Shown: piece after piece, positions 1-40,406 of the stretch | Layout of the letters: each line of letters begins with the position of its first letter | Position numbering within the stretch: position 1 is the first letter of the stretch | Assembly (NCBI GenBank): GCA_012522895.1 | Contig: JAAYJM010000195.1 | Coordinates: 1-40,406, forward strand | Source of the DNA: Ignavibacteria bacterium | GTDB lineage: Bacteria; Bacteroidota; Ignavibacteria; Kapaibacteriales; UBA2268 | Reading direction: 5' to 3' | Length of the DNA stretch: 40,406 nucleotides | Notes under the pieces: model-generated | What the model was told of the DNA's origin: nothing | What the model saw: only the letters and a program-made list of their open reading frames with translations | The model's database searches: none | Translations under genes and position numbers: made by a program

Positions 1-1
1 A

Positions 2-1351
2 AATACTTCTACCATAACTTTCAATCCAGCGCCAGCGGGCTACGGCATAAAGTTCGTTCGCAAGATTGACGGCGAAGAAGTGATAGTGCCGGCTTTGGTC
101 GATTATGTAGTTGATTTGTCGCGCGGGACTACGCTTGGAATTCAGCACAATGGCAAGGAAGTAAGAGTTCAAACCGTGGAGCATGTGATGGCTGCTCTCT
201 ATGGGCTTCAAATTGATAATTGCAAAGTCGAGCTTTCTGAAAGTGAGCCGCCGGTCTGCGATGGCAGTTCAGCTGAATATGTGAAAGTGTTGCTGAAAGC
301 TGGTCTTGTTGAGCAAGAAGAGCAAAGGGAATACTTTGTAATCAACGAAGCTGTGCGATATACAAATGAAAAAAACGGCGTTGATATTGTTGCCCTTCCC
401 ACTGATGACTACCGCATTACCGTGATGATAGATTACCATAATCCCGCACTTGGAAGCCAACACACTGGACTTTTTAATTTAGAAAAAGAATTTGTAAGCG
501 AGTTTGCCTCTGCACGCACTTTTTGTTTTCTTTCCGAAGTAGAAATGCTTTACAATCAAGGCTTAATCAAGGGTGGCAATTTAGATAGCGCGATTGTGAT
601 TGTAGATAAAGAATTTGATGATAAGCAGCTAAAAGAATTGCAAGAAAAATTTAATATGAAAGATGCTCCTGTTCTTGGAGAAACAGGCATATTAAACGAT
701 TCTGCCCTTAGATTTAAAAATGAACCTGCAAGGCATAAATTACTTGATTTGCTTGGAGATTTGTCTTTGGCTGGTGTTCCTTTGAAAGCTCAGATTTTAG
801 CAGCACGCCCGGGCCATGCGGCAAATATCGAATTTGCAAAAAAAATCCGTGCTTTATACAAAAAGACCTCCCCACTTAAAAGATTTCAAATAGATAAAAA
901 CAGCGAATCAGTTTTAAATATAAATGACTTACTGAAAATAATGCCACACCGCTATCCCTTCTTATTGATAGATAAAATTATCGATATAGATTACGAAAAT
1001 AAGACAATACTCGGTGTTAAAAACGTAACTATGAACGAGCAATTTTTTACTGGGCATTTTCCCGGAAAACCTGTAATGCCAGGTGTTTTGATCTGCGAGG
1101 CAATGGCGCAAACTGGTTGTTTGCTGCTTCTTCAAACCCTCGATGATTACACCCAATATCATGTATTTTTCATGGCAATAAAAAATGCAAAGTTCAGAAA
1201 ACCAGTCATCCCTGGCGACCAATTAGTAATGGATTTGCAAATGCTTGGGAAAAAATTTAATTCTTATATGTTTAAAGGGACGGCTTATGTGAATAGCCAA
1301 GTGGTAGCCGAAACAGAATTTAGCGCAGCAGTAATTAAAAAGGAGCTATGA
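2..1351 (+). CDS. lpxC/fabZ: Bifunctional UDP-3-O-acyl-N-acetylglucosamine deacetylase (LpxC) / 3-hydroxyacyl-ACP dehydratase (FabZ), 5'-truncated by window edge
   Basis: Reading frame is open from base 2 (NTSTITFNPAPAGYGIKFVRKID...) upstream of the listed GTG start. LpxC motifs EHVMAALYGLQIDN and LLDLLGDLSLAG; FabZ motifs LLKIMPHRYPFLLIDKI and GHFPGKPVMPGVLICEAMAQTG. The fusion is well known in Bacteroidota. Confidence 0.96.
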   Translation, partial: NTSTITFNPAPAGYGIKFVRKIDGEEVIVPALVDYVVDLSRGTTLGIQHNGKEVRVQTVEHVMAALYGLQIDNCKVELSESEPPVCDGSSAEYVKVLLKAGLVEQEEQREYFVINEAVRYTNEKNGVDIVALPTDDYRITVMIDYHNPALGSQHTGLFNLEKEFVSEFASARTFCFLSEVEMLYNQGLIKGGNLDSAIVIVDKEFDDKQLKELQEKFNMKDAPVLGETGILNDSALRFKNEPARHKLLDLLGDLSLAGVPLKAQILAARPGHAANIEFAKKIRALYKKTSPLKRFQIDKNSESVLNINDLLKIMPHRYPFLLIDKIIDIDYENKTILGVKNVTMNEQFFTGHFPGKPVMPGVLICEAMAQTGCLLLLQTLDDYTQYHVFFMAIKNAKFRKPVIPGDQLVMDLQMLGKKFNSYMFKGTAYVNSQVVAETEFSAAVIKKEL

Positions 1352-2127
1352 GCGAAGTAAAAATACACCCGACAGCAATAGTATCGCCAAAAGCTGAAAT
1401 AGGAAAATCAGTGAGAATCGGTGCATTTTCAATCGTTGAAGATGACGTTATAATTGGGGATAACTGCGAGATTAGTTCAAGCGTTGTAATTGCTAATGGC
1501 GCAAGGATTGGGAGGGAATGCAAAATATTCGCCGGCGCAGTTATTTCGACCATTCCGCAAGACCTGAAATTTGAAGGAGAGGAAAGTATAGTCAGCATCG
1601 GCAATCAAAACGTAATTCGCGAATATGCTACTATCAATAGAGGGACAAGCGAGACCGGAAAAACTGTTGTTGGGGATAATAATTTGCTTATGGCATACAC
1701 TCACGTTGCCCACGATTGCGTTCTCGGCAGCAATATAATCTTAGCAAACCTTGCTCATTTAGGCGGGCACGTTGTTATTGAGGATTGGGCAATTCTCGGT
1801 GCCTTTGCAAAAGTGCATCAATTTTGCGTTATTGGTGCTCATTCTATGCTTGCCGCAGATGTGAAAGCTGTAAAAGATGTTTCACCTTATGTGCTTTTGG
1901 GGAGAGAGCCGGCAAAGGTAGAAGGAGTTAATAAAATTGGACTTAGAAGGCGTGGCTTTTCAAACGAACTAATTGAAGAAATTGAAAGTTTTTATAACAC
2001 CGTCCTTTATTCTGGTTTCAACAATAAAGAAGGAATTGCAGAGTTTTTAAAGAAAGAAAAAATCAGCGAAGAAGTAAAAAGCTGTATTAATTTTATTGAG
2101 AATTCAAAAAGAGGAATTCATAGATAA
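1348..2127 (+). CDS. lpxA: Acyl-ACP--UDP-N-acetylglucosamine O-acyltransferase
   Basis: Hexapeptide repeats, IHPTAIVSPKAEIGKSVRIGAFSIVEDDV, HVAHDCVLGSNIILANLAHLGGHVVIED; ATGA overlap with the lpxC/fabZ stop. Confidence 0.97.
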   Translation: MSEVKIHPTAIVSPKAEIGKSVRIGAFSIVEDDVIIGDNCEISSSVVIANGARIGRECKIFAGAVISTIPQDLKFEGEESIVSIGNQNVIREYATINRGTSETGKTVVGDNNLLMAYTHVAHDCVLGSNIILANLAHLGGHVVIEDWAILGAFAKVHQFCVIGAHSMLAADVKAVKDVSPYVLLGREPAKVEGVNKIGLRRRGFSNELIEEIESFYNTVLYSGFNNKEGIAEFLKKEKISEEVKSCINFIENSKRGIHR

Positions 2128-2131
2128 TTCG

Positions 2132-3610
2132 ATGGAAACTTTTACTTTACATCAATTAACTAAAATTGTAAACAACAGCAGCGATTTAAAAATTAAGCCA
2201 AGCGAGATTTTATTAAAAAAAATCGTTGCTGCTGCTATTTTTATTATTTCCGATATTTTGTCCATTGCACTGTCGTTTGGACTTGCGCTTCAAGCTGCTA
2301 ATTTATTTGGATATGGCATAGCAAATTCATCGATCGGGCTTTCAATTTTCTTTTTCTCGCTTTTAATTTTTCCAATTGCATTTGCGCTAAGGCGACTTTA
2401 TCCGGGCTTGGGTATTGATGTAATTGACGAATTAAGAGGGCTAACGCACTCAAGCACCATTGTGTTTGCTGGATTGATTTTCACAAGTTTGTTTTTCGAG
2501 CGTTTTAATAATTTCATATATTTAGTTTTTATCTTTTCTTGGCTAATTTCACTAATTGCTTTGCCGATAGGACGCAGCTTTACTCGGAAACTGTTTTGCA
2601 AAAAAAAGTGGTGGGGTTTGCCCGTCATTATTCTTGGCGCTGGAAATACTGGCGAAAAGATAATAAAAACCTTGCTTAAGCACCAGCAGATTGGATTGCG
2701 TCCAATCGTTGCCGTTGACGATAACGTTGATAAATGGGGCTATATAGAAAAAGTTCCAGTAATTGGTGGCTTAACAATTATTCCGGAGCTTATAAAAAAG
2801 CTTAGTTTGGATTATGCAATTCTGGCAATGCCAAATGCAGAACCGAAGGTGCAAGAGCAGGTAATTGCTAAATATTCTAAATACTTCCACAAAACTTTGA
2901 TTATTCCAGATTTATTTGGTATTTCGAGTGTTTGGATTACTGTGAAAAGCTTCGGTGCATTTTTCGGTTTCGAGCTTCAGCAGAAATTATTAAAAAATTC
3001 TGCTATAATTCAAAAAAGATTCATTGATATATTCCTCTCTTCCTTGTTTATTTTATTGTCGCTTCCCTTTACTTTAGCCATTGCTTTATTAATTAAAATA
3101 GATTCAAAAGGTTCAGTCTTTTTTAAACAGGAAAGAATGGGAAAAAACAACTCGCGCTTCGATATGATTAAATTTCGCACAATGTATACCGATTCCGAAT
3201 ACCGCTTGCAAACGATTTTAAGCCAAAACGAAGAAATGCGTGCCAAATTTAATAAATATCATAAATTAAAAAATGACCCCCGAATGACAAGAATCGGGAA
3301 AATTTTAAGGAAATTTAGTTTAGATGAAGTCCCGCAATTTTTAAATGTGCTAAAAGGGGATATGAGCTTATTGGGTCCCCGGGCTTATCTTGCTTGGGAA
3401 AAACCCAAAATGTTGGGGCAGGAAGATATTATTTTAAGTGTGAAACAAGGGATAACAGGGCTTTGGCAAATTATTGAAAATAGAGATGAAGTTACATTCG
3501 CCGAACGCGTTTCTATTGACGTTTACTATATCAGAAATTGGTCTTTGTTTCTCGATTTTTACATCGTAGTAAGGACGATTGCTTTTGTTTTACTTGGGAA
3601 GAATGCTTGA
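2132..3610 (+). CDS. Undecaprenyl-phosphate sugar (galactose-type) phosphotransferase, polyprenyl glycosylphosphotransferase family
   Basis: N-terminal TM helices, CoA-binding-like central region, C-terminal bacterial sugar transferase motifs KIDSKGSVFFKQERMGKNNSRFDMIKFRTM, RKFSLDEVPQFLNVLKGDMSLLGPR. ATG at 2132 avoids the overlap with lpxA implied by the ORF-track start at 2096. Confidence 0.9.
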   Translation: METFTLHQLTKIVNNSSDLKIKPSEILLKKIVAAAIFIISDILSIALSFGLALQAANLFGYGIANSSIGLSIFFFSLLIFPIAFALRRLYPGLGIDVIDELRGLTHSSTIVFAGLIFTSLFFERFNNFIYLVFIFSWLISLIALPIGRSFTRKLFCKKKWWGLPVIILGAGNTGEKIIKTLLKHQQIGLRPIVAVDDNVDKWGYIEKVPVIGGLTIIPELIKKLSLDYAILAMPNAEPKVQEQVIAKYSKYFHKTLIIPDLFGISSVWITVKSFGAFFGFELQQKLLKNSAIIQKRFIDIFLSSLFILLSLPFTLAIALLIKIDSKGSVFFKQERMGKNNSRFDMIKFRTMYTDSEYRLQTILSQNEEMRAKFNKYHKLKNDPRMTRIGKILRKFSLDEVPQFLNVLKGDMSLLGPRAYLAWEKPKMLGQEDIILSVKQGITGLWQIIENRDEVTFAERVSIDVYYIRNWSLFLDFYIVVRTIAFVLLGKNA

Positions 3611-3613
3611 TTT

Positions 3614-3641
3614 GTCGGTAGTCGGTAGTCGGTAGTCGGGA
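3614..3641 (+). repeat. Heptanucleotide tandem array 1: (GTCGGTA)x3 + GTCGGGA, followed by ATTAG
   Basis: Direct reading; starts 3 nt after the stop codon of the sugar transferase gene. Confidence 0.95.
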
Positions 3642-3670
3642 ATTAGTTTTTATGGAATAAGAAAGGCAGC

Positions 3671-3699
3671 GTCACTCTGAACTCAGTGAAGAATCCAGA
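3671..3699 (+). repeat. Degenerate single arm of the 29-nt dispersed repeat (GTCATTnnGAGCGnAGCGAnGAATCCAGA)
   Basis: gtcactctgaactcagtgaagaatccaga has the same length as, and about 5 mismatches to, the arm at 6392-6420 (reverse complement). Confidence 0.7.
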
Positions 3700-3856
3700 T
3701 TGTTTAAGCCCTGATTTTCTTGATTTTTACTTATCCGATTACTCTAAATAGAAGTCCATCATTATAAAAGCCCGACAGCAAAACAGCCGTCTCCTCTGTT
3801 AAAATTTAACAGCCCCACCCAATTTTGTCTAAAAAGAAAAGTATCTAATTCATCGT

Positions 3857-4756
3857 TTAGCAAGAAGCAGCAGCAAGTGCAAGCGAAAGCAATTTGCTTT
3901 TTTCTGAATCGGATCTTGAGGTCAAAACTATTGGCACTGCAGCGCCAAGTATAACAGCTGCCACAGATGCTCCCCCAACGCAGGTGAAGCTCTTATATAA
4001 AATATTCCCAGCCTCAATGTCCGGTGTAAAAAGCAAGTCAGGATCGCCAGCTACTTCACTTTCTAAGCCTTTTACCATTGCAGCCTCTTTCGATAGCGCA
4101 ACATCTAAGGCAAGCGGTCCATCAATCACAGCGTTTTTAATTTGCCCTCGCTTATTCATCATTGTAATAATTGCAGCGTCAGTGCAAGCTGGCATTTTAT
4201 GATTTACAGTTTCAACAGCGGCGAGCATTGCAATTTTCGGCTTTGCTTTCCCTAAGCTATGAAAAATTTTTATTGAATTATTAACGATTGATATTTTATC
4301 TTCCAAGTTTGGAGCAACGTTTTGAGCGGCATCGGTAATTGCAATCAACTTATGATAGCTTGGGGGGTCGAAAAATCCTATGTGGCTTAGCAATTTCCCG
4401 TCCCGCAAGCCATTTTCTTTGTCTAGTATTGCTCTAAGGAAATCTGCAGTGCCTACTAAGCCTTTCATCATAATGTGAGCTTTGTTTTCGCGTATTAATT
4501 TAACGCAAATTTTGCTCGCATTAGAAGGGTTTTCCTCATCAATAATTTCAATGCCTTTCAAATCTACTTTTAGCTTTTCAGCGTTTTCACTTATTTTTTT
4601 TGAATTGCCAACAAGCAAAGGCTGACAGATGCCGCTTGTCCGGGCGGCGCAAACAGCTTCTAATACGTTTTCGTCTTCAGCTGCCGCAACAGCAACCTGC
4701 TTCATTGTTTTTTGTTTCGCGATTTCAATAAAAATATCTAGTTTACTAAACTCCAT
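3857..4756 (-). CDS. Phosphate acetyl/butyryltransferase family protein (Ptb-like)
   Basis: 299 aa; MMKGLVGTADFLRAIL, LSHIGFFDPPSYHKLIAITDAAQNVAPNLEDK, NAVIDGPLALDVALS, DLLFTPDIEAGNILYKSFTCVGGASVAAVILGAAVPIVLTSRSDS. Confidence 0.9.
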   Translation of the reverse strand: MEFSKLDIFIEIAKQKTMKQVAVAAAEDENVLEAVCAARTSGICQPLLVGNSKKISENAEKLKVDLKGIEIIDEENPSNASKICVKLIRENKAHIMMKGLVGTADFLRAILDKENGLRDGKLLSHIGFFDPPSYHKLIAITDAAQNVAPNLEDKISIVNNSIKIFHSLGKAKPKIAMLAAVETVNHKMPACTDAAIITMMNKRGQIKNAVIDGPLALDVALSKEAAMVKGLESEVAGDPDLLFTPDIEAGNILYKSFTCVGGASVAAVILGAAVPIVLTSRSDSEKSKLLSLALAAASC

Positions 4757-4767
4757 AGATACTCCAT

Positions 4768-5703
4768 TTATTTGAATACTACAAAAATATAATTAATTGC
4801 TAAAAAAAGAATGCAAAGACCGAGCAGCCATTTTATAATTTTTGCCGGTATATGCTTTTGTATGCTTGCACCGATATACATTCCAACAAAGCCACCTACC
4901 CCAAAAAGCATACCAAGTGTCCAATCGGGTGCAATTGCTGTGTTCGTGTAAAATAAAGACAGGATTTGATAAAAAATCACTCCAGCTATTGAAGTTAAGA
5001 AAGTTCCCATTAACGCAGGTCCTGCAACTGTATAGACTGGTAACTTATAAAATGCTATATATACTGGAGCAATTATTGCGCCTCCACCAATTCCATAAGC
5101 TCCCCCGATAATCCCAACAATAAAGCTAATGATGAACATAGAAATTGTAGGAACTCGATAACTTTCTCCATAAAATTCATAAACAAGCTCTTTTAAGTTA
5201 AATTTTTTCACCTTGGAGCGCGGGAGCTTAAGCTTTTCATCGCCTTGCGATTTTGAATGGCTTTTTACTAATTCTTGAAATCTATCTTCTGAGCTATTAT
5301 TATTTTTCTTTGAAAGAATATCAGTTACTAATTTTATTCCGATATAAAGCAGCACAAAGCCAGCAAATATTTTAAAAACCTTTGGGTCTGAAAGAAAGTT
5401 TATTCTAATCAAAGCACCAATAAGCACGCCGGGCAAAGTCCCAGCTACTACAATCCAAGTAAGGGGCCACACCATTCGTCCCTCGCGTATATATTTAAGC
5501 ACTCCACTTGGTATTGAAACTATGTTATATAGTTGATTTGTGGAGCTTACAGCCGGGCTTGTGAAACCAAGAAAGCTTACTTGAAACGGCAATAGCAAAA
5601 AACCTCCCGACACACCGCTTGTAGAAGTGAAAGTAGAAACTAATAATGCAACTAAAGGTGGAATTAGAGGGTGGATTTCAACGCCGGATACTTCAAATAA
5701 CAT
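4768..5703 (-). CDS. TauE/SafE-family membrane permease (sulfite exporter-like)
   Basis: Two polytopic halves, GVSGGFLLLPFQVSFLGFTSPAVSSTNQLYNI and GIIGGAYGIGGGAIIAPVYIAFYKLPVYTVAGPALMGTFLTSI, with a central charged cytosolic insert. Confidence 0.85.
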   Translation of the reverse strand: MLFEVSGVEIHPLIPPLVALLVSTFTSTSGVSGGFLLLPFQVSFLGFTSPAVSSTNQLYNIVSIPSGVLKYIREGRMVWPLTWIVVAGTLPGVLIGALIRINFLSDPKVFKIFAGFVLLYIGIKLVTDILSKKNNNSSEDRFQELVKSHSKSQGDEKLKLPRSKVKKFNLKELVYEFYGESYRVPTISMFIISFIVGIIGGAYGIGGGAIIAPVYIAFYKLPVYTVAGPALMGTFLTSIAGVIFYQILSLFYTNTAIAPDWTLGMLFGVGGFVGMYIGASIQKHIPAKIIKWLLGLCILFLAINYIFVVFK

Positions 5704-5706
5704 AGA

Positions 5707-6039
5707 TTATTCCTTCAAACAAGTTGCAAGTTCCTCAGTTTTTACCATTCCAAGTTGCTTTTCTGCTATTGGGATAATACGGGCTGGAGATTGTAACTCA
5801 ATCAAGCGACTCCTTAACGTATTATTACTGTTTTTCAAAGTAGAATAGCTTTTATCAAGTATTTGATTTTGTTTTAGTAACTTGTTTATATATACAACGT
5901 TAGCAACGTAAAGTATTGTAAAGCCGGAAACTAATGCTATTATCGCAAAGAAAGTCCAGCGGTTTATTAATTCAATATATTGTTTAAATATGGACAAATA
6001 TTTTATTTTTAATAATTTTTTGTAAAAACATTTTTTCAA
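5707..6039 (-). CDS. FtsL/FtsB-like cell division protein (single TM + coiled coil)
   Basis: Short cytosolic N-terminus, one TM (WTFFAIIALVSGFTILYVANVV), heptad-like coiled coil, then SPARIIPIAEKQLGM, which resembles FtsL C-terminal motifs. Confidence 0.65.
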   Translation of the reverse strand: MKKCFYKKLLKIKYLSIFKQYIELINRWTFFAIIALVSGFTILYVANVVYINKLLKQNQILDKSYSTLKNSNNTLRSRLIELQSPARIIPIAEKQLGMVKTEELATCLKE

Positions 6040-6100
6040 ATTAAAAATAAAAAGAATAATAAAAAATTATTTTTTTTATATCCTGCCAATTTGAACATTA

Positions 6101-6430
6101 TTCCCCGCTGGCGCTGGTGTATTTTTTTAAACATAATATCTGAGTGTAGCGAGGAATCCGGAGAAGTTGTCAGCTATCGGTCATTGAGCGTAGTCGAAAT
6201 GACCATTGTTCTATTCCAAGCAACAGCTAAGAATCCAGAAGCACCTCCCCTTGCTCCTCTTTGATAGGAGAGGATATCCGAAACACAGAGCAGTGCTGTC
6301 TCCCCCGCTGGCGGGGGCAGGGGGTGGAACTTGCATTGGGTCATTCCGAGCGTAGCGAGGAATCCAGAGTGATTGCGATATTGAAATGTTTTCTGGATTC
6401 TTCGCTGCGCTCAAAATGACAGTGCCACTC
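6101..6430. repeat. Mosaic of dispersed palindromic or inverted repeat fragments
   Basis: Contains a 29-nt inverted repeat (6340-6368 / 6392-6420), another arm fragment at 6141-6165, the short palindromic unit GGTCATTGAGCGTAGTCGAAATGACC (6179-6204) and two CCCCGCTGGCG units. ORF 6211..6432 is entirely within it. Confidence 0.8.
6340..6420. repeat. MITE/REP-like inverted repeat, 29-nt arms with 4 mismatches and 23-nt spacer
   Basis: gtcattccgagcgtagcgaggaatccaga ... tctggattcttcgctgcgctcaaaatgac. Confidence 0.88.
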
Positions 6431-6502
6431 AATTTTCCCCTTTGAAAAAAGTGGCACTGAGATTTCTCGCCATCTTTTTCCCCCGAGCGAGCAAGAAATT
6501 CT

Positions 6503-7855
6503 TTATGGAGTAATCCTATAAATTGTCCTTGGAAATGGAATTGTTTCGCGAATATGGGCAGCGCCTGTAATCCATTTTACCGTTCTTTCAAGGCCAAGTC
6601 CAAAGCCGCTATGAGGAACTGAGCCATATTTTCTTAAATCAAGATACCACTTAAATTCATCAAGCGGGAGATCATGCTGCTTAATTTTTTCAAGTAATAA
6701 ATCGTAGTTGTCTTCTCTTTGGCTGCCACCAATAAGCTCGCCAGCTTTTTCTGGACCAAGCATATCCATTGCAAGAACTACTTTCGAATTTTCTGGGTCT
6801 TGTTTCATATAAAATGCTTTTGCACCAACAGGATAGCGGTGAATAATGCAAGGCTTATCAAATTGTTCCATTATAGCTTCTTCTTGGACGGTTCCAAAAT
6901 CCTCGCCCCAAGGGAAGGGATGAATGTGAACGTCTTTTCCTTCGCTATCCTTTTGAATTAAAGGAACTTTGTTTTTTATTAGCCAATCTACTGCCTCGCT
7001 ATAACTCATCCGATGGAAAGGACGCTTAACCTTTTCAAGTTTTGTTGTATCGCGTTCAAGAGTAGCAAGTTCTCTGGTGCAAGTTTTCAAGCAATATTGG
7101 ACTATATACTCAATTAAGTCCTCTGCAAGATCCATATCATCATTTATGTCGAAAAATGCCATTTCCGGCTCGACCATCCAAAATTCCGTTAAATGCTTAC
7201 GTGTTTTGGAACGCTCGGCGCGGAATGTGGGACCAAAAGTATAAACTTTCCCAAGTGATAGAGCAGATGCTTCTGCATAAAGTTGCCCGGATTGAGAAAG
7301 ATACGCTTTTCCGAAATCAAAATAATCTGTTTCAAAAAGAGTGGAGGTGCCTTCGCAGGCATTTGGCGTAAGCAGTGGCGAATCCATAAGCTTAAAGCCA
7401 TTCCCATCAAAGAAATCCCTTATTGCCTTGATAATTGCAGCCCGAACTCTCATTATTGCATGCTGTCTTGAAGAGCGGAGCCAAAGATGCCTATGCTCAA
7501 TTAAAAAAGAATCGCCGTGCTCTTTCGGTGTTATTGGGTAATCTTTGGAAAGTTGCAAAATTTCCAAGTCAGTAACATCAATTTCAAAGCCGCCAGGCGC
7601 TCTGTCTTCTTTTTTAACGGTTCCGGTGATGATAAGCGAGGATTCTTGAGTTAATGCTTTTGCTTGTTCAAAAATCTCCTCGCTGACATTTCCTTTAAAA
7701 ATAACGCATTGCGCGATTCCAGTTCCATCTCGCAATATAACGAATTGCAATTTCCCTTTCCCTGTTTTATTGAAAACCCAACCACGCAAGGTTACCTCTT
7801 TCCCGACTACATCGGATAAGTTTTCAATATATTGATAGCTTTTATATCTTGACAT
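6503..7855 (-). CDS. asnS: Asparagine--tRNA ligase
   Basis: Class II aaRS; N-terminal OB-fold (GKEVTLRGWVFNKTGKGKLQFVILRDGTG), YLSQSGQLYAEA, FGPTFRAERSKTRKHLTEFWMVEPEMAF, GFGLGLERTVKWITGAAHIRETIPFPRT. Confidence 0.93.
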   Translation of the reverse strand: MSRYKSYQYIENLSDVVGKEVTLRGWVFNKTGKGKLQFVILRDGTGIAQCVIFKGNVSEEIFEQAKALTQESSLIITGTVKKEDRAPGGFEIDVTDLEILQLSKDYPITPKEHGDSFLIEHRHLWLRSSRQHAIMRVRAAIIKAIRDFFDGNGFKLMDSPLLTPNACEGTSTLFETDYFDFGKAYLSQSGQLYAEASALSLGKVYTFGPTFRAERSKTRKHLTEFWMVEPEMAFFDINDDMDLAEDLIEYIVQYCLKTCTRELATLERDTTKLEKVKRPFHRMSYSEAVDWLIKNKVPLIQKDSEGKDVHIHPFPWGEDFGTVQEEAIMEQFDKPCIIHRYPVGAKAFYMKQDPENSKVVLAMDMLGPEKAGELIGGSQREDNYDLLLEKIKQHDLPLDEFKWYLDLRKYGSVPHSGFGLGLERTVKWITGAAHIRETIPFPRTIYRITP

Positions 7856-7894
7856 AAAACTCTATTATTTGTTAAAAAAATTCTTTTTAAAACA

Positions 7895-7902
7895 CAAATT
7901 TA
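7895..7902 (-). promoter_or_regulatory. Candidate Bacteroidota-type -7 element TAAATTTG upstream of asnS
   Basis: Match to TAnnTTTG, 40 nt upstream of the asnS start. Confidence 0.4.
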
Positions 7903-7917
7903 CGAATAATTTGCCTT

Positions 7918-9093
7918 TTATTTACTTTTTATAATTGATTTCAGCATTACAATAGCAAAAGCAATAAAAATTGAGAGGAAAAAACCAAGAATTGTGCTAA
8001 TCGAAATTCTTGGCGAAGCTGGCTCGATTGCCGGCTCAGCAATATCAAGTTGCTCAATAATTGAGACATCGCTTTGAGCTTGAATTGCTTCCTGATACTT
8101 TTGAGTTTCCAAATAAATATTTACTTGCTCCAAAATCTTTTGCTGACGAAGCAAATTTGTATATTCACGTATTATATTTGGAATGCTTTGTAGCGGAATA
8201 GAAAATTCATCGCTTGTTGTTAGCCCTCCGCTTTGGATTCGATTATATTGGCTTCTTAAATTTACCACTTTTTCTTTTTGGATTCTCGCGGTGGGAGAGT
8301 TTGGCTCGTATTCTTGTAGCATTAAATTTAGTTCAATTTCAGCTTTTGCAAGCTCGCTACCAATAGTGATTGCATTAGTTACAATAGCTTGAGTTTGCTT
8401 GTCTAATGCAAGAACTTTATTTTGACTTTGAAAGTTTTCAAGTGCTTTATCCACCGAATCAAGTTCGAATTGCTTTTCTTTTAAAACTTTTTCAATAAAT
8501 CCTTTTTTTTGCGTTGCTTTCGCCGAGCTGATGCTTCTATTAATAGAATCCAAGGCAATGTAAGCATAGTTTGCAATATCTGCGGCAAGTTTCGCAGTTT
8601 CTCTTTTTCCCTTTTCATTTGCAAAAAAAGAAGTTTTTAGCGATACTGCGATATAAATAATCCCGCTACGATTGTTGCTAACATTTAGCAGAGCAAGGAT
8701 TTCATAAAGCATTTTATCTCTATTTAAACTTTTGAAAAGCCTATGCTCTTTTAAATTAAGTTTTTCTGCAATGAAGGAGGCAACCTGACGGCTTTTTATC
8801 ATTTCTGAATAAAGCACAGTTTTTGTAGATTGGTCTAAATTTGAAAAAGAAAAGCCGCCACCAGAAAAGGAAGAGAGCATAGAAGAAATACCCGGCGAGC
8901 TTGATTTCTCAGGGGGCATAAGCGAGGTATATGCCTCGTATTCCCTTGGACAAATCAAGCTATAAACGAAAGCAATTCCAGTAAATATGCCGATAAAATA
9001 CAGGAGGAATTTCTTTTGACTTAATAAAAGAGCTGCTATGTCTTTCAATTTAATATGCTCTTTGGGGCTGCTTTCTTCCATTTCAATATTCAA
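7918..9093 (-). CDS. Wzz/GNVR-type chain-length determinant (polysaccharide co-polymerase)
   Basis: Two TMs flanking a coiled-coil periplasmic region; CPREYEAYTSLMPPEKSSS, SIIEQLDIAEPAIEPASPRISISTILGFFLSIFIAFAIV. Confidence 0.85.
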   Translation of the reverse strand: MNIEMEESSPKEHIKLKDIAALLLSQKKFLLYFIGIFTGIAFVYSLICPREYEAYTSLMPPEKSSSPGISSMLSSFSGGGFSFSNLDQSTKTVLYSEMIKSRQVASFIAEKLNLKEHRLFKSLNRDKMLYEILALLNVSNNRSGIIYIAVSLKTSFFANEKGKRETAKLAADIANYAYIALDSINRSISSAKATQKKGFIEKVLKEKQFELDSVDKALENFQSQNKVLALDKQTQAIVTNAITIGSELAKAEIELNLMLQEYEPNSPTARIQKEKVVNLRSQYNRIQSGGLTTSDEFSIPLQSIPNIIREYTNLLRQQKILEQVNIYLETQKYQEAIQAQSDVSIIEQLDIAEPAIEPASPRISISTILGFFLSIFIAFAIVMLKSIIKSK

Positions 9094-9126
9094 TTACGAT
9101 ATTTAGCAATTAATTTGTATTTTTAA

Positions 9127-9134
9127 CAAATTTA
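9127..9134 (-). promoter_or_regulatory. Candidate -7 element TAAATTTG upstream of the Wzz-like gene
   Basis: TAnnTTTG match 34 nt upstream of the start codon on the - strand. Confidence 0.35.
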
Positions 9135-9205
9135 AAGAAAGTAAATTTTAAAAAAAAGTTTTAAAAAAAATCTTAAAGATATTTTTTTAATTTAATATAT
9201 TTTCA

Positions 9206-10879
9206 ATGAAAAATATGAAAAAAGTAGTTATAATTGGTGGAATGGCAGCTGGCTGCAAATGCGCTGCAAGGCTGTCGAGGCTTTCAAGTGAATTTGAGAT
9301 AAGCATTATAGAAAAAAATAGCTTCCTTTCTTATGGAACTTGTGGAATGCCCTTTTATGCTTCAGGCGACATAGATAGCTTTTTCGATTTAGCAAAAACT
9401 CCTTATGGTCTGCTGAGAAATGAAGATTATTTTTTGAAAGTAAAGAACGTAAAAGCATTTTTAAACACAGAAGCTCTTTCAATTAATAGAGATGAGAAAA
9501 CTCTTAACTGCAAAAATCTCAAAGATAATACGCAGTTTACTTTAGAATATGATTTTTTGCTTTTAGCCACCGGCGCCAAGGTTTGCGAGGCGCCCTTTCC
9601 TTATCCACCTTCCGATAATATTTCTTTTTTTCATAATCCGCTTGATGCAAAAAAATTCCGTGAAAAAGTTCAAATAGAAAAAATTGATAAAGTTGCAATA
9701 ATTGGAGCTGGACTAATTGGCTGCGAGCTTGCCGAGGCTATGCGATCTCTTTGGGGAATAGAAACACATATAATTGAAAGAGAAAATCGCTTGCTCCCCA
9801 AAATGTTCGACAGCGATTTCAATTTACTTGCAAATAAAATCTTCAAAGATGAAGGGGTGAAATTGCATTTATTCTCAAAGGTAGAAAAAGTTACAGTTGA
9901 TAGCAAGGAAAACCCCTGTATTCACTTATCAAATGGCGATTTGATTGAATGCAATTACGCTTTTATATGTTTGGGAATAAAACCCAATGTGGTGTTGGCA
10001 AAGCAATCTGGAATAAAAACAGGGGATTTCGCCGGGATTTTAACAAATGAAAAATTACAAACAAATATTGAAGGAGTTTTCGCGGCTGGCGATTGCATTG
10101 AGCTAAAAAATTTGATTACCGAACAAAACGATTATTTCCCGCTTGGCTCTTTAGCAAATAGACAGGGCAGAGCAGTTGCCGACAATATTTTTGGACTTAA
10201 AAGCAAATTCACTGGCGCCATTGGAACAAGCTCAATTAAAGTATTTGATTACTACTTTGCAAGCAGCGGATTGACGGAAGAACGAGCAAAGCAATTTGGC
10301 TTCAACTCCGCTTCGGTGGTTATTTCCACTTACGATAGACCCGATTATCATCCGGACGTTGAGGATTTAGTTTCAAAATTAGTTTATGATATAAACACGT
10401 ATAAGCTATTGGGATTGCAACTAATTGGAAAAGGAGAGCTTACCCGTTATATAGACTCTTTTTCTGCATTTTGTCAAAAAGGAGCAACTCTTTACGATTT
10501 GCTTGAATTTGAGCATTCTTATACTCCATCGCACTCCTCGCCACTTAACCCCTTGAATAATCTTGCTTCAATTGCAATCATGCAAGAAGAAAACCGTTTG
10601 ATGTGCTTGCCGCCAAATTTATTGAGCAAATTTTCTGGTATAATCATAGATTTAAGGGAAGCGAATGAAATAAAGGCAAGTCCTTTAAGAATCAATACGA
10701 TAAAAATTCCAATTTCAGATATTCGCGAAAGGATTAACGATTTCGACAAAAGAGAAGACATTTTACTAATTTGCCAACGTGGTCCTCGTGCTTTCGAGGT
10801 CGGCTGTTATTTTATGCAAAATGGCTACAAAAATGTATTTTACCTTGGTGGAGGTGCGCATCTTGGGAATCTGGAGTAG
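9206..10879 (+). CDS. FAD-dependent CoA-disulfide / CoA-persulfide reductase with C-terminal rhodanese domain
   Basis: VVIIGGMAAGCKCAARL (FAD), redox motif SYGTCGMPFY, NADH site KVAIIGAGLIGCELAEA, FAAGDCIE, and C-terminal rhodanese domain with ILLICQRGPRAFEVGCYFMQNGYKNVFYLGGG. Confidence 0.9.
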   Translation: MKNMKKVVIIGGMAAGCKCAARLSRLSSEFEISIIEKNSFLSYGTCGMPFYASGDIDSFFDLAKTPYGLLRNEDYFLKVKNVKAFLNTEALSINRDEKTLNCKNLKDNTQFTLEYDFLLLATGAKVCEAPFPYPPSDNISFFHNPLDAKKFREKVQIEKIDKVAIIGAGLIGCELAEAMRSLWGIETHIIERENRLLPKMFDSDFNLLANKIFKDEGVKLHLFSKVEKVTVDSKENPCIHLSNGDLIECNYAFICLGIKPNVVLAKQSGIKTGDFAGILTNEKLQTNIEGVFAAGDCIELKNLITEQNDYFPLGSLANRQGRAVADNIFGLKSKFTGAIGTSSIKVFDYYFASSGLTEERAKQFGFNSASVVISTYDRPDYHPDVEDLVSKLVYDINTYKLLGLQLIGKGELTRYIDSFSAFCQKGATLYDLLEFEHSYTPSHSSPLNPLNNLASIAIMQEENRLMCLPPNLLSKFSGIIIDLREANEIKASPLRINTIKIPISDIRERINDFDKREDILLICQRGPRAFEVGCYFMQNGYKNVFYLGGGAHLGNLE

Positions 10880-10881
10880 TA

Positions 10882-10909
10882 GTCGGGAATCGGGAATCGG
10901 GAATCGGGA
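10882..10909 (+). repeat. Heptanucleotide tandem array 2: GTCGGGA (ATCGGGA)x3, then ATTAG; perfect G3N4 x4 G-quadruplex motif at 10885-10908
   Basis: Direct reading; begins 2 nt after the stop codon of the reductase gene. Confidence 0.95.
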
Positions 10910-11054
10910 ATTAGCCGAGCGAAAAGATAAGAAGTGCAGTTTTTTTCATTTTATCCTCTTTATACTAGTTTAAAAAATATTTAATTTATGGTTTTAAATT
11001 AATGACATAAAGCTAAGCTGAAACTCTGATAGCTCGAGTATTTGCAATAGTTTT

Positions 11055-11183
11055 TTATTCTTTAGCTCCAGCTTTTTTTAGCATTTCAACTATTTCTGTA
11101 TGGCCATTTTGTGAAGCATACATTAGGGCAGTTGCCACCCTCATCTTTTGCGTTTACATCAGCTTTTTTTTTAATTTGTCCAT
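11055..11183 (-). pseudogene. Frameshifted remnant of a small ankyrin-repeat protein
   Basis: Reverse complement reads M-D-K-L-K-K-K / A-D-V-N-A-K-D-E-G-G / A-L-M-Y-A-S-Q-N-G-H-T-E-I-V-E-M-L-K-K-A-G-A-K-E-stop across two frame changes: one in the A9 homopolymer and one near ggtggcaactgcc. Confidence 0.8.
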
Positions 11184-11243
11184 AACTTTTACCTATTTTT
11201 GTTAAAAAAAGTAAACGTCATTTAGGACAAGACACAAGACAAA

Positions 11244-11306
11244 TTCCCGCTTCCCGCTTCCCGCTTCCTAATTCCCGCTTCCCGACTCCTGATTCCCGAC
11301 CACCGA
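11244..11306 (-). repeat. Heptanucleotide tandem array 3: nine 7-nt units (TTCCCGC-type on the + strand), overlapping the 3' end of the ccsA-like gene
   Basis: TTCCCGC x3, TTCCTAA, TTCCCGC, TTCCCGA, CTCCTGA, TTCCCGA, CCACCGA; the reverse complement is homologous to arrays 1 and 2. Confidence 0.95.
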
Positions 11307-12317
11307 CTTAGCTCTTATTTGCAAATTTAACAACCAAAAATAAAGCATAGAGAAAGCAATGATTGAGATTCCGAAACCTATTTGCATTGTAGGATTTAGC
11401 ATATCGCTTTTTGTGGCAAGCAAGGGACCGAGTGCGTCTTCACTGCTTGAGCCGGGGTGCAAACCCGATGCAACTCTTGGCAATATAAATACGAGAAAGG
11501 GGACAGTTATAAATGCTATAATTGAATAAACTGCACTTAATTTTGCTTTTGTCGAATCGTTTTCTATGGAACTTCGCAAGACAAAATATGCGAAATAAAT
11601 AAGCAAAAGAACGAAAATTGAGCTTTGACGGGGATCCCAATTCCAATAGCTGCCCCAATTATATTTTGCCCAAACCGCGCCTGTTAAAGTAGCCAAAATG
11701 CAGAAAATCGTTCCGAGATAAGCAGAAGAAGATGCTTTTATGTCGCTTGAAAAATCTTGTTTCCTTAAATATTGAATTGAGTAAATCATTGAAATTAAAT
11801 AAGCAAGGACGGTGAGCCAAGCAAGTGGAACATGGAAATTCATTATCTTAATTCGCTCTTCAAGTTGGGGGAGGTATGGAATTGAAAAAATTGGATTTTC
11901 ACTTATTATGGAGCGAAAAACAAAAGCATTTTGGCTTTCTTCGTATTTTAATTTTACAATATATTCGCTTCCACTTTTCAATTCAAGTGCTTCTTTTGAA
12001 TAAAGCTTGAAAAGATTTTTTGACTTTTCTTTACTTTGAACGCTATAAACCCAAATCTTATTTGTTTCATCGAAAAAAGAAGCTTCATTGCCCAAGCGGA
12101 GAGCAGCATTTATTGGATGATTAAATATTTTCGAGCTGATGACTTTTGCATTTTCTAAATTAGTTGCTGTTGGTGGAAGAATATTAATTAAAATTGCAAT
12201 AATCATCGTTATAATGGCAAGGCATTTCCATAAAAATGGCTTTGGCTTTTCAATTCGTGGGAAAAAGCCGAGTAGAATTGAAATTAAAAATGCGGAGGAA
12301 ATGATTAGAAACTTCAT
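11268..12317 (-). CDS. CcsA/CcmC-like cytochrome c biogenesis (heme handling) membrane protein
   Basis: Polytopic; tryptophan-rich WWD-like motif WAKYNWGSYWNWDPRQSS; HVPLAWLTVLAYLISM; GLHPGSSSEDALGP. Confidence 0.87.
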   Translation of the reverse strand: MKFLIISSAFLISILLGFFPRIEKPKPFLWKCLAIITMIIAILINILPPTATNLENAKVISSKIFNHPINAALRLGNEASFFDETNKIWVYSVQSKEKSKNLFKLYSKEALELKSGSEYIVKLKYEESQNAFVFRSIISENPIFSIPYLPQLEERIKIMNFHVPLAWLTVLAYLISMIYSIQYLRKQDFSSDIKASSSAYLGTIFCILATLTGAVWAKYNWGSYWNWDPRQSSIFVLLLIYFAYFVLRSSIENDSTKAKLSAVYSIIAFITVPFLVFILPRVASGLHPGSSSEDALGPLLATKSDMLNPTMQIGFGISIIAFSMLYFWLLNLQIRAKSVVGNQESGSGN

Positions 12318-12342
12318 TTTAAAAAGATTAAATTTAAAAAAG

Positions 12343-12350
12343 CAAATATA
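12343..12350 (-). promoter_or_regulatory. Candidate -7 element TATATTTG upstream of the ccsA-like gene
   Basis: TAnnTTTG match 26 nt upstream of the start codon on the - strand. Confidence 0.4.
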
Positions 12351-12524
12351 GAAAAAAATATATAATTTTATTTTATCAAAATAATCAATAAATATACATT
12401 AGTTTTGTAAAATAAAAGGTTTTTTAATTAGCTGTTTTTAGAATTTTTTATTTTTCAACTATTTTGAATTGAGTTCGATGATATTGCATTGCTCAATATA
12501 GATATTTAGTTTAGTTATAAAACG

Positions 12525-13679
12525 ATGCAAGAAAAAAAAATTATAACAATACTCGGCTCGACCGGCTCAATAGGAACTCAAGCACTTGAAGTCATTGAGC
12601 AAATGGGCAGCGCCTTTCAAATTGGATACCTTTCAGCTCATAATAATATAAAACTTCTTGCAAAGCAGATTGCGAAGTTTAATCCACTTGGTGTGGTCGT
12701 AAAAAACGAAAAAGACGCCGTTGAAATAAAAAAACTTATAGATACAAGCTGTAAAATTCTCTATTCAGAAGCTGGATTAATTGAAGCGGCATCAGACGAT
12801 AGAAATGATATAGTGCTGGTTGCTCTTGTTGGGTTTAGTGGTGTTTTGCCAACTTTATCTGCTATTGAGCATTGCAGGACGATTTGCCTTGCAAATAAGG
12901 AAACTCTGGTAAGCGCCGGCGCAATAGTTATGGAAAAAGCTAAGCAATTTAAAAGTAACATAATTGCAGTTGATAGCGAGCATAACGCAATTTTGCAATG
13001 CTTGATAGGTGAAGAAAAAAGCAGCATAGAAAAAATAATTTTAACTGCTTCTGGCGGTCCTTTTCTCAATATTCCTTTTGAAGATAATCCAAATTTATCT
13101 TTAAAAAATGCACTTGAGCATCCAAAATGGACAATGGGTAGCAAAATCACAATAGATTCTGCAACTATGATGAACAAGGGTTTTGAGCTGATTGAAGCAA
13201 AATGGCTTTTCGATTTAGGGCAAGAAAAAATTGATGTTCTTGTTCACCCACAAAGTATTGTTCATTCACTTGTCCAATTTGTTGACGGCTCGGTGAAAGC
13301 CCAACTCGGAAATCCAAATATGAGGATTCCGATTTCCTTTGCTATAAATTTTCCTAAAAGATATAAATTTGATTTCCCTCGACTTGACTTAGCTGAGATT
13401 TCAAAATTAGACTTTTTTAAGCCAGATTTAAAAAAATTCCGCTGCCTTGCTCTTGCCTACGAAGCTATGAAAATTGGCGGGAATAGCTGCACTATAATCA
13501 ACGCTGCAAATGAAGTTGCAGTCAACTCTTTCCTCAAAAGCAAAATTCAATTTTTAGACATTGCAAAGCATATTGAAATTGCATTGAATAAAATTAATAT
13601 TATAAGAAATCCGTCTTTAGACGATATTATTGAAACGAATTTGGAAACAAGAAGTTTTACAGAAAAATTGATTAATTAA
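12525..13679 (+). CDS. dxr: 1-deoxy-D-xylulose-5-phosphate reductoisomerase
   Basis: ITILGSTGSIGTQALEVIEQ, LANKETLVSAGAIV, PVDSEHNAI-like AVDSEHNAILQCL, LTASGGPF, HPKWTMGSKITIDSATMMNKGFELIEAKWLF. Confidence 0.97.
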   Translation: MQEKKIITILGSTGSIGTQALEVIEQMGSAFQIGYLSAHNNIKLLAKQIAKFNPLGVVVKNEKDAVEIKKLIDTSCKILYSEAGLIEAASDDRNDIVLVALVGFSGVLPTLSAIEHCRTICLANKETLVSAGAIVMEKAKQFKSNIIAVDSEHNAILQCLIGEEKSSIEKIILTASGGPFLNIPFEDNPNLSLKNALEHPKWTMGSKITIDSATMMNKGFELIEAKWLFDLGQEKIDVLVHPQSIVHSLVQFVDGSVKAQLGNPNMRIPISFAINFPKRYKFDFPRLDLAEISKLDFFKPDLKKFRCLALAYEAMKIGGNSCTIINAANEVAVNSFLKSKIQFLDIAKHIEIALNKINIIRNPSLDDIIETNLETRSFTEKLIN

Positions 13680-13691
13680 ATTGAGTATCAA

Positions 13692-15059
13692 ATGGAATTT
13701 CTAAGTAGTTTATTTTACTTTATAATAGTTATTGGAATTTTAATCGTTGTTCATGAGTTTGGACATTTTATTGCTGCTCGAATGATGAAAATACGGGTGG
13801 ATATTTTTTCTGTTGGAATGGGCTATCGACTCTTTGGATGGAATAAAATCAATGGCTTTTCCTTTGGTCCTTTGGAGAAAGATTGGGACGGCAAGGGGCA
13901 TACTGACTACCGCTTATCTATTTTCCCTATTGGTGGTTACGTAAAAATTGCCGGCATGGTCGACGAAAGCCTGGACACCGATTTTGTTAATCAAGAACCT
14001 CAGCCCTGGGAGTTTCGCACAAAGAACGTTTTTCAAAAAACTTTTGTGATTTCAGCTGGCGTTATTATGAATGCCTTGCTGACCGTTGCTATTTTTTCCG
14101 GGATAATATTAAGTGAGGGGGAGCAACTAAAAGCTACAACAACAGTTGGCTATGTTGAAAAAAACTCTTTTGCTGAAAAAACCGGCTTTAAGTATAATGA
14201 CAGAGTGATTTCAGTAAACGGTGAAAATGTAAGCACTTGGAATGATTTTGTTTATGGAATTTCATTAAAAGATTTTGGCAAAGATAAAAGCGTCCTCGTT
14301 GAGAGAGAAGGCTCGAACATCAATTTGAAAATTGACGCTTCATCTTTAGTAAAAACAATGGCTGGTGAAAAAGCACTTGGTCTTTTCCCCGCTCAATCTG
14401 CTGTTGTGATTGGTGCAGTGGAGTCTTTAAAGCCAGCCGACAAAGCTGGTATCAAGCAAGGCGATACCGTTAGTGCTATTAATGGGGAGCAAATTTCATC
14501 ATATTTACAAATGGTTAGCATACTCCGAAGCCACAAAGAAAAGCCTGTTGCTTTTGAATGGAAAAGAGGAACCCAATATTTTTCCGATAGCATTATTCCA
14601 AGCGATGAAGGACTGATTGGAATTGCTATAAGTCAGCTTTATACTGGAGAAATTATTCATAAAAAATATAATATTTTTGAGGCGACAGGGAAGGGAATTC
14701 AGGAATCCATTTCTGCGGTAGGACTTTTTGCTGGCTCGATTGGGCAAATCATTTCTGGAACAATACACGTTAAGCAGGCACTTGGCGGACCGATAATGAT
14801 AGCGAAAACCGCATCAGACCAAGCAAAGATGGGTATTATATACTTTTTGCACTTTATGGCTCTTCTTTCAATCACTCTTGCAATAATCAATATTTTACCT
14901 TTCCCCGCCCTTGACGGCGGGCATCTTGTATTCATTTGGATCGAAGGGATTTTCAGGCGCGAAATTCCTTTGAAGGTGAAACTTGCATTTCAGCAAATCG
15001 GCTTTTTCCTTTTAATTTTGCTAATGGCTTTTGTTATTTATAACGACATAGTTAGATAG
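13692..15059 (+). CDS. rseP: RIP metalloprotease RseP (site-2 protease family) with PDZ domains
   Basis: HEFGHF zinc-binding motif in IVVHEFGHFIAARMM; PDZ segments; C-terminal LPFPALDGGHLVFIWIEGI; adjacency to dxr is typical. Confidence 0.95.
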   Translation: MEFLSSLFYFIIVIGILIVVHEFGHFIAARMMKIRVDIFSVGMGYRLFGWNKINGFSFGPLEKDWDGKGHTDYRLSIFPIGGYVKIAGMVDESLDTDFVNQEPQPWEFRTKNVFQKTFVISAGVIMNALLTVAIFSGIILSEGEQLKATTTVGYVEKNSFAEKTGFKYNDRVISVNGENVSTWNDFVYGISLKDFGKDKSVLVEREGSNINLKIDASSLVKTMAGEKALGLFPAQSAVVIGAVESLKPADKAGIKQGDTVSAINGEQISSYLQMVSILRSHKEKPVAFEWKRGTQYFSDSIIPSDEGLIGIAISQLYTGEIIHKKYNIFEATGKGIQESISAVGLFAGSIGQIISGTIHVKQALGGPIMIAKTASDQAKMGIIYFLHFMALLSITLAIINILPFPALDGGHLVFIWIEGIFRREIPLKVKLAFQQIGFFLLILLMAFVIYNDIVR

Positions 15060-15257
15060 TTTTTTTTGGGGGATTTCTTTGTAATTATGTTTTTAATTGT
15101 TTTTTCAAAGAAAGATGCTTATCTTTTGAGTTATGACGATTTAGCGCGTTCTGCTTAATATATCATAAAATATATCATAAATTTCTTGCTTTTTGCATTA
15201 GACCAAATATGCTTTCTTCCGGATTCGATTCAAGTAGAACAATAGAAACAAAAGCGT

Positions 15258-15298
15258 TGTGTAATAATTTACACACAGTCAGATTTTGTCAACAAAAT
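15258..15298. promoter_or_regulatory. Two adjacent palindromes TGTGTAA-N4-TTACACA and ATTTTGT-CA-ACAAAAT (putative operators)
   Basis: Perfect 7-bp arms at 15258-15275 and 15283-15298, in the 347-bp intergenic region upstream of tRNA-Arg. Confidence 0.35.
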
Positions 15299-15353
15299 GC
15301 TTTTATAAAATTTGAAAATGCTATTATTATTATTGGAATTGAAAAATTAAACA

Positions 15354-15383
15354 TTGATATTTCAATTTTATAAGCTAAATTTG
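15354..15383 (+). promoter_or_regulatory. Candidate promoter of tRNA-Arg: TTG (15354-15356), 19-nt spacer, TAAATTTG (15376-15383)
   Basis: Match to the Bacteroidota TTTG/TTG-N19..21-TAnnTTTG pattern, 23 nt upstream of the mature tRNA 5' end. Confidence 0.55.
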
Positions 15384-15406
15384 TATTATGAAAAAGAATG
15401 GGTGAA

Positions 15407-15481
15407 GCGCCCGTAGCTCAATTTGGACAGAGCGTTGGATTCCGGTTCCAAAAGTTGGGGGTTCGAGTCCCTTCGGGCGTG
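15407..15481 (+). tRNA. tRNA-Arg (anticodon CCG); 3' CCA not encoded
   Basis: Cloverleaf: acceptor GCGCCCG/CGGGCGT, D-stem GCTC/GAGC, anticodon arm TTGGA-TTCCGGT-TCCAA, T-arm GGGGG-TTCGAGT-CCCTT, discriminator G. Confidence 0.95.
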
Positions 15482-15515
15482 CATAAAGTATTTAAAATTA
15501 ATAATTTAATAAGGT

Positions 15516-16262
15516 ATGAAAAAAAAGAATTTTAACCAAGAGACCAAAGAAAACGTAAAAGATAATTTTCCGCTTAAGAAAAAGGACGAATTAAATACTG
15601 TAGAAAAGATCCAAATTTATATACAAGAAAACAGTAAAAAAATAATTACTTATTCAGTTGTTATTATTGTTGTTGTAGCTGCTTTCTTCTTTATTAAAAA
15701 TATGATAGAGAGTAATGCAGCAGAAAAAAAAGAGGCTGCTTCTGTGTCTTTAGCTCGGGTGCTTCCATTTTACACCGAGGGAGACTATGAAGTCGCACTT
15801 AAAGGCAATCCTTCCATCTATATCCGCGGCGAAAAGCTAATTGGGCTCAGCGAGATAGCTGATGCTTACGAAGGTTTAGATGAGGGCAAGGTAGCTGGAT
15901 TATACGCTGGAAATAGCTTATTGAATTTGAATAGATTTGAAGAATCCAAGAAATATTTTGATATAGCTTTAAAGTCTAAATCTAAAACAGTCCTTGAAGG
16001 TGCAAACGCTGGGATGGCTGTTGCTTTAGAGTCTTTGAAAGATTATGCAAATGCTGGCAAATACTATACTGAAGCTGCGGAGCTTGCACTTACTGCGGGC
16101 TTAAAAAACAGATATATGTTCTTTGCTGCGGTTTGTATTGAAAAATCTGGAAATAAAGAAAAAGCGATTGAGATGTATAGAGAGATAATTATTGAGGCTG
16201 GTTCTGAATTTGTAGGACTGTCTAAAGCTCGCTTAATTCGACTTGGCACAGTTATTGAGTAA
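15516..16262 (+). CDS. TPR-containing single-TM protein (YfgM-like)
   Basis: N-terminal TM (IITYSVVIIVVVAAFFFI) then TPR-type helices (AGLYAGNSLLNLNRFEESKKYFDIALKS; GNKEKAIEMYREIIIEAGSEFVGLSKARL). Confidence 0.75.
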   Translation: MKKKNFNQETKENVKDNFPLKKKDELNTVEKIQIYIQENSKKIITYSVVIIVVVAAFFFIKNMIESNAAEKKEAASVSLARVLPFYTEGDYEVALKGNPSIYIRGEKLIGLSEIADAYEGLDEGKVAGLYAGNSLLNLNRFEESKKYFDIALKSKSKTVLEGANAGMAVALESLKDYANAGKYYTEAAELALTAGLKNRYMFFAAVCIEKSGNKEKAIEMYREIIIEAGSEFVGLSKARLIRLGTVIE

Positions 16263-16349
16263 TGTTTTTTGGTTTTATTGATGAATTAAGAATATAAATG
16301 TATTTTTTTCATAAATTAATAATATAAATCATTTTTAATCGGAGGTATT

Positions 16350-19300
16350 ATGCATCGATTGTTTCGTTTAAGTTTCTTAGTGATGCTTTTCGGCATATTC
16401 CTGATTTGGGAAGCTGATGCCCAAAGGCCACAGGCTTACATCTCAGGTAAAATCGAGCCGAATGATGTAAGAATCTTACTTAAAGACACTACCTACATAA
16501 TCAATAGAGATTATGTGGTGGCAGGAACATTAATTATTGAACCGGGAACAACAGTGTTGTTCTATCCGAATGGCCGTTTGATTGATTCTGTCGGTGGCAG
16601 AATTATTGCAGACGGCTTTTCAAAGTCAGTTTATAATCAACACCCGGACGGAATCACTCCTTTGCCAGGGCACTCAAGCAACTTAGCAAGGCGTTTTACG
16701 GGCTATTATGACTTAAGGTATTTTGGATACCGCTCTGCTTCTGACCAAACAATCAAATGGACGACAGACAGAGAAAAAACAATCCATAGTGATAAGTATA
16801 ATTTAGTTTATAATTTACTTCTTGACACAGCTCAAAGGAAAATATCAACCCCCAGACCGGGTATTATTCCAGCAGCTAATCAGATTTGGATAAGCTATGA
16901 AGAAGCTATTATGTTCACAGCAGCTAAATTACATACTTTCGACCCAGTTAAAAACTTATATCCTTTAGATTCAGCAAGATTGAGTATTAAAACAGGAAGA
17001 ATTAACTTTATCGGACAGCCCGTGGACAACTTTTCAAGGGAATGGGGACATATTATAATTCTCCCAGGCGCCGGTATTTCTTTCTTTAGAAATTGCACAT
17101 TTGACGGATTTAGAAAAGATACAACAGTAGATAGAACAAACTACTACGGTTATGAAGCTTTTGCTAATCACGGAAACTGGATGGATATGCCTACTTGGCA
17201 AGTCGACAATTTGAACAATAGAATGAGAGTTCTTACAAATGGTAGCGGTGGCGCGATTACAACTTTCTCATCGCGCACTTGGCTTATCGACTGTGAGTTT
17301 AAAAATAATATGGCTCGCCATCGTGGTGGCGCCGTTCAATTTTTACAAGCTCCAAATGGACTCCCAACTGATCCAGCTTTTGCTTTCACTAATTTTTATC
17401 CAGCTATAAAGAATCCAAATATTACCGAAAGAGATGGCGCACCATCTAATGTGAACGCATTTGTTCCGGTGATTGACTATTTAGATGAGCAATTCCCGGA
17501 GCCAGTATTGTCAAGCTTTCCACTTGCAGCAAATCAACTGGATTTTGCAAGACAAGCTTATGATGATGGGCGTATGTCTATTTTCCTCGGTAGATTTAGA
17601 AATATAACATTTACAAATAATAAAGTATTACTTTCCAATATTGGCCAAAAGGCAGTTGGAACTCCTCCAGTCTTAATTGTTACTGATTTAGATAATGAAG
17701 CTGGAATTCAAAAAGACGGACGTAATACTGCAGCTGGCGGCGCTATGTATATTTATGGCTCCAATCCACTTGAAATTGGACTTGGCGTTAATAATAGCAT
17801 ATATATTAAAGCGGCAGATGGCGTTACAGACGAACTTCTTACTTTTGAAGATGATACTTTTGAGGCATTAAATAACAATGCCACATCTTATCAGCCAGTT
17901 TTAGAAAGAGTTCCTACTCAGCAGGGCGCCGTTGGTGGTGCTGTTTATGTTGGTAATCTTAATTTAGATAACCCATATTTGGTTAATGACGCTACTTCTT
18001 TAATAGTTGCTGGCGCATTTAAAAACAACTCAACAGTAACCCCATATATTAATGAGGATGTTGAAGAACTTGATATCGCTGCTAATTTTTCAAAAGGTGG
18101 CGCAATTTATACAAATTCAGATTTTGCCGATGCTCGCTTGCAAGTTCGTGGCGGACCGGCTAGAGTTAGAACAGCTAATGAAACAGAATTCATTAACAAC
18201 AGCTCAGGAGTTGGTGGCGCAATTTATGTTGAAGCTATTTGGGGAAATCAACAATCTCCCGTTCTTGGTGGTCATGATGTGAAAAGCTTAGCTGCTCAAT
18301 TAAACGACTATCCAAGAGATTATGGATTTAATGTTCTGTTCCAAAATAATGCTGCTCAATATTTTGGTGGCGCAATTTATACAGAAAGAAGCCCTGTAAT
18401 CACCGGCGCAGGTGGAATTGATGGATTGTCCTCAATGGGTTATGGTGGAGTTCGCCATATTAGATTCATAGAAAACACAGCTCGATATGCTGGCGGTGCA
18501 ATTGATGTCGATTTGTCGAATAGAGGGCTTTTGCCAGAATTTAGAGCAGTTCAAATTATTCGTGCAGAATTCTCAGAAAACAAAGTAGGCTTTAATTCAG
18601 AAATTTCTGCAGATAACAAAGCGATTATCCGTGGCGGCGGTGCAATTTATTCCGTTGATGCTGACATTAACTTAGTTAAGGGAACTGAGTTTAGAGCAAA
18701 CAAAGTGATGAATGGAAATGGCGCTGCTATTGCTTTAATCCGTCCTATTAGAGAAATAAAAAGATTCTTTTTAACAGATTTAGATAATGTAGTTTTTGAC
18801 CCATTGCTCAATAACATTGCAACTAATTTTGTTTCAAATGATGATGTATTTACATTTAAACCAAGTCCATACCCCGCACAAACAGGTATGTTGACTCGTT
18901 TTCTTGATAATGAAATCGTTGTAGAAAATGAGCTTCTTGAATCTCAAAGCGGCTCAGGCACAACGCAAATCGAAGTTCCAGGAACTATTGTAAGAAATGA
19001 TGACCTTTTTGCAATCACTTTCTTAAATCAAGAAACTGGCTTTGCTGTTGGAGAAAACGGAACTATTGTCAAGATAACTGAAGAAGGAACAAAATGGGAG
19101 TATGTTTCTGCAGCCCCAACTTCTTATTATACAGACATTGCATTTGTTACGAACAACATTGGCTACGCAACTTCTGTAGATGGCTTTTTAGCAAGAACAG
19201 TTGATGGTGGTATGAATTGGGCTCCATGGATTTTCTCGGGCTCGCAACTTAATGCCATTGCTTTCAACGGCTCAAAAGGTGCGGTTATTGGAAATGATGG

Positions 19301-22300
19301 TTTTATTGGTCTAACAAATGATGGCGGAACTAGTTGGGGAACTACCATTCCTGGCTTTGCTGCTCAACCAATTAATTTTACAGATAAAAACTTATATGGT
19401 TTATTCTGGGCAGATGCAGATAACTTATGGATTATCGGCTCCGAGGGAACTATTATTAAAGTAAGCACACTTGGTGGCTGGGAATATGTTACCTCAAATA
19501 CTTTTAACGACTTAAACTCGCTTTATTTTGTTAATGCTAATGTTGGCTATATTGTTGGAGAAGGCGCTATTGTTCTTAAAACAACTAATGGCGGAATTTC
19601 TTGGGAAGGCGATTATAGACCCGAAAACGTAGACTTTAATAAAGTTTCATTCAAATTAAATACTGGTTTTATCATTGGTGAAAACGGTGTTGTTCTTCAA
19701 ACTACAGATGCTGGTGAAACATGGGCTGAGCAAGTTTCCAACACTGATAAGGAATTATACGATCTATTTTTCGTTACACCGCAAATGGGTTATATGGTTG
19801 GTGAAAATGAGTCTGTTGAAGGAACAACTTATAATTCCAGCTTGATGATAACTCGCGATGGTGGCGCAACTTGGAATAAAGTAATCACCAGCGATACTGC
19901 AAGATTAGATGTTGTAAGATACCACCCACATCCAATGGTCAATTTACCAGAAAATGGCATTGGACTTGGTGGAGCAATCTACGTTCTTGACGTTATTAAC
20001 GCAGATAGAGCATTAAGAGAAGACAGCGTTCGCTTAAATAGAGTTAGATTCCAAGATAATAAAGCATATAGTGGCGCTGCAGTTTATTCAGATAACTACA
20101 ACTTAAACTTTATATTAACTCGTTGCTTAGTTACAGGTAACGAAGCAATCGAGCAAAACGATATTGGTATTTTGCAAAACGCAATTACCGGTCCATATAT
20201 TAGAAACCCATTGCCTGGTATTACAGAAAAGAACGTTGCTTCAAGCGATTTAGTTGGCTCAATCTTTTACGCAAACGTAATGGGTCCCTTGCCAGCTAAT
20301 ACATCTTCAATAGCAGCAAACTCAATTTATGATAACAATGCAAGATTCCTCTTCCGCTTGCCAGACGCTCCTAATACAAAAGGTGTTTTGGTTGGAACAA
20401 GTGGTATTGGCTATGGTGGAATCGATACTTTGCGTAGCAACTATTGGGGACATACCGAAGCTAATGTAAACATAGTTATTAACAACGTTCACGGTGGCTG
20501 GGCAAATGCAATTAAGGAAACATTTTTCATTCGCACAGACGATCAAAATCATTTAGGCTATATTTGGTGGAATAACGATAACCCAAGAATGAATTTATTA
20601 GAGCAAGGTCCATTTGAAAGCATTAATAGATTTAATTATCAACCGATTCCACTTCTTAACGTTCAAGGCGACGAAAACGAAGCTGCTGCAAACAGTATCC
20701 CAGAAAAACTTTTGATGTCCGGCTTTGTTTATGATATATACGATAAGGGAACAGACATTAAAACTGCTGACTATTCAAATCGCAGGATGAGCCCAATCGA
20801 AGACTTTGCGGTTGGTATTCCTCCAAAATTTGAATTATATTCTGATGCTTCTCAGCCATCAAATGGTCGCTATGTAAAGAGATATACAAGAGATCCTTTT
20901 GTTGCTGAAGCTTTAGATGAAAATTCTGAGTTGAAATATCCTTTGATTGCAATGTTGCAAGAAGAGTTTTATGCAGATAAAGATGGAACATTTTTCCATC
21001 CAGTTGGCTATCCCTTATATTTAGAAACAAAGATTGATTACGAAGGCTTTATAGACATTTCAAATCATGACCCAAGAGCTTTGAATGAAACTGTATTCTT
21101 CGTGGTTAATGAAAGCACTGGCGATTATATAAGAGTAAATATGAGGCAATTTTCAGAAGACGCAGTTCAAGGTTTAGCAGATGCAAGAAGTTTGTTTAGA
21201 GCAAGAGTAGAATTAGTGCCAGACTCTACAAACCGTTCTTCATCAGTTATTAAGCCTGGCTTAGCAAGACGTATTTCTGAAGGCTTGCCAACTTATGGAA
21301 GCTTATTCCAATTGCTTGATAGTTTAAACAGAAATCCTTACAATGAAGATGCTGCCACACTTCTTGGTAGAAAATACTATGAAAGCACAACTTCATTTGC
21401 AAATAAGACTAACTTATTTAGCAATAGACCAGATATGCCGCAAGCTGACCAAGGCAAGCAAACATTCTTTGCTGGCGAAAGGTATACAGCTTTGCCAGTA
21501 AATGTTGGCGACTCTATTTATATTATATCAAGGTCTTACTTATGGCAACACGGACCAAGTGAAGCTATTGCCAAAGGCTTGCATTTTGTAATTAGTGGTT
21601 CAGTTAATCCTCCCGATTACACTGGCGATATTCCAGCTTTGGGAGAAAGAAAAATTATTGGTATAGTTCCATCAGAATATCCTTGGAAGAGGGATCTTGG
21701 TCTTTCAGATACTATTTGGAATGATGATTTTATTAACAAAGTGCATTTGACTGAAAATCGCGTTTATCCTGTAAGAAAAGGTTCTTATAGCGATCCGAAT
21801 AGCATTTATTATACACTGCATGATGATGAAGCTGCAAGAGGCTTGAACACTGGCGATATGAAAGGACGCGACTCTATTTTAGCGGTAACCGCAGTAGATT
21901 TGAATAATTTTATTGACCCAATGTCCCTGTTGATTCCAACAGAATACACAAACTTATCTTATATGTATAAGTTTGATCGCAATAATGCACTTTTATACTG
22001 GCTCTGGGCTAAGATGATTCCAAGTTCATCTCCAGAAAAGGACGGTGCCGCTGGCTGGATGCAATTTAATGGCAAGCCAATTAACCCATTTGTAGTTCCG
22101 GAAGGCGAATGGCTTACTGTCCGAGTTGACAATTATCCTCCACACTGGAGAACTGTTGATAAGCTAAAGAAATTATCTGACTTAGATGAAGACTATATTA
22201 GCAAATTTATCAATTTATTTAGACCATATTTAAACGCACCTTTATATACAGGTTACTTAGCTCGTTTCTTACAGGCAGATACAATTGATGTCGGTTCAAA

Positions 22301-24515
22301 CTATCATTCACTTGATTTTAAATTCAACATAACTGTTGTTAACGAACCACCTAAATTCTTGCCACATAAGTCACCAAGGGCTTTGAATCCAACTCCAGTA
22401 ACCAGACCTAATTTAGACGTTACAAGACAGCAAATGCAAAATAATAACTTTGTAGTAGATGCAACTACCATTGTAGTTGATACAATTTTCTACCAAGATT
22501 CTTATTATACTTGCGACACTACTTTAGACGGAAAATTGATTGGTAACGTTACTGATAAGTTAAGATTCCAGGCAGACTTTAATACAGACGATGAAATGGA
22601 AGATGCTTATGCAGCGAGACTTGATTGGGAATTCCCCTTTGGTAGATTGAATTACTCTTTAATTGATAGACCTAACTTTATGGGGCCCCAATATCTTTAT
22701 GTTTATGGCTCTGATACTGATCTAGATCCTTTTGCTGTCGATCTTACTACTTATGGCAAGGTTAATATTAGAATTCCAGCTGCAGAGGCAAGACAGCTTC
22801 TAAAACCAGTTAATCAATATAATAGATATTTGGTCAATGATACCGTCTTTACTATTTTAGCTGAAGATGGTCATGGTGGTTTAACAAGTTTAAATGTTAA
22901 ACTGTTCATTAACTACGCTCCTGAAATTATAACCCAAACTCTTCCAGATGCTAAAGAAGATTATGATTATAATCCTGGATTGCTCGATAGCGCAAAAATG
23001 ATTAACGTGTTTGACGCTAACTTTGGGCAAGAGCATAGATATGAACTCGTTTATGAAGATTATCCATTTGACCAATTAGATAGAGACCCATGCTTTGCTG
23101 AAGCTGGAGTTTGGGACTTATCTGGAATGAAAACTACTCCTAAATGGCTCAAAATAAATGAGACAAGCGGTTTACTTTATGGAGTCCCAAGCATTGGGAA
23201 CGCTCCAAAGGATGAGCAAGTTACTGTCGTTGTTTGGGATATGATTGATGGCGAAAGAAAAATACCAGTTGTTAAGACATTTAACCTGTTTGTCGATTCA
23301 ACTAATCATGCGCCTCATTTTGTATCTTCTCCAGCAGTCCAATGTATTGATTATGGAAAACCTTATGAGGATTTCTTAGTTGTAAGCGATAGAGATTTGC
23401 TTAGAGCAAATATCGATGGCAGAACAGCTGAAGAGCTAACAGTAACTGTTACTCAACCAACAAGTGGCTTGAGCGCACAATTTATTGGCGGAGGAAAGAG
23501 CCCACAAGGAGACGAATACGATACAATTAGAGTATGGACAGATAACTTTGATTTGCCTCGCGATTCTGATGGTAAAATCACAATTAAAATTGAAGTAAAA
23601 GACAAAGCAAATAATAGAGTTGAATTAGTATATCGCTTGAAGATGTCAGATCTTACTAATTTTGTTGCAACTATTAAAGTTGAGAACTCAAGACCAGACG
23701 GTAGCCCAGGTGCATTCCAGCTCTTAGAATTTGGAACTGCAAATCCACAAACAGGCGTAACTACTGGTGATGGTTCTGACAACAACCCTGTTGGTATATT
23801 AGACTACAATTTCTGCGAATTTGAATTGCCACCAATACCAAATCAAGATATTTTTGATGTAAGATGGCAAATCCCACAAACTAACGGAACTTTAAGGAAT
23901 ATTTATCCTAAGGGTTCGGCAACTGAAGGCTCTTACATATACAGAGGTATTTTCCAAGCTGGTGGTGAAAAAGGCAATACCGGTATATACTACCCAATTC
24001 ATATTAGCTGGAATAGAACTGAAATTCCTCAAAAAGCTCAAGCAAGTGATCCAACTTGGTGGATTGGGGACGCTATTTCACTCGGCAACTATTTTAGCTA
24101 CAATATGAGCACAGGTGAAGGACGCAAGACATCAGATATTCAATACAGCATAACTGATGACGTTTGCAAGATTTCAATTGCAAGTGATGTTGTTAATGCT
24201 TTTGTAATTTATTACGATTGGACGAGCAGCGTTGATCAGCCAATCGCTGGCTTAGAAACTGCAATTACATCAATTTCACCTAACCCATTCGATGGAAATA
24301 CTAATATTCATTTTGAGATTGGAAAATCCAGCAAAGTTAGAATTGAAGTAGTTGATCAACTTGGAAATGTTGTCGCTTTAATATCAGACGCAGATTACAC
24401 ACCAGGACAATATACAATTAATTGGAACGCAAAAGACCTATCAAGTGGAACGTATACTTGTAGAATGGTTGCTGGCTCAGTTACATCAGCTTACAAAATG
24501 ATAATTGTAAAATAG
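16350..24515 (+). CDS. Giant (2721 aa) secreted multidomain surface protein: Pmp-like GGAIY beta-helix, inserted seven-bladed Ycf48-like propeller, Ig/cadherin-like domains, T9SS C-terminal sorting domain
   Basis: GGAGGT ribosome-binding site 5 nt upstream of the ATG; signal peptide MHRLFRLSFLVMLFGIFLIWEADAQ; at least nine GGA[IVM] rungs with FxxN motifs; seven GYAVGENGTIlkTtDGGxTW-type blades; C-terminus ISPNPFDGNTNIHFEIGKSSKVRIEVVDQLGNVVALISDADYTPGQYTINWNAKDLSSGTYTCRMVAGSVTSAYKMIIVK. Confidence 0.9.
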   Translation: MHRLFRLSFLVMLFGIFLIWEADAQRPQAYISGKIEPNDVRILLKDTTYIINRDYVVAGTLIIEPGTTVLFYPNGRLIDSVGGRIIADGFSKSVYNQHPDGITPLPGHSSNLARRFTGYYDLRYFGYRSASDQTIKWTTDREKTIHSDKYNLVYNLLLDTAQRKISTPRPGIIPAANQIWISYEEAIMFTAAKLHTFDPVKNLYPLDSARLSIKTGRINFIGQPVDNFSREWGHIIILPGAGISFFRNCTFDGFRKDTTVDRTNYYGYEAFANHGNWMDMPTWQVDNLNNRMRVLTNGSGGAITTFSSRTWLIDCEFKNNMARHRGGAVQFLQAPNGLPTDPAFAFTNFYPAIKNPNITERDGAPSNVNAFVPVIDYLDEQFPEPVLSSFPLAANQLDFARQAYDDGRMSIFLGRFRNITFTNNKVLLSNIGQKAVGTPPVLIVTDLDNEAGIQKDGRNTAAGGAMYIYGSNPLEIGLGVNNSIYIKAADGVTDELLTFEDDTFEALNNNATSYQPVLERVPTQQGAVGGAVYVGNLNLDNPYLVNDATSLIVAGAFKNNSTVTPYINEDVEELDIAANFSKGGAIYTNSDFADARLQVRGGPARVRTANETEFINNSSGVGGAIYVEAIWGNQQSPVLGGHDVKSLAAQLNDYPRDYGFNVLFQNNAAQYFGGAIYTERSPVITGAGGIDGLSSMGYGGVRHIRFIENTARYAGGAIDVDLSNRGLLPEFRAVQIIRAEFSENKVGFNSEISADNKAIIRGGGAIYSVDADINLVKGTEFRANKVMNGNGAAIALIRPIREIKRFFLTDLDNVVFDPLLNNIATNFVSNDDVFTFKPSPYPAQTGMLTRFLDNEIVVENELLESQSGSGTTQIEVPGTIVRNDDLFAITFLNQETGFAVGENGTIVKITEEGTKWEYVSAAPTSYYTDIAFVTNNIGYATSVDGFLARTVDGGMNWAPWIFSGSQLNAIAFNGSKGAVIGNDGFIGLTNDGGTSWGTTIPGFAAQPINFTDKNLYGLFWADADNLWIIGSEGTIIKVSTLGGWEYVTSNTFNDLNSLYFVNANVGYIVGEGAIVLKTTNGGISWEGDYRPENVDFNKVSFKLNTGFIIGENGVVLQTTDAGETWAEQVSNTDKELYDLFFVTPQMGYMVGENESVEGTTYNSSLMITRDGGATWNKVITSDTARLDVVRYHPHPMVNLPENGIGLGGAIYVLDVINADRALREDSVRLNRVRFQDNKAYSGAAVYSDNYNLNFILTRCLVTGNEAIEQNDIGILQNAITGPYIRNPLPGITEKNVASSDLVGSIFYANVMGPLPANTSSIAANSIYDNNARFLFRLPDAPNTKGVLVGTSGIGYGGIDTLRSNYWGHTEANVNIVINNVHGGWANAIKETFFIRTDDQNHLGYIWWNNDNPRMNLLEQGPFESINRFNYQPIPLLNVQGDENEAAANSIPEKLLMSGFVYDIYDKGTDIKTADYSNRRMSPIEDFAVGIPPKFELYSDASQPSNGRYVKRYTRDPFVAEALDENSELKYPLIAMLQEEFYADKDGTFFHPVGYPLYLETKIDYEGFIDISNHDPRALNETVFFVVNESTGDYIRVNMRQFSEDAVQGLADARSLFRARVELVPDSTNRSSSVIKPGLARRISEGLPTYGSLFQLLDSLNRNPYNEDAATLLGRKYYESTTSFANKTNLFSNRPDMPQADQGKQTFFAGERYTALPVNVGDSIYIISRSYLWQHGPSEAIAKGLHFVISGSVNPPDYTGDIPALGERKIIGIVPSEYPWKRDLGLSDTIWNDDFINKVHLTENRVYPVRKGSYSDPNSIYYTLHDDEAARGLNTGDMKGRDSILAVTAVDLNNFIDPMSLLIPTEYTNLSYMYKFDRNNALLYWLWAKMIPSSSPEKDGAAGWMQFNGKPINPFVVPEGEWLTVRVDNYPPHWRTVDKLKKLSDLDEDYISKFINLFRPYLNAPLYTGYLARFLQADTIDVGSNYHSLDFKFNITVVNEPPKFLPHKSPRALNPTPVTRPNLDVTRQQMQNNNFVVDATTIVVDTIFYQDSYYTCDTTLDGKLIGNVTDKLRFQADFNTDDEMEDAYAARLDWEFPFGRLNYSLIDRPNFMGPQYLYVYGSDTDLDPFAVDLTTYGKVNIRIPAAEARQLLKPVNQYNRYLVNDTVFTILAEDGHGGLTSLNVKLFINYAPEIITQTLPDAKEDYDYNPGLLDSAKMINVFDANFGQEHRYELVYEDYPFDQLDRDPCFAEAGVWDLSGMKTTPKWLKINETSGLLYGVPSIGNAPKDEQVTVVVWDMIDGERKIPVVKTFNLFVDSTNHAPHFVSSPAVQCIDYGKPYEDFLVVSDRDLLRANIDGRTAEELTVTVTQPTSGLSAQFIGGGKSPQGDEYDTIRVWTDNFDLPRDSDGKITIKIEVKDKANNRVELVYRLKMSDLTNFVATIKVENSRPDGSPGAFQLLEFGTANPQTGVTTGDGSDNNPVGILDYNFCEFELPPIPNQDIFDVRWQIPQTNGTLRNIYPKGSATEGSYIYRGIFQAGGEKGNTGIYYPIHISWNRTEIPQKAQASDPTWWIGDAISLGNYFSYNMSTGEGRKTSDIQYSITDDVCKISIASDVVNAFVIYYDWTSSVDQPIAGLETAITSISPNPFDGNTNIHFEIGKSSKVRIEVVDQLGNVVALISDADYTPGQYTINWNAKDLSSGTYTCRMVAGSVTSAYKMIIVK

Positions 24516-24523
24516 TCATAAAA

Positions 24524-24551
24524 ATGCAGGTATCTTTAAGGATACCTGCAT
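24524..24551 (+). terminator. 11-bp perfect stem-loop (ATGCAGGTATC-TTTAAG-GATACCTGCAT) between the giant gene and the next gene; no U-tract
   Basis: Direct reading; 8 nt after the stop codon. Could be a terminator, processing site or 3'-end stabiliser. Confidence 0.55.
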
Positions 24552-24592
24552 AATTAATTATGAAAATAATTTATAAATATATGGAGAAAAAT

Positions 24593-26413
24593 ATGAAGAA
24601 ATACCTATCATTTATGCTCGGGGCTTTGTTTATGCTTGGAATTTTAATTTCATTGCCTGCAACAGCCCAAGTTTATAGTGAATTTGAGCCACCTGTCAAT
24701 GTCAAAAAAGGTAGTTACACCGACCTTGTTAACGATGTGTACATTCCGCACTCCTCGTTTACTCGTGTGTCTTCTGCAATTAACGATACGATAAATGGAT
24801 ATGCTCAGATTCCAATCGGCTTTGAATTTGAATTCAATGGGAATTCATACTCGAATCTTTGGGTTTGCGTTAATGGTTTTGTTACTTTCAACAATCCACT
24901 TTCGCTTGCTCAAGATCTGCCAGATGGACTTTTTACTTTCGATGACGCTCGTTTTCAAAATAACGTGATTGCTCCTTATTGGGGAAATCACTGCTATAGA
25001 GCATCTTCAAGAATTTCTTATAAACAAGAAGAAAACAATACTATTTTGACAGTTCAATGGCAAAATTTGAACGTCAATAGCCCTATTGATCCAACAAGAG
25101 TTGCATCTTTTCAAGTAAAACTTTACAAATCGACCGATGCAAGCTCAAAGCAAGGAAATATAGAATTTAGCTACAGCTCAGTTGGAATGAACGTCGGAAC
25201 TGGCGCCGCTGTTGGAATTAAAGGCGGAAACTTTAACGACTTTTTAAATGCTTTGCAGTATTACAATCCAAGTCAAGCAGCCATTGCAACAACTAAAACA
25301 TTGATTTTCCCACCTACAGGCGCAACAGATAGTATTTTCTTGTTTAGACCTACCATTAGATACAGAGATACATCTAATTGGGGTGATGGTGATGTCGATA
25401 TGTCAAAGAACTTTGCTCACGCTGGAATGCCACAGAATCGTTATGTAACAATTAATGACGCTTACATAATTTTAAATTCAATTGCTACAAGAACACCTTT
25501 AGACAGTGTTCACGGACGTCAAGCATTCCACGGAGACGTAAATCATAATGGCCGTTATTATTATGATTTAGCTCAAAACAAAAAAGTGAAAATTCCTTGG
25601 AGAGACCTGTATTACGATCAAAATATTAACGTTCCACCTTATGTGAATGTTCCATCAAAAAATAATATATTTTTCGAGGTAACCGAATATGACGCCGCAT
25701 TAATACTGCACTATCTAAGCGCAAGATTGCCAAAATTACCTTGGCTAATTGATACAATCGTCCAGTTCGGAAAAAACATTCCACAAGATTTAGTTGCAAA
25801 TAATCTTTCATTAGGAGAAATCACAAAAGTTGGAGATAACAGATACACATTCCCACTTTTCTTAAATGGTTTTTATAATGGAACTATTGCTTCTAAATTA
25901 GAGTTAAACGCTAATATAATAGAGGTAGAATCAAATATTAGCTCTGAGAACTTTTTGATTGATTATTCAAATAATCTTCTTGTATTTGCTGGTTCTGGCG
26001 AATTTGATAAATCATCGCCCATGGCATATATTACAATTTCAAGCTCAGAAAAAGATTTGAATATTAGCGATCTCACATTTAATGATAATGAACTTGGAAA
26101 CCAAAGCTATCGCTTGCCTTTGGAACAAAGCTCAAGCAATGCTTTGCTTTTGCAAAACAGTCCAAATCCATTTGCAAATAGCACAAGTATTATTGTTAAT
26201 ATTGCTGAAGATGCTAATTACACACTTTCAATCTATGACCTTTCTGGCAATAGAATTAAAGTATTAGCAAATGAATTTTTAAGTGCTGGGCAATACTCAT
26301 ATCATTTTGATGGAGTTGATTCAAATGGAAATCAATTAAGCAACGGTATGTATATTTATAAACTTACCAGTGCTAATACTTCTGTTTCTATGAAAATGAT
26401 GCTTAATAGATAA
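24593..26413 (+). CDS. Secreted T9SS-sorted protein with nidogen-like N-terminal domain, dockerin-like segment and cohesin-like segment
   Basis: GGAG site 6 nt upstream of ATG 24593 (better than the ORF-track start 24560); signal peptide MKKYLSFMLGALFMLGILISLPATAQ; dockerin-like GDGDVDMS...YVTINDAYIILNSI and GDVNHNGRYYYD...FFEVTEYDAALILHYL; CTD LLLQNSPNPFANSTSIIVNIAEDANYTLSIYDLSGNRIK... Confidence 0.82.
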   Translation: MKKYLSFMLGALFMLGILISLPATAQVYSEFEPPVNVKKGSYTDLVNDVYIPHSSFTRVSSAINDTINGYAQIPIGFEFEFNGNSYSNLWVCVNGFVTFNNPLSLAQDLPDGLFTFDDARFQNNVIAPYWGNHCYRASSRISYKQEENNTILTVQWQNLNVNSPIDPTRVASFQVKLYKSTDASSKQGNIEFSYSSVGMNVGTGAAVGIKGGNFNDFLNALQYYNPSQAAIATTKTLIFPPTGATDSIFLFRPTIRYRDTSNWGDGDVDMSKNFAHAGMPQNRYVTINDAYIILNSIATRTPLDSVHGRQAFHGDVNHNGRYYYDLAQNKKVKIPWRDLYYDQNINVPPYVNVPSKNNIFFEVTEYDAALILHYLSARLPKLPWLIDTIVQFGKNIPQDLVANNLSLGEITKVGDNRYTFPLFLNGFYNGTIASKLELNANIIEVESNISSENFLIDYSNNLLVFAGSGEFDKSSPMAYITISSSEKDLNISDLTFNDNELGNQSYRLPLEQSSSNALLLQNSPNPFANSTSIIVNIAEDANYTLSIYDLSGNRIKVLANEFLSAGQYSYHFDGVDSNGNQLSNGMYIYKLTSANTSVSMKMMLNR

Positions 26414-26419
26414 ATCGAA

Positions 26420-27622
26420 ATGTTTTATCGTGTTTTTAATATAATAATTATTGTGTGGTTGCTTTTTCTAAGTAGCCACACAATAATATTAACAAAAGAA
26501 GCGATGACGGTGCAGCTGAAAAGCAATAATCTTGTTGATGTCTGCGGAAACAAAAAAAATTCAGTTATCGTTTATATTGACATTGGAAATATTTTAAAAA
26601 GCGATTCTTTAGCTGGGTATAATTTTGAATTGCTGTATAATGATGAAAAGCTAAAGTTTAATACAGCGCTGGCAACAGGCTCTTTGACAGAAGGAATAAG
26701 TGCAAAGGATTTCAATTTTGCCGATCCTGGAAAAATATTCGGCTATGCCCTTAAAACAAACGGGTTGATAGAGGGTAATAAGCCGCTAATAGCTTTTCTT
26801 GGTGATTATAAAGGCGATTGCCCCGATAGCGCTTTTGTTAATATTTCGTTCATTGAATTTACAGAATATTTTAAAAAGAAAGCTGATACATTAAAAAATT
26901 GCTTTGTCGAAGCACTTGTTTTTGAAAAAGATGAAAGATTTCTTTCTTCTCAATTTGAGCTGGATTCTATAATAATTCCTTTTGAGGAAAACACTGTTTC
27001 TTCAAAAGTTATGATTTATAGCTATGATGACGCAAGATTGGATACAGTTGATTTTCAAATTAATATATCGGACATAGAAAGGTTTGAAGTTCAAAGCATC
27101 AGCTCTAATACGGATAACATAGAAATTTTAGATTTTAATTCTGAAACAGGGATTTTAAGGACAGTTGTAGATGCTTCTATAAAAGAGGACGATTGGTTCA
27201 TTATTGAGTTGAACGAGAAGTTGAAGGATGAAAATTCCGTTCAATTGAATATTGCACCAATCAAGATAAACGATTGCTCATGCATTAGTTTTCTTAGAGG
27301 AAGCAAACAAATTTTAAAAAGTGAAATTAAAGATACAACTTCAACTGAGGATACAACGGCAAATAGCGTTTATATCAAGCACTTTAAAGAGATTGAAAGT
27401 TTTTATAACAAAGCCTTAGAAGAATTTGTCATTTTAGATAAGAATATGGAGCTTGAAAGTGTATCGCTTATGACATTAGAAGGTAAAATATTGCAAAAGA
27501 AAGATTTACTTAATAGACAAAATAGATATAGTATTGATGTCTCAAACTATGCAAATGGTTTGTTCCTTGTTCAGCTAAAAAACAGAAATGTGATAAAGAA
27601 TATATTATTAATAAAATATTAA
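26420..27622 (+). CDS. Secreted protein with cohesin-like N-terminal region and T9SS-type C-terminal domain
   Basis: SLAGYNFELLYNDEKLKFNTALATGSLTEGISAKDFNFADPGKIFGYALKTNGLIEGNKPLIAFLGDY resembles cohesin-fold domains; C-terminal MELESVSLMTLEGKILQKKDLLNRQNRYSIDVSNYANGLFLVQLKNRNVIKNILLIKY. Confidence 0.65.
   Translation: MFYRVFNIIIIVWLLFLSSHTIILTKEAMTVQLKSNNLVDVCGNKKNSVIVYIDIGNILKSDSLAGYNFELLYNDEKLKFNTALATGSLTEGISAKDFNFADPGKIFGYALKTNGLIEGNKPLIAFLGDYKGDCPDSAFVNISFIEFTEYFKKKADTLKNCFVEALVFEKDERFLSSQFELDSIIIPFEENTVSSKVMIYSYDDARLDTVDFQINISDIERFEVQSISSNTDNIEILDFNSETGILRTVVDASIKEDDWFIIELNEKLKDENSVQLNIAPIKINDCSCISFLRGSKQILKSEIKDTTSTEDTTANSVYIKHFKEIESFYNKALEEFVILDKNMELESVSLMTLEGKILQKKDLLNRQNRYSIDVSNYANGLFLVQLKNRNVIKNILLIKY
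26447..26487 (+). promoter_or_regulatory. Long hairpin (12-bp perfect ATTATTGTGTGG/CCACACAATAAT arms, extendable inward with wobble pairs) inside the signal-peptide-coding region
   Basis: Direct reading; located 27-68 nt into the predicted ORF at 26420. Confidence 0.5.
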
Positions 27623-27650
27623 ATTATAATTGTTTTATATGGAGGTTCTT

Positions 27651-30600
27651 ATGAAGTTCAATAATTTACATCAAAGAAGCATCGGCTTGATTTTCGCCCT
27701 TTTATTAGTGGGATTCATTTCGATGCTTACTGAGAATGCATTTAGCCAGAGTCGTCCAAGCATTCCATTGCTAAGCTTAACAGGCGCAGCAGATGGCTGG
27801 AATGATGTCTGGTATCCCGATGGGAGGGTTTGGATTCCACCTTCAAAAGGAAACGAAGTTCGTGAATTCCTTTTGCCGGTTTTTGTAAAAAACCAATGGA
27901 AATCATATCCTCAAACCGCTGATCAATATAAGGCGGATCCAATTCACTCTTTCAAATTTTCTATGCTTTACGATAGCTCTGCTATCAAACCAGTAGATAT
28001 TCAAACTTTCCACCCGGTCAACGACCCCTTGGATCCAAGATTTAGATATGCTCCAGATCCGCTGGCAAAAGATTTTATTGTAGATTGGGAAGTATTTCAC
28101 AACCATAGCTACAGAGAGTTTGTTAACCCTTCTACTCCTTTACAAGATAAGTTAAAAGGGCGCGAAATTGTAATTACAGGTATGTCTTCTAATGCATTAC
28201 CAAATTCTGATGATTACGAGGTGCTTTTATATGTTCGTTTCCAGGTTATTGCGAAAGAAGGTTTGGTTGGAACAGCACGCAAGACTTTGATTTACATTAA
28301 TGCAGATGAAATAATGTATAACGACTTAAACGTTGCGAAATATGCTCCGTTCTTAAATCTTCGTCCCTACAATCCAAACGTAGAATTCGATTTTCCAGAT
28401 CCTACTCCATTTGACCACGTTACTGGATTAGGTGGATTTTCTGGCTTAGCAGGTATAAAAAATAGACCACCCGACCCAACAAATCCACCACCGAACTCAC
28501 AGTGGAACGTTGAGCCGACTTTACCGGGTGTTATTTATATTAACATTACCGATAACCTGCCAAAAATTAATGTTTCTTTGGAAAGAGCTATTGGAACACC
28601 TTCTCCCTTCTCATTATTGCAAGTTGTTCCGGGCGAGCTTTGGCACATGACCGACCCAATCACCGATGATGAGGGGAATATTGAAGCTCCAAGCTATTCA
28701 GGTGATAGAAAAATTAAATTAGCAAACAGCACAACTCGCTCAAGAATTATAGATTTAGAAATTGAATCTGACCAACCCTGGTTGCTTTTCAAAATGGACG
28801 GCATCGTTCCGCCAAGCACTATTTACAATAATTGGTCAACAAAAGGAACTATTTTTAGAATTGATAATAGTATTTTGGGAACAGACCGCGACCCGAATGG
28901 CAGCACTACAAATCTTGATCCAGAAATTTTCCTTAGCATTCGTTGCGATAATACTCAGCTTGCAGCCTTAGAGCAAAAAGCTGGAATTTATGTAGGACAT
29001 ATTACTTTTAGATCTACAACAGCCTCTATTTCACCCGCACGCTTGAGAGTAACATTTATTAACTTTGCTAACCCAGAAGAACCAGAATTGGATCAAGTTT
29101 GGGGAGAGCATCGCGGAATAAAAATTGATGTAAAGAACTCAAGAGGCGCTCATACACACAGAACACAACTTATTTTTGGAACTGGTAAAAGAGCCACAAA
29201 CGGCGTTGATACCCTTTATGGCGAACACGCTCATATAACTCCACCTTCCGGATTTTACGCAAGATGGTTCCCTACAGACGAAACCGTGTTGCAAGATGTT
29301 CCATATGGATTTGGAGACTTTGCTCCTAATGACGAAGAACGCTATTATTTCCCACGCTCACGTGACATTAGAAGCTCCTATGACACCGTTACTTCTATTA
29401 AATATCTTTGCAAGTATTCAGCTGGTAGTTCCGATTATTATCCGGTAATATTAGAATGGAATACAGAAGATTTTCCACCAAATGCACAGCTTTATTTGCG
29501 AGATGCTTTGAACGGTATTAAATTTAACGTTAATATGAGAGAGGCTACAAATATTAGCGGAACAAGGTATTCATATACTTTGAATGACCCGATGGATACT
29601 ACTTTCGTAATTGAGTATACATTGCCAAAAGTTGTTCAATATGTTGATGCAAACAATCAGCCTATTATTAAAAAGGGTTGGAATTTGCTTTCCTTACCTG
29701 TTAAACCTTTGGATTTAAGATATAACAAAGTATATACGCAAGCGGTAAATATTCCTTATTACTTCTCTCAAAATCAATATCAGCAAGCTGAAGAGTTGAA
29801 AGCTGGTGTGGGTTACTTCATCAAGTATAGCGACACCGTGGACACTCGTTTTGCTGGTGCTCATATTATGAATATTTCCCTTGAGCAAGACAATGCAGTT
29901 CGCGTTTATCCTGGTTGGAATACTATTGGAACTTTATCTGTGCCAGTTTCTATTGACCAGATTAGATTTGATGTTATTCCAAACTCAACTTTAAGAGAGC
30001 CACAGACAAGATATACCAAAAAATTTGGTGTTTGGGCTTATAACACAGACAGGGGCTACGAAGAAGTTTCCGGTTTAACTCCAGGTCTTGGCTATTGGAT
30101 TAAAGTTGGTCGCGATGACGAATACCCGGGCCACGGCTATTTGAAAATTGAAAGAGGAACCTCACGTATTTTTGCTAACGATGCACCAAACGAGAGACAA
30201 TCAGTTTTAAGCGATGCCGTTAAATTCAATATCAACGCTCAAAATGCTTCTAATAATTTATATTGGACCTCAAATAATTCAATAGATTTGAATAGCTTTG
30301 AGATGCCACCAGCACCTCCATCTGAATTGTTTGACGTCAGATTTAGCAGCAATAGAAATCTTGAAAATTCAAACGCTACTATTTTATTGCAGGCAGCCGA
30401 TTATCCACTCTCAATTTCTGTTGATAATCCAACAAGGAACTTTAAGCTTTATGACGCTGTTACAAATGAATTCTTTGGTGAAATTAATAATAGCACAAAC
30501 AGTGTAACTATTGCTCAAAGCAAAGCTAATGCAATTAAAGTAGAAGTAGTTCCAAGCTCAACAGAATTTGGTTTGAGCTGCTATCCTAATCCAGTAGCAA

Positions 30601-30821
30601 GCAATTCTACTTTAAGCTTTGTTATCACAGAGAATACTCAGGTTAGCTTAAAGCTTTACGATGCACTTGGAAATGAAGTTTCTGATTTGCTTAATGAATA
30701 CAAAGCCGCTGGCGAGTATAGCATTAATTTGAATGCAAGCACACTCGCAAATGGCAAATATATTTGCAAATTAATTGCTGGACAAAATCAAGCAGTCCAA
30801 ATGATTACTGTTGTTAAATAA
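27651..30821 (+). CDS. Secreted multidomain T9SS-sorted protein (cohesin-like N-terminus, BACON-like region, GWN modules)
   Basis: GGAGG site upstream of ATG 27651 (MKFNNLHQRSIGLIFALLLVGFISMLTENAFSQ); IDLEIESDQPWLLFK...IYVGHITFRSTTASISPARLRVTF; duplicated GWN(L/T)...GYF/WIK modules; CTD GLSCYPNPVASNSTLSFVITENTQVSLKLYDALGNEVSDLLNEYKAAGEYSINLNASTLANGKYICKLIAGQNQAVQMITVVK. Confidence 0.8.
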   Translation: MKFNNLHQRSIGLIFALLLVGFISMLTENAFSQSRPSIPLLSLTGAADGWNDVWYPDGRVWIPPSKGNEVREFLLPVFVKNQWKSYPQTADQYKADPIHSFKFSMLYDSSAIKPVDIQTFHPVNDPLDPRFRYAPDPLAKDFIVDWEVFHNHSYREFVNPSTPLQDKLKGREIVITGMSSNALPNSDDYEVLLYVRFQVIAKEGLVGTARKTLIYINADEIMYNDLNVAKYAPFLNLRPYNPNVEFDFPDPTPFDHVTGLGGFSGLAGIKNRPPDPTNPPPNSQWNVEPTLPGVIYINITDNLPKINVSLERAIGTPSPFSLLQVVPGELWHMTDPITDDEGNIEAPSYSGDRKIKLANSTTRSRIIDLEIESDQPWLLFKMDGIVPPSTIYNNWSTKGTIFRIDNSILGTDRDPNGSTTNLDPEIFLSIRCDNTQLAALEQKAGIYVGHITFRSTTASISPARLRVTFINFANPEEPELDQVWGEHRGIKIDVKNSRGAHTHRTQLIFGTGKRATNGVDTLYGEHAHITPPSGFYARWFPTDETVLQDVPYGFGDFAPNDEERYYFPRSRDIRSSYDTVTSIKYLCKYSAGSSDYYPVILEWNTEDFPPNAQLYLRDALNGIKFNVNMREATNISGTRYSYTLNDPMDTTFVIEYTLPKVVQYVDANNQPIIKKGWNLLSLPVKPLDLRYNKVYTQAVNIPYYFSQNQYQQAEELKAGVGYFIKYSDTVDTRFAGAHIMNISLEQDNAVRVYPGWNTIGTLSVPVSIDQIRFDVIPNSTLREPQTRYTKKFGVWAYNTDRGYEEVSGLTPGLGYWIKVGRDDEYPGHGYLKIERGTSRIFANDAPNERQSVLSDAVKFNINAQNASNNLYWTSNNSIDLNSFEMPPAPPSELFDVRFSSNRNLENSNATILLQAADYPLSISVDNPTRNFKLYDAVTNEFFGEINNSTNSVTIAQSKANAIKVEVVPSSTEFGLSCYPNPVASNSTLSFVITENTQVSLKLYDALGNEVSDLLNEYKAAGEYSINLNASTLANGKYICKLIAGQNQAVQMITVVK

Positions 30822-30842
30822 TTCAGCAATTATATATTAATT

Positions 30843-30875
30843 AAAAAGGGCGATTTTGTATCGCCCTTTTTTTTT
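30843..30875 (+). terminator. Rho-independent terminator: AAAAGGGCGAT-TTTGT-ATCGCCCTTTT followed by T-tract
   Basis: Direct reading; 22 nt after the stop codon of the preceding gene. Confidence 0.9.
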
Positions 30876-30978
30876 AAAACCTTGAAATATCGGAAATCCC
30901 TTAGATAAATTTGAACAAATATTTGATGGAAACAGACTTTTTTAAAGTATAAAAAAATATAATCAGTTAAAATACGTT

Positions 30979-30986
30979 TAGATTTG
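30979..30986 (+). promoter_or_regulatory. Candidate -7 element TAGATTTG
   Basis: TAnnTTTG match 32 nt upstream of ATG 31018, directly after a strong terminator. Confidence 0.4.
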
Positions 30987-31017
30987 ATAAGTATATGCAA
31001 ACAGATCTTAAAAGTAA

Positions 31018-32280
31018 ATGAAAATCATAAAATCTATAATTATAGTTATATTCTTTTTTACACTCTATTCTGCCGAAGCACAAAAGATATTAATTCCTAT
31101 GGACTTTGCCCAGACTGACCATCTAAAATCTTATGGAGTTGCTTATTGGATTTTGGAAAAAGGGCAAACCGTTGATTGGCTTTTAAACTACCGCGGAGGC
31201 TCTTTTATGTGCGATTACAACAATTTAATTGAAGCGGAGTGCAGAGTTCGGGGCGTGTTTTTTGAAAATATTGATGGCCTTACTGCCTCTGGGATATATG
31301 CCCAAGTCCAAAGCGAAGATTATAATATGGATGTAGTTAAGCTTGAAAAAGCTCCAAAAGTAGGGGTTTATGCTCCAAAAAGCATTCTGCCTTGGGATGA
31401 TGCGGTAGTGCTTGCTTTGACTTATGCGGAAATACCACATGATATTTTTTGGGATGACGAGGTTTTAGCTGGCACACTTAACGATTACGATTGGCTTCAT
31501 CTTCACCACGAGGATTTTACTGGGCAATATGGAAAATTTTGGGCATCTTTCCAAAATACGCCTTGGTATATTCAAGATGTTCAGCTAAATGAAAGCAATG
31601 CAAGGAAAAATGGTTTTAGTAAAGTTTCAAAATTAAAACTTGCCGTTGTCTTAAAGATTAAAGAATTTGTTCTCAATGGCGGTTTTTTATTTACAATGTG
31701 CAGCGCAACTGATTCATTCGATGTTGCATTGGCGGCTCAGAATACTGACATTTGCCATGAAGTGTTCGATGGCGATCCAATGGACCCAGATGCTCAAGAA
31801 AAACTTGATTTTTCAGAAACCTTTGCCTTCGAGAATTTTACATTAGTTAAGGATCCTTACACTTACGCCATTTCTTCTATTGATACTGGGCCCACAACTT
31901 TGAGCAACCCTGGTGCTGATTATTTTACCCTATTTGATTTTTCCGCAAAGTGGGATCCCGTTCCTACTATGCTAACTCAATGCCACGTTAATGTTATTCA
32001 GGGCTTTTTGGGCCAAACAACTGCGTTCAGAAAAGAATATATAAAAAAATCGGTAACTATAATGGGAGAGCGCGAAGGGACTGATGAGGTGAAATATATT
32101 CGCGGAAATGTTGGCAAAGGGACTTTCACATTTTACGCCGGGCATGACCCAGAGGACTACCAACATCTCGTTGGAGACCCTCCCACAGACTTAAAACTTC
32201 ACAAAAATTCGCCGGGCTATCGGCTTATTTTGAATAATATACTTTTCCCTGCTGCAAAAAAGAAAAAACAAAAAACATAA
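31018..32280 (+). CDS. Conserved exported protein of the Bacteroidota family sometimes labelled 'asparagine synthetase B'
   Basis: Signal peptide then KILIPMDFAQTDHLKSYGVAYWILEKGQTVDWLLNYRGGSFM, VGVYAPKSILPWDDAVVLALTYAEIPHD, DWLHLHHEDFTGQYGKFWASFQNTPWYI, GGFLFTMCSATDSFDVALAAQNTDICHEVFDGDP. Confidence 0.7.
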   Translation: MKIIKSIIIVIFFFTLYSAEAQKILIPMDFAQTDHLKSYGVAYWILEKGQTVDWLLNYRGGSFMCDYNNLIEAECRVRGVFFENIDGLTASGIYAQVQSEDYNMDVVKLEKAPKVGVYAPKSILPWDDAVVLALTYAEIPHDIFWDDEVLAGTLNDYDWLHLHHEDFTGQYGKFWASFQNTPWYIQDVQLNESNARKNGFSKVSKLKLAVVLKIKEFVLNGGFLFTMCSATDSFDVALAAQNTDICHEVFDGDPMDPDAQEKLDFSETFAFENFTLVKDPYTYAISSIDTGPTTLSNPGADYFTLFDFSAKWDPVPTMLTQCHVNVIQGFLGQTTAFRKEYIKKSVTIMGEREGTDEVKYIRGNVGKGTFTFYAGHDPEDYQHLVGDPPTDLKLHKNSPGYRLILNNILFPAAKKKKQKT

Positions 32281-32312
32281 TTTTGTTTAATTTCCATATA
32301 TTCTTATTTTTG
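32281..32312 (+). promoter_or_regulatory. Candidate promoter TTTTG-N19-TATTTTTG
   Basis: TTTTG at 32281-32285 and TATTTTTG at 32305-32312, immediately downstream of the preceding stop codon. Confidence 0.4.
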
Positions 32313-32340
32313 TTAATTGTTTTTGTATTTATTTAAGAAC

Positions 32341-33162
32341 ATGACAAGAGCATCTTTTTTATTAAAATTTATAGCGATACTGCTTCTAACTTCGAGTTCG
32401 CTTGGGCTGGCGCAAATTAGAATTGATTTTAGCGATGCAGCTTTTCCAAGGGCTAAGAAAGCAAACATTTTTGTTGAGGCGGAAGGGAATTTTGATGCAG
32501 TAAACGAAATAAAAATAGTGCTGAAATATAATTCTTATGTTATTGATATTCTTAAAATTACTGGAAGTGAAAAGCATATTATCGGCTGCTCCGAGCCGGA
32601 TTTAATTAGAAAATTTGATAAAATTGATTCTGCAACAATAGAATTTTCTTGCAATGAAATAAACGCAAAAGCTGGGAAAAGACTTTTTGATATAGAAATC
32701 GAAGGGCTTGCCTCGCCAGATTCCTTGACTTACATTTTTATAGAAAGTATTTATTTTGATGGAAAAAAGCAAGTTCTTGGTTTTCAAAAGAATAGTAAAA
32801 TATTAGTGCAAGGCAGCTCGATTTTCCAGCAAATTGAAGGTATGGGCTTAGCTTACCCAAATCCTTTTTTTGACAAAATATACATACCTTTTGCCCTTTC
32901 TAAAGAATCGAATGTTGATTTTTATATTTATTCTGCAAGTGGAAGCCTTATTTTCGATAAATCTGCTATTGGCAAAGAAATAATTATTAGAAGCGAAAGC
33001 GGAAATGTTTCGGGCAACATAGATTTAAACAAAGCTCTTGAAAAGGGAAGATATATAATTGAGTTTGCTCCAAGGAGCTGGAGTTTTTCAACCGCCCGAT
33101 ATTACTTTTTATTAAAAACGGATAGAGACATATATAGTTCTATACTACTTTATGTAAAATGA
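32341..33162 (+). CDS. Secreted protein with cohesin-like domain and T9SS CTD-like tail
   Basis: Start probably ATG 32341 (MTRASFLLKFIAILLLTSSSLGLAQ) or 32317 as in the ORF track; KANIFVEAEGNFDAVNEIKIVLKYNSYVIDILKITG...; tail MGLAYPNPFFDKIYIPFALSKESNVDFYIYSASG. Confidence 0.6.
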   Translation: MTRASFLLKFIAILLLTSSSLGLAQIRIDFSDAAFPRAKKANIFVEAEGNFDAVNEIKIVLKYNSYVIDILKITGSEKHIIGCSEPDLIRKFDKIDSATIEFSCNEINAKAGKRLFDIEIEGLASPDSLTYIFIESIYFDGKKQVLGFQKNSKILVQGSSIFQQIEGMGLAYPNPFFDKIYIPFALSKESNVDFYIYSASGSLIFDKSAIGKEIIIRSESGNVSGNIDLNKALEKGRYIIEFAPRSWSFSTARYYFLLKTDRDIYSSILLYVK

Positions 33163-35555
33163 TGAAAAGCAAAGCAAAACATATAAATAAGCCGCTTTTT
33201 AGTAAAACTAACAAACAGTTTGCATGGATTATTCTTATCCTTGTTTTTTGCTTTTCAAGTTTGCTTTCTCAAAAATCTTATGCTTCAAATGATACGAAAA
33301 ACTCGGTGGGTAGAGAATTTTGGATTTGCTTTCAAAAGAATTTTAAAGAATCGAAGCAAAGTTCGTCCCGAGACAGCTTGCAGCTTGAACTTTTTATTTC
33401 TGGCGATAAAGACGCAAGAGTCATCATAGAAATAAAGGGAATTGGCTATAAAAATGTGGTGGATATTAAAAAGGACGAGGTTCTAAACATCCCACTTCCT
33501 AAAGAAGCGCAAGTCCTTAGTAGCGATAAAATTGAGCAACTTGCTGTATATATAAAGTCCGATAACCCAATAACAGTTTATGGCTTAAATAGACGTTTTC
33601 AGACCACAGATTCTTTTCTTTGTTTTCCAATGGAGGTGCTTGGAAAAGAATATCGCGCAATGGCTTATTACGTTTCAGATGGTCTAATGTCTCAATTTGC
33701 TATTGTGGCAACCGAGGACAATACCGATGTTAATATTCTGCCTTCTGTTCACACAAGCAACCATTTAGCGGAACAGCTTTATACGGTTAAGCTAAATAAA
33801 GGCGAGGTTTATCAAGTTGTTGCAAAGAACGACAATACTAATAAATGCGATTTAACTGGCTCAATAATCAAGGCAAATAAGAAAATTGCTGTTTTTAGCG
33901 GGCATCAATGTGCTTATGTTCCGCAAAAAATTCTTGCCTGCAATCATTTAATTGAGCAGATGCCTCCTGTTCCCTCTTGGGGAAAGCACTTTTACATTGG
34001 CAAACTGCAAGGTCGCTCTTTTTATACGTATAGAGTTTTAGCTAACGAGACGGATACTCGAATTTTTGAAGATGATAAACTTGTTGCAACGCTAAAAAAT
34101 GGTGAATTTTACGAAAATAATTCTGATCAAGACATTCAAGTTACAGCAGATAAACCCGTTTTAGTTGCCCAATACTCGCAAGGCTTTAAAAACTCTGATT
34201 CTATTGGCGACCCAATGATGATTATGGTCAGCCCTACACAGCAATTTTTGAAGCATTATCGCTTTGCTACTCCAGTCAACGGGCAATGGCGCCACTATAT
34301 TAATGTTGTTTCACCCACAAACTCTGTTAACACAATTTTGCTGAACGGCAAGCCAGTTGATACCACAAGATTTGAGCTGCTTGGGAAATCGCGCTATTCT
34401 ATTGCCTGCATTGAAGTTCCTTTTGGGACTCATATTATTCAAGGCGCAATGCCTTTTGGTATGTATTCTTATGGCTTTGGTTTTGGACGCGATTCTTATG
34501 ATGCTTATGGAACTATGGCCGGACAATCTTTCGTAGATTATCAGCCAGCTGAAGACGTGCTTGCTCCGATTGGGGAATGCGAAAAAACCGATTCATATAC
34601 CGAGCTTACTTTTTGGGACGATAGAGATGACGACACAGGCATTTTATCAGTAAAAGTGCTTGAAAATGAATATATGATCGCAAGCATTCCAGAGATTAGC
34701 GCCGGAGCTCCAAGAGCTTCTTTCAAGGTTACGCCGCAGTTTAAAGACGCTTCCGGAAGAATTGTTTTTCAGGTTTTGGACATTGCTTTAAATAAATCAG
34801 TTTTCACGCTTTGCTATTTATACGATTTGCCTTTGAATAGATTTATTTTCAAGCTTAGCGAGGGAAATGTTGAAAATTGCTCTTCTGATGGCGGCTGGTA
34901 TGCAGGTGGATTTTTAAAGTTATCTGCAAATATGCACTCTGCTTCATTTTCGTCAAGTGGCAATTTAATTTCAAATGGCAATTTTTCTAATAGTGCTGGC
35001 GTTGGAGGTTTTGCTGGATTATATTTAGGGCGAAGAGTTGGAGGTCCTTACATTCTATCTGCTCGCTTATCACTTGAAAATTATGGAGGAACGATAGAAA
35101 GTCCCGACAGCATCAGCTCGAAAGTTCGCACCGAAACTGGGGAGCTAAAAACTCTCCAAGAAGCAAGAACAGTTACTCTTGACGGCTTGTTTTTAAATCT
35201 CAACTTTGCTTGCGAATACTATTTAAACCCAAGTATTTATCTTCTGGGGGGGCTTAATCTTGGCTTTAGCTTATCCAGTGCGATAAGTGCGGAGCAGACG
35301 ATTCTTTCACCAAGCGATTTTGCATACCAAGGTGATGTTCGCTCTTTTCCATTGAACCTAAAAAATTTAAACTCGATGAACAAACTTAGACTTGGCGCTT
35401 TTGCGGGTCTTGGCTTTACCGTTCCTATTCATCGCAGGTTCAATCTTTTCACCGAAGTCTACTATAATCATTCATTATCAAATATAATTGACGATGGCAC
35501 TTGGAAAATTCACAATCTAAGCTTCCAGCTTGGCGCAAGATTTAGAGTTAGATAA
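33159..35555 (+). CDS. IgGFc-binding-like surface protein with C-terminal predicted outer-membrane beta-barrel
   Basis: N-terminal GREFWICFQKNF...ISGDKDARVIIEI...VYGLNRRFQTTDSFLCFPMEVLGKEYRAMAY...FAIVATEDNTDVNILPS...KANKKIAVFSGHQCAYVP; C-terminal alternating strands ending GAFAGLGFTVPIHRRFNLFTEVYYNHSLSNII...FQLGARFRVR. ATGA overlap with the upstream gene. Confidence 0.75.
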   Translation: MMKSKAKHINKPLFSKTNKQFAWIILILVFCFSSLLSQKSYASNDTKNSVGREFWICFQKNFKESKQSSSRDSLQLELFISGDKDARVIIEIKGIGYKNVVDIKKDEVLNIPLPKEAQVLSSDKIEQLAVYIKSDNPITVYGLNRRFQTTDSFLCFPMEVLGKEYRAMAYYVSDGLMSQFAIVATEDNTDVNILPSVHTSNHLAEQLYTVKLNKGEVYQVVAKNDNTNKCDLTGSIIKANKKIAVFSGHQCAYVPQKILACNHLIEQMPPVPSWGKHFYIGKLQGRSFYTYRVLANETDTRIFEDDKLVATLKNGEFYENNSDQDIQVTADKPVLVAQYSQGFKNSDSIGDPMMIMVSPTQQFLKHYRFATPVNGQWRHYINVVSPTNSVNTILLNGKPVDTTRFELLGKSRYSIACIEVPFGTHIIQGAMPFGMYSYGFGFGRDSYDAYGTMAGQSFVDYQPAEDVLAPIGECEKTDSYTELTFWDDRDDDTGILSVKVLENEYMIASIPEISAGAPRASFKVTPQFKDASGRIVFQVLDIALNKSVFTLCYLYDLPLNRFIFKLSEGNVENCSSDGGWYAGGFLKLSANMHSASFSSSGNLISNGNFSNSAGVGGFAGLYLGRRVGGPYILSARLSLENYGGTIESPDSISSKVRTETGELKTLQEARTVTLDGLFLNLNFACEYYLNPSIYLLGGLNLGFSLSSAISAEQTILSPSDFAYQGDVRSFPLNLKNLNSMNKLRLGAFAGLGFTVPIHRRFNLFTEVYYNHSLSNIIDDGTWKIHNLSFQLGARFRVR

Positions 35556-35561
35556 ATTTCC

Positions 35562-36293
35562 CTACTCATCTAACAACTTCAAAAATTCATTTCGCAAATT
35601 TAAGTCGTTTGCAAGATAGCCACGCATAACCGAGCTAACCATAAATGATTTTTCTTCCGAGCCGCGAACCCCGCGAGCTATCATACAATAGTGCTTCGCT
35701 TTAATCACAACGCCAAGTGCTTTGGGACGAATAAGCTCTTCAATGTAGTCCGCAATTTGTTCGCCAAGCTCTTCCTGAATTTGCCCGCGGCGAGCAAACC
35801 AATCTACAATCCTGCTTAGTTTCGACAAGCCAATGACAAAATTACCGGGTATATAACCGATGGCGCAATTGCCAGAAATTGGCTGCCAATGATGAGAACA
35901 AACTGACATTATTTCAATTCCCTTGCTAATAATGAGCTCATCAACTTTTTTTCTATTTGGAAAAACTGTGCTGTTGGGTGGCGGGGCATATCTGCCAGTC
36001 AAAAGCTCATTTACAAACATTTTGGAAAGACGCCTCGCTGTTTTTTCGCTATTGGGGTCGTTTCTCGAAATACGCAAAATATCCATGATTTCCAAAAATT
36101 TTTGCTCAAGCTGTTCAAGCATTTCAGCGCGTTCTTCTTGATTTATCTCGCGGTTATCGTTTGCATCGAAAAGCTCATAACCCATTTGGCTTTTCTGGGG
36201 ATATTTTATTGCAGAAAAGTTGTTTTCAAGGTCTATATTTATTAAATCTGTTTTTTTGTTTAAATTTTTTCTGATGTTTTCATTAATTGCCAT
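35562..36293 (-). CDS. folE: GTP cyclohydrolase I
   Basis: TARRLSKMFVNELLTGRY, IEIMSVCSHHWQPISGNCAIGYIPGNFVIGLSKLSRIVDWFARRGQIQEELGEQIADYIEELIRPKALGVVIKAKHYCMIARGVRGSE. Confidence 0.95.
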   Translation of the reverse strand: MAINENIRKNLNKKTDLINIDLENNFSAIKYPQKSQMGYELFDANDNREINQEERAEMLEQLEQKFLEIMDILRISRNDPNSEKTARRLSKMFVNELLTGRYAPPPNSTVFPNRKKVDELIISKGIEIMSVCSHHWQPISGNCAIGYIPGNFVIGLSKLSRIVDWFARRGQIQEELGEQIADYIEELIRPKALGVVIKAKHYCMIARGVRGSEEKSFMVSSVMRGYLANDLNLRNEFLKLLDE

Positions 36294-36690
36294 AATATTC
36301 TACAAAACTATTATCTGTTTCAAAAATTTTAATTTTATAAAGTTTTCCACTTGGTAATTTATTTTCTAAAATTTGCCAAAAAGCAGTCGCAAGATTTTCA
36401 ATCGAGGGTATTTGATTCTTTAAAAAATCTAGATCCGTATTTAAATTTTTGTGGTCAACTTTTTCAATTATTTCCTTTTCAATAAGGCTTTTAAGTATTT
36501 TTAAATCAATAGCATAACCAGTAAGAGGGTTTATATCTCCGCAAACTGTTACCTCCAATTTATAGTTATGCCCGTGCCCATTTTTATTGCTGCATTTACC
36601 GAATATTTTTTCATTTTCTTCGTCGCTTAGCTCTGGATTGAAAACGCGATGAGAAGCTGAAAAGTTCGTTATTTTTGTTATATAGTGCAT
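36283..36690 (-). CDS. 6-pyruvoyl-tetrahydropterin synthase / QueD family protein
   Basis: TNFSASHRV, FGKCSNKNGHGHNYKLEVTVCG, IDLKILKSLIEKEIIEKVDHKNLN, ENLATAFWQIL; overlaps folE by 11 bp. Confidence 0.9.
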   Translation of the reverse strand: MHYITKITNFSASHRVFNPELSDEENEKIFGKCSNKNGHGHNYKLEVTVCGDINPLTGYAIDLKILKSLIEKEIIEKVDHKNLNTDLDFLKNQIPSIENLATAFWQILENKLPSGKLYKIKIFETDNSFVEYYGN

Positions 36691-36715
36691 TTTTTTTCTA
36701 TTTTTTTTTAAAAGA

Positions 36716-37189
36716 TTATCTATTTATTTCCAAAATTTCAAAAAGCAGTTTTCCCGCTGGAACTTTGACCTCGACCTGCTCGCCAATAGCTTTTCCCATT
36801 AAAGCTTTGCCAATAGGCGAGAGGACGGAAATTTTTTGCTTTTCAAAATCGGCTTCGGCATCGCTAACGAGCATATATTCCAAAATTGCATTGTTCTTTT
36901 TGTTCTGAACCTTTACTTTTGAAAGAATGTAAACCTTGTCGTTTGGGAGTTCATCGGGTCTAATCACCTGAACGCGTCCCAAAGTGCTTTCTAATTTATT
37001 AATTTTTATTTCAAGAAGCTCTTGGAGTTGCTTAGCAGCATCATATTCAGCATTTTCAGATAAATCACCGTGAGAGCGTGCATCTGCAATTTTTTGAGCT
37101 ACTTCCTTACGCTCAACAGTTTTTAAATAATGAATTTCTTCTTCTAAATTCTGAACTCCCTCTTTTGTCATATAAACGACATTAGACAT
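36716..37189 (-). CDS. greA: Transcription elongation factor GreA
   Basis: YMTKEGVQNLEEEIHYLKTVERKEVAQKIADARSHGDLSENAEYDAAKQLQ; LSPIGKALMGKAIGEQVEVKVPAG. Confidence 0.96.
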   Translation of the reverse strand: MSNVVYMTKEGVQNLEEEIHYLKTVERKEVAQKIADARSHGDLSENAEYDAAKQLQELLEIKINKLESTLGRVQVIRPDELPNDKVYILSKVKVQNKKNNAILEYMLVSDAEADFEKQKISVLSPIGKALMGKAIGEQVEVKVPAGKLLFEILEINR

Positions 37190-37227
37190 AGCAATTCTCC
37201 CTTTTAAGGATTATAAAATGAAATTTA

Positions 37228-38871
37228 TTACATTTTTTCTGGGGCAGAAATACCGAGTATTTTAAGCCCATTAAATAGTATGTTTTTTGTGGTCAAAGCT
37301 AAATTTATTCTTGCTTGAAAAAGCTGAGCATCTGCATCAATAATTCTGCAATTATGATAAAACTGATGGAAAAGAGCAGCTAAATTCCGCAAATACTCCG
37401 TAACTATGTTAGTTTCTAATTTGCTTGCGGCAAGCTCTATTTTATCTTCAAAATTCAATATTTCCTTGATTAAAGCTAACTCCTCCTTAGTTTGAAGATT
37501 GGAGTAATCTGGCTTTGAGTCTATTTCCATTCCTTTTTCTTGGGCATTGGCAAGTATAGAACAAATGCGAGCATGGGCATATTGCAAGTAAAAAACCGGA
37601 TTTTTTTCGCTTTGTTCTTTTGCAAGCGCCAAATCGAATTCAAGATGGGTCGTAGAAGCACGCATTAAAAGGAAAAATCGCACCACGTCAGCACCCACTT
37701 CCTCCAAAAGCTCGTCTAATGTATAGGACTTGCCAGAGCGTTTGGACATTTTTACCTGCTCGCCAGCCTCGGTTAATGTAACAAACTGGTAGAAAAGGAT
37801 TTTTATTTTGCTTGAATCGTAAGCAAGTGCCTCCACTGCACGAATCACGTCTGGCGCTGAGGCTATGTGGTCAGAGCCAAGCACGTCTATTATAATATCG
37901 AATCCGCGCTTTAATTTATTTAGATGATATGCAATGTCGGGCAGGCGGTATGTTGGCTCGCCGCTTGATTTGATAATCACCCTGTCCTCTTTCATACCGA
38001 GCTTTGTATAGCTTAGCCAAGAGGCGCCGTCTTTTTCATAAATCAGCCCTTTTTCTTTTAAAGCCTTAATAGTGTCTTGGGTTTCGCCGCTGCTATAAAG
38101 ACTGTCTTCATTAAAATAAACATCGTGATGAACGCCTAAATGCTTTGATGTCGCAATTATTTTATCGAAGCAATATTTTTCCCCAATTTTCCTTATTTCA
38201 TTCAGGTTTTCTGCTGTGTTTTCTTTAAAGCGATCTTTGTGCTTTTCGATTATATTTTGAGCTATATCTTTAATGTAATCACCAAAATAGCCGTCTTCAG
38301 GAAAAGGGAAATCCTGCTCGCCAAGTAACTGCCTGTGCCTTGCGTAAATGGATTTCGCAAGATTATTCATTTGATTGCCCGCATTATTAAAATAATACTC
38401 GCGGGTTACTTGATAGCCGCACCATTGCAAAATATTTGCAATAGTATCTCCAATTGCGGCATTTCTACCATGCCCCAAATGGAGCAAGCCCGTAGGGTTA
38501 GCACTCAAAAATTCAATATTTACTTTTTTATTTTTTCCAATATTAAGCCGTCCAATTTCAGTGCCTTTTTGGGCAAGCTCTTTAAAGCAATCAAGAAAAT
38601 ATTGTTTTGTAAATTTGATATTGATGAAACCGGGGTTAATAGCTTTTATTGAATGAATTTGCCTGCTATCGAAACTTAAAATTTGAATTAGTTCATTTGC
38701 AATGTCAAGTGGCTTTTTTTTCAGCTGCTTTGCAAGTTTCATTGCGATATTTGTAGAAAGGTCGCCGTGTTCGGGGTTATTGGGAGTTTCAAATTGTAGC
38801 AAGCTGAGGTCGGAGACAGCCAATTTTTTTAGTCCTTCACTAAATATCTCAATTACAATCTGATGCTTCAT
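37228..38871 (-). CDS. argS: Arginine--tRNA ligase
   Basis: VNIEFLSANPTGLLHLGHGRNAAIGDTIANILQWCGYQVTREYYFNNAGNQM; VKMSKRSGKSYTLDELLEEVGADVVRFFLLM; DALR-type C-terminus. Confidence 0.96.
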   Translation of the reverse strand: MKHQIVIEIFSEGLKKLAVSDLSLLQFETPNNPEHGDLSTNIAMKLAKQLKKKPLDIANELIQILSFDSRQIHSIKAINPGFINIKFTKQYFLDCFKELAQKGTEIGRLNIGKNKKVNIEFLSANPTGLLHLGHGRNAAIGDTIANILQWCGYQVTREYYFNNAGNQMNNLAKSIYARHRQLLGEQDFPFPEDGYFGDYIKDIAQNIIEKHKDRFKENTAENLNEIRKIGEKYCFDKIIATSKHLGVHHDVYFNEDSLYSSGETQDTIKALKEKGLIYEKDGASWLSYTKLGMKEDRVIIKSSGEPTYRLPDIAYHLNKLKRGFDIIIDVLGSDHIASAPDVIRAVEALAYDSSKIKILFYQFVTLTEAGEQVKMSKRSGKSYTLDELLEEVGADVVRFFLLMRASTTHLEFDLALAKEQSEKNPVFYLQYAHARICSILANAQEKGMEIDSKPDYSNLQTKEELALIKEILNFEDKIELAASKLETNIVTEYLRNLAALFHQFYHNCRIIDADAQLFQARINLALTTKNILFNGLKILGISAPEKM

Positions 38872-39296
38872 TCTGCTTCGCTCTGTTTAAATAAATCGTT
38901 CTTTTTAATAGGCTTAATCCTTCCTTTGCCGCTCAGCTGATAGAATTTAGAATCGCCCCACAAGCTCTCTAACTTATAGAAATTGCGTGTTTCTTTTAGC
39001 ATTACGTGGACAACTACATCGAAAAAGTCGAGTAAAATCCACTGTGCGTTTTCTGTGCCTTCCACTTTTGGAGTTTGAAGTCCAGTATGTTTGCACTCCA
39101 GCACAATATGCTCAGCAATAGCGCGAGCTTGAATGTCCGATTCTGCGGAGCATACGACAAAATAATCGGCTGGCGAGCTTTCAATACTCGTTAAGTCCAT
39201 TATATAAATATAGCTTGCAATTATTTCATCAGCAAGCTTGGCGCATAAGGCAGCTAAGCCTTTTGCTGTTCTTGGTTTACTTCTTTTTTGACTCAA
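38868..39296 (-). CDS. rsfS: Ribosomal silencing factor RsfS (Iojap/YbeB)
   Basis: YIMDLTSIESSPADYFVVCSAESDIQARAIAEHI, WILLDFFDVVVHVMLKETRNFYKLESLWGD; 4-bp ATGA overlap with argS. Confidence 0.93.
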   Translation of the reverse strand: MSQKRSKPRTAKGLAALCAKLADEIIASYIYIMDLTSIESSPADYFVVCSAESDIQARAIAEHIVLECKHTGLQTPKVEGTENAQWILLDFFDVVVHVMLKETRNFYKLESLWGDSKFYQLSGKGRIKPIKKNDLFKQSEAE

Positions 39297-39486
39297 AGTA
39301 TTTAGTATTTTCCCTTTTATTTTAGTAAAAAATCAAAATTAACGATATTCTTATTTTTAAACAAGTTATTTATATTGAATTTTGCAATTTGCGGTAGAAA
39401 TAAAAGCAAGGGGGATGCTTTTAAGATTCGATGGAAAGAGACTGCTAAAAAAAGATAATTTCGTTTGAAAAACTTTTGAGCGTCTT

Positions 39487-40406
39487 TTATTCAAGTAGCT
39501 TTTCATCTTTAATTGCTTCAAAAAAAGGAATGTCTGGCAAAGCGGATTCGGCAATGCCTTTAATTTTGCCATAAAAGTAGGAGCTATTATTAAGAATTTT
39601 TTCTAATTGTGCGTCGCGTTCTCCCCATATTTTTTGAATTTGCATTTTTTCCTTTTCATAATTTTTCTTCAGCGAATAAAAGCCATCGAGCATTGCTTCA
39701 AACTGCCCGCGAAACTCTTGACCTGTCAAATAGTTATAAAGCATCTCCATTCGCGTTTCCCTGCCTTCGTTTGTGATAGCAACTCGATGAACCTCAAGCA
39801 CGCTATAACGAAGCACCGGAACAAGCCAAGGGTATTCACGAATAGAGCAAATCCAAACGCCATCTTTAAAAAAGAATTTGCATTGTCCATCGGACTTTGC
39901 CTCAGAAATAATTACCAAAATGTCCGCTTTTTCTTGCAAATTGTCTTCTTTTAGCTTGCTAATCCAATTTTTATCGAAATTTTTGGTTCGCTTGCTTTCA
40001 TAGTAAATCTTTCCGCAAAGATCTCCCGTACTGTTTTTAATAATTTGAGTGATGTCGGCGCCTCGAACACCTTTTTTCACCTCAATTATTTCATCAAAAG
40101 GAAAGAGCTCTTTCAGTGTTTTTTCTATTTCAAGCTCTTGGACCTCACCTTGCAACTGCACTGAGCCTTGTTCGGCTCGCTTTCTCAAGTCCTCAATTTG
40201 CTTGTGCATATCTTCTATTGTTTTATCGCGTTCTTTCAAGGTCAATTTAAAATCGTCTTCGACTCGCTGAGAAACTTTTTCTCGCTCCTCTTGAAGTTTT
40301 TTGCTGAACTCCTTTTCTTTTTCGGAACTTACTTGCTCTTTTATTTCTTCTTTTTCACGTTTTAATATCTCAATTTCTGCACTCATTTTATTAAAATCTC
40401 TTAGCT
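39487..40406 (-). CDS. DUF2130-family coiled-coil protein, probably 5'-truncated at the window edge
   Basis: Coiled-coil N-terminus then LFPFDEIIEVKKGVRGADITQIIKN...GKIYYESKRTKNFDKNWISKLKEDNLQEKADILVIISEA...VWICSIREYPWLVPVLRYSVLEVH. The frame is open upstream of Met (LRDFNKM) to the window end. Confidence 0.8.
   Translation of the reverse strand, partial: LRDFNKMSAEIEILKREKEEIKEQVSSEKEKEFSKKLQEEREKVSQRVEDDFKLTLKERDKTIEDMHKQIEDLRKRAEQGSVQLQGEVQELEIEKTLKELFPFDEIIEVKKGVRGADITQIIKNSTGDLCGKIYYESKRTKNFDKNWISKLKEDNLQEKADILVIISEAKSDGQCKFFFKDGVWICSIREYPWLVPVLRYSVLEVHRVAITNEGRETRMEMLYNYLTGQEFRGQFEAMLDGFYSLKKNYEKEKMQIQKIWGERDAQLEKILNNSSYFYGKIKGIAESALPDIPFFEAIKDEKLLE

Follow-up and report, generated by a model that had tools for sequence, protein, structure and literature searches.

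How does a complete seven-bladed propeller come to lie in the middle of a repetitive beta-helix, and does that helix remain a single fold on its two sides? The question arises from one gene in the window, the whole stretch of 40,406 nucleotides that was analysed, which belongs to a 2.66-Mb draft genome of a group identified through its named relatives as Candidatus Kapabacteria (Kapaibacterium). A first-pass annotation had recognized here, by motif, a Ycf48-like propeller inserted into a Pmp-like solenoid, and had called this an unusual architecture for a T9SS substrate.

The giant protein and its propeller

The rungs, the propeller and the resumed rungs are all contained in one unbroken open reading frame. 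This gene, its parts and its conserved neighbours are the following:

15516-16262, plus strand: TPR protein, upstream neighbour conserved at 72 of 78 related loci
16350-24515, plus strand: giant secreted protein, single open reading frame of 2721 aa, single-copy and nearly universal in Kapabacteria
16350-16424, plus strand: apparent N-terminal signal peptide, MHRLFRLSFLVMLFGIFLIWEADA, read from the sequence
17217-18911, plus strand: N-terminal part of the PMP-type beta-helix (residues ~290-854), last rung MLTRFLDN; Chlam_PMP 2.6e-18, rungs of GGA plus a hydrophobic residue, pLDDT mostly 80-95
18948-18974, plus strand: left half of the ancestral loop split by the propeller, SGSGTTQIE, homologous to GSGTTQxG of empty-site relatives
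19005-19883, plus strand: seven-bladed PSII_BNR / Asp-box beta-propeller (residues 886-1178); PF14870 2.1e-31, PDB Ycf48 7.2e-19 by sequence, Foldseek Ycf48 1.8e-12 with target TM 0.72-0.76
19908-19934, plus strand: right half of the same loop, DVVRYHPHP, homologous to DVKRxHPG of empty-site relatives
19944-20450, plus strand: resumed helix, from LPENGIGLGGAIYVLD to SNYWG (residues 1199-1367), one of the family's most conserved regions; Chlam_PMP only 0.0069
24273-24506, plus strand: T9SS type A C-terminal sorting domain; Por_Secre_tail 9.2e-09 and TIGR04183 1.6e-07, both above curated cut-offs
24560-26413, plus strand: T9SS-CTD protein, conserved downstream neighbour 1
26420-27622, plus strand: T9SS-CTD-like protein, conserved downstream neighbour 2, domain score just below the cut-off
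27630-30821, plus strand: T9SS-CTD protein, conserved downstream neighbour 3

In addition to the C-terminal sorting domain of the giant protein, SprA and T9SS sortase genes are found in the same genome, and this combination of signal and machinery marks the protein as a predicted T9SS substrate, as had been proposed. Judged by these sequence features, it is presumably delivered by the T9SS to the cell surface and displayed there.

The seven blades occupy residues 886-919, 927-961, 967-1008, 1015-1047, 1055-1089, 1096-1128 and 1136-1178. The first-pass annotation had placed them at 18998-19890, accurate to about 10 bases, and, as it had stated, the rungs are interrupted by one and only one complete propeller of seven blades. 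An AlphaFold2 model of residues 281-1440, computed from an alignment of the window protein and 30 relatives, has a mean pLDDT of 73.8, with most of the propeller at 75-90 and low confidence at the linkers and in the final 100 modelled residues. Every one of the seven blades displays the A-B-C-D strand pattern in this model, the fourth strand of blade 3 being poorly modelled (pLDDT ~45), and the Asp-box motif [S/T]xDxGxxW or a close variant occurs in five of the seven. The top-ranked Foldseek matches are Ycf48 crystal structures, and designed seven-bladed propellers align with the model at target TM values of up to 0.83. Since the best structural matches (target TM 0.72-0.83) are thus Ycf48 and designed propellers of seven blades, the predicted model, in which seven four-stranded blades close the ring, supports the closed seven-bladed structure that structure prediction was meant to probe.

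The closest solved relatives by sequence are also Ycf48 proteins, and the middle piece searched alone in Pfam matches PSII_BNR together with BNR and Sortilin-Vps10. The PSII_BNR profile reaches 109.8 bits against a Pfam cut-off of 27, which places the propeller in this family. Identity with true Ycf48 was ruled out, as the NCBIfam equivalog NF010237 scores 98.4 bits against a cut-off of 326, and the RxxxRR signature of the Arg patch is absent from the site propellers of all 36 relatives checked. In Ycf48, the Arg patch, including its RxxxRR part, binds D1 (PMC10403576); in the profile alignment to Ycf48, N or K stands at the Arg-patch columns, the blade register being ambiguous. The label "Ycf48-like" therefore holds for the fold and the Pfam family, and not for Ycf48 itself.

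The insertion site and the stalk around it

Rungs that start with GGA[IVLMF] or GAA are found at residues 300, 326, 463, 529, 583, 622, 673, 715, 763 and 791 (first nucleotide 17247), cease before the propeller and restart at residues 1207 and 1242 (nucleotide 19968), which confirms the GGAIY/FxxN rungs reported before and after it. Strict GGA[IVLMF] motifs number 10 in the two helix segments together, against 0.19 expected in shuffles (shuffle maximum 3). When searched alone in Pfam, the left piece matches Chlam_PMP above the cut-off and hence has PMP-type rungs, and the right piece matches Chlam_PMP only at 0.0069, below the curated cut-off.

The clearest view of the junction comes from the relatives. 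A profile of the post-propeller region drew in 80 named loci, and among the 79 homologues placed in the tree the propeller is present in 37 (the window counted) and absent in 42. The spacing between the flank profiles is bimodal, at 15-38 aa in empty and 311-337 aa in filled proteins, with no intermediates except L135-L137, in which the left profile match ends early and a propeller was not found. In every relative outside one family-level clade, the ancestral tract GSGTTQxG/xDVKRxHPG...RENGxGLGGAIY is uninterrupted (for instance MGSGTTQMGLKQIDIKRFHPG...RENGVGLGGAIYILD or MGSGITQLGDVKRVHPGLPLRENGIGLGGAIYVLD). In filled proteins the two halves of the tract flank the propeller, as in SGTGTTQIG [propeller] VDVKRWHPD..LPENGVGLGGAIYILD or, in the window, in the two loop halves listed above, with the next rung beginning at 19944; the insertion point is thereby fixed to within a few residues. 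Because relatives without the propeller keep the site uninterrupted, the arrival of a whole domain can be recognized, and the 42 empty-site homologues, in which a short linker joins the flanking rungs, identify the arrangement as a nested insertion. One empty-site protein, L140, retains TTQKEGT before LVDVNLYN, similar to the linkers of filled proteins; this stretch may be an excision scar.

Whether the rungs on the two sides form one helix is a separate matter, which was approached with an AlphaFold2 model of an empty-site protein (L079, residues equivalent to 281-1440). Confidence is high up to the insertion loop, drops to ~52 at the linker, is 62-85 in strands for about 80 residues and then falls, so that strands are placed on both flanks of the linker. 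No PDB entry was matched by a profile of the helix, and Foldseek searches of the empty-site model against the PDB and viral libraries returned nothing significant, only weak matches with E > 0.09. In consequence, the helix fold rests on the Pfam repeats, the motif enrichment and the predicted strand pattern, and the single continuous helix proposed in the first-pass annotation is supported and not proven.

An ordinary propeller might instead be flanked by two separate beta-solenoids, like beads on a string, with no single fold interrupted. The weak Chlam_PMP match of the right piece, the short helix and low-confidence linker ahead of the insertion and the missing PDB match for a continuous helix all agree with such an arrangement. 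However, the flanks are joined by only a short loop in the 42 propeller-free relatives, an FLDN rung ends about 20 residues before the insertion point and a GGAIY rung starts about 20 after it, and the empty-site model has strands on both sides, which makes two separate solenoids quite unlikely. The preferred reading is that the helix continues in three dimensions beneath the propeller, mainly on the evidence of the empty alleles and the shared rung motifs.

Probable origin and losses of the propeller, and a likely second copy

The giant protein is essentially single-copy. Among good genomes, 40 of 42 in the same family and 88 of 101 in the order encode it, and outside the order it is rare. 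A host tree of the 79 proteins was built without the propeller; as it stems from a quick maximum-likelihood search and contains several long branches, its inner branching is provisional. All 37 filled proteins belong to one clade of 42 (SH-aLRT 100), in which five empty alleles are nested (L089; L140; L093; L079 with L076), and each of the 37 rows outside the clade is empty. Within this family-level clade the nesting is the rule and not an oddity.

Parsimony on the host tree yields five changes. A propeller ancestral to the whole family would have to have been lost independently in all other families and, even though the five nested empty alleles demonstrate that losses do happen, this history needs more than five changes, against five for one gain plus losses. 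Not only are all rows outside the clade empty, but no propeller was seen in the deeper outgroup loci of other orders (L203-L205) either; an ancestral propeller was therefore rejected on the host tree and the outgroups, and is highly improbable. Equally improbable is that faulty assembly of metagenome-assembled genomes produced the empty alleles within the clade: nearly all the genomes are drafts of uncultured organisms, but one genus has empty-length alleles in three of its assemblies (G027, G028 and G029) and three other lineages have them as well, in frame and with clean linkers.

The distances of the propeller tree follow those of the host tree (Mantel r = 0.86, reached by none of 2000 permutations), and the propeller evolves ~1.7 times faster than its host (rate ratio 1.68). 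The agreement of the two trees makes one gain, vertical inheritance and about four losses the best reading of the sequence comparisons. Several independent insertions into a permissive hot-spot loop would be another way to account for L077, whose filled site contrasts with the empty ones of its two closest relatives, L140 and L093, and for the free propeller tree, in which the site propellers do not form one strict clade, L077 and L072 are unplaced and other propellers are interleaved with low support. The second insertion in L107 (see below) also shows that the module can move. Because of the free propeller tree, repeated insertion remains a minor rival; it is nevertheless unlikely, given the strength of the agreement between propeller and host trees, the possible scar kept in L140 (TTQKEGT/LVDVNLYN) and a p-AU of 0.31, which does not reject a single clade uniting the site propellers and the L107 copy. 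Constraining the site propellers alone to one clade gives a p-AU of 0.16, likewise no rejection.

The protein L107 (G007, 3091 aa) contains a second seven-bladed propeller at residues ~2326-2590, in a region that adjoins a weak match to He_PIG (Ig-like). The relatives have at this point the hairpin turn VTVVVWDMID GERK IPVVKTFNLFVDS, and L107 has VTVLVWD [propeller] SDLKQFNMKVKRADH. The second copy finds its best match in the first one of L107 itself (33% over 240 aa, E 7.7e-31), and the two are joined at 90/87 in the propeller tree, on a long branch. The second propeller is thus probably a derived copy of the first, set into an Ig-like hairpin. A broader proposal is that the propeller is a portable module that moves intact between loops of unrelated folds in one polypeptide, entering a loop of the beta-helix in the founder of the clade, copying itself into the Ig-like hairpin of L107 and being removed cleanly and repeatedly elsewhere; we give this proposal an even chance. 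If it were true, domain transplantation and excision could be followed in this family as in a natural experiment, with the ancestral, inserted, duplicated and lost states all surviving.

Likely role and comparison with known systems

The order and strand of the five genes are identical in all 49 loci that have all four neighbours, whether filled or empty, and the counts for each neighbour are broadly similar with and without the propeller. The core role of the locus is therefore probably independent of the propeller.

Taken together, the following scenario is the probable one in our judgement. A giant surface protein of Kapabacteria, exported by the T9SS, would have a PMP-type beta-helix as the stalk in its N-terminal half. 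PSII_BNR propellers abound in these genomes, and a whole one, of seven blades, would have entered the stalk in the ancestor of a single family-level clade. The insertion would have been in frame and in a flexible surface loop that lies between two rungs, so that GSGTTQxG/xDVKRxHP was split. The propeller would fold independently as a side domain, with the stalk continuous underneath, and would then have descended vertically, evolving ~1.7 times faster than the stalk and being cleanly lost about four times; in the L107 lineage, a duplicate of it was probably placed in an Ig-like domain of that protein. Its likeliest role would be that of a displayed module that binds a partner or ligand and tunes the stalk protein, without being needed for the core function. 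Of this scenario, the nesting, the empty sites, the single clade, the congruence of the trees and the conserved locus are observed, whereas the surface display, the binding role and the exact geometry are inferences.

The T9SS is generally able to accept folded, bulky cargo. By analogy with the side domains on the Hbp beta-stem, the propeller is best read as a dispensable accessory side domain shown on a T9SS-delivered stalk, with a putative role in binding a partner or ligand. In the Hbp autotransporter, side domains on the beta-stem are dispensable for export, and the intact stem is needed for stability (PMC3521207). The Hbp side domains d1-d5 are likewise independent domains placed in loops of a beta-helical stem (PMC3521207), but Hbp is a type V autotransporter, whereas here a T9SS substrate, for which both empty and filled alleles exist in nature, carries a whole 300-aa propeller, and the likeness is a functional analogy and not homology.

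The papers searched yielded no description of the same nesting or of the giant protein, and the present account is thus a first annotation of this secreted protein, giant and almost universal in Kapabacteria, and of its conserved five-gene locus. It also offers a clean test case in which to ask how a solenoid can take up a large domain and stay intact, and whether such inserts are functional or merely tolerated.

Three further comparisons place the protein among known systems. The propeller shares with Ycf48/HCF136 and PSII_BNR (PF14870) the seven-bladed fold and the Pfam family, and its best PDB matches by both sequence and fold are found there; however, Ycf48 is a free-standing protein, and the present propeller is embedded in a T9SS protein of 2721 aa. 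The GGAIY/FxxN rungs are shared with the chlamydial-type PMP repeats (PF02415) of bacterial surface proteins, but in the giant protein a T9SS sorting domain takes the place of an autotransporter barrel, and a propeller interrupts the repeats. Finally, domain insertion as such is common: it is found in ~20% of multidomain proteins, with inserts of a median of 115 residues whose termini are close (PMC13114784). As in those proteins, one domain interrupts another here, but the insert of ~300 aa is larger than usual. Moreover, the uninterrupted ancestral state is not always kept among living relatives, and here dozens of them retain the empty site. The interest of the present case is that the states before and after insertion, after loss and after probable duplication can all be read, with a junction legible nearly to the residue, losses that can be counted and, in one relative, what is likely a second copy at another place in the protein.

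Locus of the giant protein

The giant protein is encoded within a five-gene locus that is conserved across Kapabacteria, and the gene order and strand are identical in all complete cases (49/49). The locus is a candidate surface complex. The window also encodes a protein that combines two domains, and the two features are:
15516-30821, + strand: five-gene locus (TPR protein, giant protein and three T9SS-CTD-type proteins)
33159-35555, + strand: IgGFc_binding and outer-membrane beta-barrel domains in one protein (PF17517, 3.7e-75; PF13568)
In one entire family of the order, f7, the giant protein is apparently missing from every listed member (G093-G100).

A second propeller in one homologue

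L107, the 3091-aa homologue from genome G007, carries a second propeller at about residues 2326-2590, the nearest relative of which is the first propeller of the same protein. Its position corresponds to a hairpin turn of an Ig-like region in relatives.

Propellers outside the insertion site

Many Kapabacteria genomes (G002, G007, G027, G028, G056, G060, G089, G109, G110, G115 and G120) share an open frame of ~1400-1430 aa that contains a PSII_BNR propeller; it may represent a further conserved protein and a candidate propeller source. The top scores among propellers outside the site, about 200-214 bits, belong to two free-standing propellers of another family (G109:C32:600-2309 and G109:C56:25595-27358), which may be the closest living relatives of the inserted propeller.
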